Shown: positions 1-64,000 of the stretch, piece after piece | Layout: each line of letters opens with the position of its first letter | How positions within the stretch are numbered: position 1 is the stretch's first letter | DNA from: Psychrobacter sp. ANT_WB68 | Lineage (GTDB): Bacteria > Pseudomonadota > Gammaproteobacteria > Pseudomonadales > Moraxellaceae | NCBI RefSeq assembly: GCF_008369115.1 | Contig: NZ_VOAZ01000003.1 | Coordinates: 124,001-188,000, forward strand | Reading direction: 5' to 3' | Length of the DNA: 64,000 nt | Notes under the pieces: generated by a model | The model's database searches: none | What the model was told of the DNA's origin: nothing | Seen by the model: only the letters and a program-made list of their open reading frames with translations | Position numbers and translations under genes: made by a program

Positions 1-370
1 CTTCTTTTAATACCTGCTGCATGGGTAGCGTATCGAGCCAGTAGTCTAAACCTGGGCCACATGACGGCACTTGGTCGGCAGGTAAATGCTGTAGCCAGAC
101 ATGACGTCCTGCAACTACTGCGGCCCAACCAACACCTGCCAAGCTCCCCAGCCATAACATCAATCGTACGGCAATTGATTTGGGATTCAATAGCGCCGCG
201 ATGAGCGCAAAGCCGCCCATCACCATTAGCCCAATGCGCTGAAAGATACACAGTGGACAAGGCGAAAATCCCATATAACGCTGCAAAAAGAACAGCGCAA
301 AACTCATACCTATCAAGGCCATTATCACTAAAAACACTTGTAAATTACGGTAAGTGGTCAGCTGTCGCAT
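1..370 (-). CDS. dsbB: Disulfide bond formation protein B (partial, C-terminus outside window)
   Basis: Inner-membrane quinone reductase that reoxidises periplasmic DsbA. The reverse strand reads MRQLTTYRNL onward for 123 residues before the window edge. The periplasmic CPLC redox pair is at residues 38-41, and Cys104 (PSCGPG) is the first cysteine of the second pair. Hydrophobic segments around residues 11-30, 45-61 and 69-87 fit the four-helix topology. The start is ATG at 370. The gene is followed downstream of its start, across a 53-bp gap, by gshA on the same strand. It is cut only by the window edge; I see no damage. Confidence 0.93.
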   Translation of the reverse strand, partial: MRQLTTYRNLQVFLVIMALIGMSFALFFLQRYMGFSPCPLCIFQRIGLMVMGGFALIAALLNPKSIAVRLMLWLGSLAGVGWAAVVAGRHVWLQHLPADQVPSCGPGLDYWLDTLPMQQVLKE

Positions 371-423
371 GGGGCGAATACTCTTATAAAGTGCTTATTG
401 ATGAAAGTGAAAACATATAAAGA

Positions 424-2007
424 TTAGCGATATTGCTGTAAGAAATCCATAAAGTCCTCGGTTTCTGCTGCTTCAAGCTCAGCTTGCTGCAAGATGGATT
501 TTTCAGCCAAGACTTCATATTTTGCTTGAGTATTTGGGCTCAGAGTCTGCTGTAGTAGCGACTCGCGATGCTGCTGCGCTAAGGTAAAGCCGAGCTGCCA
601 TAAGCTGCCCAAGCGTTTACTATCAGAGTTGACCTGCGCAGAGATGGTCGATTCCGAATGACCCGCTTTACCTTGCATCAAAGCAACTGCCGCCCGATAG
701 TCGTTGCCACCATAATGCGCATCAAGCAGTGCTGCCAATGGCTGCATACGGCTTAAGTGCGTGAGCATCCAGCTCTCTAATGATTGCTCAGCACCATTAT
801 TAATGATTTGCAAGTTTTCGCGGCGACCTTCATTGACCACACGCTCAAGGTTGATGGCAAGCGCATCTTCTTCCTCAGGCATCAGCTCTGGTGAATCACT
901 AAGCAAGCAATATAGCGCCATCACTTCTAAAAAGCAGGCGCTAGATAAGCGAATACCAATATCACTATAAGGGTCGAGGTCAATGGCGCGAAATTCAACA
1001 TAAGCAATACCGCGACGTTCAAGCGCTTCGGTTGGGCTCTCGCCACTTTCAGCAATCTGTTTCGGACGAATAGGGCTATAGTACTCGTTTTCTATTTGTA
1101 GAATATGATCATTGATTTGAATCGGGTTGCCATCGGCGTCATTTAAACCAAGCTTCTCAAAGCTTTCATGCGGGGTTTGAATCGCACGGCGCAGCCCTTT
1201 GATATACTCGGGCAAATTGTTATAACGGATATCAAGATGTTCTTGCACGCTATTGGTATAACCGAGCTTACCCATACGTAGGCTGGTGGCAGTCGGTTTA
1301 TAATAGGTCGAGTCATTCAGCAGCTCAAGATCATGCTCAATCCCCGAAACAAAGCACGGGCAGACACTAGGGCTGGCACCTAATAAGTAAAGTACCAAAC
1401 TGGTCAGACGTTTAAAATTACGGATAAGTCCTAAATACTTATCATTTTTAAACTCTATTAGGGTCAGATTTTGTGCGGTTGGCGTTTGTGCTTGCCACGC
1501 GCTAAATAAATCATCGCCAAAGGACAGGTTGTAATGGAGACCAGCAATCGTCTGCATCCGGCGACCATAACGGATACCAAGGCCACTACGGTACAGTGTC
1601 TTAAGTTTACCGCTATTAGAGCTACCATAATCTGCCAGTGGGATATCTTCATCATTTGAGGACAGCATACAAGGCATCGATAATGGCCACATCAGCTCGC
1701 CTTCAGGCATACCTTGATAGACCAATAAATGCAGTTGGCGCAGCATGGTTAAGGTCTCTTTTGGTGAGGTCTTAGGGTCAGTGATAAGCTCAAGCAGGCT
1801 TTCTGAATAATCAGTGGTGATAAACGGATGGGTCAGCTTTGAGCCAAGTTTGGCAGGATGTGGCGTTTGTGCCAAATAACCATCAGGTCTAACCCGTAGG
1901 CCTTCTTTTTCAATACCGCGGAGCATACCCGCTAAATGCTGACTGTCAAACCAGTTTGGAATTTCAAAATCGACAAAGCTACTCGCAAAATTACTCATAA
2001 TAGTCAT
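424..2007 (-). CDS. gshA: Glutamate-cysteine ligase (type I)
   Basis: ATP-dependent cytosolic enzyme joining glutamate and cysteine in the first step of glutathione synthesis. The 527-residue length fits the proteobacterial GshA family (about 520). Family stretches include GIEKEGLRV near residue 31, the RYGRRMQTIAGLHYN core and EFRAIDLDP. The start could be ATG 2007 or the in-frame ATG 1998; neither has a clear Shine-Dalgarno sequence. It stands alone between dsbB and the roadblock gene, so separate regulation is likely. Identification is firm; only the exact start is open. Confidence 0.95.
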   Translation of the reverse strand: MTIMSNFASSFVDFEIPNWFDSQHLAGMLRGIEKEGLRVRPDGYLAQTPHPAKLGSKLTHPFITTDYSESLLELITDPKTSPKETLTMLRQLHLLVYQGMPEGELMWPLSMPCMLSSNDEDIPLADYGSSNSGKLKTLYRSGLGIRYGRRMQTIAGLHYNLSFGDDLFSAWQAQTPTAQNLTLIEFKNDKYLGLIRNFKRLTSLVLYLLGASPSVCPCFVSGIEHDLELLNDSTYYKPTATSLRMGKLGYTNSVQEHLDIRYNNLPEYIKGLRRAIQTPHESFEKLGLNDADGNPIQINDHILQIENEYYSPIRPKQIAESGESPTEALERRGIAYVEFRAIDLDPYSDIGIRLSSACFLEVMALYCLLSDSPELMPEEEDALAINLERVVNEGRRENLQIINNGAEQSLESWMLTHLSRMQPLAALLDAHYGGNDYRAAVALMQGKAGHSESTISAQVNSDSKRLGSLWQLGFTLAQQHRESLLQQTLSPNTQAKYEVLAEKSILQQAELEAAETEDFMDFLQQYR

Positions 2008-2206
2008 CTGTTGTTATTAGTTATGGTCGGTCGAAACACAAGGGCTGTCCGACCGCAAAAAGAGGTTAGATAATCACGTCAGTTTAGCCCAAAGCCACCC
2101 TAAAAACCACGTGCAATTACAAATACGGTAAGCTTCGCTGGTGGTTAGAGTGCTGCTATTCAGCGGATAAAACATAAGATAACGTTCTAGCTTCAGCAGA
2201 TATTAA

Positions 2207-2241
2207 GCAAAAAAAGCATCTACTTATGAGGTAGATGCTTT
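2207..2241 (-). terminator. Rho-independent terminator of the roadblock gene
   Basis: An 11-bp perfect stem (2213-2223 pairing with 2231-2241) with a 7-nt loop is followed on the minus strand by seven T (complement of the A run at 2207-2213). It lies 76 bp past the stop of the gene ending at 2317. Confidence 0.85.
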
Positions 2242-2316
2242 AGGCGCTATCAATTTATATGATGGGTTCTGATTGTTCATATAGACATTAATCGCACTTT
2301 TAAATGAACGGTCAAC

Positions 2317-2673
2317 TTATGAGAACTCTAATTCAGTCTCAAAGTTTTTTAGGTTATGTCGTGCCATCGCAAGGTTTGATTTTTGACGATCAAGTACTAG
2401 GTACAAAAATAAGCTGTCATTACGTACCAGTGGACGTAGCAAATGATACTGCTTGCTCAGGGTAATGAGAATGTCTTCGATACTTTCGTTTAAACCTAAC
2501 GCTTCTGCTACTTTGCGCTTAGAACGCAGTACTTCAGTGTTGCCAGCCGCCGCAAGCTCAAGATCGATACCAGCCCCCAGAGTTGCTAATGCTAGACCTG
2601 ATTCGCTATCTACTAATGCTGCTGCGATGAAGCCGTCAATGTCGTTTAATGCGTCAAGTGATAACTTAGCCAT
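2317..2673 (-). CDS. Roadblock/LC7-domain protein (MglB-like)
   Basis: Small 118-residue soluble protein. The pattern fits the roadblock/LC7 fold: an N-terminal helix, then [17 protein letters not shown] near residues 14-30, a central helix ([13 protein letters not shown]) and a strand with [11 protein letters not shown]. In bacteria such proteins often partner small Ras-like GTPases (MglA/MglB), but I see no GTPase in this window, so its partner is unknown. It has its own terminator and an AT-rich repeated sequence upstream. The start is ATG 2673 with AAGG upstream. Domain assignment rests on pattern recognition; function is unknown. Confidence 0.7.
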
Positions 2674-2739
2674 GTGGGTGTGCCTTAATTATTTGGGATA
2701 GGAATGGGGTTGTGTTCCAGTCGTTGGCGTCTGACAGCA

Positions 2740-2826
2740 AAATCCTTTAATAAAAAATCTTCTAATAAAAATCTTTTGATAAAAGTCTCGCAGTAACCAA
2801 CTTTGCCATAAAAAATCTTTTAATAA
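2740..2826. repeat. Imperfect AT-rich tandem repeat upstream of the roadblock gene
   Basis: Three adjacent units of about 14-15 bp (consensus aaatcttttaataa) at roughly 2740-2783, and a fourth at about 2811-2826 after a 28-bp unrelated spacer. They lie in the 349-bp non-coding stretch between the roadblock gene start and erpA. No other clear feature was found in that gap. They may be slippage products or a regulatory array. Confidence 0.6.
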
Positions 2827-3022
2827 GTAGCTGAATATAGGATTGATTAGTTTAGCTACTCAAAAGAAGACAATATTTAAGCATATCCCCATAAAAAAAC
2901 AATCGTAAACCGACAAAAGCCACTATTAACCAGATTATCGGTTAAAAATGAAATTTTCGATATACGATTGTGTACTCAGTTTTATGCAAATAATCTAAAA
3001 GCTGTTAGATAACACTAATGGT

Positions 3023-3403
3023 TTAAATAGAAAACGATGAGCCACAGCCACAAGTGGTGGTGGCGTTCGGATTGGTGACGATAAAGCGCGCGCCTTCTAA
3101 TCCTTCCGTATAATCAACTGTAGAGCCTTGCAAATATTGATAGCTTAGCGAATCGACGACTAAGGTCACATCGTCATTATCAAAATTCGCATCGTCCTCA
3201 TTGAGCTCGTTGGCAAAGTTAAAACCATAAGAGAAGCCTGAGCAGCCACCACCCGTCACATATACACGCAGCATCAGGTTGCTGTCACCTTCTTCTTCAC
3301 GCAGACGACGCACCTTTTGTGCGGCACTGTCCGTTAGGTTTAAAACAGTTGGATCAACGGGTTGGCTTGAGCTTGGGTTAAATTGGTTGGCTGATTCGTT
3401 CAT
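3023..3403 (-). CDS. erpA: Iron-sulfur cluster insertion protein ErpA
   Basis: A-type carrier that delivers Fe-S clusters to apoproteins such as IspG. With the start at ATG 3403 (GAGG six bases upstream) the protein has 126 residues. The frame is open to 3427, but that extension has no ATG start and no ribosome site. The three cluster-ligand cysteines are visible: Cys54 in [11 protein letters not shown], and Cys118 and Cys120 in the terminal CGCGSSFSI. The segment [11 protein letters not shown] and the length match ErpA better than IscA. The N-terminal 17 residues are a low-complexity extension. Confidence 0.93.
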
Positions 3404-3873
3404 ATCTACCTCAGTGGCTAAAATCAAATGATATTATTTTTTATGTATGCGAGGTCGTCTATTTATACTGGATAGGGCGACTGATCCGTAACGGCTGATA
3501 AGCATAGGCTACGGGAATATTAGTGAGATTGGGTCACGATTTTAGACGCTCGTGTCGAGCTGCTACGACTTAACTGCATGATGTCAATAGTGTTTTACTA
3601 GTATAGCATAATTGGGCTAATGATTGATTTGTCAAGGGTGACAGTAGCGTTTGCGACGAAAAAAGGCGTTTTAAACCGCAAGTTTTTAAATAGTCGCCGC
3701 TCTCTGACGATATTAAGAGGTTTTTAGCAGTATAAAGGTTTGAATTTAAAATACTTATTTAATTGTTTGCCTATGCGGCAAGCGTTTGAAATAATAGCCG
3801 CCAGTAAACATGCCAGACGTGTGTTTTTCTTATTGCCTTATGTTTTATATTACTGTTGAGATGAAGAAATTAT
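3404..3873. other. Intergenic region between divergent erpA and yheS
   Basis: About 470 bp without a supportable gene. It must contain the divergent promoters of erpA and yheS, but I see no hexamer pair strong enough to name. No hairpin, repeat or small ORF stood out. Confidence 0.5.
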
Positions 3874-5919
3874 ATGATCGAATTTAAAGACGTTGGTGTT
3901 CGCCGTGATGGTCGTGAGTTGTTTGCAGGGGCAAGCTTCCAGCTACATCCGGGCCACAAAGTTGGCTTAACGGGCAATAACGGCACAGGCAAATCGACCT
4001 TGTTTGCCTTATTATTAACACGCATGGGCACCGGTGATACCGAAGTGACGCTTGATAAGGGTGAGGTCAGCATTCCTGATAGCTGGCATGTGGCGCACAT
4101 GGCGCAGGAAGTGGGCGCGAGTACACAAACGGCGATTGATTATGTGTTAAGTGGCGATGAGCAGTGGTATGAGATTAATGCCGCCTTAAATGATTTGAGC
4201 AGTGTCAGTGATGATCAGATTGGGGTATTGCATCAACAGTTTGATGAGATTGATGGCTATCGTACCCCGACCAAAGCCGCACAAATTATGGCAGGTCTTG
4301 GTTTCAATACCAGCCAGCACGAGCTGCCAGTAGAAGGGTTTTCCGGTGGTTGGCGCATGCGTTTAAACCTTGCCAAAACCTTGATGAGCCGCGCGGATTT
4401 AATGCTGCTTGATGAGCCAACCAACCATTTGGACTTGGATGCGATTTTGTGGCTTGAGACGTGGATTAATGCATTTAGCGGTTTGGTGATTGTGATCTCG
4501 CATGACCAAGCGTTCTTAGATGCTACTGTCGGGCATATCTTGCACGTGGAACAACAAAAAATCACACTTTATACGGGTAATTATCAACAGTTTATTCGCA
4601 CCCGTCATGAGCGTATGGCGCAGCAGCAGCAAGCTTTTGAGAAGCAAGAAGCGACCAAAGCGCATTTGGATGACTTTATTCGTCGTTTTCGTGCCAAAGC
4701 CAGTAAAGCAAAGCAGGCACAGAGCCGTATTAAGCAGCTTGAACGTATGGCGGAGCTTTCACCGATGATGGCGGACAACCCGTTCTCATTCCGCTTTTAT
4801 GAGCCGGCAAATATGAGCTCACCGCTGATTGAGCTGAGCAATGCTGATATTGGTTACACAGATACAGCGCTACTGCATAATGCCAATATCCAAGTGACGC
4901 CGGATACGCGTATTGGTTTGCTTGGTATGAATGGCGCGGGTAAATCAACTTTGATTAAAGCTTTGGTTGGCGAGCTTGGTATTTTAACGGGCAGCTATCG
5001 CGTCTCTGATACGCTTAAGCTTGGCTATTTTAATCAGCATCAAATGGATGCATTGGATGCTGCGGCGACGCCTATGCAAATGTTACGTCGCTTAGCGGGC
5101 AAAACCTCTGATGCCGAATTGCGCTCGTTCCTCGGCAGTTTTGACTTTCGCGGTGAGCGTATCGACACGCCAAGTGAGCTGTTTTCGGGTGGCGAACGCG
5201 CGCGTTTAACGTTGGCATTGATTGTCTGGCAGCGTCCAAATGTTTTGGTACTCGATGAGCCAACCAACCATTTAGACTTACAAATGCGTCAAGCGTTGAC
5301 CATCGCCTTGCAGGGTTTCGAAGGGGCAGTGGTACTGGTGTCGCATGATCGCGAGCTGATTGCTAACGTCTGTGATGAGCTATTTTTGGTCCATGATGGT
5401 CAAATCGATGAGTTCGATGGTGATATCAGTGACTACGGTAAATGGCTGGCCGAAAAGCGTAAGCAAGAAAATACGCCAGATAAAAGCAACAGTAAGAAAA
5501 AGAATAAAAAAGACAATAAGAAGTTTGTTTCACGTGAAACAGATGCCAGTGCAACAAACAGCCACGCAAGTAACAAAATCAGTAATAAAGCCTCCACCCA
5601 TTCTGCAAAAGACAGTGCTGCTCAGCCTACGCTGAGTAAAGAAGAGCTGCGTAAATTGGCCGCTGAACAACGCAAACTCACCGCACCTATTCGCCGTGAG
5701 ATTGAAGAGACAGAAAAAGCCTTGGCTAAGATTGCTGAGAAATTAACCAGTCTTGAAACCAAGCTTGCCGATACTGAGTTGTATGAAGAAAGCCGCAAGT
5801 CTGATTTGCTGGTTTTACTCAATGAGCAAACCGTGCTACAGCAGCAGCATAGTGATAATGAAGAGAAGTTATTGCTCGCGATGACAACCTTAGAGGATAT
5901 GGAAGTAGCTGTTAAATAG
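3874..5919 (+). CDS. yheS: ABC-F family ATPase YheS (ribosome-associated)
   Basis: A soluble twin-ATPase ABC-F protein, a family that acts at the ribosomal E site to relieve stalled translation. Its sequence follows E. coli YheS closely: Walker A GNNGTGKST near residue 34, signature FSGGWRMRLNLAK near 152, LLDEPTNHLD, then the P-site tip linker (RRFRAKASKAKQAQSRIK). The second Walker A GMNGAGKST is near 350 and FSGGERARL near 438. A Lys/Ser-rich stretch (about 530-590) leads to a C-terminal coiled coil. There are no membrane segments. A perfect parS palindrome is embedded in codons about 551-556. A terminator follows at 5974. Confidence 0.93.
   Translation: MIEFKDVGVRRDGRELFAGASFQLHPGHKVGLTGNNGTGKSTLFALLLTRMGTGDTEVTLDKGEVSIPDSWHVAHMAQEVGASTQTAIDYVLSGDEQWYEINAALNDLSSVSDDQIGVLHQQFDEIDGYRTPTKAAQIMAGLGFNTSQHELPVEGFSGGWRMRLNLAKTLMSRADLMLLDEPTNHLDLDAILWLETWINAFSGLVIVISHDQAFLDATVGHILHVEQQKITLYTGNYQQFIRTRHERMAQQQQAFEKQEATKAHLDDFIRRFRAKASKAKQAQSRIKQLERMAELSPMMADNPFSFRFYEPANMSSPLIELSNADIGYTDTALLHNANIQVTPDTRIGLLGMNGAGKSTLIKALVGELGILTGSYRVSDTLKLGYFNQHQMDALDAAATPMQMLRRLAGKTSDAELRSFLGSFDFRGERIDTPSELFSGGERARLTLALIVWQRPNVLVLDEPTNHLDLQMRQALTIALQGFEGAVVLVSHDRELIANVCDELFLVHDGQIDEFDGDISDYGKWLAEKRKQENTPDKSNSKKKNKKDNKKFVSRETDASATNSHASNKISNKASTHSAKDSAAQPTLSKEELRKLAAEQRKLTAPIRREIEETEKALAKIAEKLTSLETKLADTELYEESRKSDLLVLLNEQTVLQQQHSDNEEKLLLAMTTLEDMEVAVK
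5526..5541. other. parS: Perfect parS-like site (ParB-binding palindrome) inside yheS
   Basis: The 16-bp palindrome TGTTTCACGTGAAACA equals the classic parS sequence recognised by chromosomal ParB (Spo0J). It sits in the variable Lys/Ser-rich linker of yheS, where protein constraint is weak. Chromosomal parS sites are known to lie in coding sequences. The match is seen directly; ParB binding is inference. Confidence 0.85.
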
Positions 5920-5973
5920 GCCGCAATAGCCAGTTATAAAATGATAAGCATTCATTTTAAAAGACAGCAGCAT

Positions 5974-6006
5974 AAAAAAGGGAGAGCGTTAGCTCTCCCT
6001 TTTTTA
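5974..6006. terminator. Bidirectional terminator between yheS and the RlpA-like gene
   Basis: The stem 5974-5987 pairs with 5992-6005 (AAAAAAGGGAGAGC with its complement) around a GTTA loop. The A run on one side and T run on the other make it usable from both strands. The converging genes end at 5919 and 6012. Confidence 0.92.
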
Positions 6007-6011
6007 TTACA

Positions 6012-6374
6012 TTATTCCATACGGTATTTACCATCACCATAAGATAGTATTTTCATGGTGGTTGTACAAAGTTCGCAGTTTATTTGACCAGCAGCGGCTT
6101 TCGATAAATCCAAAATACGACCTTTAATAAAAGGTCCTCTATCGGTAATATTTACGATCACGCTCTGCTTTGTCTTTTTGTTAGTCACTTGTACCTTCGT
6201 ACCAAACGGCAGCGTTTTATGTGCGGCGGTTAGAGAGTTCATATTGAAGATACTGCCACTTGCGGTACGTTTGCCGTGGAACTTACTACCATAGTAACTG
6301 GTGTTGCCGGCAAAAACAGTGGTACTTAACAGTAGCGATAAAGTGATGACTAAAGACTTGATGAAATAAGACAT
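6012..6374 (-). CDS. RlpA-like double-psi beta-barrel lipoprotein-family protein (short)
   Basis: Exported 120-residue protein. A signal peptide (basic start, LVITLSLLLSTTVFA, probable cleavage after residue 22) leads to a double-psi beta-barrel domain: SYYGSKFHGKRTASG, then NSLTAAHKTLPFGTKVQVTN, then ITDRGPF and GRILDLSKAAA. These are the RlpA hallmarks, including the conserved His and Asp. RlpA proteins cleave naked septal glycan. This one lacks both a lipobox cysteine and the SPOR domain, so septal targeting is not shown. The mature protein also has a Cys pair (INCELCTT). The function beyond the fold is inferred. Confidence 0.85.
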   Translation of the reverse strand: MSYFIKSLVITLSLLLSTTVFAGNTSYYGSKFHGKRTASGSIFNMNSLTAAHKTLPFGTKVQVTNKKTKQSVIVNITDRGPFIKGRILDLSKAAAGQINCELCTTTMKILSYGDGKYRME

Positions 6375-6833
6375 GTAATACCTTTTTTCTATTGATGAGA
6401 TAGACAGATACGCTTGCCTATGTTATCCATACTCCCTGTGAGTACAAATAGTAAAAGTATTTTACAAGAAGTAACTTGTCATATTATTACCGGTCTGTAA
6501 AAGAACTCTTAAGGTCAAAACAGTACTTTTTAGAGCCAAAAATCTATAAATTCATCACTTTTAAACAGCGATTATCTTATTTAATTTTCTTAACAATATC
6601 CCCATGATTACCTATATACATAGCTCTTATACTTAAGTTATTCGTGGTACGCTTATAGCTAGTCGTCATAACTGGTTATATTTATCTAACGCTATGGGTT
6701 TTTATTATTGTTATTATGGTTACTAGATGGTAACGACAATCTGTTATGTCGCCGTCAAATAAACTTCCTTATCATCTGGTTTACATTGGCATACCAGCCT
6801 TATAAATAGGCTTTTATTTTGAGGAACAACAAC
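6375..6833. other. Intergenic region between the RlpA-like gene and cbpA
   Basis: About 460 bp of AT-rich DNA with divergent promoters expected for both flanking genes. CCCCATGA near 6600 resembles a sigma-32 -10 element, but I found no matching -35, so no promoter is called. No repeats or small ORF are supportable. Confidence 0.45.
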
Positions 6834-7808
6834 ATGGCAGAAAAAAATTACTATGACATTTTAGGGGTCAAAAAAGACGCCACAGATGCTGAGATTAAAA
6901 AGAAATATCGTAAGCTTGTTCGTCAATATCACCCTGATGTGAGCGACGCTCCAGACGCTGATAATAAAATCGCAGAAATCAATAACGCTTATGAGACCCT
7001 CAGAGATAAAGATAAGCGTGCGGAATACGACGCCATGTTAAACAATCCCTTTGCTGGTCAAAGCGGTTTTGGTGGGCAATCGGCAGGCGCTGGACAGGGT
7101 GGCTTCCGCTGGGAAGATATTAAAGACCAATTTGGGGAGGGCGAAGCCTACGGCGATGGTGGCTTTCGCTTTGATGATATTTTTTCCGCCTTTGGGCGCG
7201 GTGCACGTGGCGGCTCAGCTAGTGGTCAGTCGCAATATGGCGGCTTTGGTAGCCAAGGTCAAGACCAACATGCAGAGATTACCGTTGATTTATCTTCGGT
7301 CTATAGTGGCGATGATTATAGTATTAAATTAAATGTTCCCGTTCGTCAGCCGAATGGCAGCGTCGATTACGAAAACAAAACCCTAAAAATTAAAATCCCT
7401 AAAGGCATCACTGACGGTAAACAAATTCGTCTAGCAGGGCAAGGTGCGGCGGGCGGCGGTAGAGGGAAAAACGGCGATTTATTTTTAAAGGTCAAAATCC
7501 GTCATGCGGATAATATCCGTATCGAAGGTGCTGATATCTATCAGACGGTCAATATTGCGCCATGGGAAGCGGCACTGGGCGAGAAGATTAACGTCAGCAC
7601 TCCAGCAGGGACGCTCGGCGTGACGATTCCTAAAAACAGCAAATCGGGTAGCAACTTACGTCTAAAAGGTAAAGGAATTCCTGCCAAACAGGCCGGCGAT
7701 TTGTACTTGACCCTAAATATTATCAACCCGAATATCAATAATGACCAGGCTGTTAAAGCTTACGAGGCGTTAAAACAAGCTTTTTCAGACATTAGTATTG
7801 AGCGCTAA
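6834..7808 (+). CDS. cbpA: DnaJ-family co-chaperone CbpA
   Basis: Co-chaperone that stimulates DnaK; in E. coli CbpA also binds curved DNA. The J domain spans about residues 1-70 with HPD at 33-35. A Gly/Phe/Gln-rich linker (about 75-145) follows, then the two C-terminal substrate-binding barrels (from AEITVDLSSVYSG). There is no zinc-finger region, so it is CbpA/DnaJB type rather than DnaJ. The start is ATG 6834 behind GAGGAA; the upstream in-frame TTG at 6819 lies before the ribosome site. The gene is followed by its modulator cbpM. Length 324 residues. Confidence 0.92.
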   Translation: MAEKNYYDILGVKKDATDAEIKKKYRKLVRQYHPDVSDAPDADNKIAEINNAYETLRDKDKRAEYDAMLNNPFAGQSGFGGQSAGAGQGGFRWEDIKDQFGEGEAYGDGGFRFDDIFSAFGRGARGGSASGQSQYGGFGSQGQDQHAEITVDLSSVYSGDDYSIKLNVPVRQPNGSVDYENKTLKIKIPKGITDGKQIRLAGQGAAGGGRGKNGDLFLKVKIRHADNIRIEGADIYQTVNIAPWEAALGEKINVSTPAGTLGVTIPKNSKSGSNLRLKGKGIPAKQAGDLYLTLNIINPNINNDQAVKAYEALKQAFSDISIER

Positions 7809-7900
7809 AAACGCCTTTAACAGCAGTCATTGATTATGGTAATAAAAACTAGAGATGCAAACGATAACGATAAAATAAAGAGTAAACGAGGATAATCGCT

Positions 7901-8224
7901 ATGAAACACTCGCCTGAATTTACCGACATTATCTTGAGCTTAGATGAGCTCGTATCTGCCTGTGGTCAAGAGCGCCAATGGGTCATCGAATTGATTGAAG
8001 AAAATATCATTGAATATGATGTGCCAGAGCGCCAGCAATTCACCGGCTATCAATTGACGACTGTACGCCGTGCCTCACGCCTTAGCCGCGACTTTGAAGC
8101 CAGTGTACCGGCGATTGGGTTGATACTTGAGCTATTAGATGAGATTGAGCAGCTGCGTCAATTTAAGCGTCAGCTAGAAATGCAGACCCCAGTGATTGAA
8201 GTAGAGGTCGATCATTTGAAATAA
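7901..8224 (+). CDS. cbpM: Chaperone modulator CbpM
   Basis: Small (107 residues) modulator that binds the J domain of CbpA and inhibits its co-chaperone and DNA-binding activities. The sequence has a MerR-like N-terminal helix-turn-helix region (LDELVSACGQERQWVIELIEENII) and a C-terminal coiled coil (LELLDEIEQLRQFKRQLEMQ). It lies 92 bp downstream of cbpA on the same strand, the usual arrangement, so the two are probably cotranscribed. The start ATG 7901 has AACGAGG upstream. Confidence 0.88.
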   Translation: MKHSPEFTDIILSLDELVSACGQERQWVIELIEENIIEYDVPERQQFTGYQLTTVRRASRLSRDFEASVPAIGLILELLDEIEQLRQFKRQLEMQTPVIEVEVDHLK

Positions 8225-8247
8225 CAAGTGACTCATTATTCAGCCCA

Positions 8248-8276
8248 TAAAAAAGGGTCTCTAAAGTGAGACCCTT
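8248..8276 (-). terminator. Terminator of sstT
   Basis: A 9-bp stem (8253-8261 with 8268-8276) and 6-nt loop are followed on the minus strand by a T run (complement of the A run from 8249). It lies 28 bp past the sstT stop. Confidence 0.87.
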
Positions 8277-8303
8277 AATGGTTTACAGATCATGCTTTAA
8301 CAA

Positions 8304-9506
8304 TTAGCGCGCATATTTTGGATCAGCAGCAGCGGTAAATAACACGTCTGTTGATGAGTTCAGTGCAGTTTCAGCTGAATCCTGTAATACACCGATGATA
8401 AAGCCAATGGCGACCACTTGCATGGCAATGTCGTTTGGAATACTAAATAGACTCGCCGCAAGGGGAATCAACAACAGTGACCCGCCAGCGACACCCGAGG
8501 CACCGCAAGCACTGATCGTTGCGACTAAACTTAATAGCAGCGCTGACGCAAACGTCACTTCAATACCGAGCGTATGTGCCGCAGCAAGGGTTAAGACGTT
8601 AATCGTAATCGCTGCGCCTGCCATATTAATGGTCGCACCCAGTGGAATGGTGACCGAATAAGTGTCTTCGTGTAGACCCAATTTGCGCGCAAGGTTCATA
8701 TTGACAGGAATATTAGCCGCCGAACTACGGGTAAAGAACGCCGTAATCCCTGACTCGCGTAAGCAAGTGAATACCAACGGATAAGGGTTTTTACGTGTCT
8801 TAACCAAGACAATCAGCGGGTTGACGACTAAAGCGATAAATAGCATACAACCGATCAATACCATCAAGATGCGGGCATAGCCTGCCAACGCAGCAAAACC
8901 TGTTTCAGCGACGGTATTGGCAACCAAGCCTAAAATACCAAAAGGTGCTAAAGCGATGACCCATTTGACCACTTGCGAGATAGCATTTGAAAAATCACTG
9001 ACCACGGTACGCGCGGTATCACTGGCTTGACGCAAGGCAAAACCAATAATGATGGCCCAGGCTAAAATACCAATATAATTGGCTTCAGCGATGGCATTAA
9101 CTGGGTTGGCAACCAAATTCATCAGCAAGTTGGTCAATACTTCTTTGAGGTTGGCAGGTGGTACTTGCTCAATGGTGGCATTGATCAATATCAGCTCTGT
9201 GGGGAATAAAGAGCTGGCGGCAACTGCCGTTAGCGCTGCCAAAAAGGTGCCGAACATATACATAATCAGCACAGGTTTGACATACACTTCATTGCCGCTA
9301 CGGTGTTGGCTAATGGCTGCCATGACCAAAATAAATACCAATATCGGCGCGACAGCTTTTAAAGCACCGACAAATAGCGTCCCTAATAGTCCTAAGGCAA
9401 TACCGATATTTGGTGCCATCCAGCCAATCAAAACTCCCAGTATTAAACCAATAATAATGAGCGGTACCAAACCTATACGCTGGTACATCGCAATCAATGA
9501 ACGCAT
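8304..9506 (-). CDS. sstT: Sodium/serine-threonine symporter SstT
   Basis: Inner-membrane transporter of the dicarboxylate/amino acid:cation symporter (DAACS, glutamate transporter) fold, importing serine and threonine with sodium. It has 400 residues with about eight hydrophobic helices and two re-entrant segments. The SSAANIPVN motif (re-entrant loop 1), ATINMAGAA (broken helix 7) and a [13 protein letters not shown] stretch are visible. The start is ATG 9506 preceded by GAGGGT. It has its own terminator and no operon partners. Confidence 0.92.
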
Positions 9507-9705
9507 CTATACACCCTCGACTTAGTCAATAAATATGAAATTTATAATAGAACGGAAAAGTAATCGCAGGATGGTAGCATTTTTTGCGATAAGCGCCTAC
9601 CTTTAACCCACATGGACATGAGGTTATATGGCGATAAAAAGCGTGGCACGCTAGGAAAATAAAGGCCGTTAGCAGGGTAAGGAAGTAAAGATAAGAATCA
9701 ATCAA

Positions 9706-10197
9706 TTAAACGTTAAAGTGCGTCAGCTCATAGCCTAATTGCTGGTAGCTCTTATATTTGTGACGACCTTCTTGCACGCTGTTAGGATCGGGTTTTATTA
9801 GCTCAAGTACTCGGGTAGGCTGCGCATTATTGGTCGCTGCCATAAAGCGATTTACCGGATGGATGGTAGTATTAAGGACAATACCTTTAAAATCGGCTGG
9901 CATATAGCTGCTAAGTAAAACGGGGGCTAACGGTTGATTATTAATAGAATTAATAGCCGTGTTTCCAGTATCAGCACCGTCAACATCAGCAGCTAAAAGC
10001 CGCTGATGCGGTATAAAACTGACGGCATCTTGTGACCATAGTGCCTCATCAAGCGTCGATAGCAACTCATCCTCTTTTTCGATAAGAATCAATAACGACT
10101 GAGTGCTTTTATTGAGCGCCGTTTGGGTCAGCTGACAAATAAAGCCCAAGAAATCTTGGGCTTTACTCTCACTTAAAATATAGAAACTGATTTTCAT
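9706..10197 (-). CDS. holC: DNA polymerase III subunit chi
   Basis: Clamp-loader accessory subunit that links the polymerase III holoenzyme to SSB. The 163-residue protein begins MKISFYILSE and has the expected order: an N-terminal strand, a helix with FICQLTQTAL, then the DEALWS segment and the PHQRL motif seen in HolC. A stretch of about 20 residues (ADVDGADTGNTAINSINNQ) makes it longer than E. coli chi (147). It lies 21 bp downstream of pepA on the same strand, the pepA-holC order common in gammaproteobacteria, so the pair is probably one operon. Confidence 0.9.
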   Translation of the reverse strand: MKISFYILSESKAQDFLGFICQLTQTALNKSTQSLLILIEKEDELLSTLDEALWSQDAVSFIPHQRLLAADVDGADTGNTAINSINNQPLAPVLLSSYMPADFKGIVLNTTIHPVNRFMAATNNAQPTRVLELIKPDPNSVQEGRHKYKSYQQLGYELTHFNV

Positions 10198-10218
10198 AAA
10201 CAGGTCTTTATCAATGGA

Positions 10219-11880
10219 TTAGGCCATATTCGCGCTGTTTTTTAAATATTGCATAAACAGTGGTACAGGACGACCAGTTGCCGCTTTGTCTTGACCAGAG
10301 TTCCATGCCGTACCAGCAATATCTAAATGCGCCCATGCTTGACCTTCTTCGACGAAGCGCGATAAGAAGCAAGCAGCAGTCACAGCACCAGCACCTTTAC
10401 CACCGATGTTTTGCATATCAGCGATAGGCGAGTCAAGCTGTGTTTGATAGTCGTCATCCATTGGCATGTGCCAGATCAAATCGCCTGATAAATGACTGGC
10501 GTTTTCTAAGTCAAACAATACGTCTTCGTCATTACTAAATACTGCTGAACGTACGTGACCTAAAGCAACCACACAAGCGCCAGTCAAAGTCGCGACGTCG
10601 ATAATCGCTTTTGGATTATAGCGCTGCACGTAGCATAAGGTATCAGCTAACACCAAACGACCTTCTGCATCGGTATTTAAAATTTCAACCGATTTGCCAT
10701 TCATGGCTTTAACGATATCACCTGGGCGAGTCGCATCACCTGATGGCATGTTTTCTGCACAAGCGAGAGCACCAACGACGTTAATCGGTAGACGCGCTTC
10801 ACACAATGCTTTAATGGTACCGAGTACGGACGCTGAACCGCCCATATCGAACTTCATCTCATCCATGGCCGCACCGGGCTTGATTGAGATACCGCCTGAA
10901 TCAAAGGTGACGCCTTTACCGACTAAGACGATAGGCGCGTCATCATTGGCAGCTTGTACATCGTTATCACTGTTTACATCAGCATTTTTAGCCGCTTTCT
11001 TAGGTAACTTGGTTGGTAGTTTATCCGCCAAGGCTTTGAGACCGCCAGCGACTTTTGCGCTGTTAGTCGTTGCTTTTTTAGTGCCAGTACTAAAGTTAGA
11101 TTTACCACGGTATTCCATGAGTACCAGCTTGCCTTCTTTGGTAGAGCCTTGCGAAACGGCCAAGAAACAACCCATACCCAGTGCTGACATCTCATCTTCA
11201 CCGAGTACGGTGACTTTTAATAAGTCAGGATAGGTTTTGGCAAGCTCTTGCGCTTGTTCAGCCATATAAGCGGGGAAACAGATATTGCCCGGCTCATTGG
11301 CGACATCACGGGTCAGGCTTTGACCCGCGAAGACTGCTTCGGCAAACGCTAATGCAGCGTTCAATGACTCATCAGCAAGTAAGTAAATATCAGTTAAAAC
11401 TGGCGTGGTTTGCTCTGATTTATATTTATCAAAACGGTAGCTGGCTGCCAATAAATTCAGAGCAAACTGACCGAAGTGATTTTCTTCTAATGCATCACCT
11501 AAGGCCACTGTAATAGAATCGACGCGTTTTTGCGTGCTTTGATAAATGGTATTGGCGATTTTTTGCAATATGCTATGGCTAAGCTTGTCAATACTACCAA
11601 CACCGACTAATAATAGCTGTACTGGGTTTTCTTTCGCTGTTTTTTTATCGCCAGCAAGCGCATAGTCAGCCACAGTTTCGCAGGCTTTACCGTTAAAGTG
11701 TGATACTTCAATCAATTGCTCAATACGGGTTTGATAGTCGCTTAATGCTGCTTCAGCTAAGATGTTTTTCTTATCATCGATGAGCACCACAAGGCAGGCG
11801 GCATCTTTACTCTTGGCTTCCTTTTTAAGTATTTTTTGCGTATGAGTTTTTGGCAGCGTTTGGGTTAATTTAATATTCAT
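10219..11880 (-). CDS. pepA: Leucyl aminopeptidase (M17) with an internal insertion
   Basis: Cytosolic hexameric metallo-aminopeptidase; in E. coli PepA also acts as an architectural factor in Xer recombination. The M17 motifs are present: VGKGVTFDSGGISIKP (about 320-335) with metal-binding Lys and Asp, and NTDAEGRL. At 553 residues it is about 50 longer than the family norm. The excess is a Lys/Ala/Asn-rich low-complexity stretch at about residues 261-315, just before the catalytic domain's VLVGKG strand. holC follows at 21 bp. The start is ATG 11880 with AAGGATA upstream. Confidence 0.94.
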   Translation of the reverse strand: MNIKLTQTLPKTHTQKILKKEAKSKDAACLVVLIDDKKNILAEAALSDYQTRIEQLIEVSHFNGKACETVADYALAGDKKTAKENPVQLLLVGVGSIDKLSHSILQKIANTIYQSTQKRVDSITVALGDALEENHFGQFALNLLAASYRFDKYKSEQTTPVLTDIYLLADESLNAALAFAEAVFAGQSLTRDVANEPGNICFPAYMAEQAQELAKTYPDLLKVTVLGEDEMSALGMGCFLAVSQGSTKEGKLVLMEYRGKSNFSTGTKKATTNSAKVAGGLKALADKLPTKLPKKAAKNADVNSDNDVQAANDDAPIVLVGKGVTFDSGGISIKPGAAMDEMKFDMGGSASVLGTIKALCEARLPINVVGALACAENMPSGDATRPGDIVKAMNGKSVEILNTDAEGRLVLADTLCYVQRYNPKAIIDVATLTGACVVALGHVRSAVFSNDEDVLFDLENASHLSGDLIWHMPMDDDYQTQLDSPIADMQNIGGKGAGAVTAACFLSRFVEEGQAWAHLDIAGTAWNSGQDKAATGRPVPLFMQYLKNSANMA

Positions 11881-11973
11881 ATAGTTATCCTTATTAGAGT
11901 TATGAATTTAGCGCTATAAAAATGGCAGGTTTTATTTAAATTGCTGATACCTGTTAAATCGTTTGGGCAATTT

Positions 11974-12006
11974 CGCCATCGCAATAGTGTAGCATATTGC
12001 AAGGCG
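11974..12006. repeat. Hairpin between pepA and the isochorismatase-fold gene
   Basis: GCAATA (11981-11986) pairs with TATTGC (11995-12000), and an outer CGCC/GGCG pair extends it with a small internal loop. There is no T run on either strand, so it is not an ordinary terminator. Role unknown; it lies in the leader side of pepA. Confidence 0.35.
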
Positions 12007-12097
12007 AGTGCGCAGCGAGTAAGGCTTAGGTAATATGTTTGAACAATTTTGCGATAATTATTTAAGTAATTGTTTTATGTCTTTATAGAGTAGTCAG

Positions 12098-12718
12098 TTA
12101 CTCGCCAACCAATTCAGCGGTCGTGACTAAAGCTGCAAATCTATCCTGTAATGCTGCCATCGCTGTTTCGTGCATCACATCCGCACTTATGGCTTCTTTT
12201 TTATCATTAGGCAAGGCGCGGGTGGCACAAGCATCATGGCAGACAAAACTGTCAAAGCCCCAATCAAATGCCGCTCTGACGCTTGAGCTGACACACATAT
12301 GGCTCATAAAACCTGCAAAAATAATTTGCTGCTTTTGCGTGCCTGCTATTAGCGCTTGAAGCTGGGTATCATAAAAAGCGTTAGGATGTTTTTTGACGAT
12401 GACCGTTTCGCCATCTTTCGGTTGTAATTCAGCGACAATATCAACATTCGATGATAAAGGATCAAAAACATTGCCGTTATCTTCGCCGTGATGGGCGATA
12501 TGGAAAATAGGAATGGCTTGCGCGCGAGCTTTATCTAGCAGGAGGCGTGCATTTTTAATGGCTTGCGCACCAGCTTGTCCCAAAGGCATGGATCCATCAA
12601 CATATTCGTTTTGATAGTCAATAAAAACGACGGCGCACTTTGACCAATCGAGTGCATCAAATTGACCACCAGCGAGTTCAAGTAAAGTAGAGGGTGTAGA
12701 CGCGACTGTGTTCATCAT
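12098..12718 (-). CDS. Isochorismatase-family cysteine hydrolase
   Basis: Cytosolic hydrolase of the isochorismatase-like fold, which includes nicotinamidases and other amidohydrolases. The catalytic triad pattern is visible: Asp in VVFIDYQNEY (about residue 34), Lys in VIVKKHPNAFYDT (about 109) and Cys in GFMSHMCVSSSVRAA (about 143). Length 206 fits the family. The substrate is not predictable from these motifs. The start could be ATG 12718 or 12715, with GGAG upstream. It appears monocistronic. Confidence 0.85.
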   Translation of the reverse strand: MMNTVASTPSTLLELAGGQFDALDWSKCAVVFIDYQNEYVDGSMPLGQAGAQAIKNARLLLDKARAQAIPIFHIAHHGEDNGNVFDPLSSNVDIVAELQPKDGETVIVKKHPNAFYDTQLQALIAGTQKQQIIFAGFMSHMCVSSSVRAAFDWGFDSFVCHDACATRALPNDKKEAISADVMHETAMAALQDRFAALVTTAELVGE

Positions 12719-13194
12719 TAGTATTCTCCATTAGGCGACATGATTAGAAATTTTGCAGATTTCTCAGTCTAACAACTAATACTAAAGATGCGTGGTAGAG
12801 GATACGAAGGACAAACAAACTTTTCCAAATAACATAAAGCAAAAATATATTGCAAAGACTTAATAGGGTGGCACTTATATTAAGGCGCGCACATAACTTA
12901 TGTGCGCTATATACTGTGCTGATTTTATCTAATATCCAGCCATTCATCCAGCGTTACAGTAAGATAGACGCAATGTTTTCAAACACATTTCACAGCCATT
13001 TTTAAGCAAAATATGCTACGATTAGCGGTTATCTTTATCGCTACTATTTATAGTGTTTCGCTAAGTCATCGCCTTTCTATAACTGTCTTTAAGTCTCAGC
13101 TATCGAGTTTACTTCTCTCTATAGTCGTCAGTCATTGCCAATAAAACTGCGATAAATTGTGCGCATACCAACCTTTTTTAAAAGAGTGCCTATT
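12719..13194. other. Intergenic region between the hydrolase and lptF
   Basis: About 475 bp between divergent genes. A 67-codon open frame on the minus strand (12744-12947) has no ribosome site or recognisable product and is not called. Promoters for both neighbours are expected here, but none is convincing by eye. Confidence 0.45.
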
Positions 13195-14502
13195 GTGATA
13201 TTACGCCGCTATATGACCCAACAAGTTGCTTCAACGACCGCCTTGGTCTTGGGGTTTTTAGTGGTGATGATGCTGGGCGGTCGTTTAATCCGTTACTTCG
13301 GTATTGCGGCAGAAGGCAATCTAGATATCAGCTTATTATTTACCATCATTGGTTATAATTTGCCCTACTTTTTAGAACTTATCCTGCCACTGGCATTTTT
13401 TATCGCTCTCATGTTGGTATTTGGGCGCTTATACGTTGACCAAGAAATGGCGGTGATTAATGCCAGTGGCGTGTCGCGTGGCAAGCTTGGACGTCTGATG
13501 ACGCCATTGATACTGGCATTATTTGTCGGCGAAGCGGCTTTATCTATCGTTGGGAAGCCGTGGGGCGTACGCTCATCCGAGAGCGTTTGGCAGCAGCAAG
13601 CATTCACCAGTGCTTTTGATTTGATTCGCCCCAATCAGTTTATCAGTAGTGGCAATTATCATTTATATGTGGGCAGCTTGAGCGATGATAAAAAGCAATT
13701 GCAAGATGTGATACTTATTCAGTCTGAGCCTAAGACTAAAGGCAATGCCGCAAAAAATGCCGCCGTTGATATCAATAGTAATATTGACCCTGAAACCGCT
13801 GAGCAACTCAATATCCCAGAGCTACCAAATGCACTCACAAGTAAAAATAGTATTAGTAAAGACACCATTACGCTTGCCAAGCGCGCTGAGCAAGTAGAGA
13901 CGGGTAGTAGTGGCGTGACCCAATTGGACTTATTCCAAGGTCGTCGTTATGAAGTGGGCGCGGGCAGCCTGAAATATAATCAAGTAGGTTTTGATCGCTA
14001 TCGTATCACCTTGACCGAACCCTCCAAAGAAGTCATCACCGAAGACAATATTGAAACCCAAGCAATTGGTCCATTATGGCAAGCAGCAACGGGCAATGCA
14101 GCAGTCAATAGTGACAGTGCACTACGAGCCGCGCAAGGTGAGCTTGGCTATCGTCTGTCATTGCCTTGGTTAATGATTATCGCGCCGATGCTGGCTGTAC
14201 CACTGGCGCAAGTACGTCCGCGCCAAGGTCGCTGGTTGCGCCTCTTCCCTTCTATTTTATTATTTGTCAGCTGTGCGCTGGGTATTATTTCGCTCAAAAA
14301 TGCTGTGAGTAAAGGCAGTGTGAGCGTTTGGGCGTATGCATGGTTAATATTAGGCTTTATAGTATTGGCGCTTTATATGAACTGGGGCAGCCGCATGCAG
14401 CATCGTTTGCGCTTTCGCAAACCAGATGAGCTGTTAACCGTTAGCGAGCATCAAGGCAATATTGACCACAAAAGCAATGGCTCACAAGGAGGACAATCCT
14501 AA
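13195..14502 (+). CDS. lptF: LPS export ABC transporter permease LptF
   Basis: Inner-membrane permease of the LptB2FG complex that extracts lipopolysaccharide and passes it to the LptC-LptA bridge. Three N-terminal helices (within about residues 10-115), a periplasmic beta-jellyroll domain (about 125-310) and three C-terminal helices are visible. The frame is open from GTG 13159, but I prefer GTG 13195 (MILRRYM): AAAAGAG lies seven to eight bases upstream and LptF proteins usually begin right at this helix. The stop TAA overlaps the lptG start by one base, so translation is coupled. A Lys/Asn-rich stretch sits within the periplasmic domain. Length 435. Confidence 0.92.
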   Translation: MILRRYMTQQVASTTALVLGFLVVMMLGGRLIRYFGIAAEGNLDISLLFTIIGYNLPYFLELILPLAFFIALMLVFGRLYVDQEMAVINASGVSRGKLGRLMTPLILALFVGEAALSIVGKPWGVRSSESVWQQQAFTSAFDLIRPNQFISSGNYHLYVGSLSDDKKQLQDVILIQSEPKTKGNAAKNAAVDINSNIDPETAEQLNIPELPNALTSKNSISKDTITLAKRAEQVETGSSGVTQLDLFQGRRYEVGAGSLKYNQVGFDRYRITLTEPSKEVITEDNIETQAIGPLWQAATGNAAVNSDSALRAAQGELGYRLSLPWLMIIAPMLAVPLAQVRPRQGRWLRLFPSILLFVSCALGIISLKNAVSKGSVSVWAYAWLILGFIVLALYMNWGSRMQHRLRFRKPDELLTVSEHQGNIDHKSNGSQGGQS

Positions 14503-15728
14503 TGAGCGCTTTATTTTCTAAATCACCAAAGCTAAATTCGCCAAATACTAAACTGAAACTTGCGCCAAAACCGACCAATTTAAAAGTGCTGAGCCGTTAC
14601 GTTAAATTGAATGCCTTGCTTGCCATCATCGGCGCGGTCATAGGCTTGTGGGCATTGCAGTTGGTATTTTCTTATTTGTCTGAGCTAGATTCGCTGGATG
14701 ACAGCTATACCATGGGCGAGGCAATTAAATATATTTTTTACCGCTCACCTTATTTCTTAGAGCAGTTTATGCCAACCGGTGCGCTACTTGGCGCGGTAGT
14801 CGGTTTAGGTTTACTTGCTAATAAAAGCGAGCTCGTTGTGATGCGCGCCGCTGGCGTCAGTGTTTATCGTATCGTCGGTTGGGTGTTGCAGCCTGCCTTA
14901 ATTTTTGTGCTGTTGGCATTGGTGATTAATCAGTTTGTATTGCCGCATTCCAATCAATTGGCGCAAGAGATTAATGATCAAGACAACAGCTCGCTTGTCA
15001 CGTCGGTACGGGGTTATTGGACGGTACAACCACGTTTCGAGAGTGCAAAAGACGGTAGTGCCAAGCCGGATGGTAGTGATATTTTGTATATTGATTATGC
15101 CGATGTGCAAGGAAATATTGGTGAGGTCAAACGCTGGCATTTAGACAATAATGGCAACTTGCAAACCGCCATTCATGCTGAGGGCGGGCAATATATCGGC
15201 CGCGAGCCTATAGATACCGATAGCAGCAAACCGAGCGAGCAATATCGTTACGAGTGGCAGCTGAATAATATGACCAAGCTGATGATCAATCAGGGCTTTG
15301 AGAGTAGCCAAGCTATCGCACCGTCAGATACCTTAAGTTTGCCTTTTGCCCCTGAATCGGTATATTTACTCACTCGTCAGGCAGAGGATTTGTCATTGAC
15401 TCAGCTGTATGAGCATCGTCAGTTTATGCGCCAACAAGGCACGCGCTCGTTAAGTCATGAGTTGGCATTTTGGCAAAAGCTGCTTTCACCGTTATCGATT
15501 TTATCGCTGGTGATTGTTGCCTGCTCATTCGTTTTTGGCTCATTGCGTACGCATAGCTTGGGTTTACGTATCGTCGTGGCATTGCTATTTGGTTTGTTGT
15601 TTAGTTACGTGCAAGACTTGGTTGGTTTTGTCTCATTAGCGACTGGATTTTCGCCATTATTAATGGTGATATTACCCATTATCGCCAGCACGATATTGGG
15701 TGGATATTTACTGAAACGGCAAATGTAA
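14502..15728 (+). CDS. lptG: LPS export ABC transporter permease LptG
   Basis: Partner permease of LptF in the LptB2FGC complex. Predicted helices lie in the N-terminal third (LLAIIGAVIGLWALQLVFSY and two more) and the C-terminal third, flanking a periplasmic jellyroll (about residues 160-310). The MGEAIKYIFYRSPYFLEQFMP and KSELVVMRAAGVSV cytoplasmic-loop segments are typical of LptG and contact LptB. A very strong AAGGAGG precedes the ATG at 14502, which overlaps the lptF stop (TAATG). A strong terminator follows at 15751. Confidence 0.93.
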   Translation: MSALFSKSPKLNSPNTKLKLAPKPTNLKVLSRYVKLNALLAIIGAVIGLWALQLVFSYLSELDSLDDSYTMGEAIKYIFYRSPYFLEQFMPTGALLGAVVGLGLLANKSELVVMRAAGVSVYRIVGWVLQPALIFVLLALVINQFVLPHSNQLAQEINDQDNSSLVTSVRGYWTVQPRFESAKDGSAKPDGSDILYIDYADVQGNIGEVKRWHLDNNGNLQTAIHAEGGQYIGREPIDTDSSKPSEQYRYEWQLNNMTKLMINQGFESSQAIAPSDTLSLPFAPESVYLLTRQAEDLSLTQLYEHRQFMRQQGTRSLSHELAFWQKLLSPLSILSLVIVACSFVFGSLRTHSLGLRIVVALLFGLLFSYVQDLVGFVSLATGFSPLLMVILPIIASTILGGYLLKRQM

Positions 15729-15750
15729 CTCTAGAAATTTAGGCACAAAA

Positions 15751-15790
15751 AAGCCCGCTAACACATCATGGTGTTAGCGGGCTTTTTGTT
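15751..15790. terminator. Strong bidirectional terminator between lptG and the RsmC-like gene
   Basis: A 14-bp perfect stem (15751-15764 with 15771-15784), rich in GC, with a 6-nt loop. An A run precedes it and a T run follows it, so it can serve both converging transcripts. Confidence 0.95.
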
Positions 15791-15837
15791 TACGGAGCGT
15801 TTAAGATATAAGCTTTGAAGGCTTAAGTGTTTATAGA

Positions 15838-16446
15838 TTAGTCTTTCGTCGCCATCGTAATAGTGTAAGTTTTCCCTTGTTTGACTTTTTCACTATTGCC
15901 AAACACTTCGGTAAATGAGCGTTTCATAAATTGGCGTAAACCATTAATGGTGACCACATAAAAACGCCCACCTTTACGCATGCGCGCATAGGCATCGAGA
16001 AAATATAGGTAATGCTGCTCTTTGCCTACTTTGGCTGGCAAGTTTGACATCACAAGGCTAAAGTCTTTATCTTTTGCTACATGATTAAAGCCGTTTGATA
16101 AATGTACATCGACATTTTTTAGACCGTTTTTCTCACAATTAAGGCGCGCATATTCCACCGCCATAAAGTCTTTATCAATCAAGGTATGCAGACCATTCGG
16201 ACATTCACGCGCCGCCGTCATACCGAGCACGCCATAACCACAGCCCAAATCTATAGAATCATCATCCGCTTGAAAATCTACATAATCAAGCAGCATCAAG
16301 CTGCCATCATCGAGCTTTTGCGGTGAAAAAATGCCCCACGTGGTCGCAAAATCAAACGGCTTGCCCAACACATCTTGGCGAAAATTAATATCTTCACGCC
16401 AGTGTTCAGCGCTTTTTAACAGGTCAGCAGGTGGTCTATGGCTCAT
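15838..16446 (-). CDS. RsmC-like class I SAM methyltransferase with NLPA in place of NPPF
   Basis: Cytosolic methyltransferase of the RsmC/RlmG small-domain type (MTS superfamily), which in RsmC methylates the 2-amino group of 16S rRNA G1207. The 202-residue protein is only the catalytic half: TTWGIFSPQKLDDGS, then the SAM motif DLGCGYGVLG (about 66-75). The catalytic loop reads SNLPAKVGK (residues 134-142), where rRNA guanine-N2 methyltransferases have NPPF/Y. The C-terminal GRFYVVTINGLRQF matches the family. The altered loop makes the substrate uncertain. It converges on lptG. Confidence 0.82.
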   Translation of the reverse strand: MSHRPPADLLKSAEHWREDINFRQDVLGKPFDFATTWGIFSPQKLDDGSLMLLDYVDFQADDDSIDLGCGYGVLGMTAARECPNGLHTLIDKDFMAVEYARLNCEKNGLKNVDVHLSNGFNHVAKDKDFSLVMSNLPAKVGKEQHYLYFLDAYARMRKGGRFYVVTINGLRQFMKRSFTEVFGNSEKVKQGKTYTITMATKD

Positions 16447-16682
16447 GGAATTCTCGGATTATTTAATAAATAGAAGGTTAATACATTATGGCAGGTATTG
16501 TAACGAGAAAAGGGCAGGTTTGCAGCATCCTATGGTGAGAATTGTAGCAAGGGTTGAAGAAAAGTAAGGTATACCTTCCGTCTCTTAATCAAAATAATAC
16601 TTAGCATTGGTGCGCAAGGCGAACTCTACATATACTTTGTAGTGTAAGATTAGTTTATAACGATATAGCCTATGAGATCATT

Positions 16683-17939
16683 ATGAATACGACAGAAAAA
16701 GGTGATAAGTTTGAAGACAAAGTGCTGACACTTCTCATGAAGGAAATAGAGGATTTTAATACTTTCATAAACCCTAAAAATCATATAAAAGTTTTTAAAA
16801 AGAAAAAGTATTTTTCAAGATTTAGGAAAAGCGATATAGAGTTTGATATTGCTATTGAGGTATATCAGGATGAAATAATTCCAAACTATTCGTTTCTAAT
16901 ACTGATTGAGTGTAAGGACTATAAAGGAGCAGTTGGTGTTGACCAAGTTAATAAGTTTTTACAAGATGTAAGAGATCTAAGTGAGGGTAATTTTAGCCAT
17001 AGTTTGAAGCCTATAATGGCAATTAGCTCTAGCTTAGCAAAATCAGCATTTAATATAGCATCAGAGAGAAATGTAGGACTCATCAAAATAAACGAAAGCG
17101 ATGGGCTGAAATGGGTATTAAATAGAAGCTTTAAAAAATATGGTATCAATCAAGCTCTTAGTTCAGAGGGCGTATTTGTGGATAGCGATCAACCAAACTA
17201 CTATAATTCTAGTTGGTTCTTTTATTCTCATAATAAATGGTTTAGTAGTCTGAAGGAATACCTAAGATACATCACTGGACAGAAAGACGAAATTACTAAG
17301 TCTCAAGTAAAATATTTTTCTAAAGATACTTTGGAAGATATGGCTAAAGACATACTTATAAAAATTGCGTATTTAGACGGTGCTGTTTGCTTATCTGACT
17401 TACTATCTTACGAGGTATTAAGTAGCGTAAAGTTATATCAAAACGTTATTCCATCTGCACATGAGAAGAGTCTACTCGGCAAAGTTGATTTTAAAAGTAA
17501 TGAAATTTTTATGTACAAAAAAGAAATTGATGACGAAAAAAGAGATAGGTTCACTCTTGCACATGAAATTTCACATATCCTACTAGGGCACAGTCAATAT
17601 CTGGATAAAGATTCACTTGAAGAGAGCGACTTAGATAATCTAGAAATTTTAGACAACTCTATGGTTGCAAAGCTTGAATTTCAAGCAAATTACTTAGCAA
17701 GCTGTTTGTTGGTTCCTAATGACCAATTAGCAAAAGAATTCTCCAAGATATATTCTAATTCAGGATTAAAACGAAGAGGTGTGTTCTGGATCTATTTAGA
17801 TAACCAGCCCGAAAACAAAATGATAGCGAATAATATTGTTAGTAAGCTAGCTCGTTACTTTGATGTTTCAAAAAGTGTTATTAGAATTAGATTAATAGGT
17901 TTTGGTTTACTTCATGACGAGAGATCGGAAATACTTTAA
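16683..17939 (+). CDS. Mrr-like nuclease domain fused to an ImmA/IrrE metallopeptidase
   Basis: Accessory gene of 418 codons, clearly more AT-rich than its neighbours. Residues about 5-150 resemble the Mrr-type PD-(D/E)XK restriction endonuclease fold: E11, D51/D55 (DIEFDIAIEV), E76-C-K78 (LILIECKDYKG), then a helix and FNIASERNVGLIKI. Residues about 215-390 are an ImmA/IrrE-type zinc peptidase: HEISH at 294-298 with a third-ligand Glu332 in LEFQANYLASCLLVP. ImmA/IrrE peptidases cut repressors (phage ImmR, Deinococcus DdrO). No HTH partner is adjacent. The start is ATG 16683 with GAGATC upstream. Domain calls are from motifs; the cellular role (defence or stress response) is inference. Confidence 0.8.
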   Translation: MNTTEKGDKFEDKVLTLLMKEIEDFNTFINPKNHIKVFKKKKYFSRFRKSDIEFDIAIEVYQDEIIPNYSFLILIECKDYKGAVGVDQVNKFLQDVRDLSEGNFSHSLKPIMAISSSLAKSAFNIASERNVGLIKINESDGLKWVLNRSFKKYGINQALSSEGVFVDSDQPNYYNSSWFFYSHNKWFSSLKEYLRYITGQKDEITKSQVKYFSKDTLEDMAKDILIKIAYLDGAVCLSDLLSYEVLSSVKLYQNVIPSAHEKSLLGKVDFKSNEIFMYKKEIDDEKRDRFTLAHEISHILLGHSQYLDKDSLEESDLDNLEILDNSMVAKLEFQANYLASCLLVPNDQLAKEFSKIYSNSGLKRRGVFWIYLDNQPENKMIANNIVSKLARYFDVSKSVIRIRLIGFGLLHDERSEIL

Positions 17940-17986
17940 CCTCTTAGATGATGCACTGCATGCAGCTTCTGTAATCTTGTCGTCGT
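17936..17986 (-). pseudogene. Remnant duplicate of the 3' end of xerD (17 codons)
   Basis: On the minus strand this 51-bp stretch aligns without gaps to the last 17 codons of the intact xerD (18427-18477): 40 of 51 bases agree. Read in frame it gives TTTRLQKLHAVHHLRG-stop against ATARLQKLHAEHHPRG-stop, with several synonymous changes. Its stop overlaps the stop of the fusion gene. Similarity ends abruptly at about 17987. It looks like a tail from a diverged xerD allele, left by recombination or element integration. Confidence 0.75.
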
Positions 17987-18043
17987 TAATAAATCCCTAT
18001 CCTTAAAAGTCTAAGCGCAACCGATACCGAAAAGCTTTTAATC

Positions 18044-18382
18044 CTATTTTCTCAAACTCTTCTTTAATAAATGATCAAATATAAACGGACCAAACGGTAA
18101 AAACGAGCCAAGCACACCTGCAGGCATTGCCCACAGTGGCATTTTTATCTTGCTGGTTGCAATCAACAGCATCAAAATATAGGCGATAAACAATGCCCCA
18201 TGCGCCATACCGATACATTTCACTGCCTCAGGAATACCCATCATATATTTTAGTGGCATGGCGATACCAAGTAATAATAAAAAAGAAGTGCCTTCTAGGT
18301 AACCCATCATGGTCAGGTTTTTGAGTGCAGAATTTTGCCCTTTTGTTAGGGTAGGCAGAGTAGATGGCTGAGCTTGCAACAC
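18044..18382 (-). CDS. DUF3817 family membrane protein
   Basis: Small inner-membrane protein, 112 residues, with three or four hydrophobic segments (GYLEGTSFLLLLGIAMPLKY, HGALFIAYILMLLIA, MPAGVLGSFLPFGPFIFD). The LEG...MPLKY...AVKCIGMAHGALF pattern is typical of DUF3817 proteins, whose function is not known. It lies between the xerD tail remnant and the intact xerD, on the same strand as xerD and 44 bp beyond its stop. The start ATG 18382 has AAAGGAA upstream. Confidence 0.8.
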   Translation of the reverse strand: MLQAQPSTLPTLTKGQNSALKNLTMMGYLEGTSFLLLLGIAMPLKYMMGIPEAVKCIGMAHGALFIAYILMLLIATSKIKMPLWAMPAGVLGSFLPFGPFIFDHLLKKSLRK

Positions 18383-18426
18383 GTTTTATTCCTTTTACAA
18401 TCATCAATAAATAGTCAGTTTTAACT

Positions 18427-19365
18427 TTAACCGCGCGGATGATGCTCGGCATGCAACTTCTGCAATCTCGCCGTCGCCACATGGGTATAAATCTGCGTGG
18501 TCGATAAATCACTATGCCCAAGTAATAATTGCACGCTACGCAAGTCTGCACCATGATTGAGCAAATGGGTGGCGAAAGCATGACGTAAGGTATGTGGCGA
18601 TAGCTCTTTATCAATACTGGCGACTTTGGCGTATTTCTTCAATAGATACCAAAAGTTCTGCCGCGTCATATAACCACCTTGCGCGGTCAAAAACACTGCT
18701 TGGCAATTGCCTGATTTCAAATGCGCAATCAAATCACCACGAGCATGCGTTAAATAATCTTCCAGCGCATCTGCTGCATATTCGCCCAATGGTACCAGTC
18801 GAGTTTTATTCCCTTTACCCGTAATTTGTAGCCAACCAGAGTTTAGATTGACTTGCTCTAGCGATAGATTGATTAGCTCGCTAACCCGCAGACCACAGGC
18901 ATAGAGCACCTCTAACATGGCTTTATCACGCAGACCGAGCGCCGTGCTGCTGTCAGGTGCGGCAAGTAGGTTATCGATATCCGCCTCGCTCAAATCCTTT
19001 GGCAATGGACGGCCCAATTTGGGACTTTTGATCCGCTCGCACGGATTGTCTTCACGTAAATTACTAGCAATCATCCATAGATAAAACTGACGCAAGCTTG
19101 AGAGCATCCGTGCTTGCGTACGCGGCGTTTTGCTTTCCTGAGTAAGGGTTGATAGACAGTGCAGTACGTCTTCAGGCTGCCATTTCGTCAGCGCAATAGG
19201 ATTGGTCAGCTCGCAAGAGCGCAAGTCACGCACATAAGCATTACGCGTCCGCGTTGCAAGACCACGAGCGAGCATCGCTTGGCGAAATTCCGTGATATAA
19301 GCTGGTTCGTCATCAACCGCCAGCGCTTTTGGTTGGCGCTGTTGCACAGCACGGTCGCGGCTCAT
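18427..19365 (-). CDS. xerD: Site-specific tyrosine recombinase XerD
   Basis: Recombinase that with XerC resolves chromosome dimers at dif under FtsK control. It has 312 residues with an N-terminal SAM-like core-binding domain (about 25-110) and a catalytic domain. Visible active-site elements are Arg in YACGLRVSEL, the beta-hairpin Lys (GKGNKTR), HTLRHAFATHLL (HxxR), and GHSDLSTTQIYTHV with the second His and the nucleophile Tyr. The N-terminus is about 15 residues longer than in E. coli. Its last 17 codons are duplicated at 17936-17986. XerD rather than XerC is my reading of the overall sequence. Confidence 0.88.
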   Translation of the reverse strand: MSRDRAVQQRQPKALAVDDEPAYITEFRQAMLARGLATRTRNAYVRDLRSCELTNPIALTKWQPEDVLHCLSTLTQESKTPRTQARMLSSLRQFYLWMIASNLREDNPCERIKSPKLGRPLPKDLSEADIDNLLAAPDSSTALGLRDKAMLEVLYACGLRVSELINLSLEQVNLNSGWLQITGKGNKTRLVPLGEYAADALEDYLTHARGDLIAHLKSGNCQAVFLTAQGGYMTRQNFWYLLKKYAKVASIDKELSPHTLRHAFATHLLNHGADLRSVQLLLGHSDLSTTQIYTHVATARLQKLHAEHHPRG

Positions 19366-19389
19366 AAGACAGGACTCGGTGATTGAATG

Positions 19390-20604
19390 TTAAACACGTT
19401 CTAAGCACCATAACGAAGTGATTTCCGCACTGCGCGCGGCAAATAGAGGATCGGTATCATCTTGACTGCGACCATGCTTAGGTTTTGTATCAAGACGATA
19501 TTTTACGGTTAAACCACTATCTGCAAACCAGCCTAATAATTCCTCACGAGTACGTAGCTGCAAATGCTCAGCCAAGTCCGACAGAATTAACCAGACTTCT
19601 CCTTGCTCGGCTAAATGAGTTTTCGCGCCTTGTAGAAACCCACGCAGCATTTTGCTATTGGCATCATAAACGGCATACTCTAAAGGCGAGCTTGGCTTAG
19701 CAGGCAACCAAGGTGGATTACAAACAATTAGATTGGCGAGTGGCGCATCAGTCGGATATAAATCCGCTTGCTGTAACTGTACGCTAGTTAACGCTAAACG
19801 TGTAAAGTTCTCTTTGGCGCAGGCTAAAGCACGTGGATTTAAGTCTGTGGCAATCACCTGTTTGACACCGCGCTGTGCCAAGATAATAGCCAGCAAGCCA
19901 GTGCCCGTACCGATATCATAGGCAACATCATGAACTTTTGGCAACGGTGCATCGAGCAATAGCTGCACATATTCATGACGGGTTGGCGCAAAGACGCCAT
20001 AATGCGGGAAAATTGATAGGCCTAGACTTTCAATCGGTACGCCTTTTTCGCGCCACTGCGCTGCACCCAATACACCTTGTAGGTCACGAAACGATAGCAC
20101 GCATGATTCATTCAGTTCTTTATCCAACTGACCAAAAGCTACTGTACAGGCGGCACTGACATCAGGGGCACGACGTAATTGGCTGACATAATTGGCATCA
20201 AGCTCTAATAGCAAGCGGCTTAATATGCGCGCACGCTGGGCTTGGATTTGGCGTTGTTGATGAAACAAGTTAGGTATTTCTTTAGGCGCAACCGATTTAT
20301 CAGCCGCAGATTTATTTGCGGCTTTTTTAACCTTACGCAACTCAGAGCGCTCATTAGTGCGATCGATACGCCGACCAAGCGCTTGTAGCAATTGCCGCGC
20401 ATTATGAAAGTCACCGCGCCATAGTAATGATGTGCCTTCGCAAGCTAAGCGGTAAGCATCATCCGCGGTTGTTTTGTCATCGACCAATACAATACGCGCA
20501 GGCGGCGCATGATTGCTTTCAGACAACCAAAGTGCTTGATGTAAGGTTTCGTTTCCGTCTTTGTTTTCGAGCCACTGCACATACTGCTTTTGGGTTGCTA
20601 ACAC
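19390..20604 (-). CDS. Class I SAM-dependent methyltransferase (NPPW motif)
   Basis: Predicted cytosolic methyltransferase of about 404 residues. The N-terminal 180 residues form an unassigned domain; the Rossmann part has YDIGTGTGLLAIIL and the VCNPPWLPAKPS catalytic motif, as in PrmC/HemK-like and MTS-family enzymes acting on glutamine or nucleic-acid amino groups. The frame is open to 20670, but GTG 20604, preceded by AAAGG about eight bases upstream, is the better start. It lies 24 bp upstream of xerD on the same strand, so the two are probably cotranscribed. The substrate is unknown. Confidence 0.78.
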   Translation of the reverse strand: MLATQKQYVQWLENKDGNETLHQALWLSESNHAPPARIVLVDDKTTADDAYRLACEGTSLLWRGDFHNARQLLQALGRRIDRTNERSELRKVKKAANKSAADKSVAPKEIPNLFHQQRQIQAQRARILSRLLLELDANYVSQLRRAPDVSAACTVAFGQLDKELNESCVLSFRDLQGVLGAAQWREKGVPIESLGLSIFPHYGVFAPTRHEYVQLLLDAPLPKVHDVAYDIGTGTGLLAIILAQRGVKQVIATDLNPRALACAKENFTRLALTSVQLQQADLYPTDAPLANLIVCNPPWLPAKPSSPLEYAVYDANSKMLRGFLQGAKTHLAEQGEVWLILSDLAEHLQLRTREELLGWFADSGLTVKYRLDTKPKHGRSQDDTDPLFAARSAEITSLWCLERV

Positions 20605-20710
20605 GTTATCTACCTTTAATTTGTGAATGATATGTTTTGTACAAAGCAAAGATATCTTTGTGCTTTTCATGCTCTTAAATCATTAATGCGTTAGAGGTGA
20701 TTAAATGCAT

Positions 20711-21043
20711 TTAAGCATTCTTTTTCTTGACCAAATACCGATAAAGCGTGGCGCTGGTTGGCGCGTTATCATCGCCAGCGACTCTTATTTCATCCGGATC
20801 GATATTTAAATCCACATTTTCAGCAAGTGTCTCTTGATGGACAAGCGTATGCCCCAAATGACGGCAAAAATTAGGAATGTCGCGAGTTGTCGCCGGATCA
20901 GTGGCGAGTATTTCAATCACTTCACCAGCATCGGCTTTACGAATTGTTCGATGCAACATCATGACCGGCTCAGGACAAATGAGTCCTTGGGTATCTAAAT
21001 GATGTTGAATAGTAGTATCAGATATTGAAGGTGTCATAGTCAT
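20711..21043 (-). CDS. tusA: Sulfurtransferase TusA-family protein
   Basis: Small (110 residues) cytosolic sulfur carrier of the TusA/SirA family. The family signature is LDTQGLICPEPVMMLHRTIR, where the Cys in CPxP carries the persulfide, followed by GEVIEILATDPATTRDIPNFCRHLGH. TusA feeds sulfur to TusBCD/TusE and MnmA for 2-thiouridine in tRNA, and to molybdenum cofactor synthesis. The protein has a C-terminal tail longer than E. coli TusA (81). A membrane-protein gene precedes it on the same strand. Confidence 0.9.
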   Translation of the reverse strand: MTMTPSISDTTIQHHLDTQGLICPEPVMMLHRTIRKADAGEVIEILATDPATTRDIPNFCRHLGHTLVHQETLAENVDLNIDPDEIRVAGDDNAPTSATLYRYLVKKKNA

Positions 21044-21115
21044 GATTTTGAATCGATAAAGTATGGTTAAAGTTTTTTGCTATTCATTTGTTGCCGTACC
21101 ATGTGTTCAGCTGCT

Positions 21116-21595
21116 TTACGCTTCTTTAACAACATCAGCTTCTTTGTCGGCTTCCAAAAAGTTAAAAAAGCGCTTAAAGCTCACTTTGAATAAAAATGCT
21201 ACGCCAAGCCAGCAGGATAACCCCAACCAAGCAGTATCTGCAAATAATAGCCCGCCAAGCAATATGATCGTTGATACGCCAATAGTCATAGCAATCATCG
21301 ATGGCTGATTTAAGCGATAACGATAAATCACCAATGCATCGTAAACGGTAATGGGAATCGTGAGCGCTACTAAAGCGTATGGCAAGTTATAGAAGAGTTG
21401 ATAAAGCAGCTGATTGTCATGAAAGGTTTTGATACTGGCAATGGTGCCAAAAACCATAAAGGCGAAGATAGCAGCATAAATAAGATAAATTGCTAATTGG
21501 TTTGCTCGCTGAGCACCTTTGATACGAGCAATCGCGAGCGGCGCAAAGCCACGTTGCGACTTGTTTTGCAAGGATTGGTCTGAGACAGTGGTCAT
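21116..21595 (-). CDS. Predicted inner-membrane protein, function unknown
   Basis: 159-residue protein with four hydrophobic segments: about residues 34-55, 68-84, 99-117 and 120-137. The ends are charged (KDKEADVVKEA-like acidic tail, basic N-terminus). I do not recognise a family. It lies between ruvX and tusA on the same strand, with gaps of about 70 bp on each side, so it could be cotranscribed with either. Base composition is like that of its neighbours, which argues for a resident gene. Confidence 0.65.
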   Translation of the reverse strand: MTTVSDQSLQNKSQRGFAPLAIARIKGAQRANQLAIYLIYAAIFAFMVFGTIASIKTFHDNQLLYQLFYNLPYALVALTIPITVYDALVIYRYRLNQPSMIAMTIGVSTIILLGGLLFADTAWLGLSCWLGVAFLFKVSFKRFFNFLEADKEADVVKEA

Positions 21596-21669
21596 ATTAA
21601 TCAGTCATTTATTCGTTTAGATGATGGAGCAAAGAGGCGCGGTATGTTAGCAATGGATTTACCGCACTA

Positions 21670-22185
21670 TTAATCCGCTTTAATGGCGTCGATGGCGATA
21701 CTGCTACTGGGATCAGCAAAGTAAGTTGACATCAAGATACAGGCGGAGATATCATCAATCGGGTCGCGCTCGTTTTTAATCCAGCCGTTCTCCCACGCAA
21801 TTTCGCGTGCTGCCACTGAAGTCAGGCGCTCATCGCAGAGGCTCACCACCACTGGTAGGTGCTGCTCCATAATTCTATGTGCCAAGCGGCGGGAAAATTT
21901 GTGCGCCCGCTTAGACAGCATCGAGCTACTACCATCCATATTAAGTGGCAACCCGACCACGACTTTTGCTACGCCCCAAACCTTGATAATGCCGAGCAAG
22001 TTATCCCAATCAGGCTGACCATTATTCATCGCCAAGATATCAAAAGCACGCGCAGTCTCGGTAATGGTATTACCTAACGCCATGCCCATCTTTTTGACCC
22101 CATAATCTAAGGCTAGGACAAGGTGTGGCTTAATAGCTGGTTCGGCATCTAGCGTATCTGTTATAAGCGTGCTATCTACCATCAT
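21670..22185 (-). CDS. ruvX: RuvX/YqgF family Holliday-junction resolvase-like protein
   Basis: RNase H-fold protein of 171 residues; in E. coli YqgF is implicated in 16S rRNA 5' processing, and the family is also described as a putative Holliday-junction resolvase. Motifs: LALDYGVKKMGMALGN with the first catalytic Asp (about residue 27), VVGLPLNMDGS, and SLCDERLTSVAARE with the Glu. A C-terminal DDISACILMSTYF includes the last Asp pair. The ATG at 22185 or the next codon is the start. It follows yqgE on the same strand, the yqgE-yqgF order usual in gammaproteobacteria. Confidence 0.92.
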   Translation of the reverse strand: MMVDSTLITDTLDAEPAIKPHLVLALDYGVKKMGMALGNTITETARAFDILAMNNGQPDWDNLLGIIKVWGVAKVVVGLPLNMDGSSSMLSKRAHKFSRRLAHRIMEQHLPVVVSLCDERLTSVAAREIAWENGWIKNERDPIDDISACILMSTYFADPSSSIAIDAIKAD

Positions 22186-22254
22186 AAGGGGTATGTCCTA
22201 TTTCTGTATTCATTGAGCAAGTGATGCTGAGTATATAGTACTCAGTATATAATG

Positions 22255-22818
22255 CTAAGCATGGCCGATATCGCTGCTCAGATAGTCAAAATTCACGCCA
22301 ATCTTATCGGCAGCTATTTGCCAACGCTCTTCAAATGGCGTATCAAACAATAAGTTGAGATCCGCAGGACAGACGAGCCAGTCGCCGTTATTAATTTCTT
22401 GGTCGAGCTGTTTTTTACCCCAGCTGGCATGACCTAAGCACAGCTGATAATGACCAACGCCTTGACCAGCAGCGATACGTTTAAGAATATCTTGACTGGT
22501 GGTGATACAGACGTTCTCTGATATCGCAAAAGAAGACGCCCATTCCGGCTGACCGGTATGCAGGACAAAGCCAATTTCTGGATACATAGGACCACCTTCT
22601 AACGCCACATCTTCCATCACTTGCGGATCAGTCACTTCAATATCTAAGTCTTCTAGCAGTTTGCCAACGCGCGACTGCTCCAATGGACGATTGACCATCA
22701 GACCAAGTGCACCGTTTTTATCATGGCGACAAATATAAATCAGCGCCTGCTCAAACCGTGGGTCTGACAGCTCTGGCGCGGCGATTAAGAAATGATGGGT
22801 CAAATTGGCTTTAGACAT
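22255..22818 (-). CDS. yqgE: YqgE/AlgH family protein
   Basis: 187-residue protein of the YqgE/AlgH family (DUF179), whose biochemical role is not settled; AlgH was linked to alginate control in Pseudomonas. Family features: [28 protein letters not shown] at the start, then [26 protein letters not shown] and [19 protein letters not shown]. It precedes ruvX by 69 bp on the same strand, a conserved pairing, so the two are likely cotranscribed. Confidence 0.92.
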
Positions 22819-22936
22819 AGCAAAAAACGCAACCTAATATGAATGGTGAGACACCACTATATGGCGATACTGAGTAAAAAATCAACCAAAGCAAATGTTT
22901 AGTGGTGATTCGACGTTAATGCTTAACCGTAAAGTT

Positions 22937-24619
22937 TTATTTAACATCGCTCAATAAACTACGGGCATGGTCACGGGTGACGTCAGTAATAGTTACGCCG
23001 CCCGACATGCGTGCTAGCTCGTCGACTTGCGCGCTATCGGTTAAGATTAATAGCTCACTTTCGGTTTGCTCATCATGATGTTTTTGTACCAAGATATGCT
23101 GATGGGCTTGCGCCGCGACTTGCGCTTGGTGGGTAATAGCCAATAACTGCTGCGTCTGCCCAAGCGCACGCAGCAGCTCACCGACCACTTGCGCCGTGCC
23201 GCCACTAATACCCACATCGACTTCATCAAATACTAGCATGGGCTTGGCAGCATTATTATCGGCATTGGTCGCTTGCAATACTTGCATAACCAGTGCCATC
23301 CGTGACAGCTCACCGCCCGAAGCAATCTTATGCAGTGGCTGCATCGGCATACCGACGTTGGCGCTAAATAACAAATCAATATCATAGCAACCTTGCGCAC
23401 TATACTGGCTAGATTCAGATTTTTTAGTAAAGACAAACTCGCAGCGCGCATTGGGTAAGGCAAGCGGCTGTAATTGCTTTATAAGTTGTTTGCTAACAGT
23501 CGGCGCGGCTTTTGAGCGTGCTTTATTTAACTGAGTTGCAAGCGCAAGATAGTCTTGCCATGCTTGCTCGATTTGTGCCGCCATAGCATCGCTACTGAGC
23601 TCGTTTTCTAACTGCTCTAGTTGTGCTTCCCAGCCTTTTGCTTCATCGATTAAGTCGCCTGCTGGCAAGCCATGCTTACGTGACAAGCGGTGCCCCAGAC
23701 TTATTAGGCTGTCGAGTGTTTGCAAGCGCTCAGGATCAGGTAGCTGCTGCTCCGCATAATCCGATAGTAACCCTGTCACCTCAGTGATTTGCTGCTGCGC
23801 TAAATGCAGTTGTTCGGAGGCTTGCTCAAAGGTTTGACTGACGCTCATTTGGTTATCACAAAGCTTAATTGCTTGCCCAAGCAAGGTCATGACGTCAGGC
23901 TCATCAGTATCATTGTCGAGCAGATGCAAGCCATGGCTGGCCTCTTGCATTAAGGCTTCGATATTAGACAGCTCTTCGTGCTCTGCTTCAACTTCTGCAT
24001 AATCTACAGCCAATAAAGGTGCAATGTCAGCAAGTTGACTTTGCAACAGTTGCATACGGTCTTGGCGCTGGGCTTCGCGACTTGCGATATCATCAGCCCG
24101 GCGTTTGAGCTGCTGATAAGCTTGATAGCTACTAGCCGTCTGTGCAGCCAGCGGCGTGATTTGCGCCATCTCGTCCAGCCATTGCACCACAAATTGTGGC
24201 TTCAGTAGCGCCTGCTGAGCATGTTGACTATGGATATTAACCAGTAAGGCACCGAGACTTTTTAGCTCAGCCAAACTGACTGGCGTGCCATTTAACCACG
24301 CTTTTGAGCGCCCTATATTACTGAGTTGACGGCGAATAAGGACTTCGGGTTCTTCTAGAGGTCGGTCGTTTTTAGCAAACCATTCCGCAACGACGTCATT
24401 ATTTTCTACATCAAACTGCGCATAAATATCGGCGTACGCAGCCCCATGTCTGACCATCGCACTGTCGGCGCGCTCGCCTATACATAGAGATAACGCATCC
24501 AATAATAATGACTTGCCAGCCCCCGTCTCACCGGTGATGACATTGAAGCCTTCAGCCACACTCAGCTCATGCTGAGCAATCAATGCAAACTGATGTAAAG
24601 TTAATGATACTAGCATCAA
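22937..24619 (-). CDS. recN: DNA repair protein RecN
   Basis: SMC-like ATPase that promotes double-strand break repair and sister cohesion. It has 560 residues with N-terminal Walker A GETGAGKSLLLDAL (about 30), a long central coiled coil (about 150-350) and the C-terminal HKIASGGELSRMALVMQV signature, Walker B MLVFDEVDVGISGG and the final domain with the switch His. The start is ATG 24619 or 24616. recN is SOS-controlled in many bacteria; I do not see an E. coli-type LexA box in the upstream DNA, in keeping with Moraxellaceae, which lack a classic LexA. Confidence 0.95.
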   Translation of the reverse strand: MMLVSLTLHQFALIAQHELSVAEGFNVITGETGAGKSLLLDALSLCIGERADSAMVRHGAAYADIYAQFDVENNDVVAEWFAKNDRPLEEPEVLIRRQLSNIGRSKAWLNGTPVSLAELKSLGALLVNIHSQHAQQALLKPQFVVQWLDEMAQITPLAAQTASSYQAYQQLKRRADDIASREAQRQDRMQLLQSQLADIAPLLAVDYAEVEAEHEELSNIEALMQEASHGLHLLDNDTDEPDVMTLLGQAIKLCDNQMSVSQTFEQASEQLHLAQQQITEVTGLLSDYAEQQLPDPERLQTLDSLISLGHRLSRKHGLPAGDLIDEAKGWEAQLEQLENELSSDAMAAQIEQAWQDYLALATQLNKARSKAAPTVSKQLIKQLQPLALPNARCEFVFTKKSESSQYSAQGCYDIDLLFSANVGMPMQPLHKIASGGELSRMALVMQVLQATNADNNAAKPMLVFDEVDVGISGGTAQVVGELLRALGQTQQLLAITHQAQVAAQAHQHILVQKHHDEQTESELLILTDSAQVDELARMSGGVTITDVTRDHARSLLSDVK

Positions 24620-24826
24620 CGCCTCTCATGGCAGACAATGAAATTTATCAGTCATGCTGATCATTCATGTCTAAAATAGGTAAATAAGGGAATAAATGGC
24701 TCTGGTTAATGGTGCTAATGAGATAAAAAAGATTGGCAAATATTATGGTGGCAAAAGATAGTAAATACAAATTTTAAAGGTAATGAAAGTGAGCCGTTCA
24801 TTTTATAATAAGCGAAACTTTCCTAG

Positions 24827-24854
24827 TTGCTGTAACAAACTTTATAGATATAAT
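24827..24854 (+). promoter_or_regulatory. Sigma-70 promoter candidate upstream of ppnP
   Basis: TTGCTG (24827-24832), a 16-base spacer and TATAAT (24849-24854). It predicts a start near 24861, about 300 nt before the ppnP ATG. Confidence 0.6.
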
Positions 24855-25004
24855 GTGGTAGCATAATCTCACATAATGATAAACTCTTACCACCAGATTT
24901 TCATACAATCTGTGCTACAAGATTTATCTAATAGGTAATGAGATGCAGCTTTATGACTGTCAAAGTCAGTGTTGCATGATCGTTTTAAGCAGCGCAAGAC
25001 CAGT

Positions 25005-25053
25005 CTGACTCTATATTTAGCCGCTAATAACATCAAGCTAAATATAGAGTTAG
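25005..25053 (+). repeat. 16-bp inverted repeat (hairpin) in the ppnP leader
   Basis: 25005-25020 pairs with 25038-25053 (core CTCTATATTTAG / CTAAATATAGAG), with one G-U pair and a 17-nt loop. No T run follows, so it is not a typical terminator; it may be a regulator site or an RNA structure. Confidence 0.7.
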
Positions 25054-25158
25054 TCGTTAAAAAGCGATAATTCAGCTGTCATTTAGGCAGTTCATTATTC
25101 TTTAGTTTTTCAATTTGGTTTTTTAGTTTGGCAATAATTATTTGATAAGGAAGCCACT

Positions 25159-25494
25159 ATGACAGCGGCGCAATTTACCAATGTAACAGTCAATGCTCAA
25201 GCCACGATATCCTACGATGGTCGTTGCTCAAGCCATACCATTATGTTTGAGGACGGTCGCCATAAAACGTTAGGGGTTATTTTACCTTGCGATAATTTGG
25301 TCGAACACTATCACTTTAGCACCAATACCTCCGAACGCATCGAAATTATCAGCGGTGAGTGCGAGGTTAAAATAAATGGCGAAGAAGAATTCAGCTACTA
25401 CCGTGCAGGACAATCGTTCGTGGTCGAAGGCAATAGTGGCTTTAACTTACGGACGGAAGAAATCGTACAGTATATCTGTCACTTAGAAGGCTGA
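25159..25494 (+). CDS. ppnP: Pyrimidine/purine nucleoside phosphorylase PpnP
   Basis: Small cupin-fold enzyme (DUF1255, E. coli YaiE/PpnP) that phosphorolyses several nucleosides to base plus ribose-1-phosphate. The 111-residue protein is a single cupin: FEDGRHKTLGVILP, then SERIEIISGECEVKING, then YRAGQSFVVEGNSGFNL. The N-terminus is a little longer than in E. coli (94). The start is ATG 25159 with AAGGAAG upstream. A long structured leader precedes it and a terminator follows. Confidence 0.88.
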   Translation: MTAAQFTNVTVNAQATISYDGRCSSHTIMFEDGRHKTLGVILPCDNLVEHYHFSTNTSERIEIISGECEVKINGEEEFSYYRAGQSFVVEGNSGFNLRTEEIVQYICHLEG

Positions 25495-25547
25495 TACGCC
25501 TCAAGGTGTCGTTAGATGATTGATGACGCCAAAAAAGCCAATGATTC

Positions 25548-25588
25548 AAAAGAAATAAATCTTATAATAAGGTTTATTTCTTTTTTTT
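25548..25588 (+). terminator. Terminator of ppnP
   Basis: A 12-bp AT-rich stem (25548-25559 with 25573-25584), a 13-nt loop and a T run to 25588. It lies 53 bp after the ppnP stop. Confidence 0.8.
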
Positions 25589-25692
25589 GGTGACATTATT
25601 TCTTTTAGCCGTTGATTAATTGCTACAATTATCGCTATATTTTTTTCTTTATCGCCGCGCGCGATATCCACTTTATAATCGGCAGGCCTATT

Positions 25693-26463
25693 ATGGCAAA
25701 ACCCAGCTATTTCTATGGTATTCACGCGATTGATGCCTTACTCGAACACCGTCCTCTCGATGGATTAAGCTTATTTGTCCAGCAAGGACGTGAGACTGAC
25801 AGCCAAGTGCAAGAGATTATGGCGCAAGCACGTGATAATGGCATTAGTATCCAACCGACGCAAAAAGACAAGCTCACGCAACTGTGCGGCAGCCCGCAGC
25901 ACCAAGGCGTGGTGCTTAATGCTCGTCCCTTAGGTTTCGCTGATGAAGGTTTACTAGATACTCTTGCAGAACGTGAGGATTGTTTGCTACTGGTACTAGA
26001 CCAAATCACCGATGCGCATAACTTTGGTGCATGTTTACGTACTGCGGTGGCAATGGGCGTTGATGCGGTTATTTGTCCAAAACACCATGCGGCAAGTCTA
26101 ACGCCAACTGTTGCTAAGGTATCGGTAGGGGCAGCAGAGATGATGCCTATCGTCAGTGTGACCAATCTAGCACGTACGTTAACCAAGATTAAAAACGCTG
26201 GTGTGTTTGTCTTTGGTACGGCTTTAAATGCAGATGCCAAACCGATACATGCGGCCGATTTGACGGGCAAAACTGCTATTATTATGGGGTCAGAGGGCGA
26301 GGGTATGCGTCGCCTGACAACAGAAAGCTGTGATGAGCTGGTTTATATTCCGATGTCAGGAAACGAGCATGGTAACTTACAAAGTTTAAATGTCAGTGTT
26401 GCTACCGGTATGGCGTTATACGAGATTAATCGACAGCGAACTTTAGCTGCTGGGCAAGCGTAA
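25693..26463 (+). CDS. rlmB: 23S rRNA 2'-O-methyltransferase RlmB (Gm2251)
   Basis: SPOUT-class enzyme methylating the ribose of G2251 in the 23S P loop. It has 256 residues when started at ATG 25693 (MAKPSYFYGIHAIDALL); the frame is open further upstream, but the family begins here. It has an N-terminal substrate-binding domain (about 1-75) and SPOUT motifs NFGACLRTA (about 115), IIMGSEGEGMRR (about 195) and IPMSGNEHGNLQSLNVSVATG (about 218). The 3' end overlaps the coaE 3' end by 38 bp tail to tail. Confidence 0.94.
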   Translation: MAKPSYFYGIHAIDALLEHRPLDGLSLFVQQGRETDSQVQEIMAQARDNGISIQPTQKDKLTQLCGSPQHQGVVLNARPLGFADEGLLDTLAEREDCLLLVLDQITDAHNFGACLRTAVAMGVDAVICPKHHAASLTPTVAKVSVGAAEMMPIVSVTNLARTLTKIKNAGVFVFGTALNADAKPIHAADLTGKTAIIMGSEGEGMRRLTTESCDELVYIPMSGNEHGNLQSLNVSVATGMALYEINRQRTLAAGQA

Positions 26464-27115
26464 GGTAGTCTTGGTGTAAGGGCTCAAGCTGGACATATAG
26501 CGCCGCAAGATCGCTGTCGTTGAGTACCACATCATCTGCATGACGATTACGCTCTTCGCGGCTCAGCTGATTGACCATAATGGCTTTAATCTTCTGCACG
26601 CTTTGCTCGTCACGCTGACTGGCACGCGCAAGTTGGGTGTCCTCAGTGGCATCCATGACCAAAATACGGTGGCATAAATTGGCCAGCCCCGCTTCTGCGG
26701 CTTCAATGAGCAGGGGTGCTGATAGCACCACGTATGGTGACGTACTGGCTGCTAGTTGCAGTTTTGCGGCTTCACGTATCGCTGGATGGGTGATGGCCTC
26801 AAGCTCAATCAAGGCTTCAGGATGGGTAAAGACATGGGTGCGCACGGCGGCACGATCCATTTCACCATCGGCTTTTAACACCCAATCACCAAATTTTCTT
26901 TTGATTTTGCGTAAAGTGGCGCTACCCTTAGCGACCACTTCATGAGCAATCACATCAGCATCAATAATATCAATCCCTTGCTGGGCAAACCACTCACTCG
27001 CAGCCGACTTGCCACTGCCGATACCACCCGTCAAACCAACGACTAACGTCTTGCTTTTGGCTTGATGAGGTTGGGGTTGATAGGAATAAGATGAAGATGA
27101 AGCATAGTTTGACAT
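26426..27115 (-). CDS. coaE: Dephospho-CoA kinase
   Basis: Last step of coenzyme A synthesis: ATP-dependent phosphorylation of dephospho-CoA. The P-loop GLTGGIGSGKSAAS sits at about residues 28-41, followed by DADVIAHEVV, AITHPAIREA and RNRHADDVVLNDSD. The protein has a Ser/Gln-rich N-terminal extension of about 20 residues before the usual start; no internal ATG replaces it. It lies downstream of pilD on the same strand, an arrangement (pilBCD-coaE) common in Pseudomonas and its relatives. Confidence 0.94.
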   Translation of the reverse strand: MSNYASSSSYSYQPQPHQAKSKTLVVGLTGGIGSGKSAASEWFAQQGIDIIDADVIAHEVVAKGSATLRKIKRKFGDWVLKADGEMDRAAVRTHVFTHPEALIELEAITHPAIREAAKLQLAASTSPYVVLSAPLLIEAAEAGLANLCHRILVMDATEDTQLARASQRDEQSVQKIKAIMVNQLSREERNRHADDVVLNDSDLAALYVQLEPLHQDYLTLAQQLKFAVD

Positions 27116-27233
27116 AGTGATGACTTATTTAACTGATAGAAGAGGAATAACCGTAATAGACCAATGACATATTCTAGCAGGTTAAAGACCCTCTTTTGAG
27201 AAATTGCTGGTCTACTTGCATGAGTATATAAGG

Positions 27234-28136
27234 TTAAGTATACATCCCTAGGTACCAATTGACGATGTCTGAGCCGTATAGTAAAGCGATGATACCAGCG
27301 ATAGCGATGTAGGGACCAAAGGCAAAAGGACGACTTTCCCCTTGTTTTTTCATCAGAATAAGTCCAACGATTGAACCAAGCAGTGATGACAGTAGAATAA
27401 TTAACGGCAACATCATAGGGCCAAGCCAAGCACCTAATACTGCCAGCAATTTAAAGTCGCCTTGCCCCATGCCATGTTTCTTAGTGATGAGATAAAATAC
27501 TTTTACTACGATCCACAAGGATAAAAACCCGAGTAATAGTCCCCAAATGGACTGAGTGGGTGACACAAACCAGCCTTGCGAGTTTACGGCTAATCCTAAT
27601 CCTGCTAATGGAAAAGTGAAGCGATCAGGTAGTAGCTGCGTATCAAAATCGATACCCGTTAATGCAACCAGTGTCCACACTAGAATCAGTGCAGATAATC
27701 CAGCTGCGCTGACGCCAAACTGATAGATGACCGCTATAGATAGCAGGGCTGTCACTAGCTCAACGAGAGGGTAACGTAGTCCGATAGGGGCGTTACAGTT
27801 CGAGCAGCGTCCACGTAACGCAAGCCAACTTATTAAAGGGATATTCTCATACCATTTTATTTTATGGGCACAATGAGGACAGCGTGAGGCAGGTTTGCTT
27901 AATGTGATAGGGGTATCAGTGGCGACAATATTCGCTAGTGGTAGCGTGTGTTCACGCAGCATGTCTGTTTGCTCAGCCATAAACTGGCTACACTCTTGTC
28001 GCCAAGCCGCCACCATCATAAGCGGCGTACGATGAATGACGACATTTAGAAAACTGCCGACACAAAGACCGAGTAGACCAAATACGACTAAAGAAAGTGC
28101 CATGTTTTCTTGTAATAACTGTATAAATTGCATCAA
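27234..28136 (-). CDS. pilD: Type IV prepilin peptidase/N-methyltransferase PilD
   Basis: Bifunctional inner-membrane enzyme that cleaves prepilin leaders and methylates the new N-terminus. It has 300 residues and about eight membrane segments. The two CxxC pairs are in SRCPHCAHK (about residue 83) and GRCSNCNAP (about 108). The catalytic aspartates of the GXGD-type protease are in TGIDFDTQLLPD and GMGQGDFKLLA. It is the third gene of a pilB-pilC-pilD row on the minus strand, 22 bp after pilC. Confidence 0.95.
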   Translation of the reverse strand: MMQFIQLLQENMALSLVVFGLLGLCVGSFLNVVIHRTPLMMVAAWRQECSQFMAEQTDMLREHTLPLANIVATDTPITLSKPASRCPHCAHKIKWYENIPLISWLALRGRCSNCNAPIGLRYPLVELVTALLSIAVIYQFGVSAAGLSALILVWTLVALTGIDFDTQLLPDRFTFPLAGLGLAVNSQGWFVSPTQSIWGLLLGFLSLWIVVKVFYLITKKHGMGQGDFKLLAVLGAWLGPMMLPLIILLSSLLGSIVGLILMKKQGESRPFAFGPYIAIAGIIALLYGSDIVNWYLGMYT

Positions 28137-28158
28137 GTCGTTGTCCTTGCAGTGGCTT

Positions 28159-29382
28159 TTAGCCTACCACTGAGCCCATTTGGAAGATTGGTAAGTACAT
28201 GGCAATCACTAAGCCACCGACTAGTACGCCTAGCACTGCCATAATCAATGGTTCCATTAAGCTGGTCAAACCATCAACGGCGTTATCGACTTCATTTTCG
28301 TAATAGACAGCGACCTTATCAAGCATCTCTTCTAAGCTACCCGACTCTTCACCAATACCGACCATTTGAATCGCCATACTTGGGAATAGATTGGTTGAAC
28401 GTATTGAAAACTGCAATTGCTGACCGGTTGAGACATCATTTTTGATTTGCTGAATGGCATTATAAAATACCACGTTATTTGCTGCCCCAGCAGTAGAGTC
28501 TAAGGCGTCAATAAGTGGTACACCAGCAGCAAAAGTGGTTGATAGCGTGCGCGCAAAACGGGCGATAACAGCTTGATAAGCAATATTGCCAAATATTGGC
28601 GCTTTTAAAACTGCACGGTCTAAGAAATCACGAAATTTCTTCGAGCGCTTTTTGGCTTCTGAAAAACCAATGATGGCACCACCAATAACAACAATTAAAA
28701 TAAACCACCATGCCTGCATCCATTCAGACATACCTACTACCATTTGAGTAAAAGCGGGTAACTCGGCACCGAAAGAGCTGAACAAATCAGCAAATACGGG
28801 AACGACTTTAACTAATAGGATAATAGTAACGATAATAGCCACGACAACAACCGCAATCGGATATTTCATCGCCTTTTTAATTTTGGCTTTTAAAAGCTCG
28901 CTTTTCTCTTTATAGGTCGCAACACGTTCTAGCATGGTCTCAAGTGCGCCTGATTGCTCGCCAGAATCGACGAGTGAACAAAAGAGATCATCGAAGTAAC
29001 GAGGATGCTTGCGCAATGCCGAAGCAAAAGTACCGCCTGCTTCAATATCGGCTTTTATTTGCAAGACCAAGTCCTTCATACTCGGATTATCCAATGAATC
29101 GGCAACAATCTCAAAAGACTGGGTCAGTGGCACACCTGCTTTCATCATGGTTGCTAATTGACGCGCAAAAATAGCAATATCAATTGGTTTGATAGACTTT
29201 TTAAAAGTATAGAGTGGCTTTGGTTTTTTCTTGATACCTTTAACGGTGATGCCTTGTTTGCGTAGAGTAGCTTTTGCCAGCTCCAAGCTGCGGCTGGTGG
29301 TTTCGCCCTTTATTTTTTGTCCACGCCGGTTTACCCCATCATAGACAAAGTCTAACAGCATGTCGGTTTTAGCTTTTGCCAT
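28159..29382 (-). CDS. pilC: Type IV pilus inner-membrane platform protein PilC
   Basis: Polytopic platform protein that couples the PilB/PilT motors to pilin insertion. It has 407 residues with two GSPII_F repeats: FARQLATMMKAGVPLTQSFEIV (about 70) and FARTLSTTFAAGVPLIDALDS (about 275). Three membrane segments lie near 173-200, 225-245 and the C-terminus. The EESGSLEEMLDKVA motif is typical. The start is ATG 29382 with GAGGGTAG upstream. pilD follows closely, and pilB precedes it after a 209-bp gap. Confidence 0.95.
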   Translation of the reverse strand: MAKAKTDMLLDFVYDGVNRRGQKIKGETTSRSLELAKATLRKQGITVKGIKKKPKPLYTFKKSIKPIDIAIFARQLATMMKAGVPLTQSFEIVADSLDNPSMKDLVLQIKADIEAGGTFASALRKHPRYFDDLFCSLVDSGEQSGALETMLERVATYKEKSELLKAKIKKAMKYPIAVVVVAIIVTIILLVKVVPVFADLFSSFGAELPAFTQMVVGMSEWMQAWWFILIVVIGGAIIGFSEAKKRSKKFRDFLDRAVLKAPIFGNIAYQAVIARFARTLSTTFAAGVPLIDALDSTAGAANNVVFYNAIQQIKNDVSTGQQLQFSIRSTNLFPSMAIQMVGIGEESGSLEEMLDKVAVYYENEVDNAVDGLTSLMEPLIMAVLGVLVGGLVIAMYLPIFQMGSVVG

Positions 29383-29591
29383 GTTACTACCCTCAAAAAT
29401 TGTCTAATAGAGATATTACAAAGCTATAAAAGATACCTGATGCGCACTTTAAAAGTGGCATACTTTATTTTATCGTAAAAAGCCAGTATATATCTGTTTT
29501 ATATTTAAGTACATCTGTTAGGTAATATTGCTGGTTTACAAAAACTCATGCTTGAAATTACAAATAATAGCGCTTTTATTTTTGACGATAG

Positions 29592-31301
29592 TTATTCAGA
29601 GGTCACGCGCATCATCTCTTGAATACTGGTCACCCCTTGTAACACTTTTAAAATGCCAGAGCGACGTAAGTCTCTAAAGCCATTTTTTAGCGCCGCATCT
29701 TTAATATCTATCGCATTGCCATCTTCCATGATAATGCGTGAGATGTCAGGACTGACTTTCATCACTTCATAAATACCGACACGCCCTTTATAACCTTCAC
29801 GGCATTCATTACAGCCAACAGGTTCATAGATGATATTATCTGGATTGTCTAAGTCAGCATCGTTAAAGCCTAGTTCAAGCAAGCTTTGGCGGGGGATATT
29901 AATGGGCTTTTTACAGTTTTTACATAAACGGCGTGCCAACCGCTGGGCAATCACCAAGTTTACTGACGTTGCGATGTTGAATGAGGCAACACCCATATTG
30001 CGTAAGCGCGTTAAGGTCTCGGGCGCGGAGTTCGTATGCAGAGTCGAGAGAACCATATGTCCCGTTTGTGCCGCTTTAATCGCAATTTCGGCGGTTTCAA
30101 GGTCACGAATCTCACCGACCATGACGATATCAGGATCTTGACGTAAGAATGATTTAAGGGCATTGGCAAAGGTTAAACCCACCTTCGGGTTGACGTTGAC
30201 CTGATTGATACCTTCAAGGTTAATCTCGACTGGATCTTCGGCAGTCGAAATATTGGTTTCGCCAGTATTTAGAATATTAATACCAGTATAGAGAGAGACA
30301 GTTTTACCAGAGCCAGTGGGACCGGTAATAAGAAGCATGCCTTGTGGCTTATGTAAGGCTTCTAAAAACATCTCTTTTTGGTCAGGCTCATAACCCAATG
30401 CTTCAATACCAAGCATGGCTGATGAGGGATCCAAGATACGCAAAACAAGCTTTTCGCCAAATAAAGTAGGTAAAGAGTTTACTCGGAAGTCGATGGCTTT
30501 ATCTTTAGAGATTTTAAGCTTAATACGACCATCTTGCGGTATACGGCGCTCGGATATGTCCATTTGTGACATTACTTTTAAACGTGCCGCGATTTTACTG
30601 GCAAGCTGTACCGGCGGGTTAGCCATTTTTTGCATGACGCCATCAACACGGAAGCGTACCCGAAAGGTTTTCTCGTATGGCTCAAAATGTAAGTCTGATG
30701 CGCCCATACGAATAGCATCAACCAGCATTTTATTGACAAACTTTACAACCGGTGCTTCATCGACGCCGTCGCTAAGCTTGGTTTCACCTTCTTCTTCATC
30801 ATTTTCATTAAAGCCTACATTTAAATCACTATCAGAAAAACTATCAAAATTCTGCATAGTATCAGCGTAAAGGTTTTCAATACGCTTTTTTAGCTTATCT
30901 TCTTCAACGACAACGGTTTCAATGGACAGGCGTGAGTTAAAGGCAATGGCGTCGATGGCATCAATACGTGTCGGATCACTCAGCGCAACAAACAAGCGCT
31001 GTCCGCGCTTAAAGAGCGGTAACGCATTAAACTTACGGACAATTTTTTCATCGACCAAGTCTTTTGGTATGACGTCTGAGCTTAGCGCATCGAGATCGAA
31101 CAAAGGGTCACCAAAAGCTTGTGACAACATCTGTGCCACTTGATAAGGGTTAGCTAGCTTATGCTCGACTAAATAAGGCACCAGCCCTATTTGTTGTTGT
31201 TGTGACTCCGTTTGCGCAGTTTTCATATGCGCTTCGCTCACAATACCTTCGCTAATCAATTGCTGCGCTAAGCCGCCGTATTTGCTGGCTGTAATAGACA
31301 T
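29592..31301 (-). CDS. pilB: Type IV pilus extension ATPase PilB
   Basis: Hexameric cytosolic motor for pilus extension. It has 569 residues: an N-terminal MshEN domain (about 1-145), an N2 domain, then the ATPase with Walker A GPTGSGKTVSLYTG (about 332), Asp box, Walker B ILRQDPDIVMVGEIRD and His box AQTGHMVLSTLHTN. The tetracysteine zinc site is CKNCKKP...CNECREGYKGRVG near 465-505. The gap to pilC is unusually long (209 bp) for this operon and holds no gene. Confidence 0.95.
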   Translation of the reverse strand: MSITASKYGGLAQQLISEGIVSEAHMKTAQTESQQQQIGLVPYLVEHKLANPYQVAQMLSQAFGDPLFDLDALSSDVIPKDLVDEKIVRKFNALPLFKRGQRLFVALSDPTRIDAIDAIAFNSRLSIETVVVEEDKLKKRIENLYADTMQNFDSFSDSDLNVGFNENDEEEGETKLSDGVDEAPVVKFVNKMLVDAIRMGASDLHFEPYEKTFRVRFRVDGVMQKMANPPVQLASKIAARLKVMSQMDISERRIPQDGRIKLKISKDKAIDFRVNSLPTLFGEKLVLRILDPSSAMLGIEALGYEPDQKEMFLEALHKPQGMLLITGPTGSGKTVSLYTGINILNTGETNISTAEDPVEINLEGINQVNVNPKVGLTFANALKSFLRQDPDIVMVGEIRDLETAEIAIKAAQTGHMVLSTLHTNSAPETLTRLRNMGVASFNIATSVNLVIAQRLARRLCKNCKKPINIPRQSLLELGFNDADLDNPDNIIYEPVGCNECREGYKGRVGIYEVMKVSPDISRIIMEDGNAIDIKDAALKNGFRDLRRSGILKVLQGVTSIQEMMRVTSE

Positions 31302-31723
31302 TAAGACCTCTCTTTGCTTGATACCAAATAGGCTGTATTTTTTAGACTGAATTTTATCGAAACCACATCACTCTATATCTATATGACTAAGAGCCAACGA
31401 GCGACAATGACTTATATAACTTTTAATAAGCTAGTGCCAATCATTTATGTCCAGCTTGTTACAGGCAATCATACAGATGATTGATTGTCTTGGTTTTATT
31501 TTTTTATGGATAGAGTTGCATCGGAATTTAGTAGTATTAAACGACTTTATATAGGGTATGGGATTGTTAGTCTATAAGAAATAGCCACTTAGAAAAACAT
31601 AATATAAAAGTCGGCAAAATATCAGTTCCAATTCTGCCTCCACTATACTATAGCACTTGGGAAATATTTGTTATACTTGCGCGCATATGAGCCATATTGG
31701 CAGCAATAGATAAGACAAGGTAG
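31302..31723. other. Intergenic region between divergent pilB and tpiA
   Basis: About 420 bp without a supportable gene. I looked for a sigma-54 -24/-12 pair on the pilB side and found none. TATACT at about 31674 could be part of a tpiA promoter, but the -35 is weak. Confidence 0.4.
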
Positions 31724-32530
31724 ATGAGTATGCAAGCGTGGATAATTGGAAATTGGAAGCAGAATCCAGCAACGAGCCAGGACGTCGATGCGCTACTAGA
31801 TGACTTATTAACTACCGTTAGCACGAAAGCGCATGCTGATATCGATGGCTGTCAATTGATGGTTGCACCAAGCTTTATTCATTTAACGGCTGTCAGTAAG
31901 CGTCTAAAAGGCAGCTCGGTGTTGTGCGCTGCCCAAGATATTGGTGCTCATAGTGCAGGCACAGGAGCTTATACAGGGGATTGTTCAGCGCAGCAAGTTG
32001 CTGATGCTGGCGCAACATGGACCATACTGGGGCACTCTGAGCGCCGCCAGTACCATCAAGAATCTCATGACTGCTTATTGCAAAAAATGACTCATGCGCT
32101 CACGCAAAATTTAGGCGTGATATTTTGTATTGGCGAAACCCAAGCGCAGTATGATGCGAAAAAAACGCTTACAGTCATTGATGCTCAATTAGCCGTTATT
32201 AAGGACTCACTTGCGCAAAACCCCGAACTTATTGCAGGTTTATCAGAGCGTTTAATCGTCGCTTATGAGCCAGTTTGGGCGATTGGTACTGGCAAAGTAC
32301 CAACCGTGGCAGAGGTGAGTGCGACGCATCAACATATTAAGCAAACGCTTGCTAGCTTTAATGATGCATTAGAAAACATGACTGTTTTATATGGTGGTAG
32401 CGTCAATGCCGAAAACGCCGATAGCTTTGCCGCCGATAGCATGATTGATGGCGCATTGGTTGGCGGCGCATCATTAAAAGCAGAAAGCTTTTTGGCCATT
32501 GCTCAGGCCTTTAACCGCGCTACGGCTTAA
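31724..32530 (+). CDS. tpiA: Triosephosphate isomerase
   Basis: TIM-barrel enzyme interconverting dihydroxyacetone phosphate and glyceraldehyde-3-phosphate. It has 268 residues. The active-site Lys is in IIGNWKQNP (residue about 13), the His in [10 protein letters not shown] (about 104), the Glu in [15 protein letters not shown] (about 184), and phosphate-binding GGSV and GALVGGASL lie at the C-terminus. The start is ATG 31724 (or 31730) with AAGG upstream. tpiA followed by secG is the gammaproteobacterial order. Confidence 0.96.
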
Positions 32531-32796
32531 TAAAATCAAATAAAACAGCCGTTTAATAAATACCAAATGGCTACTTTATTCAAAAAATGTCTTTAGCAGT
32601 TGGTAAAAGTGGCTTTAACAGTGCCCTTGCAATCGTGTACAATGCGCCTTATTTATATAATCGCTTTGTTTATATAACTGGTTTGGCGTTATTAACGCTA
32701 TTAGATGTCAATCGTTAAACACCACTCATTTTCATTATTAATCCCTACGATTTATTTTTCGTTATCAGTCGTCATTACGCGGCAAAAGAGGCCACC

Positions 32797-33105
32797 ATGT
32801 TTACGTTTATATTAGCCCTGCACATTATCGTGGCGATTGCCATGATTGGCTTGATTTTGATACAGCATGGTAAAGGGGCAGATGCTGGGGCTTCTTTTGG
32901 GGCGGGCTCATCGGGTACAGTATTTGGCGCCGCAGGGACTGCAAACTTTTTAACGCGTGCAACTGCGGTTTTAACGGTGATATTTTTTATCACCAGTATG
33001 ACGCTTGCCGTACATGCACGTAAACAGGCAGAAGACCAATTTCGTTTAGATGCGCCAGTTTCAGCGCCACAAACGCCGCGCCCTTTGACACAAAATCCTC
33101 AGTAG
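32797..33105 (+). CDS. secG: Protein translocase subunit SecG
   Basis: Small inner-membrane subunit of the SecYEG channel. The 102-residue protein has two membrane helices (about 3-22 and 55-74) joined by the Gly/Ala-rich GKGADAGASFGAGSSGTVFG loop, which is the SecG signature. The C-terminal tail is Pro/Gln-rich and short. GAGGCC precedes the ATG. The gene is followed by tRNA-Leu and tRNA-fMet, as in many gammaproteobacteria. TTTAAC-N18-TACAAT near 32615-32645 is a possible promoter. Confidence 0.94.
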   Translation: MFTFILALHIIVAIAMIGLILIQHGKGADAGASFGAGSSGTVFGAAGTANFLTRATAVLTVIFFITSMTLAVHARKQAEDQFRLDAPVSAPQTPRPLTQNPQ

Positions 33106-33347
33106 CTGTTTTCAGTAGTTATTTATCGTTCATAATTAATATTTTTAATAACGGTTAATAGCTACCTATTAATAGATGACAAAGAAAAGCGCTTTGATTG
33201 AATGGCTTTTGTTACAGGCAGTACTTGCTATTTTAAGCGCTTAGTCTTACAATGCTTCTCTGTTTTTAGCAGTCTTTAACCTTCGATGCCTTCCTTAAGC
33301 ATCCGTTATAATGGGTTAAAGGTGAAAAACAGCGCAGTGAGAAAAAT

Positions 33348-33432
33348 GCGATTGTGGTGGAATTGGTAGACACGCCATCTTGAGGGGGTGGTGGCGCAAG
33401 CTGTGGGGGTTCAAGTCCCCCCAATCGCACCA
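33348..33432 (+). tRNA. tRNA-Leu (anticodon GAG)
   Basis: An 85-nt class II tRNA with encoded CCA. The acceptor stem GCGATTG pairs with CAATCGC. Anticodon stem CCATC/GGTGG encloses loop TTGAGGG, giving anticodon GAG (codons CUC/CUU). A variable arm (TGGCGCAAGCTGTG region) and the T stem GGGGG/CCCCC are present. TATAAT at 33307-33312 may belong to its promoter. Confidence 0.95.
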
Positions 33433-33521
33433 AGCTTTATCTGTACGATGTTTTACTTGAACGGTATAAGATTGGAATTATTGTCGGCAATACTTAATTT
33501 AGGATTTATTTAAAATAAGTA

Positions 33522-33550
33522 TTGACACTTCTATAAAACCTCCCTATAAT
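33522..33550 (+). promoter_or_regulatory. Consensus sigma-70 promoter of tRNA-fMet
   Basis: TTGACA (33522-33527), exactly 17 bases, then TATAAT (33545-33550): both hexamers and the spacing are perfect. The tRNA begins 16 bases after the -10, so the 5' leader is very short. Confidence 0.92.
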
Positions 33551-33566
33551 ACGCGTTCTAGATTGA

Positions 33567-33643
<77 letters not shown>

Positions 33644-34172
33644 CTTTTTATACTGATGTTTTGTACACTAAATTTGTCAGTAACGATTAGCCCACCATTA
33701 TGTTTGTGGGTTTTTTTGTATCTGATGGTCGGTGTTATCGCGATATCTATCCTACTTATGCTAAGCTCTATTTCTATAGAGTACGATGCTACTCGTTACT
33801 AACCATCATCAGCCGCGACCGGCGCGATGCTTGGTAAGCACACTATCCTTTATTCCTCACGCTTTTATCGATAGTTCTGCTTTATAAATAATATAAGCAT
33901 TGCATGGTTGAGCTTGATGTTTTCTATGCTCATCCTTATATAAAAGCACGAGTCATAAAGCGCATAGCATATATAGTGACGTGTTTACGTTTTAAGAATA
34001 AAATGATGATCGTGGTTGAAGTAATGATTTTGTCTGCATAAGGCAACGATGAATACAGCTTTGATGATAAAGCGCTGATTAAAAAAGTTCGAACTCATGA
34101 AAGTTCGATGCATAAATTGAAATCACTTGACTCAGTACGCTAGAGAAGTGAATAGGAAAAGATAAATAGATT
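33644..34172. other. Intergenic region between tRNA-fMet and rimP
   Basis: A 529-bp stretch holding the tRNA terminator and, presumably, the promoter of the rimP-nusA-infB block. A short inverted repeat (TCGAACT/AGTTCGA near 34088-34107) lies upstream of rimP. The open frame 33617-33802 starts inside the tRNA and is not a gene. Confidence 0.45.
33691..33717 (+). terminator. Terminator after tRNA-fMet
   Basis: A short stem (CCCAC 33691-33695 with GTGGG 33706-33710) and 10-nt loop are followed by seven T. The stem is brief, but the T run and position fit. Confidence 0.65.
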
Positions 34173-34673
34173 ATGAAGCTTTCGACAAAAGTTACAGAAC
34201 TGACCAATATTATTGCTCCTGCGGTAGCTGCTTGTGATGTGGCGCTGTGGGGTATAGAGTTTGCGCCACAAGGCCGTCGCTCGTTATTACGTATTTATAT
34301 TGAGGCATTGCCAGAAGATCAAGCCCAAGATAAGCAAGTAACGATTGAGAACTGTGCCGCAGTGAATCACCAAGTGAGCGGTATTCTTGAGGTTCATGAT
34401 CCTATTGCTGGTGAGTACATCTTAGAAGTGTCGTCACCCGGTTTTGACCGTGCATTTTTCTCCGATGAGCAAATGCATGCCTATGTGGGTCAAACAGTGA
34501 GCTTGCGCTTGATACAAGCGATAGGTGAAGGCGATAAAAAACGCCGCAAAGCAACCGGTACTTTAGACAGTATTGATGCTACTTCTTTAAAACTGACTGC
34601 CACCGATGGTGAGCAGTTTGAGATTGCGTTGAGCAATATTGATAAAGCCAACCTGATTTATGAAGACGCCTAG
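34173..34673 (+). CDS. rimP: Ribosome maturation factor RimP
   Basis: Cytosolic factor needed for 30S subunit maturation. It has 166 residues in two domains: an N-terminal alpha/beta domain (VTELTNIIAPAVAACDVALWGIEFAPQGRRSLLRIYIE) and a C-terminal SH3-like barrel (from about residue 95). Typical segments are VTIENCAAVNHQVSGILEVHDPI and YILEVSSPGFDRAFF. It is first in the conserved rimP-nusA-infB-rbfA-truB block and is separated from nusA by 157 bp. Confidence 0.95.
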   Translation: MKLSTKVTELTNIIAPAVAACDVALWGIEFAPQGRRSLLRIYIEALPEDQAQDKQVTIENCAAVNHQVSGILEVHDPIAGEYILEVSSPGFDRAFFSDEQMHAYVGQTVSLRLIQAIGEGDKKRRKATGTLDSIDATSLKLTATDGEQFEIALSNIDKANLIYEDA

Positions 34674-34830
34674 TTTTAAAGACTAGTTTTAAAATAGCTT
34701 TACTTAAAACAGCTTCCTTATAAGTCCATATTTTAATCTCCAAACAGCTTATAGCTTACGGTGAAAATATAACGTCAACACACTAACGATAAAGTTTAAG
34801 TCAATTATAAAACGATAGGACAGGTATAGC

Positions 34831-36315
34831 ATGAGTCGTGAAATCTTAACGGTAGTAGAAACTGTCAGTAATGAAAAGGGCTTAAATCCTGAAGATATCT
34901 TTGAAGCAATCGAAGATGCTTTGGTGGTATCCACTAAGAAAAAAGTATATACCGATCAGCCGGAAGTAGAAGTGCGGGTTTCAATTGACCGTGCGACGGG
35001 TGATTACGATACTTATCGTTACTGGACAGTGGTTGCAGATGAAGACCATGAGATGCCTGCGTGTCAGCTTGCGATTACCGATCTTGACCAAGATGAATGG
35101 TCAATTGGTGATATCAAAGAAGAGCAAATCGAATCGATTGAATTTGGTCGTATTGCTGCCACTCAAGCCAAACAGGTTATCATCCAAAAAATCCGTGAAG
35201 CGGAGCGCAATTTAGTAGCTGATGCTTTTGAGCCACGCGTTGGCGAGATGATGTATGGCGAAGTCAAAAAACAGACTCGCGATGGTTATATCATTGATTT
35301 AGGTGACAACGCTGAAGGGTATTTATCACGTGACCAAATGCTGCCACGTGAGCAATTACGCGCAAAATCGCGTATCAATGCCATTTTATATCATGTTAAC
35401 CGTGAAAATCGCGGTGCGCAGTTATTATTATCACGTACCCATCCTGAAATGCTCTCAGCGTTAATGCAAAAAGAAGTGCCTGAGATTGCAGAACAAATTA
35501 TTGAAATTCGCAACGTTGCTCGCTTGCCGGGTACGCGTGCTAAAATAGCCGTGAAGACCAACGACCATCGTATCGATCCAGTTGGCGCTTGTATCGGTAT
35601 GCGCGGTACGCGTATCCAAGCGGTACAGCAAGAGCTTGATGGCGAGCGTATTGACGTGGTGGTGTGGTCAGATGATCCTGCCCAATTTATCATCAGCGCT
35701 TTAGAGCCAGCTGACGTTAGCAGTATTATTCTCGATGAAGATACTAAAACTGCGGATATTATCTTTAGCACCAATGATCAGTTGGCGCGTGCGATTGGCT
35801 CACAAGGCCAAAACGTGCGTTTAGCGTCTGAATTAACAGGCTATAAGCTCAACATGATGCTAGAAGAAGAGTATCAGCAGCGTCAAGCAAACGAATCGAA
35901 AGCCTTTATTGAACTATTCTATGAGCGCCTAGAAGTCGATAAAGACTTAGCACAAGCGCTTGTCGATATCGGTTTTACCAGTATTGAAGAAGTCGCTTAT
36001 GTACCTGTCGAAACTTTCTATGATATTGAAGGTCTAGACGACGAAGCGATTGACATGATTCAAGAGCGTGCGAAAGAAGTTGTCATCGCCGATGAATTGG
36101 TCAAACAACAGAACATGAAAGAGCCAAGTCAAGAACTACAAGATCTTGAAGGAATGACGGTCAGTTGGGCTTATAAAATGGCCCAAAAAGACATCATTAC
36201 CGTTGATGACTTGGCAGAACAAGCCGTCTTCGATCTAGAAGATATCGAAGGATTAGATAGCGAAACAGCAGGAAAACTCATCATGAAAGCTCGGGAATCT
36301 TGGTTCAATGAATAA
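34831..36315 (+). CDS. nusA: Transcription termination/antitermination factor NusA
   Basis: RNA polymerase-binding factor that affects pausing, termination and antitermination. It has 494 residues: an N-terminal polymerase-binding domain (about 1-130), S1 (MMYGEVKKQTRDGYIIDLGDNAEGYL, about 135-200), two KH domains (VGACIGMRGTRIQAVQQEL near 252 and IGSQGQNVRLASELTGY near 322) and two C-terminal acidic repeats (from about 365). The start is ATG 34831 with AGGACAGG upstream. Confidence 0.96.
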   Translation: MSREILTVVETVSNEKGLNPEDIFEAIEDALVVSTKKKVYTDQPEVEVRVSIDRATGDYDTYRYWTVVADEDHEMPACQLAITDLDQDEWSIGDIKEEQIESIEFGRIAATQAKQVIIQKIREAERNLVADAFEPRVGEMMYGEVKKQTRDGYIIDLGDNAEGYLSRDQMLPREQLRAKSRINAILYHVNRENRGAQLLLSRTHPEMLSALMQKEVPEIAEQIIEIRNVARLPGTRAKIAVKTNDHRIDPVGACIGMRGTRIQAVQQELDGERIDVVVWSDDPAQFIISALEPADVSSIILDEDTKTADIIFSTNDQLARAIGSQGQNVRLASELTGYKLNMMLEEEYQQRQANESKAFIELFYERLEVDKDLAQALVDIGFTSIEEVAYVPVETFYDIEGLDDEAIDMIQERAKEVVIADELVKQQNMKEPSQELQDLEGMTVSWAYKMAQKDIITVDDLAEQAVFDLEDIEGLDSETAGKLIMKARESWFNE

Positions 36316-36479
36316 GCGGTAACTGCATATCGCTGTCTTTTAGTGATATGCTATCGATAATAAGGGCTGGTGCAACGTAACATAATCAAATGCAACATAA
36401 CTACCAGCCTTAACCCAATCATTTGTAGCCAACAACTGAATTGAACATATAGCAAATAATAGACAGTAGGTGATAATAA

Positions 36480-39209
36480 ATGGCAGATAAGACCGTCAAA
36501 GAACTGGCAGATATGGTAGGCAAAACCGCAAGTGCTGTACAACAGCAACTGGTAGACGCTGGACTGCCTGCTCGCGCAGAGGGTGACGTAGTCACCGAGC
36601 TTGAGCAAGAGAAGTTGGTGACGTATTTAAAGCAAAGTCATGGTCAGCAAGAAAAGCGTCGTATTAGTCTTAAATCTAAAACGACTAGCACCGCGCGCGT
36701 GACTGGCTCTTCAGGTAAATCTAAGAGCGTCAATGTGGAAGTGCGTAAAAAGAAAATATTCGAAAAGCCTGACCCAGAAAAAATGGCTGAAGAATTGGCT
36801 GCTCGCGAGCAAGCAATGATTGAAGCCCAAGAGCGTGCGACTAAAGACGCTGAAGAACGTGCAGCTACTAAGAAAAAATCTGAAGAACGTCAGGCGGCTA
36901 CCTTAGCGGCGATGCGTGCAAGCTTGGGTTCTAGTAAAAAGTCAGACGATAAGAATGATGATATCTCAACCTCAGTGGTTGTGAAAAAGGGCGGTAAAGC
37001 GGCAGTAGAAGTTAAGCCAAAAGACCAACCAAAGAAAAAAGTTGCAGCGACGAAACCAAAAGTCGAAACCGCTGTTGAGCGTAAAGCTCGCGAAGCCCGT
37101 GAGAAAGAAGAAGCCCGTCTACGCGAAATCGAAACCGAAACACGCCGCGCGCAAGCCGAAGAAGCTCAAAAACGTACGCTTGAGCAAATGCGTAAAATGG
37201 CTGGTAAATATACCGATCAGCCTGCTGCTGAAGTTCGTAAAGACGAACCATTAGCTGAAGGTTTGGTCGGTGACGCGCTAGAAGAGTCATTTGAAAAAGA
37301 GCGTCGTGAAATCAAGCGTGGCACCAGTACTACTAGTGCTCGTGGCGGCCGTGGTCGTCGTAAGAATCAAGATGAGCGTGAAATCAAAAACCGCAAAAAT
37401 GGCTTACGTTCAACGCAAGCCTCACAGCATAAGTTTGAAAAGCCACTCGATAAAATCATTTATGATGTCGAAATCAGTGAACATATTACTGTTTCTGATT
37501 TGGCGCAGCGTATGGCAGTTAAAGCTCGTGAAGTAACCAAATTACTCATGAAAATGGGTGAAATTGCACGCGAAGAAGATACGATTGATCAAGCGACAGC
37601 GAGCCTGATCGTTGAAGAAATGGGTCATAACCCAGTACCTGTTAGTGATACGAAAGTTGAAGACGATCTACAAGATGCAGTTGATGAGCGCAGCAGCAAC
37701 GTGCAAACGCGTCCGCCAGTCGTCACTATTATGGGTCACGTTGACCATGGTAAAACCTCACTGTTAGATAAAATCCGTGAAACTAAGGTTGCAACTGGCG
37801 AAGCCGGTGGTATTACCCAGCATATCGGTGCCTATCATGTGAAAACTGGACGTGGTGTTATTACCTTCCTTGATACCCCAGGTCACGCCGCCTTTAGTGC
37901 TATGCGTTCACGCGGTGCACAAGCAACGGATATCGTTGTGATTGTTGTCGCTGCTGATGATGGCATGATGCCACAAACGGAAGAAGCGATTGATCATGCG
38001 CGCGCCGCTGGTACACCTATTATTGTTGCTATCAACAAGATGGATAAGCCAAGTGCCGATCCTGATCGCGTTCTTAACGAATTGACTGCTAAAGAAGTGG
38101 TTTCAGAAGAGTGGGGCGGCGATACCCCAATGGCTCGTATCTCAGCCAAAACAGGCGACGGTATTGATGAGCTATTAGAACTTATCAGTTTACAAGCTGA
38201 ACTGATGGAGCTAGAAGCGCCGTTAGATGGCGCTGCTCAAGGTGTGGTTATTGAGTCAAGACTTGAAAAAGGTCGCGGTCCAGTTGTCAGTGTACTGGTT
38301 AAAAAAGGTACCTTGAAACAAGGTGACTTAGTGTTAGCAGGCGAGCATTACGGTAAAGTTCGTGCGATGACCGATGAGCATGGCAATCGTATTCAGTCAG
38401 CAGGTCCTTCTATTCCAGTAGAGATTTTAGGATTACCTGAAACGCCTGCTGCAGGTAGTGAATTCTTAGTCTTAACCGATGAGAAAAAAGCCCGTGAAGT
38501 TGCTGACTTTAGAACCAATCGTGAGCGCGAGCGTCAACTTGAGCGTCAGAACGCCATGCGTCTAGAGAGCATGTTCGATCAGATGGAACAAGGTGATGTG
38601 TCGTTCTTGAATATCGTTCTAAAAACAGATGTTCGTGGTTCGCTTGAAGCGTTACTTGCTGCATTGAATGAGCTATCAACTGATGAAGTTAAAGTCAGAG
38701 TCATTAGCTCAGGGGTTGGTCCAATCTCTGAATCTGATGTGACATTAGCAGAATCTAGTGAAGCGGTATTATTAGGTTTCAACGTCCGTGCAGATGCAAC
38801 TGCACGTCGTAAAGCAGATACTGCTAACATGGATATTCGCTACTATAGTGTTATCTATGGCTTGATTGATGATGTCAAAGCTGCGATGAGTGGTATGTTG
38901 GCTCCTGAACATCGTGAGAAGATATTGGGTGTTGCAGACGTTCGTGAAGTATTCCGCTCTAGCAAATTTGGCGCCGCTGCTGGTTGTATGGTAGTTGAAG
39001 GTACGATTTATCGTAACAAACCTATCCGCGTATTGCGTGATGACCAAGTTATCTTTACTGGTCAGTTGCAATCATTACGTCGTTATAAAGAAGACGTCAA
39101 TGAAGTACGTACCGGTATGGAATGTGGTCTAGCGGTTCGTGGTTATGATGTCGAAGCGGGCGATAAAATCGAAGTCTTTGAAATCCAAGAGTTCGCACGT
39201 ACTATCTAA
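36480..39209 (+). CDS. infB: Translation initiation factor IF-2
   Basis: GTPase that brings formyl-Met-tRNA to the 30S subunit and promotes subunit joining. It has 909 residues: an N-terminal IF2_N domain ([23 protein letters not shown]), a long charged coiled-coil linker (about 90-310), a second IF2_N ([16 protein letters not shown]), then the G domain with GHVDHGKTS (about 420), DTPGHAAF and NKMD. Domains II, III and the fMet-binding C-terminal domain follow. A 163-bp gap separates it from nusA. A terminator follows at 39301, so rbfA-truB may have its own promoter too. Confidence 0.96.
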
Positions 39210-39300
39210 AGCGGTTGCTCAATAATGAAGTTATCCATTTTTGCTATCATTTTAGATGATTAAGTCGAGTGGATAATTTCTTAATATTCAGCTGTACTTA

Positions 39301-39334
39301 GGCCTAACAGGTACACCCTGCTAGGCCTTTTTTA
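39301..39334 (+). terminator. Terminator after infB
   Basis: GGCCTA + CAGG (39301-39311) pairs with CCTG + TAGGCC (39317-39327) with one internal mismatch, and a T run follows. It lies between infB and rbfA, so it may be attenuating rather than final. Confidence 0.85.
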
Positions 39335-39495
39335 TCAAAGATTGGGTGTTTTAAATTTAATCTCATTATATGAAGTTCATTGTTTTCTAACGATGGTGTA
39401 CTAAGTATCGTTTTTTAACGTTTAACGATGGCTTCTTAATAGACTACCGCATTTTAATTAATAAAAATAAGCCGTATGACAAACAGGGTAATAAC

Positions 39496-39900
39496 ATGAA
39501 CCAACGTTTACAACGCTTAGCTGATCAGATTCAGCGTGAGCTTGCTGTCCTTATTCGTGATGCTGTCAATGATCCGCGTCTGACGGGTTTCGTCACCATC
39601 TCTAGTGTTAAAGTCAGTCCAGACTTGGGCTACGCTGATATTTATGTCACCATCATGGAGCCTGAGCTCAACGATGCCATGACTAAGTCTAACCATGAAG
39701 ACAGCATCAAAGTCCTGAACAAAGCCGCAGGTTTTTTGCGTACCGAATTGAGTCACAGTCTGAAGACTCGTACGACACCGCGCCTACGCTTCCATTATGA
39801 TGAAGTTACAGCTCGTGGTAACTATATGATGGATCTTATTAGTAAAGCGGTCACTAAAACTGAGCAAAATGAGTCTGAAGAGCAAGAAATCAACGAGTAA
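39496..39900 (+). CDS. rbfA: Ribosome-binding factor A
   Basis: KH-fold 30S maturation factor, important for cold growth in E. coli. The 134-residue protein shows the family pattern: QRLQRLADQIQRELAVLIRD, then DPRLTGFVTISSVKVSPDLGYADIYVT, LNKAAGFLRTELSHSLKTRTTPRLRFHYDE. The last part is an acidic Glu-rich tail. truB follows eight bases after the stop, so the two are cotranscribed. The start is ATG 39496 with GGGTAA upstream, a weak ribosome site. Confidence 0.95.
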   Translation: MNQRLQRLADQIQRELAVLIRDAVNDPRLTGFVTISSVKVSPDLGYADIYVTIMEPELNDAMTKSNHEDSIKVLNKAAGFLRTELSHSLKTRTTPRLRFHYDEVTARGNYMMDLISKAVTKTEQNESEEQEINE

Positions 39901-39908
39901 AAGCCATT

Positions 39909-40985
39909 ATGTCGATAGTCTCTACAAAAGCTGCTACAAAGACTAAACAGATGCCTGATAAGATAAAAGTCAATGGTGTTATTTTAGTGGATAAGCCTCA
40001 AGGTATGACCTCACAGCAAGTGGTGTCAAAGGTAAAATACCTGTTCAAATCACCCCATCATGACAGTAAAAAAGCGGGTCATACTGGGACGCTTGATCCT
40101 ATGGCAACGGGTTTACTGCCTATTTGCTTAGGTGAAGCGACCAAATTCAGTCACTACCAACTTGATGCTGATAAATCTTATCAAGCGACCATCTTGTTGG
40201 GTAGCCAGACGGATACGGGCGATGCCGATGGGCAGATTGTCGCTCAGGAAGTTATTCCACAGTTTGATGCGACAACGTTAGAAGAGGTTGCGCAGCAGTT
40301 TTTAGGCGCTCAGCAGCAGATTCCACCGATGTATTCTGCGTTAAAGAAAGATGGCAAAAAACTGTATGAGTATGCGCGTGCGGGCATCGAGATCGATCGC
40401 CCGCCAAGAGATATTGTCATCAAAGCAATCGATTTAAAAGAGATAGACAATAAGCAAATCCAGTTAACAGTGACTTGTTCCAAGGGCACGTATGTACGTG
40501 TATTAGCAGAAGATATCGCTAAAGTACTGGGTACGTTAGGACATCTGACCGCTTTACGGCGTATAAAAGTCGGTAATTTTAGTATTGACGATGCGATTGG
40601 TTTAGCAGAATTAGAAGCGTTAGCTTTAGATGATCGTCAGAGGTATTTATTACCAGTCGATGCTTGCATCAACCTTGAAGCTGAGCTTACATTAACTGCC
40701 CAACAATGTGCCCGTGTCAAAATGGGTCAACGCTTAAATGTCATTGAGCAGTTAACTGAAGATTTACAAAGTTATCTTGCAGCTGCCATCGAGCAACAGC
40801 AATGTCATGATGAGAATGCCGCCAAGCAACAAGATAGTGATGACAATAAATACGATGGAGAACCGGTATTACTGCATGAGATACCAGTAGATATCCGCTT
40901 AGTAGATGAGCTAGGGCAGTTTATTGGTCTAGGAGCCCTAAGTCTAAATGGTCGATTACAGCCTAAAAAGTTGATTCAATTATGA
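39909..40985 (+). CDS. truB: tRNA pseudouridine(55) synthase TruB
   Basis: Makes pseudouridine 55 in the T loop of tRNAs. It has 358 residues, longer than E. coli (314). The catalytic Asp is in KAGHTGTLDPMATGLLPICLGEATK (about residue 63). Further motifs are GSQTDTGDADG, QIPPMYSALKKDGKKLYEYAR and CSKGTYVRVLAEDIA. A hydrophilic Gln/Asp-rich insertion (about 295-318) interrupts the C-terminal domain and accounts for some of the extra length. Terminator at 41078. Confidence 0.95.
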   Translation: MSIVSTKAATKTKQMPDKIKVNGVILVDKPQGMTSQQVVSKVKYLFKSPHHDSKKAGHTGTLDPMATGLLPICLGEATKFSHYQLDADKSYQATILLGSQTDTGDADGQIVAQEVIPQFDATTLEEVAQQFLGAQQQIPPMYSALKKDGKKLYEYARAGIEIDRPPRDIVIKAIDLKEIDNKQIQLTVTCSKGTYVRVLAEDIAKVLGTLGHLTALRRIKVGNFSIDDAIGLAELEALALDDRQRYLLPVDACINLEAELTLTAQQCARVKMGQRLNVIEQLTEDLQSYLAAAIEQQQCHDENAAKQQDSDDNKYDGEPVLLHEIPVDIRLVDELGQFIGLGALSLNGRLQPKKLIQL

Positions 40986-41077
40986 TAAAAGTCTTTAAAT
41001 GAGTTTCAGCTTACATAAATGAAACTAGGTAAAACTTACTAAGAGTTTACACTAATCACATATCATCACATTTTATT

Positions 41078-41111
41078 GCAGGTTTCACCTATAGTGAAAC
41101 CTGCTTTTTTT
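41078..41111 (+). terminator. Terminator of the rimP-truB block
   Basis: An 11-bp perfect stem (41078-41088 with 41094-41104), 5-nt loop and T run. It lies 92 bp beyond the truB stop. The rest of the 355-bp gap to the next gene (to 41340) is very AT-rich with nothing else supportable. Confidence 0.93.
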
Positions 41112-41340
41112 GTATCTTAGTTAAGTCAGCTAGGGAAAGCACGACAAGGATATAAAAATAAGAAAATAAAATGCGAGTCAATTAAGCAGCCAAAGATATA
41201 ACTATAAAAATGAGCTATTTAAATAAAAATAAAAAGATATTAATTAATATAAAGATAATGTTTGAGTTTTAACGTGAAGATAATAATGAAAATATAGTTA
41301 TAAAACAACGAAGTTAATAAATTAAAGTATAAGGATTACC

Positions 41341-41865
41341 ATGAAGACCATTGCTTTCTTAGTACACAATAACTTTGAACAGGCAGAGTATGAAGAGGTC
41401 AATAACCAGCTAAAAGGCAAAGGTTATAAGACGCTTCTTATTACGACCGATAAAGAAAAACAAGTGCAAGCTATGCAGCAAGACGTTGATAAAGGCGATA
41501 CTTTTACTGCCGATTTATTTGCTAAAGACGCAAAAATTACTGATTATGATGCGTTAGTACTGCCCGGTGGTACCGTAAATGCCGATAGCATACGTGGCAA
41601 TAAAGAAGCGCATAGTATTATCAATGCTGTTAATGAGGCCGGTAAGCCAATGGCTGTTATTTGCCACGCCCCTTGGGCATTGATAAATACTGGCATAGCT
41701 AAAGGTAAAACCCTGACTGCGTATCATACATTACAGATTGATTTAGAAAATGCTGGGGCAACCTTTGTAGATAAAAGCGTGCAAATAGACGGTAATCTGA
41801 TTACCTCGCGTAATCCAGATGATATCGAAGACTTTGTTGCAGCCATTGATAAGGCGCTATCCTAG
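41341..41865 (+). CDS. DJ-1/PfpI family protein (YhbO-like)
   Basis: Class I glutamine amidotransferase-like protein, 174 residues. The PfpI/YhbO subfamily has been linked to stress resistance and to repair of glyoxal-type damage, though the latter is disputed. The nucleophile Cys is in MAVICHAPWALINTG (about residue 104), with His following as usual. Early Glu in NNFEQAEYEEV and the ALVLPGGTVNADSIR loop match the family. The start is ATG 41341 with AAGGATT upstream. Two very small genes follow, suggesting a small stress operon. Confidence 0.88.
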   Translation: MKTIAFLVHNNFEQAEYEEVNNQLKGKGYKTLLITTDKEKQVQAMQQDVDKGDTFTADLFAKDAKITDYDALVLPGGTVNADSIRGNKEAHSIINAVNEAGKPMAVICHAPWALINTGIAKGKTLTAYHTLQIDLENAGATFVDKSVQIDGNLITSRNPDDIEDFVAAIDKALS

Positions 41866-41949
41866 GCGCGACATTGAACCACCAGTATTGAATAATATAT
41901 ATCTGGTTTAATTTCTATTACTAATGACAACCATAAAAAGGAAGCTATT

Positions 41950-42111
41950 ATGTCAAACTCGAATCCAAATGATACAAAGCTTGAGCAAGAGCGTTCTGAA
42001 TCAGCGAAAGCTGCGTTAAAAGGTCAAACTGAAAATAATCATACTGAGAATACCGAAGCAGCAGCTGACCGTATTGCTGATAATTTAAAAAACACTAAAG
42101 AAGATAAATAG
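41950..42111 (+). CDS. Small hydrophilic protein (53 aa), unknown
   Basis: Short frame ATG to TAG encoding 53 residues, starting MSNSNPNDTKLEQERSES and ending ADRIADNLKNTKEDK. It is rich in Glu, Asn, Lys and Ala, with no cysteine or hydrophobic segment, and probably disordered or helical. A ribosome site AAAGGAAG lies seven bases upstream. It is 84 bp after the DJ-1 gene and precedes another tiny acidic gene. I do not recognise a family; the good ribosome site and biased composition support it as real. Confidence 0.6.
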   Translation: MSNSNPNDTKLEQERSESAKAALKGQTENNHTENTEAAADRIADNLKNTKEDK

Positions 42112-42176
42112 TTAATTTTTAATGATATATGATTAGTAAGAGCAAAATTATTCAGTAATTATAATTAGGAGTTATT

Positions 42177-42350
42177 ATGACTGATTCAGTAAAGCACATG
42201 GATGAACAAGAACAAAAAATTAAAGAACAGGCAGAAGACATCAATCCTAACGAAGATATTAGCCCTGATAGCTTAGCAGAGATAACGACTGCGCCGCTTA
42301 ATGATGACGCCCTTGGTGGCACTGCCACGCAAGATGACGTCAAAAAATAA
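42177..42350 (+). CDS. Small acidic protein (57 aa), unknown
   Basis: Short frame encoding 57 residues, starting MTDSVKHMDEQEQKIKEQ and ending GTATQDDVKK. It is strongly acidic (many Asp and Glu), with no cysteine, aromatic residue or membrane segment. TTAGGAG stands six bases before the ATG, a strong ribosome site. A terminator follows at 42421. It appears to form a unit with the preceding small gene. Function unknown. Confidence 0.62.
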   Translation: MTDSVKHMDEQEQKIKEQAEDINPNEDISPDSLAEITTAPLNDDALGGTATQDDVKK

Positions 42351-42713
42351 ATGATTATACGTTCAATATTATCACTGCTAGTCATTAAATTTTTTCAAAT
42401 TAGACTGTAAAACTACTAAAAACTGCTGCTAGTTCAGCGGTTTTTTGCTATAATCGCTGTCATATTTGAATATCGTTTTAGATTGGGTGTTATCCTTACT
42501 TGGGTGAAAGTCTAAGTTAACGGATGTTTTATCTTATTCTAGGCTATTTTTGGATAAACGTTATTATTGATAAGTTTGTCGTACACTAGGTCAACTCTAG
42601 TAATGCAGGGTTGTTCTGAATGACGATTAAACTATTTTATTTATTATTCTATCGTTCCTTGATGCTTAAATGTTAAGTACATCTCGGAACTTATAGCATT
42701 GCCGGAGAGATTT
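42351..42713. other. Intergenic region upstream of rpsO
   Basis: A 363-bp stretch with the small-gene terminator and then an extended -10 motif TGCTATAAT at 42446-42454 that could start the rpsO transcript. The implied leader is about 250 nt. S15 autoregulates through leader structure in E. coli; I cannot show the fold here. Confidence 0.4.
42421..42446 (+). terminator. Terminator of the DJ-1/small-gene cluster
   Basis: An 8-bp stem (42421-42428 with 42435-42442, one G-U pair), 6-nt loop and six T. It lies 70 bp after the last small gene. Confidence 0.75.
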
Positions 42714-42980
42714 ATGCTAACTAATACCGATCGTGAACAAATCATTGCCCAGTACCAACGTGGCGAAAACGACACAGGCTCACCAGAAGTTCAAGTAGCT
42801 TTGTTAAGTGCTCGTATTAATGACTTACAAAACCATTTTAAAGAGCATAAAGCTGACCATCATAGCCGTCGCGGTCTTATCCGTATGGTTAACACGCGTC
42901 GTAAACTACTTGACTACCTAAAAGGTAAAGATCTTGGTCGCTATACCACCCTTATTAGCCAATTAGGTCTACGTCGTTAA
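42714..42980 (+). CDS. rpsO: 30S ribosomal protein S15
   Basis: Primary-binding 30S protein of the central domain. The start is ATG 42714 behind GGAGAG, giving 88 residues, the family length. The sequence is the familiar four-helix S15: FTLNTD-type start ([11 protein letters not shown]), [45 protein letters not shown]. It is followed by its terminator and then pnp, the conserved rpsO-pnp pair. Confidence 0.97.
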
Positions 42981-43105
42981 TTTGGCGACAATAGTACGAG
43001 TGGTCGCTAAATTAGAATGTAGCTTAAAGTGGCAGCATTTTAGATTTTTTGCTAAACCATTTGGAACTTGCTTGTTGAACTTGATAAAATAGATTTTTTC
43101 TAAAG

Positions 43106-43136
43106 ACGGTGTGGAATAGTTTCACGCCGTTTTTTT
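43106..43136 (+). terminator. Terminator of rpsO
   Basis: An 11-bp stem (43106-43116 with 43120-43130, two G-U pairs) with a tight loop and seven T. It lies 126 bp after rpsO and before pnp. Confidence 0.82.
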
Positions 43137-43649
43137 ATGCTTATTAGTATGGTTCATTTGATTTTAATACTAAAATCTCATGCCATACGATAATTGAATT
43201 ATAGACAATTATTTGTTCGCATCTATAAAGTGGAAGTGATCAATAAGCAGATGGTTTTGTATTTCATTGGTCAATCGTCATAAATCACTGTAAAATAATG
43301 CCTTGTGAGTTTTAGAGTCATACTGGCGCTCGAGCGAATATTGATATAGCTTACCCTTATGTGATGACTGTCTAGATAGCATAGACGAATAATGTAAATA
43401 CCTTACTAAAGAAAATAAGGAAGCAGCGTCATGTTGGGTTTTAACGTATTTTGACTTGGCCGCGCCTTTAATAGTAAGCATAGAAAACCAGATTTGAATA
43501 AGAAAACATATCATAAGTACACGCTATATTTTAAATAAATGCAGATGCATCGGATAAGTAGATGTTGAAGCCAGCGCTAATTGACGCAGTTTTTTAACTG
43601 AATTAATGTCAGTAAGTGGTGGCTACATCTAAAGAATTTTAAATGACAA

Positions 43650-43675
43650 ATATCAGCTTTTTATAGTGCTGATAT
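43650..43675 (+). promoter_or_regulatory. Hairpin in the pnp leader
   Basis: ATATCAGC (43650-43657) pairs with GCTGATAT (43668-43675) around a 10-nt loop, 31 bases before the pnp ATG. In E. coli a leader hairpin is cut by RNase III as part of pnp autocontrol; equivalence here is only suggested by position. Confidence 0.5.
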
Positions 43676-43706
43676 CACTTTCGTCAGTCAATATTAGGAA
43701 AATTAT

Positions 43707-45809
43707 ATGACAATGTTTAATACCGTTAAGCGTGAATTCCAATACGGTGACCAGCAGGTTGTTATCGAGACGGGCCGTATCGCTCGTCAAGCAAACTCTA
43801 TTTTAGTCCATATGGGCGGCGTGACTGTATTAGTAGCAGCCGTGGTAAAGTCTGATGCTAAAGAAGGGCAAAACTTCTTTCCATTGACCGTGAACTATCA
43901 AGAAAAAATGTATGCAGCGGGTAAAATCCCAGGTGCTTATGGCAAACGTGAAGGCCGTGCAAGCGAAGCTGAAACCTTAACCTCGCGTCTGATTGACCGT
44001 CCTATTCGTCCACTATTCCCTGAAGGATATGTGAACGAAATTCAAATCACGGCAACGGTTGTGTCATCAGATAAGAGCCAATCTGCAGATATCGCTGCGC
44101 TAATCGGTGCTTCAGCAGCACTAGCTATCTCTGATGCGCCATTTAATGGCCCTGTGGCTGCTGCTCGTGTTGGCTTTATCAATGGTGAATACGTTCTTAA
44201 CCCAACGCTTGAGCAGCTCAAAGAGAGCGACCTTGACTTAGTGGTTGCTGGTACCAAATCTGCCGTTTTGATGGTTGAGTCAGAAGCGAAAGAATTGTCT
44301 GAAGACCAAATGCTAGGTGCGGTTTTATACGGTCATCAGCAGCAGCAAATCGTTATCGATAATATCGCGTCAATGGCAGCAGAAATCGGTACTGCTAAGC
44401 AGCAATATACGCCGCCTGTCCGCGATCAAGCGTTAGAAACTAGCATGAAAGCGCAGTTTGGCGAGCAAGTTGCTGATGCTTATACCATCACGGATAAGCA
44501 AGAGCGTTATACCAAGCTTGATGAAATCAAACAAGCGATTATTGATTCATTGGCGGGTGACCCGGAAGCAGAAACCTATAATGATACTGTTTCTGAGCTA
44601 AAAGAAATCTATAATGACCTAAAATACCGTACCGTTCGTGACAATATCTTGTCAGGTAAGCCACGTATTGATGGTCGTGATCTTGAGACCGTTCGTGCTC
44701 TAGATGTACAAGTAGGCGTATTACCATTCACTCATGGTTCAGCATTGTTTACCCGTGGTGAGACACAAGCATTGGTTACCACCACACTTGGTAACACGCG
44801 TGATGTAAACATGATTGATTCATTGGCTGGTACGATTCGTGACCATTTCATGTTGCATTATAACTTCCCGCATTTCTCAGTCGGTGAAACCGGTCGTGAA
44901 GGCATTCCAAAACGCCGTGAAATCGGTCATGGTCGCTTAGCGCGCCGCGGTGTTGAAGCGATGCTTCCAGATAGCGAACGCTTCCCGTATGTGATTCGTG
45001 TGGTATCAGAAATCACTGAATCAAATGGTTCATCTTCTATGGCGTCGGTTTGTGGTGCAAGTTTGGCATTGATGGACGCTGGCGTTCCATTAAAAGCACC
45101 AGTTGCTGGTATCGCGATGGGTCTGGTTAAAGAAGGCGAGCGCTTTGCTGTATTGTCTGATATCCTAGGTGATGAAGATCATCTTGGCGATATGGACTTT
45201 AAAGTAGCGGGTTCAAAAGACGGTATCACTGCTTTACAGATGGATATCAAAATCGAAGGTATTACCGCCGATATCATGGAGCAAGCGCTTAAGCAAGCCC
45301 ATGCAGGTCGTATCCACATCTTAGAGGCGATGAACAAAGTATTGCCTTCAAGCCGTACTGAAATCAACGCCCATGCTCCTAACTATGCCGTTATCGAAAT
45401 CAACCCTGATAAAATTCGTGATGTGATTGGTAAAGGTGGCGCAACGATTCGTCAGCTAACGGAAGAAACTGGCGCGGTTATCGATATTGATGATGCCGGT
45501 ACGATTCGTATCTTTGGTGAAAACAAAGCAGCAACCAAAGCAGCTATCGGTAAAATCGAAGCAATCACCGCAGAAGTGGAAGTGGGTAAAACTTATGAAG
45601 GTACGGTTGCTCGTATCGTTGACTTCGGCGCATTCATTAACGTATTGCCAAACACTGACGGCCTCGTCCATATCTCACAAATTGCAGACGAGCGCGTAGA
45701 GAATGTATCTGACTATCTAAAAGAGGGTCAAATCGTTAAAGTATTGGTTCAAGACGTTGATAATCGTGGTCGTATCAAGCTGACTATGAAAGGTATCGAG
45801 CAAAGCTAA
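43707..45809 (+). CDS. pnp: Polyribonucleotide nucleotidyltransferase (PNPase)
   Basis: Trimeric 3'-5' phosphorolytic exoribonuclease and degradosome component. It has 700 residues: a first RNase PH domain (from [20 protein letters not shown]), a helical linker, a second RNase PH domain with [15 protein letters not shown] and [19 protein letters not shown] (catalytic Asp), then KH ([21 protein letters not shown], about 560) and S1 ([19 protein letters not shown], about 630). The start is ATG 43707 or 43713 behind AGGAAAA. Confidence 0.97.
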
Positions 45810-45850
45810 TCCTCGATATTTGATGTAATTTGACCTAGTCAAAACTTGCA

Positions 45851-45908
45851 AAACCGCTTCGATTGCTGATAATTAGCACTCAAGGCGGTTTTTTTTATGT
45901 GCTCAAAA
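45851..45908 (+). terminator. Terminator of pnp
   Basis: An outer stem (45852-45859 with 45893-45900, one G-U pair) closes a longer loop with an inner TGCT/AGCA pair, and a run of T follows. It also lies between pnp and the converging gene at 45932. Confidence 0.78.
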
Positions 45909-45931
45909 AATAATGACAATGAGAAAGTGAT

Positions 45932-46516
45932 TTATATATTGATGTCTTTAGGAAGGTGAATATCGATACGTAGCTTGGGGCAATCTTGTAGATGAGCGTT
46001 AAGGAGCGGTAGTATATCGATATACCAATCTAGAGCAATGGATTTTGCTATTTCATCATCGCTACTATCATTGTCGCTGTTTTTTAAAGGAATATTCTGT
46101 CCCTGACTAGAGATAAGTGGACGCGCTAACAATGCAATCCTACGGATGCCTTGATAACGGATAAGTGGAATGAGCTGCTGTTGTAAATCAAGTAAAGCTG
46201 TCGTCAACCAACGAGCTCTGGTTGGATGATAGGGATGGTCTGATATCACGAGATTGGCAATATAATTTGGTTGGTTCCCATTACTACTGACGCCAAGTCC
46301 CGCCTGCTCACGTGAGCGTTTATGCAGTAAACAGCTACCGACCACTAAGCTACCATCACGGCAAGCACGATAGTAGCGTTGGTAATTGTCTGGATATAGG
46401 TTTTTGGTTCGTGCGAGGATAGGGTCTAAAAGGATACCGGCGTTATTAACAGGCAGTATCAGTAGCTGTGCGCTACTATTTAAGATAGGGGCATGGGTGA
46501 GTTGTAGATGTGCCAT
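45932..46516 (-). CDS. Degenerate macro-domain-like protein
   Basis: 194-residue protein whose order of motifs follows the macro domain (ADP-ribose binding or removing) of the DarG/Appr-1''-p type: ILPVNNAGIL, then TKNLYPDNYQRYYRACRDGSLVVGSCLL, NYIANLVISDHPYHPTRARWLTTALLDL and YQGIRRIALLARP. The canonical Asn is kept (PVNNAG, residues 24-25), but the glycine-rich GVMGKG loop reads GILLDP, and the second phosphate loop is replaced by a Ser/Asp-rich stretch. No DarT-like toxin is adjacent. ADP-ribose binding is therefore doubtful. Fold assignment is by eye. Confidence 0.55.
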   Translation of the reverse strand: MAHLQLTHAPILNSSAQLLILPVNNAGILLDPILARTKNLYPDNYQRYYRACRDGSLVVGSCLLHKRSREQAGLGVSSNGNQPNYIANLVISDHPYHPTRARWLTTALLDLQQQLIPLIRYQGIRRIALLARPLISSQGQNIPLKNSDNDSSDDEIAKSIALDWYIDILPLLNAHLQDCPKLRIDIHLPKDINI

Positions 46517-46542
46517 TTATCAGCCCCTCTATAAAAATGATA

Positions 46543-47073
46543 TTATTTTGCGCTGGTTTTAGCCCCTTCAGCGGCTTCTAACTGGGCAATTTGTTCTTCA
46601 AGCAACGCGATTTGCTCTTCTTTCATCTCTGTCAGCTGTTTATTCATTGCCAATTGCTCAGCCGCTAACTTCTCTTGCTCTGCTAAGCGCTTACGCTCGT
46701 CTTCTAAACGATCAATTTCTTCTTTCGCTAAACTATCTGTTTCTGGTAAAGGTGCATTTAAGATGGCTTCAGCATCAGGCATTTGACTGTCTGTGGTGGC
46801 AGAACCATCGGTATCTAAAATCGACGCATCAGTATTTAACGCATTATCATTACCTAATGGCGTAGTATCTGATTGCACAGCGCTGTCTTGCTCAGTAGTC
46901 GGTGGCGTACTTTCAACAGGCGTAATATTTGCGTCAGGCGAATTATTTTTCCAAACCAAGTAACCAATCAATAATGCTGCCAATATAATAATTGGCCACC
47001 ATTTTTGGCGCGGTTTAGTGGATTGTTTTTTCAATGAATGAGCGGATAAAGGACGTGTCTCTTTTTTATTCAT
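46543..47073 (-). CDS. Membrane-anchored coiled-coil protein, unknown
   Basis: 176 residues. A basic N-terminus (about 1-24) leads to a single membrane helix (WWPIIILAALLIGYLVW, about 25-41) and then an acidic Thr/Asp-rich linker. The C-terminal third is a Glu/Lys/Gln-rich coiled coil (EEIDRLEDERKRLAEQEKLAAEQLA...). Topology suggests an inner-membrane anchor with a periplasmic coiled coil. I do not recognise a family. It lies 26 bp upstream of the macro-like gene on the same strand, so they may be cotranscribed. Confidence 0.65.
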   Translation of the reverse strand: MNKKETRPLSAHSLKKQSTKPRQKWWPIIILAALLIGYLVWKNNSPDANITPVESTPPTTEQDSAVQSDTTPLGNDNALNTDASILDTDGSATTDSQMPDAEAILNAPLPETDSLAKEEIDRLEDERKRLAEQEKLAAEQLAMNKQLTEMKEEQIALLEEQIAQLEAAEGAKTSAK

Positions 47074-47128
47074 ACAAGGATCGATTTATGTCAAAGATAT
47101 AAGTAGGCATACTATAGCAAACTCAAAA

Positions 47129-47157
47129 TAAAAAGCCTATCTATTGGTAGATAGGCT
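47129..47157 (-). terminator. Terminator of prlC-yheV
   Basis: A 10-bp perfect stem (47134-47143 with 47148-47157), TTGG loop and a minus-strand T run (complement of 47129-47133). It lies 38 bp beyond the yheV stop. Confidence 0.88.
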
Positions 47158-47194
47158 AGTAGCTATTAAGACTTGACGACCCGTGTTTTATTAT

Positions 47195-47452
47195 TTATGG
47201 CTTAAACTTCACTGTACCGCTGGTACCTGTCGCCATCGCATCGCGAGTCAGCTGATCCTCTAAATGATTTTTGGCACTGATGACATCAGGGTCAGGGCGA
47301 TGCTCTGTATGTCCGCATTGCGTACATTCGATATACTCATCTGGCTCGGGTATGGCGATGTTTACTTGTACTACTGCATCCATCGCCTGACATTTAGGAC
47401 AACGAACGCCCGCTAAAAATCGCCGCTTTGGCGTTGATGATTGATAACGCAT
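47195..47452 (-). CDS. yheV: YheV-family zinc-ribbon protein
   Basis: 85-residue small protein of the YheV family (putative metal-binding, DUF2387). Two Cys pairs form a zinc ribbon: GVRCPKCQAMDA (about residues 18-21) and IECTQCGHTEHRPD (about 43-46). The start RFLAGVRCPKC is the family signature. Its ATG directly follows the prlC stop (TAAATG), so expression is coupled to prlC. In Pseudomonas and its relatives prlC is often followed by this gene. Function unknown. Confidence 0.85.
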   Translation of the reverse strand: MRYQSSTPKRRFLAGVRCPKCQAMDAVVQVNIAIPEPDEYIECTQCGHTEHRPDPDVISAKNHLEDQLTRDAMATGTSGTVKFKP

Positions 47453-49636
47453 TTAGATAACCTCGCGTTTCGTTTCATTCTTAACAGCATCGATATTATG
47501 AACAGTATCGAAACCACTATGGCGGAGTAAGGCATCGATACTGGCACTGCGACCACGGAAATTCTCAAAGTTGGTCTTGGCAGGGAAACTACCGCCGACC
47601 GATAAGATCGTCTCACGAAACGCTTTACCGGTGACTGGGTTAAAAATACCTTCTTCTTCAAACTTACTAAAGGCATCCGCCGACAACAGCTCTGCCCACT
47701 TATAAGAGTAATAACCTGCCGCATAGCCACCTGCAAAGATATGGCTAAAGCCATTGGCAAAACGATTGTAGTCAGGTGTCTGCATGATAGCAATGTCATC
47801 ACGTACTGCATTTAAGGTGGTGAGGATGCCGTCATAATCAAGCGCTGGCGTGTGCGCATGAATCAATAAGTCAAACAGGGCGAACTCGATTTGACGCAGG
47901 GTTTGCATGCCGCTTTGGAAGTTCTTTACCGCTAGTAGGGCGGCAAGCTTATCTTTTGGTAATGGCTCGCCGGTCTCGACGTGACTACTAATCAGTGCAA
48001 TACCTTCAGCATCCCACGCCCAGTTTTCCATGAACTGACTGGGCAACTCGACCGCATCCCATTCAACGCCATTGACACCCGCGACATCACCGACCGTCAC
48101 TTGGGTCAATAAATGATGTAGACCATGACCAAACTCGTGAAATAAGGTTAATACTTCATCGTGCGTCAACAAGCTTGGTTTTCCATCAAGGGCAGGGGTG
48201 AAGTTACCGACCATAAAGCAGACGGGTAGCTGCTCATGATCTTGCTCGGCATACATATAACGCGACTGGAAACCACTCATCCAAGCGCCGCCACGCTTAC
48301 CACTACGAGCGAATAAATCAAAGTAAAAACCACCAAGTAAGTTATCATCATCATCAAACAACTGATAAAAACTGACTTCATCATGCCAACGCGACACGGA
48401 TTCACTTTGCTCTTGTACTTTGATACCGTATAAACGCTCGACGATAGCGAATAAACCGCCAATCACTCTGGGTAATGGGAAGTACGGGCGTATCTCTTCT
48501 TGCGATAAGCTGAACTCGCTTTGTTTTACTTTTTCGGCGATATAAGCACTGTCCCACGGCTGTAAGTCAGTAATGCCATCATCCTGCGCGTATTTTTGCA
48601 ATTGTGCTAAATCTTGCTTAGCGGCTGGAGTCGCTTGCTCCGCCAAATCCCGTAAAAAGCTTTCAACTTCTGCCACGCTATCTGCCATCTTGGTCGATAG
48701 TGAGACTTCTGCATAATTATCAAAACCTAATAGCTTGGCCTTTTTCTCACGCAATTGTAGGATTTGACTCATGATATCGGCGTTATTGAGTGATTCGCCT
48801 TTGGCATTGGTGTGCTTATCGAACTCAGAGGCGCGGGTAACATAAGCGCGATATAACGTTTCACGCAGATTGCGATCATCCGCATGAGTCATGACGGCAA
48901 GGTAAACCGGGATATTTAAGCTTGCCACATAATAAGGGCTCGGCAACGCGTCGATATCTGCTTGCGTGAGCGTACCGCTGGCAAGCTCGCGGGCTTTATA
49001 CTGTTCGCCTGCATCTGCCAGTAGCGCCAAACCACTCTCGGTTAGACCTGCTAATTGCTCTTGTTTAAGCGGTAGAGCATATACTTGGGTGGCGTCCAAT
49101 ATATGGTCTGAAAACGTCGCCGATAAGGTCGATAGCTCACTTTGAATAGCGGCAAATTTTTCTTGCTCAGCTTTTGGTAATGCGACCCCTGACAGCTCAA
49201 AGCTACGTAGTGCAAGCTCGATAGCACGCGCCCGTGCTGGCTCAAGGGCAGCAAAAAACTCTGTATCACTAATGATAACTTGATAGCGGTTAAATAACGG
49301 CTGATGCTGTCCCACCCGTGTGCCATAAGCGGACAATTTGGGCAGCAGTTCATGATGGACATGACGGATGTCGTCATTGCTCATCACGCTATTGAGGTGC
49401 GACAAAATACCCCAACTGCGATCTAAAGCCAGATTAATATGATCAAAAGCCATGATATCGGTCAGTGCTTGCTCAGCACTAATATCAGCAGACCGGTTAT
49501 TGCTGTCAGTATCTGCGCTCATGTCATCTAAATATGTATTAGCCGCATCAATAGCACTGATAACTTGGTTTTTTAAAGTGTCTGGCGAGACATTGTCAAA
49601 ATCGACAAGGCGTAAATTTGGAGAAATAGAACTCAT
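47453..49636 (-). CDS. prlC: Oligopeptidase A (M3 metallopeptidase)
   Basis: Cytosolic zinc peptidase that degrades short peptides, including cleaved signal peptides. It has 727 residues when started at ATG 49636 (MSSISPNLRL); the frame extends to a TTG at 49648. The active site is TLFHEFGHGLHHLL (HExxH, about residue 490), with the third ligand Glu in a GVEWDAVELPSQFMENWAWD stretch about 30 residues later. Length and motifs fit the M3A family. yheV follows directly. Confidence 0.95.
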   Translation of the reverse strand: MSSISPNLRLVDFDNVSPDTLKNQVISAIDAANTYLDDMSADTDSNNRSADISAEQALTDIMAFDHINLALDRSWGILSHLNSVMSNDDIRHVHHELLPKLSAYGTRVGQHQPLFNRYQVIISDTEFFAALEPARARAIELALRSFELSGVALPKAEQEKFAAIQSELSTLSATFSDHILDATQVYALPLKQEQLAGLTESGLALLADAGEQYKARELASGTLTQADIDALPSPYYVASLNIPVYLAVMTHADDRNLRETLYRAYVTRASEFDKHTNAKGESLNNADIMSQILQLREKKAKLLGFDNYAEVSLSTKMADSVAEVESFLRDLAEQATPAAKQDLAQLQKYAQDDGITDLQPWDSAYIAEKVKQSEFSLSQEEIRPYFPLPRVIGGLFAIVERLYGIKVQEQSESVSRWHDEVSFYQLFDDDDNLLGGFYFDLFARSGKRGGAWMSGFQSRYMYAEQDHEQLPVCFMVGNFTPALDGKPSLLTHDEVLTLFHEFGHGLHHLLTQVTVGDVAGVNGVEWDAVELPSQFMENWAWDAEGIALISSHVETGEPLPKDKLAALLAVKNFQSGMQTLRQIEFALFDLLIHAHTPALDYDGILTTLNAVRDDIAIMQTPDYNRFANGFSHIFAGGYAAGYYSYKWAELLSADAFSKFEEEGIFNPVTGKAFRETILSVGGSFPAKTNFENFRGRSASIDALLRHSGFDTVHNIDAVKNETKREVI

Positions 49637-50050
49637 AAGAATATCCAATATTAATGAACGAATTATTATTGATTGAGAATGTTGTTATACAAGGGTTGTT
49701 ATATAGGTTATCTAAAAGATGGGTATCACTCGCTTGGAATACAACCCAGTGCTGCATATATCGTTTTAAAGTAGCGTCTTTAAAAATGATCATAGCTGGC
49801 AATACATTGACTGCAATTATTGACTGCAATTATTGACTGTAAGTAAAGTTGATTAAGCTTCGCTTACAAACCGTCATCATTTGCTTGCAAATTGACCCTA
49901 TAGAGAGTGGGGTTAAATTGTTAGCATCATAGTAAGGGAAGTGGAAAAACAGACTTATTTACTAGTGAAATAATTTCTAAAATAACCAATAAATATAAAA
50001 AATCTACTTTAACGTGCAAACCAATGATAATAAAACAAGGAGCAGTATTT
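49637..50050. other. Intergenic region between divergent prlC and the Balon-like gene
   Basis: A 414-bp stretch that holds the tandem repeat at 49806-49842 and a possible weak promoter TTGACC-N16-TAAATT (49892-49919) for the Balon-like gene. Short open frames here lack ribosome sites and are not called. Confidence 0.5.
49806..49842. repeat. 13-bp tandem repeat (2.8 copies) upstream of the Balon-like gene
   Basis: The unit ATTGACTGCAATT starts at 49806, 49819 and 49832; the last copy is incomplete and diverges at its ninth base. Each unit contains TTGACT, close to a sigma-70 -35. It lies about 210 bp upstream of the Balon-like start and 170 bp upstream of prlC. It may be an operator array or slippage product. 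Confidence 0.75.
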
Positions 50051-51163
50051 ATGAAAGCAACTCTTAAAAGTTTACGTGAGACGAAGGCCAACCCAGCAGT
50101 TAGTATTTTTATCAAAACTCACCGTGAGCATCCTGATAATGAAAAGGATCCTATCGCTCTAAAAAACCAATTAAAAGTCGTCGAAGAGCGCTTAACCAAT
50201 GAATATGATAAGCGTACAGCAACCACTATATTAGAAAATATCAAAAATAAAACCAGTGATTTTAACCATAATTATAATCTAGATACGTTGGCGATATTTG
50301 CCAGTATGGATGATGTACAAGTTATCCGTATGCCAATCGATACCAAAGAACGTGTGATCATCTCAGATAGATTCGCTACGCGTGATTTGGTGCGTGATAT
50401 GGCAAGTGCGGTTCATTATTATACGGTCGTATTGACGCGTGATAACGCCCGTTTGATTGAAGCTTCTAACGATCGAGTTATCAAAGAATTTGATAAAGAT
50501 GATGCTGCGCAAAATAATATGGAAAACATCCCATTTCCTATCGAAAATAATGGGCTGTATACCACAGGTGATAGCGGTTCAGATCGCTCGTCAAATAACG
50601 AAAGTAGCTATTTGAAAGCCTTCTTTAACCAAGTGGATAAAAGTGTTCAAGAGCTGTGGGGCGAGAATAAAATGCCGCTTGTCATCGTTGGTGACACCAA
50701 AAATATTGGTTACTACAAAGATGTCTGTGATCGTCCAGAAAATATCATTGCCACTGTTTCAAATGCCACTAATTTAGAAGAAGGCAGTGCACAGCATATT
50801 GTTGATAGTGTACAGGAAGCCGTAGAGGGCTATCGGTCGTCATTACATCAAACTGCTTTGGGTGAGATTGATAAAGCTCGCGGTGCAAATATGCTGCAGA
50901 CAGACTTACAAGAAGTCTATCGTAGTGCTTTTCAAGGTGTAGGCGAGACCTTATATGTCCGTCGTGGTTATATGCAACCTGCGAAGATTGATGAAAAAGC
51001 GCAGACACTGAGTATGGCAGAAGATGCTACGGCAGAAGGTGTCACTGATGATGCGATTGGCGAAATTATCGAGCATGTCATTCATAATGGTGGTAAAGCT
51101 GTCTTTATGCCACAAGATATTATGAGTGAAGATCAGCCAATTGCTCTGGTGACTCGCTATTAA
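50051..51163 (+). CDS. Balon-like (aeRF1-related) ribosome hibernation factor
   Basis: 370-residue protein I recognise as a member of the Balon family, the hibernation factor found on cold-shocked Psychrobacter urativorans ribosomes, where it occupies the A site together with EF-Tu-GDP. It belongs to the bacterial homologues of archaeal eRF1/Pelota. Three parts are visible: an N-domain (about 1-130, MKATLKSLRETKANPAVSIF), a middle domain (about 135-270, with YLKAFFNQVDKSVQELW) and a C-domain (about 275-370, ending GKAVFMPQDIM...ALVTRY). No GGQ motif is present, so it is not a peptide-release enzyme. AAGGAG lies eight bases before ATG 50051. Family by recognition; no alignment was run. Confidence 0.82.
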   Translation: MKATLKSLRETKANPAVSIFIKTHREHPDNEKDPIALKNQLKVVEERLTNEYDKRTATTILENIKNKTSDFNHNYNLDTLAIFASMDDVQVIRMPIDTKERVIISDRFATRDLVRDMASAVHYYTVVLTRDNARLIEASNDRVIKEFDKDDAAQNNMENIPFPIENNGLYTTGDSGSDRSSNNESSYLKAFFNQVDKSVQELWGENKMPLVIVGDTKNIGYYKDVCDRPENIIATVSNATNLEEGSAQHIVDSVQEAVEGYRSSLHQTALGEIDKARGANMLQTDLQEVYRSAFQGVGETLYVRRGYMQPAKIDEKAQTLSMAEDATAEGVTDDAIGEIIEHVIHNGGKAVFMPQDIMSEDQPIALVTRY

Positions 51164-51220
51164 TTGATTGCTGATATTCATTAATGAATTAGCCATCGTT
51201 ACGACATAGGTATAATATGG

Positions 51221-51254
51221 GAGCATTGGTTCGATAAGAATCAATGCTCTTTTT
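51221..51254 (+). terminator. Terminator of the Balon-like gene
   Basis: A 12-bp stem (51221-51232 with 51238-51249, one G-U pair), 5-nt loop and five T. It lies 57 bp after the stop, so the Balon-like gene is a single-gene transcript. Confidence 0.9.
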
Positions 51255-51349
51255 ACATTGATGGACGCTTACTCTTATCTTATTCATTGTTTTTTGAGAT
51301 AAATTTTTAATGAAGTGCTATTCACCCTTACTCTATAAATACTGAGTTT

Positions 51350-52123
51350 ATGACAGATAACTTTATGACTAATACCACCTCTTTTGTTTTAACCAGCTAT
51401 AACATTCATAAAGGCATGTCGCCGATGAATCGCCAAGTCAAGATACAAGGTATCGCCCAAGCGCTCGATATCATTGGCTCAGACATACTCTGTCTCCAAG
51501 AGGTGCAAGGTCAAAACCTTAAGCGCAATATGCAATATAACGAGTACCCTGACCAATCGCAGCACGAATGGTTTGGTGAATATCTGCAACTGCAAAACAG
51601 CTATGGTAAAAATTCAGAGTATGAAAATGGTCATCATGGTAATGCCGTACTGAGTCGTTTTCCCCTAGATCCAAAACATAACGTCAATATCACTGTCAAT
51701 AAACTTGAGCAACGTGGTGTTCTGCACTGCGAAGTGCAGCCGATAGGATGGGAGATGCCAGTCGTGGTGTTATGCGCTCATCTAAACCTCTTTGAGCGCG
51801 ACCGTATCAAGCAGTATGAAGCCATCTCTAACTATGTACGTAATGAGATTGCGCCCGACCAACCCTTGATATTGGCTGGAGACTTTAATGACTGGAAGAA
51901 AATGTCTTGCGACAAGCTCGCTTCAAACTTGGGCATGACCGAAGCATTTAAGTATTGTCATGGTAAATTACTACCCACGTTTCCTGCAAAGCTGCCGGTG
52001 CTAAGCTTGGACCGTATCTACGTGCGCAATCTAAGGGTAAAGGACGCTTGGGTACATACAGGTAAGCCCTGGTCAACGTTATCGGATCATCTGCCGCTAA
52101 GTGCAGAGTTGGCATTGCCCTAG
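51350..52123 (+). CDS. Endonuclease/exonuclease/phosphatase (EEP) family protein
   Basis: 257-residue DNase I-fold protein of the YbhP-like group. Motifs: SYNIHKGM (metal-binding Asn), CLQEVQGQN (Glu, about residue 51), LCAHLNLFERDR, LAGDFNDWKK (Asp and Asn, about 180) and STLSDHLPL (catalytic Asp-His near the end). These are Mg-dependent phosphodiesterases; substrates range from nucleic acids to phospholipids, and this one is unassigned. It has no signal peptide. The start is ATG 51350 or 51365. It follows the Balon-like gene beyond its terminator. Confidence 0.85.
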   Translation: MTDNFMTNTTSFVLTSYNIHKGMSPMNRQVKIQGIAQALDIIGSDILCLQEVQGQNLKRNMQYNEYPDQSQHEWFGEYLQLQNSYGKNSEYENGHHGNAVLSRFPLDPKHNVNITVNKLEQRGVLHCEVQPIGWEMPVVVLCAHLNLFERDRIKQYEAISNYVRNEIAPDQPLILAGDFNDWKKMSCDKLASNLGMTEAFKYCHGKLLPTFPAKLPVLSLDRIYVRNLRVKDAWVHTGKPWSTLSDHLPLSAELALP

Positions 52124-52207
52124 AATTACAAACCAGTGATAGAAATGTTACTTAAAAAGGCAGTAAACCAAAGAAGAAAAACGAGAATAATACAAGGATG
52201 ATTAGTT

Positions 52208-53203
52208 ATGTCTGATAAACAAATACCAACTACGCAACACGCCGTACTCATACATGAATTTGGCGAGCCTGAAGTCATGATATATCAAGACGGCGTGGCT
52301 ATTTCAGAGCTAACAGACAATCAGGTATTGATAAAGATTGCTTATACCGGTATCAATCCCGTTGATTACAAAACGCGTCAAGGTAAAGGGTGGGGCGCTG
52401 AGGCGATTCAAAAAGATAAATTTGATCAAGATGAGCCTGCTATTTTAGGCTGTGATGTCGCCGGTATCGTGGTTAAAAGTAAGAGTGATGAGTTTGCTAT
52501 CGGTGAGCAAGTCGCGGCATTGACCTTTAACGGTGGCTGTTATGCAGAGTATGTCGCGGTCGATGCCAAGCTACTGGCAAAAATTCCTAAGCGGGTGACA
52601 CTAGAGCAAGCAGGCGCGCTACCTTGTATCGGGCAAACGGCGCTACAGTTTATCGAATTTGCGGATATCAAAAAAGGCGAGCATGTCGTTATCAATGCGC
52701 CAGCCGGTGGCGTTGGGCATTTAGCCATTCAGCTATTGATGGATAAAGTGACGCAAGATAATGTAAAAGTAACCGTTATTTGCTCACCTGAGAAATATGC
52801 CAAACTTGACGATTTAATAGATAAAAGTAAGCTGGAAGGTTGGATTGATTATACCAAAGATGATGCTTTTCCTGACTTACAAGCCGATGTGCTACTGGAC
52901 TTGGTCGGTGATGATGCGGGTATACGCGCGCTGAGCGTTATAAAATCTGGTGGCCGCGTCAATGTCTTACCGACAATTTGGGTTGATAAACTGAAAGAAG
53001 CAGGCAGTCAGAAGAACTTAAAGGTAGCGGGTTATAAGGCGCAGCGTAGTGGTGAAGATATGGCGCGAGTTTTACAGCTTGTTGCCGATGGCAAGTTGAC
53101 TCTGCAAATTCAGCAGACCTATCCATTATCTGAAGTAGTGGCTGCACACCGCGAGCTAGAAAAAGGTAATACCTTTGGTAAGATTGTGTTCAAAACAAGC
53201 TAA
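52208..53203 (+). CDS. Zinc-independent MDR oxidoreductase (quinone reductase-like)
   Basis: 331-residue medium-chain dehydrogenase/reductase. The N-terminal GroES-like part (VLIKIAYTGINPVDYKTRQGKG) precedes the Rossmann part with NAPAGGVGHLAIQL (NADPH-binding AGGVG, about residue 164). The usual catalytic and structural zinc cysteines are missing, which fits the NADPH:quinone reductase subgroup. Substrate unknown. AAGGATG lies upstream of the ATG. It converges on the AlkB-like gene with only 11 bp between stops. Confidence 0.85.
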   Translation: MSDKQIPTTQHAVLIHEFGEPEVMIYQDGVAISELTDNQVLIKIAYTGINPVDYKTRQGKGWGAEAIQKDKFDQDEPAILGCDVAGIVVKSKSDEFAIGEQVAALTFNGGCYAEYVAVDAKLLAKIPKRVTLEQAGALPCIGQTALQFIEFADIKKGEHVVINAPAGGVGHLAIQLLMDKVTQDNVKVTVICSPEKYAKLDDLIDKSKLEGWIDYTKDDAFPDLQADVLLDLVGDDAGIRALSVIKSGGRVNVLPTIWVDKLKEAGSQKNLKVAGYKAQRSGEDMARVLQLVADGKLTLQIQQTYPLSEVVAAHRELEKGNTFGKIVFKTS

Positions 53204-53214
53204 GCCAAACTTGC

Positions 53215-53832
53215 TTAATTTAATGCCATTTGTCTAAAGGTTAAGCTAATACGTCCTTCATTGACCGTTTTGGTCTTAGTGATGCTATGCTTCCAGTATT
53301 TTTGCGTATCACCATGCATGACGATAAGCTGACCGGACTCAAGATAAAGCTCGACTTTATCTTGAGTTTTTTTATGCTTAAAAACAAATTTTCGCGTGGC
53401 ACCAAGTGATAGGGAAGCGATAATAGGCTGATCGCCAAGCTCTTTTTCATCGTCCGCATGATAACCCATACCCTCATCGCCAGACGGATAATAATTAAGC
53501 AAACAAGAATTAAAGTTAGCATGGATACCGATTTTTAATAGTTGCTGCTCGACATAATGTTTCACATGAAACACGGAGTCTATCCATGCAATCGCTTGAC
53601 GTGTGTGCCCGGAATATTGATAACTGGCATCACTATCGCCCATCCATACTATTTGACGAGTGGTGACATGCGTCTTGCCAAATAAGGTGACGATATCAGA
53701 TTGCCAAGGTAGCGTCGTTAATAAGGCATAATATAAGGCGCTCGGATAATCGATAACGATACCTAAATCATTTACTTTGCCATCGCAAGGCAATAAGTTA
53801 TCAGTCGGCATGGGCGCAAAAAGGTCAGTCAT
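53215..53832 (-). CDS. AlkB-like 2-oxoglutarate/Fe(II) dioxygenase
   Basis: 205-residue DNA or RNA dealkylation repair protein of the AlkB superfamily (ALKBH2/3-like). The iron ligands HxD are in GMGYHADDEKELG and the distal His in YWKHSITKT; the 2-oxoglutarate-binding Arg pair lies in RISLTFRQM at the C-terminus. NSCLLNYYPSGDE is the typical nucleotide-recognition region. A 15/16 match to the parS palindrome lies within the gene (53558-53573). It converges on the MDR gene and follows an alpha/beta hydrolase on the same strand. Confidence 0.88.
   Translation of the reverse strand: MTDLFAPMPTDNLLPCDGKVNDLGIVIDYPSALYYALLTTLPWQSDIVTLFGKTHVTTRQIVWMGDSDASYQYSGHTRQAIAWIDSVFHVKHYVEQQLLKIGIHANFNSCLLNYYPSGDEGMGYHADDEKELGDQPIIASLSLGATRKFVFKHKKTQDKVELYLESGQLIVMHGDTQKYWKHSITKTKTVNEGRISLTFRQMALN
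53558..53573. other. Near-match to parS inside the AlkB-like gene
   Basis: TGTTTCACATGAAACA differs from the palindromic parS at 5526 by one base in the central CACGTG. ParB usually needs the central bases, so binding is doubtful, but 15 of 16 is unlikely by chance at this window size. Confidence 0.45.
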
Positions 53833-53856
53833 AAGTTACATCCCACATCGCTCAGC

Positions 53857-54747
53857 TTATTTACTGTTTTTATAATGTTCATTAATAATTTGCGCACACA
53901 ATTCAGGCGCTTCCATCGGTAATAGATGACCGTAATCTGGCAAGGAGATAACGCTGCCATCAGGAACGAATTTCTGCCATTGTTTGCGTACTTTATCGTT
54001 GATAAATAGCGTTGGTTTGCCTGTGATAAGGGTATAAGGACAGCTAAGTTTTTTTAGTGCAGCATCGATATGGGGCGCACCAAAATAATTGGCAAGCTCT
54101 TGCTCGGGGGCGAACATCAAGCTATAGCTGAAATCATCGTTGGCAGACAAGCTTTGCTCAGCAAATACTCGTAAGTGCTCATCGCTGATACGCTTATAAG
54201 CACGTTGCGCGCGTAAGCTCTTGTAGTAATCATCGATACTTGCCCAAGTAGATTGCTTGGTAAGAGTGCTTTTAAAGGGTTCACGGCTTAGCAAAAATTG
54301 ACGAGGTAGCAAGTTATAAAGGGTTGCTTGCTTCTTAGTAAAGGTCACAGGCTCGATAAGGTATAGCTGTGAGAACAGGTCAGGGCGTTTGGCCGCTGCC
54401 ATGGCGGTGGCAGTTGCGCCTTGTGAATGCCCAATACCAACGATAGGCGCATCTTGGGTTTTCTCTAAAAACTTAATAAGTATATCGGCATCTTGTTCGC
54501 GGGTAAGGCGCGGCGCTTGTGGTTTGTCATACCAGTAGCCACGTAGCGCCAACGCAGATAAGTCAAAGCCAGTGGCCAGCGCATTTAATAACGGTGCATA
54601 AGTACCAACGGTAAAACTATTGCCACCATAAAAATGGGCAGACTGGCGTTTATGATTTCCTGGTTTTTTTGACGGATTGAGCTGCTCCAAGTCATAATAG
54701 CGCGCTTGTTCGCCATCGATATCGATACGCTTGGTAAATGCTTCCAT
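53857..54747 (-). CDS. Alpha/beta hydrolase
   Basis: 296-residue alpha/beta-fold hydrolase. The nucleophile elbow is GIGHSQGATATAMA (Ser at about residue 108), the oxyanion region is HFYGGNSFTVGTYAPLL, and the catalytic His sits in LPDYGHLLPMEAPELC near the C-terminus. A substrate cannot be named. It lies 25 bp upstream of the AlkB-like gene and 53 bp downstream of the ABC exporter, all on the minus strand, so the three may form one transcript. Confidence 0.85.
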   Translation of the reverse strand: MEAFTKRIDIDGEQARYYDLEQLNPSKKPGNHKRQSAHFYGGNSFTVGTYAPLLNALATGFDLSALALRGYWYDKPQAPRLTREQDADILIKFLEKTQDAPIVGIGHSQGATATAMAAAKRPDLFSQLYLIEPVTFTKKQATLYNLLPRQFLLSREPFKSTLTKQSTWASIDDYYKSLRAQRAYKRISDEHLRVFAEQSLSANDDFSYSLMFAPEQELANYFGAPHIDAALKKLSCPYTLITGKPTLFINDKVRKQWQKFVPDGSVISLPDYGHLLPMEAPELCAQIINEHYKNSK

Positions 54748-54800
54748 AAGACTAACACTTCCTTGTAATGGTTTTTTTAATCTTTATCATGTGCTTATTA

Positions 54801-56738
54801 TTAACTGTCTTCGCCTAAGAAGCCACCACTTTGACGCTGCCACAAGCGTGCATAAACGCCATTTAACGCCAGCAGCTCATCATGACTGCCTTGCTCAATA
54901 ATACGACCTTTATCCATCACCACCAGTCTATCAAGGGCGGCAATGGTAGATAGTCTATGCGCAATCGCGATAACGGTCTTGCCAGTCATAATGTCATTTA
55001 GGCTTTCGGTAATGGCAAACTCAATCTCAGAATCGAGCGCACTGGTCGCCTCATCCAATAATAAAATTGGGGCGTTTTTAAGCATAACGCGTGAGATAGC
55101 AATGCGCTGACGTTGACCACCAGATAGCTTGACACCACGCTCGCCGACATGGGTATCAAGACCAGTATTGCCTTTGTCATCATATAAATCGTTGATAAAG
55201 TCCCATGCTTGTGCTTGCTTGGCAGCCGTGATGATTTCCTCATCGGTTGCGTCAGGACGACCGTAAGCGATGTTTTCACGGACGGTACGATGCAATAAAG
55301 AGGTATCTTGAGTGACCATGCCGATTTGTTGACGTAAAGACTCTTGGGTCACTTCATCAATCGCTTGTCCATCGATATAGATTTTACCTTTATCGACGTC
55401 AAAAAAGCGCAGAAGTAAATTGACCAAGGTGGATTTACCCGCACCTGAGCGCCCAACCAGACCGATTTTCTCACCCGGTTGGATATCCAAGTAAAAATTA
55501 TCTAGTAGCTTAGCGTATGAGGTTCCCGCAGCATAATCAATACCATCCTCATTAACGTTATCAAGACGTTTGGCTAATTTATGCGTATTTAAACCTGTAT
55601 TATCGTCTTCGCCTTCATAACTAAAATCGACATGATCAAAGACGATACGACCATCGGTGACTTTAAGTGTAGTCGCGTTTGGCTTATCAACGATGGTTTG
55701 TGGCGCCGATAACGTACACATGCCGTCTTGTACCGTACCGATACTTTCAAATAAACTGGCGGTTTGCCACATAATCCATTGCGTGAGACCGTTTAAACGC
55801 AGTGCCATCGCCGTCGCGGCGGCAATTGCCCCAACCCCAATTGCGCCTTGCTGCCATAAATAGAGGCTGATACCGGCTGTCGAGCTGACCAAAATCACAC
55901 TAATTAAATGGGTCGAGACTTCTAAATAACTGACCCAGCGCATCTGTGCATGGACAGTACCCAAAAATTGTCCCATAGCGTTTTTGGCATAACCAAGCTC
56001 ACGGCGCGAATGACTAAATAGCTTCACGGTCATGATATTGGCATAAGCGTCGGTTATACGTCCCGTCATCAAAGCGCGGGCATCGGCTTGTACAATCGCC
56101 GTTTGTTTCAGTTTGGGGATAAAGTACCACATCGCCAGCCAAACTAAGACAAACCAAGCGATAAATGGGATTAATAATAAGCTGTCTAAATTAAATAAAA
56201 TCACGCCGGTAGTAATAAAGTAGACGGCGACATACATAAACATGTCGGTGACCGTCATCACGGTATCACGCACCGCCAATGCCGTTTGCATCACCTTAGC
56301 AGAAACGCGACCAGAGAATTCGTCTTGATAAAACTGCATTGATTGCCCAAGCATGCGCTGATGAAAACGCCAGCGCATTTGCATCGGGAAAACGCCTTGC
56401 AAGGTTTGAAAATGAATAAACGATGAAAAGGCAATCCAGAGTGGACTGACAATCATCACGGCTAGCATCAATAGCAGCATATCGCCTTTTTCTGTCCACA
56501 GATTTTGCGGCGTATAAACGCCAAGCCAATCGACAATATTTCCAATCCACGCAAATAGCATGGCCTCGTAAATACCGATACCGGCAGACAAAATCATAAA
56601 CAGCAATAGCCAACCACGTAGACCTTTGGTACAGGCCCACAAAAACTTGAGCATGCCATCGCTTGGGGATGGCAGCGGCATAGGGGTATCAGGAAAGGCG
56701 GGCAGGCGAGTTTCGAAAAAACGAAATAGAGCATTCAT
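54801..56738 (-). CDS. ABC exporter, fused permease and ATPase (MDR type)
   Basis: 645-residue half-transporter, probably a homodimeric exporter of lipids or drugs. Six membrane helices lie in the first half (first helix about 37-60, WLLLFMILSAGIGIYEAMLF). The ATPase half has Walker A GLVGRSGAGKSTLVNLLL (about 430), LSGGQRQRIAISRVML signature (about 540), Walker B ILLLDEAT and the switch His in IAIAHRLSTI. A hydrophilic insertion of about 25 residues (EGEDDNTGLNTHK...) precedes Walker A. The substrate is not predictable. Confidence 0.92.
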   Translation of the reverse strand: MNALFRFFETRLPAFPDTPMPLPSPSDGMLKFLWACTKGLRGWLLLFMILSAGIGIYEAMLFAWIGNIVDWLGVYTPQNLWTEKGDMLLLMLAVMIVSPLWIAFSSFIHFQTLQGVFPMQMRWRFHQRMLGQSMQFYQDEFSGRVSAKVMQTALAVRDTVMTVTDMFMYVAVYFITTGVILFNLDSLLLIPFIAWFVLVWLAMWYFIPKLKQTAIVQADARALMTGRITDAYANIMTVKLFSHSRRELGYAKNAMGQFLGTVHAQMRWVSYLEVSTHLISVILVSSTAGISLYLWQQGAIGVGAIAAATAMALRLNGLTQWIMWQTASLFESIGTVQDGMCTLSAPQTIVDKPNATTLKVTDGRIVFDHVDFSYEGEDDNTGLNTHKLAKRLDNVNEDGIDYAAGTSYAKLLDNFYLDIQPGEKIGLVGRSGAGKSTLVNLLLRFFDVDKGKIYIDGQAIDEVTQESLRQQIGMVTQDTSLLHRTVRENIAYGRPDATDEEIITAAKQAQAWDFINDLYDDKGNTGLDTHVGERGVKLSGGQRQRIAISRVMLKNAPILLLDEATSALDSEIEFAITESLNDIMTGKTVIAIAHRLSTIAALDRLVVMDKGRIIEQGSHDELLALNGVYARLWQRQSGGFLGEDS

Positions 56739-57168
56739 AGGCAGTGATAAAACATCAATAGCAGTACGCCAAGATAAGTACGATAACGTACTTTCTTGAA
56801 TCTTTACTTTTGTGATTAGGATTGACTGTTATTTTAACAAACTTCGCTTTAATGGCTGCATGCTAATTGTAAGCTGCAGAGTATCGCTTATACTCAACTC
56901 TAGCTTACTCACTGCATGGGTAGTTTCACCAATCCTTTAGGACCTTATCAGTAATAAATAACCAAAATTAAATCACCTACAAAATAAATAGATTGCCGCA
57001 TAAGAAATATTTTGTTACATTCTATGGTTTCGTTGGATTTAGCAACGTTGACAACAAAACTATTTAATGCCTAAAAAGTAACAGAGTATAAGATAAAGGC
57101 AATAATGATATCAGTGTGAAATACTCATAATAAACCCGCCATAGTGTAATTTAACAAGGATGACCTTA
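56739..57168. other. Intergenic region between the ABC exporter and the DMT gene
   Basis: About 430 bp between divergent genes, AT-rich. No gene, repeat or strong promoter pair is supportable by eye. Confidence 0.4.
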
Positions 57169-58017
57169 ATGATGTATCTCATAATAGCGGTGCTCTGTAG
57201 CGTCGCTGTCTCCGTACTTTTAAAAATATTGCGCCAAAAAAATATCGATATTCGCCAAACCATCGTGGCAGGGTATCCTGTGGCCTTTTTACTGACTTGG
57301 GTTTTATTAAAACCAGATGTTAGTAGCATTGGCGCACTCGGGGATGCATGGGGCATCATTATTGCGCTTGGGGTGTTATTGCCTGCGGTATTTATTATTC
57401 TTGGGCGCGCAATTGAATCGGTCGGTATGGTCGCAACCGATGCCGCCCAGCGTTTATCACTTATCATTCCTATTGTTGCCGCTTTTTTACTATTCGGCGA
57501 AGTACTGACAGGTACGCGCATACTTGGGCTAGCGTTAGGGTTTTTGGCACTTGGCGCTTTAGTCTATCGTCCGCAACACGGGCTCATAAATACCCAAGCA
57601 AAGCAGACGCCGCTGTGGTTATTTGGCGTTTGGCTAGGCTATGGCGTTATTGATATCTTGTTTAAACAAGTTGCCAAGCAAGGCGCGGCCTTTCCTTTAA
57701 CCTTGTTTGTGACGTTTGGATTGGCAGGTTTGCTGCTGCTTGGTTACTTGCTTATCACGCGCGTACGCTGGCAAGGTAAAGCTCTTAGCGCAGGCTTATT
57801 ACTTGGAGCGTTAAATATGGGCAATATTTATGCTTATGTGCGCGCGCATCAAGTCTTATCCGAATCGCCAAGCATCGTCTTTACGGGTATGAACGTCGGT
57901 GTGATTGCAGTGGCAACTTTAATAGGTGTGGGAGTATTTAAAGAGTCGCTTAATCGTATCAATATCGTCGGTTTATTATTGGCAGTTTGCTGTGTGGTAG
58001 TATTGTTTTTGGCTTAA
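57169..58017 (+). CDS. EamA/DMT-family membrane transporter
   Basis: Inner-membrane protein of about 282 residues with some ten hydrophobic helices in two EamA-like repeats, as in drug/metabolite transporters. Segments include PVAFLLTWVLLKP, IIPIVAAFLLFGEVLTGTRILGLALGFLALGALVY and the corresponding second-half NVGVIAVATLIGVGVFKESLNRINIVGLLLAVCCVVVLFLA. The frame opens at ATG 57160, but AAGGAT seven bases before 57169 points to the later ATG. The substrate is unknown. Confidence 0.8.
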   Translation: MMYLIIAVLCSVAVSVLLKILRQKNIDIRQTIVAGYPVAFLLTWVLLKPDVSSIGALGDAWGIIIALGVLLPAVFIILGRAIESVGMVATDAAQRLSLIIPIVAAFLLFGEVLTGTRILGLALGFLALGALVYRPQHGLINTQAKQTPLWLFGVWLGYGVIDILFKQVAKQGAAFPLTLFVTFGLAGLLLLGYLLITRVRWQGKALSAGLLLGALNMGNIYAYVRAHQVLSESPSIVFTGMNVGVIAVATLIGVGVFKESLNRINIVGLLLAVCCVVVLFLA

Positions 58018-58177
58018 CTTCGAGCGTTTAAATTAGCAAAAATTTAACTTATCAACGATAGGCACACGGCATGTCCTATGTTAAGGTTATTTATAGTCAA
58101 GCTCACGTCATCGGAGGGCTGATTCACTTATTATAATAATGTTTGACCCTTATTAATTAGGATAGGATATCTACTCA

Positions 58178-59068
58178 ATGGAATATAAAAAACAATTACA
58201 GCGTATCAAAAATGGTTCAGGTTTTATCGCTGCCCTTGATCAAAGCGGTGGCAGTACGCCAAAGGCGTTAGAGAACTACGGCGTCGATGGTGATGCTTAT
58301 GACAATGACGAAGCCATGTTTGACTTGGTGCATGAGATGCGCGCGCGTATCATGACTTGTAATACCTTTGATAATGAGCGTGTCCTTGGCGCTATCTTGT
58401 TTGAAGATACCATGGAGCGTGAGGTCAATGGCAAGCCAACTGCCAACTACCTATGGGAAGATAAAAATATCGTACCGTTCTTAAAGGTAGATAAGGGTTT
58501 GGCTGAGCATATGAATGGCGTGCAAGTGATGCGCCCGATGCCAAATTTAGACTTGCTACTAGATAAGGCAAAAAACTATCCGGTGTTTGGCACCAAGATG
58601 CGCTCAGTGATTTATGAGCCAAGTGTCGATGGTATTGAGCTTGTGGTGCAGCAGCAGTTTGATGTGGCAAAGCAGATTATCTCCAAAGGTTTGATGCCTA
58701 TTGTTGAACCTGAAGTGGATATCAACAGTAGCAAAAAACATGACTGCGAAATCATCCTTAAAACCAGTATTTTGCACAATCTTGAGCGTTTAAACGACGA
58801 CCAACAAGTGATGCTAAAACTGACCTTGCCAGATGAAGCGGGCTTTTATCAAGCGCTTATCGATCATCCTAAAGTATTAAAAGTGGTGGCGCTATCGGGT
58901 GGTTATAGTCGTCATGATGCCTGCGAAAAGCTGAAACAAAACCCCGGTATGATTGCCAGTTTCTCACGTGCCTTTACCGAAGGATTAAGCAAGCAACAAA
59001 CTGACGAAGAGTTTGCTAATACTATCAATGCTTCTATTGAAGAGATTTATGAGGCATCGAAGATTTAA
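58178..59068 (+). CDS. fba: Class I fructose-bisphosphate aldolase
   Basis: Schiff-base aldolase splitting or forming fructose-1,6-bisphosphate. It has 296 residues. Class I signatures are GFIAALDQSGGSTPKALE near the start (about residues 16-33), KMRSVIYE, PIVEPEVDI and a Schiff-base Lys in VMLKLTLP (about 215). The ATG at 58178 is preceded by a weak AGGATA. It is metal-independent, unlike the class II enzyme of most gammaproteobacteria. It shares a bidirectional terminator with thiC. Confidence 0.93.
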   Translation: MEYKKQLQRIKNGSGFIAALDQSGGSTPKALENYGVDGDAYDNDEAMFDLVHEMRARIMTCNTFDNERVLGAILFEDTMEREVNGKPTANYLWEDKNIVPFLKVDKGLAEHMNGVQVMRPMPNLDLLLDKAKNYPVFGTKMRSVIYEPSVDGIELVVQQQFDVAKQIISKGLMPIVEPEVDINSSKKHDCEIILKTSILHNLERLNDDQQVMLKLTLPDEAGFYQALIDHPKVLKVVALSGGYSRHDACEKLKQNPGMIASFSRAFTEGLSKQQTDEEFANTINASIEEIYEASKI

Positions 59069-59116
59069 CACAGGCTATTAAACGTCATCTGTTACTGCCA
59101 TAAGTTATTCGTTCAT

Positions 59117-59149
59117 AAAAAAAGCGCTACTCGTGAGTAGCGCTTTTTT
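59117..59149. terminator. Bidirectional terminator between fba and thiC
   Basis: A 14- to 15-bp stem (59117-59131 with 59136-59149, ending in AGCGCTACT/AGTAGCGCT) with a 4-nt loop, an A run before it and a T run after it. It serves both converging genes. Confidence 0.93.
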
Positions 59150-59182
59150 GTGAGCTAAAGATTAAGGGTTAATGCTGAGCGG

Positions 59183-61540
<2,358 letters not shown>

Positions 61541-61646
61541 GACTTCCCTGCGTCGGTACTAACCGCATCAGGTTCGGCGGGTGATCTCTCAGCGAATGTA
61601 TTGACAAGCTTATAAAGTAAGCTTGTCATACACCGCACCCCGAGTC
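61541..61646 (-). promoter_or_regulatory. TPP riboswitch (thi element)
   Basis: On the minus strand the sequence has the thi-box order: GGGGTGC, then the P3 arm, CTGAGAGATCACCC, then GAACCTGATGCGGTTAGTACCG and AGGGA. These are the conserved thiamine pyrophosphate aptamer elements. P3 is extended by an 11-bp perfect hairpin (61602-61612 with 61618-61628). It lies upstream of thiC. Confidence 0.95.
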
Positions 61647-61824
61647 TGTCAGTGTTGTAAAATCAGTCTCATACTAACAAACTATAGGGTTGATGCCTAG
61701 TCATTTACCGTTTGTTAGTTGAGATGAAATCGTGGTACTTTCAATTTGATTACTGTCTTTTCAATCAACAACAGTCTTTTTAATTAATGCCAGTTTTTTT
61801 GATCAACGAAAGTCATCATTCGAA

Positions 61825-62115
61825 CTATTTTTCTGGCGTCCAGCCCTGCGCGCGCTCATAGTCTTCGTTATCTAAGAACTTCTCACGTTGCTCAGTTAAG
61901 AACTTTTTAGCTTCAGGGTCTAGCATGCTGAGATGGTTTTCATTAATCAGCATGGTTTGCTGTTCAAGCCACTCTTTCCATGCTTTATCAGAGACGGTTT
62001 CTTGCAGCTCTTGACCTTTCTTATTAGGAAAAGGTGGATGCGGCATTTTTGGTAATTCTTGTTTATATTTGCGGCAAAAAACCGTATTGGCTTGCGGATT
62101 AAAAGTCTCAGTCAT
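61825..62115 (-). CDS. yggX: Oxidative damage protection / Fe(II)-trafficking protein YggX
   Basis: Small cytosolic protein of 96 residues that protects Fe-S proteins and handles iron. The family sequence is clear: [12 protein letters not shown] with the conserved Cys (about residue 14), [33 protein letters not shown] and the C-terminal [21 protein letters not shown]. The N-terminus is about nine residues longer than the usual MARTVFC start. AAGGATT precedes the ATG at 62115. It appears monocistronic. Confidence 0.93.
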
Positions 62116-62288
62116 AAGGCAATCCTTATTAGTTAATGGTATTAAATTATTAAATGTAATATTGGTATCGACCTATGATAACGGTCTTCGAGGGTTTAGC
62201 CAAGGATAACAGGTGTAGAGAAGGTAACAGCCCATGTAGCTATTGATGTTCATAACCATATTTATAAAACCATATTTATAAAACTATC

Positions 62289-62328
62289 TGCATAAAAATA
62301 CCCGCGATGATGCGGGTATTTTTATGCA
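62289..62328 (-). terminator. Terminator of argH
   Basis: A 17-bp perfect stem (62289-62305 with 62312-62328) with a 6-nt loop. The stem itself carries A/T runs at its base. It lies 43 bp past the argH stop on the minus strand. Confidence 0.93.
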
Positions 62329-62370
62329 TGGGCTAATGCTGGGATTAGACCTTGTATGATGCTGCTGGCT

Positions 62371-63876
62371 TTACGCAAATACTTTTAAACGCGCACGACC
62401 ATTAACCACCGCTTGCTTCACTTGATTTGGTGCAGTACCACCCAAGTGATCACGCGCTGCCAATGAACCTTCTAGCGTTAGATACTCAAAGACATCATCA
62501 CCAATCGCATCGCTAAACTGCTGCAGCTGAGCTAAAGACAAGTCGCTTAAATCAACTCCTTCTTTAATACCCAAAGCAACGGCATTGCCGACCACTTCAT
62601 GGGCATCACGGAAAGCCACACCGTTGCGAACGAGGTAATCTGCCAAATCTGTGGCTGTCGCATAACCTTTCATGGTAGCTGCGCGCATATTTTCTTTATT
62701 TGGCGTGATGTTCGGTAGCATATCAGCAAATGCTAATAGCGAACCCGTTAAGGTATCGACGCAATCAAATAACGGCTCTTTGTCTTCTTGGTTGTCTTTA
62801 TTATAAGCAAGCGGCTGGCTTTTCATCAGGCTAAGCAGCGTCATTAACTGGCCAAAGACACGCGCCGCTTTACCACGAACAAGCTCTGGTACATCAGGGT
62901 TTTTCTTTTGCGGCATAATCGATGAGCCAGTACAGAAGCGATCTGGTATCTGTACAAAGTTAAATTGTGCAGACATCCACAGGATAATCTCTTCGCTCAT
63001 GCGTGACATATGCATCATCAAGATAGAGGCGGCTGAAGTGAACTCAATGGCAAAATCTCGGTCTGATACGGCGTCTAAAGAGTTTTGGCAAATACCTTCA
63101 AAACCTAGCAATTTGGCAGTGATAGTACGATCGATTGGGAAGGTCGTGCCAGCAAGGGCGGCACTACCAAGCGGCATCTGATTGATACGGCGACGGGCAT
63201 CGACAAGACGCTCTGTATCGCGGTATAACATCTCAAACCATGCCATTACGTGATGGCCAAAGCTGACAGGCTGCGCGGTTTGCAAATGGGTAAAACCTGG
63301 CATAATCGTGTTGGTATGCTGTTCAGCCAAATCGAGCAGGCCGCTCTGCAAACGTACCAATAGCGCAATGATATTATCGGTTTCTTCACGCAACCATAGA
63401 CGGATATCGGTGGCAACCTGATCATTACGGCTACGGCCAGTATGCAGCTTTTTGCCTACCGCGCCGACAATATCAGTCAAGCGTGATTCGACGTTCATGT
63501 GTACGTCCTCTAACGCAATCGACCAGTTAAACTCGCCTGCTTCAATCTCGCGTAGTACTTGCTGCAAACCTTCAATGATGGTTGCAACTTCACTAGCTTC
63601 TAAGATACCGCACTCTTTAAGCATGGTGGCGTGGGCAATTGAGCCTTGAATATCGTGACGGGCAAAGCGTTGGTCAAAGCCGACCGAAGCAGTAAAGGCG
63701 GCTACAAAGCTGTCCGTCGCTTCACTAAAGCGACCACCCCACATCTGCTGACCCTGACTACTTGCAGGGCTGTGCGCTGCAGCAGTATTTGTTAGAGAAG
63801 CTTCTGTGCTAGAATCAGAAACAGCTGGATTTTTATTTGAATCGGGATTACTAATATTTGAAGAGTTGGCGTTCAT
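62371..63876 (-). CDS. argH: Argininosuccinate lyase
   Basis: Last step of arginine synthesis: argininosuccinate to arginine and fumarate. It has 501 residues from ATG 63876. The fumarase/aspartase signature [15 protein letters not shown] with the catalytic Ser is near residue 325. [17 protein letters not shown] and [11 protein letters not shown] are further family marks. Before the usual start (MWGGRFSE) there is an Asn/Ser/Ala-rich extension of about 45 residues with no known role, so the true start could be the internal Met. The window edge cuts off the upstream neighbours. Confidence 0.94.
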
Positions 63877-63962
63877 ATCGGTACAAGACAAGTCAAGAGA
63901 ATAAGAACTCAAGTATAGCAAATGATGAGGTTGCCTTACTAGCGGAGCGCTTAGAGTTTTTT

Positions 63963-64000
63963 ATGCCCAAGCTCATGGACATCATGAAGCCTTGGCAATG
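63963..64000 (+). CDS. Possible start of a divergent gene (partial)
   Basis: ATG at 63963 opens a frame of 12 codons (MPKLMDIMKPWQ) running off the window end, divergent from argH. In Pseudomonas the gene divergent from argH is the algZ/fimS sensor kinase, but too little is visible to call a family or even to be sure that it is a gene. Confidence 0.25.
   Translation, partial: MPKLMDIMKPWQ

Follow-up and report, generated by a model that had tools for sequence, protein, structure and literature searches.

The gene at positions 16683 to 17939 of the window, by which we mean the whole 64,000-nucleotide stretch of Psychrobacter DNA analysed here, encodes a single polypeptide on which the structural model shows a nuclease fold together with a zinc-peptidase fold of the CapP/PprI type. 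With somewhat less than even confidence, we propose that this fusion gene forms a mobile one-gene conflict system that needs no partner, directed most probably against phages (which would include the defence of a prophage against competing phages), in which the peptidase would be the switch and the nuclease the effector. The parts of the gene referred to below are the following:

16683 to 17939, forward strand: fusion gene, nuclease domain plus zinc-peptidase domain, 418 aa (ORF, Pfam, structure model)
16683 to 17099, forward strand: N-terminal PD-(D/E)XK (Mrr/Can2-like) domain, residues 1-139 (conservation; folds AF1548, Cdn1, Can2, EndoMS, SgrAI)
16713 to 16715, 16845 to 16847 and 16908 to 16916, forward strand: nuclease residues E11, D55 and E76-x-K78, respectively (conservation)
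17100 to 17306, forward strand: inter-domain linker, residues 140-208 (pLDDT; dN by region)
17307 to 17936, forward strand: C-terminal ImmA/IrrE (CapP/PprI-type) zinc-peptidase domain and following helices, residues 209-418 (Pfam, conservation, fold Z 14.7 to CapP)
17562 to 17576 and 17676 to 17678, forward strand: zinc-peptidase motif, HEISH (294-298) and E332, respectively (conservation)
17793 to 17816, forward strand: conserved Y-x-D-x-Q-x2-N segment, residues 371-378 (conservation; gapped in peptidase-only rows)

In the ORF list of the window the gene starts with an ATG at 16683 and ends with a stop codon at 17937-17939, and it is present as one copy in its own genome. Its GC content is 0.319, against 0.433 for the whole window; of the 42 ORFs that reach 150 aa and do not overlap, none is lower and the second-lowest has 0.401, in line with the out-of-step base composition noted in the initial annotation. 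Other low-GC stretches (0.35-0.37) of the window lie at 41001-44000 and 6001-7000. Scans for a promoter and a terminator of the fusion gene returned nothing exceeding shuffles. Pfam Peptidase_M78 was matched by residues 273-404 (E 2.5e-13, 50.3 bits, cut-off 22) and Mrr_cat by residues 68-136, the latter below threshold (19.3 bits, cut-off 21, E 0.0013). Within the fusion family, Peptidase_M78 was matched by all 15 relatives and Mrr_cat by 13 of 15 members (best E 2e-8, values up to 0.1 being accepted). The ORF, Pfam and the predicted folds agree on what had been claimed from the letters of the gene, an Mrr-like nuclease and an ImmA/IrrE peptidase in one reading frame.

Conservation was read from an alignment of 15 full-length or near-full-length relatives, in which E76, C77 and K78 are invariant, and E11 and D55 are conserved at 90% or more, the region being missing from one row at a contig edge. 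D51, previously placed in the nuclease active site, is not conserved among the 15 relatives and was dropped as a catalytic residue; because of this, D55 is likely to be the catalytic aspartate. An AlphaFold2 model of the fusion protein, built from a 45-sequence alignment that included proviral and single-domain relatives, has a mean pLDDT of 83.5, and its segments below 50 all fall within residues 140-173. The elements of its N-terminal half follow the order helix-strand-strand-strand-helix-strand, as in PD-(D/E)XK enzymes, with D55 borne by the second strand of the core and E76 and K78 by the third. The predicted catalytic set E11, D55, E76 and K78 is found on the alpha-beta-beta-beta-alpha-beta core that characterizes PD-(D/E)XK enzymes; the core proposed for residues 5-150 is present in the model, and the E11, D55, E76-x-K78 pattern is conserved. 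In structure comparison (Foldseek was also run) this half matched AF1548 (Z 11.3), Cdn1 (11.1), Can2 (10.8), EndoMS (9.4) and SgrAI (8.6), and the presence of the defence nucleases Cdn1, Can2 and Card1 among the matches argues for the one-gene conflict reading. The nuclease half is also encountered alone in one relative (L113:3199-3864, reverse strand), which lies near a contig end and whose C-terminus may be truncated. A related Mrr-like N-terminal domain is carried by a separate group of proteins of about 290 aa from phage contigs (L204, L207-L214) that have no peptidase domain.

In the C-terminal half, H294, E295, H298, E332, Q334, A335, N336, D373, Q375, N378 and R403 are also invariant in the 15 relatives, and the initial annotation was thus right in recognizing a zinc-peptidase pattern in HEISH 294-298 and Glu332. 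Both an HExxH motif with a downstream glutamate and a Peptidase_M78 score over the cut-off, as found in ImmA/IrrE enzymes, are present, and the model of this half matched CapP with a Z of 14.7 and IrrE/PprI with a Z of 11-12. The Y-x-D-x-Q-x2-N segment may be a mark of the fusion family, since nearly all displayed peptidase-only rows of the alignment are gapped at it. According to the structure alignment, the C-terminus of the window protein aligns to IrrE residue 206, before the GAF-like domain of PprI would start, and a C-terminal GAF-like domain of the PprI/IrrE type is hence absent. As read from the sequence alignments, the predicted active sites of both halves are conserved across two phyla.

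The comparison of alleles within Psychrobacter points in the same direction for both halves. Between its alleles dN is far lower than dS in each half, for instance 0.039 against 0.521 (codons 1-150) and 0.087 against 0.397 (codons 215 to the end) for the window gene and L012; both halves are thus evidently under purifying selection in this genus, the nuclease half having the lowest dN. The conservation of both catalytic sets in the 15 relatives, together with this selection, argues for the one-gene conflict reading. In addition, the C-terminal halves of L012 and L014 are near-identical (dS 0.016) and their codons 20-156 are diverged, with 98 of 411 positions differing and an equally extreme segment in 0 of 1000 shuffles, which indicates that the nuclease half has been exchanged as a block between these alleles. 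The exchange of one part as a block is a common pattern in conflict genes, and its occurrence here likewise speaks for the proposed role.

We hypothesize that the peptidase half would serve as the switch and the nuclease half as the blade. Contact of the fusion protein with DNA of the phage or with intermediates of replication would activate the peptidase, as single-stranded DNA is reported to activate PprI and CapP (PMC10904395), and the peptidase would cleave either the fusion protein between its halves or a bound partner. The nuclease, released or reoriented, would attack DNA, with the result that the phage is restricted or the infected cell killed. A coupling of both activities is favoured by the fact that both active sites have been kept, and the genes recovered in a selection for phage defence, of which many come from prophages, include some with ImmA/IrrE and some with Mrr domains (PMC9519451). 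Two features of the protein count against the switch-and-blade reading. The linker is the least conserved part of the protein, as judged from dN by region among Psychrobacter alleles, so that no fixed self-cleavage motif is visible in it; this disfavours a single such motif and leaves the suggestion that an effector is set free by self-cleavage unsupported as far as a specific site is concerned. The second feature is the absence from the model of the GAF-like domain, which PprI requires for sensing single-stranded DNA (PMC10904395). The latter would also suit a reversed polarity: DNA that is foreign or damaged would be sensed by another part of the protein, the nuclease-fold half, and the metallopeptidase would be the effector, cutting an essential protein of the host or the phage in a Lit-like abortive infection. 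We regard this arrangement as unlikely. Lit, a zincin that cuts EF-Tu in phage-infected cells (PMC3506569), offers a precedent for it, and the invariance of the peptidase active site speaks for it; nevertheless, the nuclease catalytic residues are as strictly conserved as those of the peptidase and dN is lowest in their half, neither of which a pure DNA-binding sensor would require.

Relatives were sought by tblastn and profile searches, and full-length ones turned up in Moraxellaceae, in other Pseudomonadota, on the Bacteroidota plasmid and on the proviral contigs described below. Within Psychrobacter the gene occurs in 8 of 105 species, the window and broken copies being counted, and in wider samples in 4 of 321 (class) and 7 of 398 (phylum), each count including the window genome. 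Other Moraxellaceae carriers are four genomes of another genus and one A. baumannii record; further carriers are found among other Gammaproteobacteria and other Pseudomonadota, and in Bacteroidota on a Spirosoma plasmid. Two records, NZ_CP104448.1 (labelled as a plasmid, 4.09 Mb) and CAKLQH020000007.1 (labelled as a phage), both appear to be Acinetobacter chromosomal sequence. The searches of viral contigs gave no match with the window protein alone, with A1 or with one Acinetobacter member as query; the searches with A3 and with the N-domain alignment retrieved proviral members on six IMG/VR contigs (L116, L117, L118, L200, L201 and L202). Judging by their translated ORFs, the provirus of L116 looks P2-like (integrase, gpA-type replication protein), that of L118 looks Mu-like (transposase A and B-like genes), and L201 and L202 look like T7-like temperate podoviruses (primase-helicase, DNA polymerase, connector); the records of L116, L201 and L202 match an integrase profile. 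In L201 and L202 the gene (8001-9290) is located between those for the DNA polymerase and the connector, with a GC content of 0.50 in a genome of 0.59. Broken copies are common: G293 and G521 are frameshifted, G042 has a stop codon and a contig break, and in G099 a contig breaks off within the gene. A costly, dispensable gene would be expected to look like this, but two of these cases could be due to gaps in the assembly. A split two-gene form considered for G521 was rejected, as its two ORFs lie in different frames of a single gene and overlap, and it was read as a frameshifted copy.

The locus in which the Psychrobacter copies reside is described by these features:

15838 to 16446, reverse strand: methyltransferase gene (RsmC-like), conserved left flank (Pfam)
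16620 to 17938, no strand: inserted cargo, approximate extent, with its left edge between 16620 and 16636 (alignment with the non-carrier L027 and the carriers L012 and L013)
17933 to 18003, no strand: degraded copy of the xerD 3' end, the scar (direct repeat; beyond 17985 by eye)
18044 to 18382, reverse strand: DUF3817 gene, whose presence varies between genomes at the site (Pfam; locus comparison)
18427 to 19365, reverse strand: xerC/xerD-type tyrosine recombinase gene, named by its family, conserved right flank (ORF; flank comparison)

All mapped Psychrobacter copies lie between the methyltransferase gene, which is present in 103 of the 105 genomes of the genus, and xerD. Contig ends interrupt the gene in G042 and G099, and of the two contigs concerned in each genome one bears the methyltransferase flank. 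The fusion gene adjoins xerD with no DUF3817 gene between them in L012, L014 and L017, and a second allele class of 47% identity (L016, L017) occupies the same site, with methyltransferase and xerD-type flanks 94-97% identical to those of the window. When the interval was compared in 60 further locus extracts, including those of the broken-copy genomes G099 and G042, it proved almost empty in some loci (258-288 bp in L049 and L051) and elsewhere filled with many unrelated, mostly unnamed AT-rich cargo genes (loci L022-L079), among them those for a protein with HD-CE and HATPase domains (L076), for one of the pretoxin-HINT type (L050) and for a SEC-C protein (L042, L047). The recombination scar reported next to the gene is real, as 17933-17985 forms with the xerD 3' end at 18424-18476 a direct repeat of 81% over 53 nt (0 expected by chance). 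A xerD-like scar is also found in the carrier L013 and in the non-carrier L023, the latter with other cargo, and for this reason it belongs to a recombination-prone site and does not mark the arrival of the fusion gene, a role for which it was dropped. The gene moves alone, as cargo of a chromosomal hotspot, of plasmids and of several unrelated prophage types; its homologues are thus found in variable or mobile loci, and the possibility that they would be confined to core, non-variable ones did not hold. Such a distribution weighs against the very improbable reading that the protein is a DNA-repair enzyme, for instance for DNA-protein crosslinks or mismatches, instead of a conflict gene. The match of the nuclease fold to the repair nuclease EndoMS/NucS and that of the peptidase to PprI, a DNA-damage regulator, would agree with repair, and a protease-nuclease pair would suit DNA-protein crosslinks; yet the gene is patchily distributed at every level sampled, is replaced at the same site by unrelated cargo, is carried by proviruses and is frequently broken.

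In the loci of the relatives, no constant partner gene recurs beside the family, apart from what is shared at the common Psychrobacter site and at a common Acinetobacter site. Neither in the window nor in the relatives read does an XRE-type repressor gene adjoin the fusion gene, except in the provirus L118 (7502-9766), in whose lysogeny region the gene is flanked by an HTH repressor-like gene and by the stop-bearing C-terminal half of an S24-type repressor. This copy, and the precedent of the ImmA/IrrE family, would be in keeping with a regulator of the carrier element, namely an anti-repressor like ImmA, which would cleave a repressor of the phage or the host upon DNA damage, the nuclease half helping it to bind DNA. 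We consider this improbable, given that the repressor gene is missing from the window and the other relatives read, whereas two peptidase-only ImmA/IrrE matches (L090, L091) have an XRE gene alongside, and that most copies lie outside any recognizable element. Membership of a CBASS-CapP system was likewise dropped, as ORF and Pfam reading recognized no CapH repressor or CD-NTase gene beside the window gene or its relatives. Returning to the one-gene conflict reading, known or candidate defence genes are found near some members: AriA/AriB (PARIS) 5.6 kb downstream in the A. baumannii record, and the PADLOC candidate families PDC-S73 immediately upstream in Spirosoma and PDC-M04A adjoining the gene in the provirus L117. 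These neighbours argue for that reading, as do the lack of a recurrent partner, the hotspot with other cargo and the carriage by six proviral contigs of different kinds. The fact that the majority of neighbours are ordinary housekeeping genes counts against it. On the whole, a single-gene defence role would fit with the absence of a constant partner, proviral carriage and some defence-gene neighbours. In one genome of the Acinetobacter group (L104:4399-8250, forward strand), an AT-rich gene for a 1283-aa protein with a weak PADLOC match lies directly upstream of the fusion gene.

Neither the two domains nor single-gene defence fusions as a theme are new. No description of the nuclease-ImmA/IrrE combination was found in the open-access literature searched, although an earlier mention elsewhere is possible, and no match in PADLOC-DB 2.0, NCBIfam or PHROGs covers the nuclease half or the fusion, those of the window protein being on the peptidase half. 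It is conceivable, if doubtful, that these proteins constitute a hitherto undescribed family of independent defence proteins with two enzymes each, in which an ImmA/IrrE peptidase would directly control a covalently attached PD-(D/E)XK nuclease, activating it by proteolysis within one polypeptide, and that prophages, plasmids and chromosomal hotspots have spread this family through two or more phyla. At 1.3 kb and with no partner, the gene is a compact candidate of which PADLOC 2.0, NCBIfam and PHROGs describe the peptidase half only, and the methyltransferase-xerD interval is a Psychrobacter hotspot whose other cargo is mostly unnamed. Among known systems, CapP, the CBASS-associated ImmA/IrrE peptidase (PDB 7t5t), shares the zinc-peptidase fold (Z 14.7), gives the best PADLOC match (4e-15) and has a comparable link to defence and DNA damage, but the fusion gene has no adjoining CapH repressor or CBASS operon and adds an N-terminal nuclease domain. 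Similarly, Deinococcus IrrE/PprI (PDB 3dti, 8sln) has in common the HEISH zinc-peptidase motif and the following helices (Z about 12), whereas the fusion protein model ends before the GAF-like domain, has a nuclease half and is encoded with no adjoining DdrO-type repressor. The HTH-IrrE fusions of the RmrA and spr1629 type also join a C-terminal IrrE peptidase to an N-terminal DNA-acting domain, which is an HTH in them and a nuclease fold here. Two systems described by Vassallo et al. 2022 (PMC9519451) each share one half: a fusion of an N-terminal Mrr nuclease with an unrelated second domain, obtained in a selection for phage defence, in which that domain is a seven-bladed beta-propeller and not a peptidase, and PD-lambda-2, a phage-defence system of three genes whose ImmA/IrrE peptidase is fused to an Xre HTH and not to a nuclease. 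The CRISPR ancillary nucleases Cdn1, Can2 and Card1 have the same nuclease domain fold (Z about 8-11) but are controlled through a CARF domain with cyclic oligoadenylate as its ligand, the attached domain here being a peptidase. ImmA/IrrE peptidases have so far been seen chiefly as switches acting by cleavage of a separate repressor, and a conserved peptidase-nuclease fusion that travels alone and has an intact nuclease active site would allow a direct test of whether a DNA-damage-sensing peptidase can control an immune effector within one protein.

Follow-up and report, generated by a model that had tools for sequence, protein, structure and literature searches.

The gene at positions 50051–51163 (+ strand) of the window, i.e., the whole stretch of 64,000 nucleotides analysed here, raises the questions of whether its product is a ribosome hibernation factor of the Balon family, as a first-pass annotation had proposed, or a factor for rescue or peptide release, and of how its transcription is directed. 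The reading frame is complete, running from an ATG at 50051 to a TAA stop ending at 51163, and its 370 codons encode a protein of 370 amino acids with matches to NCBIfam NF052287 and Pfam PF18845. An alternative in-frame ATG at 50024 would open a longer frame. We consider this codon unlikely to be the true start, as (i) chain B of Protein Data Bank entry 8rd8 starts at the same residue as the shorter frame, (ii) a Shine-Dalgarno sequence, AAGGAG (50037–50042, + strand), lies 8 nt before 50051, and (iii) the ATG corresponding to 50024 is missing or out of frame in many relatives. AAGGA was found within 20 nt of the start codon in 60 of the 62 loci compared, and the strong ribosome site claimed previously is therefore well founded. 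The Shine-Dalgarno sequence is part of a conserved leader, AATGATAATAAAACAAGGAG (50023–50042), in which conservation extends well past the ribosome site; a 17-base portion of it, GATAATAAAACAAGGAG, has no other exact match in this genome. The leader may serve as a signal in translational control.

When all Protein Data Bank sequences were searched with phmmer, the window protein matched solely chain B of 8rd8, 8rdv and 8rdw, and chain B of 8rd8, the Balon of Psychrobacter urativorans (AOC03_06830), was aligned end to end (E = 2e-202). In a global alignment, 301 of 370 positions (about 81%) were identical, and identity was even along the thirds of the chain (0.83, 0.81 and 0.79). The P. urativorans protein is 369 amino acids long, the extra residue of the window protein being located near position 324, and the 19% of residues that differ are scattered along the chain with no functional difference indicated. 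The protein also scored 525 bits against NF052287, the NCBIfam equivalog for the hibernation factor, for which the cut-off is 330 bits. The assignment to the Balon family made in the first-pass annotation is thus borne out by the full-length alignment, the equivalog and the Pfam match described below, and the alignment with P. urativorans Balon, which had been named there as a check, is far from random. Chain B of 8rd8 was deposited under the name ‘Methyl-accepting chemotaxis protein’, while the entry titles speak of the hibernation factor Balon; the former label is evidently a carried-over mis-annotation, and is likely to mislead and to be propagated.

The middle region of the protein (residues 122–296; 50414–50938, + strand) matched Pfam baeRF_family3 (bacterial archaeo-eukaryotic release factor family 3) with 110 bits, and the Pfam eRF1 domain families gave no real match, the scan yielding only baeRF families and chance matches (E up to 10). 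That families named after release factors match the middle domain, and that aRF1/eRF1 appeared among the matches of the structure search, are what a baeRF-type rescue or peptide-release factor would lead us to expect. We nevertheless hold such a function, in place of hibernation, to be scarcely credible, because the GGQ motif is absent from the window protein, as had been claimed earlier, and because about 81% of its residues are identical to those of a protein seen on idle ribosomes with an inert catalytic centre. The NIKS motif was likewise not found in the 370 amino acids. A single His-Pro dipeptide occurs in the protein, at codons 27–28 (50129–50134, + strand), and neither H27 nor P28 varied among 31 aligned Psychrobacter proteins. 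We presume that it corresponds to the published HP motif of the decoding centre. In Balon homologues from other genera, L105 (2027–3157, − strand) and L111 (2042–3286, + strand), the corresponding residues read HRTFP and HRSFP against HREHP in Psychrobacter, so that these homologues retain the proline of the presumed HP motif and have Phe for its histidine.

The likeness to P. urativorans Balon (8rd8, 8rdv and 8rdw) thus comprises a full-length alignment, one HP, the absence of GGQ and NIKS, and a fold assigned by homology. As about 81% of the residues are identical to those of a protein of solved structure, a three-domain eRF1-like fold is practically certain. An AlphaFold2 model built from a 31-row Psychrobacter alignment was itself poor (mean pLDDT 56, pTM 0.45), presumably because the rows were too alike or the alignment too shallow. 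With this model as query, Foldseek ranked the three Balon chains at the top (E about 1e-42), followed by mycobacterial Balon proteins including Msmeg1130 and then by aRF1/eRF1, with Pelota weaker; the TM-score to Balon itself was only 0.39, and such low scores are attributable to the weakness of the model. These matches do not point to a structure lacking the three-domain eRF1 layout, which the first-pass annotation had named as an outcome that would refute its reading. A Pelota-like C-terminal domain would be assigned from the published structure of the orthologue, since it is not visible from the sequence alone, and the lasso, the bL27 trap and the EF-Tu beta-hairpin would be covered only by the overall homology to Balon.

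The mycobacterial homologues Msmeg1130 and Rv2629, which are also reported to bind the A site (PMC10901736), resemble the window protein in fold in the Foldseek search with the poor model, but share about 13–16% identity with it and constitute separate NCBI equivalogs (NF052288 and NF052289), whereas the window protein matches NF052287 only. Similarly, aRF1/eRF1 and Pelota share the three-domain layout, as judged from the structure of the orthologue, and gave weak structural matches to the poor model; they differ from the window protein in sequence (about 10–14% identity) and in that the latter lacks NIKS and GGQ, and the surface with which Balon contacts EF-Tu is described as different from theirs (PMC10901736).

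P. urativorans Balon is described in PMC10901736 as a protein that uses its HP motif to bind the A site independently of mRNA, that has a lasso around A2602 and a bL27 trap in place of GGQ, and that associates with EF-Tu-GDP; RaiA was found to occupy the same ribosomes. According to the same source, Balon knock-outs of P. arcticus grew slightly faster in rich medium and recovered worse initially after three months in stationary phase. If the window protein acts alike, cold shock or starvation would bring it into the ribosomal A site, where the N-terminal domain would touch the decoding centre via the His-Pro motif with no need of mRNA, the middle domain would lie beside the peptidyl-transferase centre and trap the bL27 tail with no release of peptide (there being no GGQ), and the C-terminal domain would bind EF-Tu-GDP, so that vacant and translating ribosomes alike could be parked. 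Transcription would cover this gene only, starting most likely about 117 nt upstream at a single dedicated promoter with an extended −10 and probable activator boxes, and the transcript would end at the terminator of the gene itself. Our analysis shows the orthology, the motifs present and absent, the conservation, the conserved upstream element and the terminator; the ribosome-binding steps of this scheme come from the work on P. urativorans (PMC10901736), and we infer the promoter and the regulation. As a whole, the explanation that the gene encodes a Balon orthologous to AOC03_06830, which would park ribosomes and most likely has a promoter of its own besides its terminator, is in our view nearly certain. 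Nothing in the sequence suggests a departure from the published mechanism. RaiA is also encoded in this genome.

Judged by its residues, the protein is an ordinary Psychrobacter orthologue of the founding member of Balon and no new kind of factor. It is already known and covered by automatic annotation; as one more orthologue of a family described in 2024 in the same genus, it confirms and does not extend what was reported. Our family sample comprised 249 genomes of 16 genera, 91 of them of Psychrobacter. Exactly one full-length copy of Balon was present in every one of the 91 Psychrobacter genomes (75–100% identity), and no second copy was found in the genome studied here. Balon was detected in 5 of the 16 genera; in the other four it occurred in some genomes, at about 40–58% identity in three genera and as a very remote homologue in one. 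All relatives bearing a name belonged to Psychrobacter, which places the window in this genus or very close to it, and the closest proteins were those of P. luti and P. maritimus (both 95%). Compared with six relatives, dN/dS was about 0.04–0.07, indicating strong purifying selection on Balon, albeit these ratios are rough because several dS values were near saturation.

The upstream neighbour is a divergent gene for an M3-family oligopeptidase on the opposite strand, and the downstream neighbour, a gene of the Exo_endo_phos family, starts 186 bp past the Balon stop and is followed by an alcohol-dehydrogenase-like gene. All three neighbours are retained in most of Psychrobacter. Between Balon and the Exo_endo_phos gene lies an intrinsic terminator (51219–51251, + strand), a stem-loop of 14 pairs followed by a T-rich tail. 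The terminator is largely kept in relatives, the exact arms GAGCATTG...CAATGCTC being present in 24 of 62 loci. The earlier statements that the gene stands alone and has its own terminator consequently agree with what we found: a divergent peptidase upstream, one stem-loop with a T-run, and a next gene that starts only after it.

The first-pass annotation had further pointed to a repeat array upstream as a sign of dedicated regulation. The array exists (49806–49844, + strand): it comprises 2.6 copies of the 13-bp unit ATTGACTGCAATT at 49806–49839, two of them perfect, and a third, degenerate copy reaches 49844. It is small and specific to this strain. Although the array does sit upstream of Balon, the unit was absent from all 61 related loci that we compared, the Balon proteins of which are 78–95% identical to the window protein. 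Being private to this strain, the array was rejected as a regulatory signal, and we regard a role for it in the regulation of Balon as very unlikely. The proposal of dedicated regulation thus loses its original pointer, but another element, conserved and adjacent to the array, renders it likely.

Aligning the upstream regions of the 62 loci, we recognized three conserved islands, namely the Shine-Dalgarno leader, a block of ~70 bp just downstream of the array (49863–49931, + strand), and a weaker stretch around 49710–49735. The block, a probable promoter/operator, contains CTTACAAA (49863–49870), CTTGCAAA (49884–49891) and CCCTATAG (49896–49903), and its invariant columns read TTACAAA, ATCATTT and TTGCAAA, followed by T-G-n-T-A-n-n-n-T. 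It was present in 59 of the 62 loci, 147–528 bp before the start codon as measured from the ATCATTT core. Across the family sample, it occurred once per genome in 78 of the 91 Psychrobacter genomes and was never found in other genera. A scan of the window against Rfam detected nothing near the Balon gene; elsewhere it reported a TPP riboswitch (61528–61652, − strand) and two tRNA genes (33348–33429 and 33567–33640, + strand). No pairs were predicted in a consensus RNA structure of the block, which is therefore more likely to act as a DNA element. In this genome, neither a 41-base pattern allowing 3 mismatches nor a sequence profile found a second copy with confidence, the next-best profile match being partial (E = 0.3), and the idea that the block is a regulon motif was accordingly dropped. 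When 2 mismatches were allowed, the 15-base core matched 18 places, against 5 for a reversed-pattern control.

TGnTAnnnT is the textbook pattern of an extended −10 element. In the window it corresponds to the predicted TGTTAGCAT (49919–49927, + strand) with the hexamer TAGCAT at 49922–49927, from which transcription of Balon is predicted to start near 49934, giving about 117 nt of 5′ leader. The pattern was found at the same place, on the + strand and toward Balon, in 59 of 59 loci, a count that speaks for consistency and is no independent test, because the pattern had been read off the alignment before counting; at any other + strand offset it occurred in at most 4 of the 59 loci, and on the − strand at none. 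Nothing like a −35 box is seen 17 bp upstream of the −10 hexamer, and the spacing of the two CTTRCAAA boxes is exactly 21 bp, or two helical turns; both observations suggest an activator. BfmR was considered as the activator and rejected, as the P. aeruginosa BfmR motif (CGTAC repeats) is unlike the block.

We predict the block to be a dedicated, probably activator-dependent promoter of Balon. Alternatively, the M3 oligopeptidase gene could be its target, either by itself or together with Balon. Nearly every locus with the block has the peptidase as divergent neighbour, so that synteny cannot separate the two genes as targets, and the distance from the block is variable to both. Nevertheless, the invariant extended −10 faces Balon on the + strand in 59 of 59 loci, and the block-less loci L085, L086, L093, L112 and L113 keep the adjacent peptidase, which argues that the latter has no need of the block; but Balon, too, is present in these loci. 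We therefore consider service to the peptidase, alone or shared, rather unlikely. Returning to a promoter of Balon, we would give roughly even chances to its full form, in which two CTTRCAAA boxes and an extended −10, once per genome, make up an activator-dependent promoter of its own with a leader of about 90–470 nt across species.

We found no published description of a conserved upstream element in a limited literature search, and this promoter-like element may be the only undescribed part of the locus. It would be a handle on how cells time ribosome hibernation: if the above scheme is true, a cold or starvation regulator would turn on hibernation via a single site. The weaker conserved stretch mentioned above, TATCTAAAAGATGGGTAT (about 49710–49735), lies between Balon and the divergent peptidase, and a similar one is present in P. 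urativorans.
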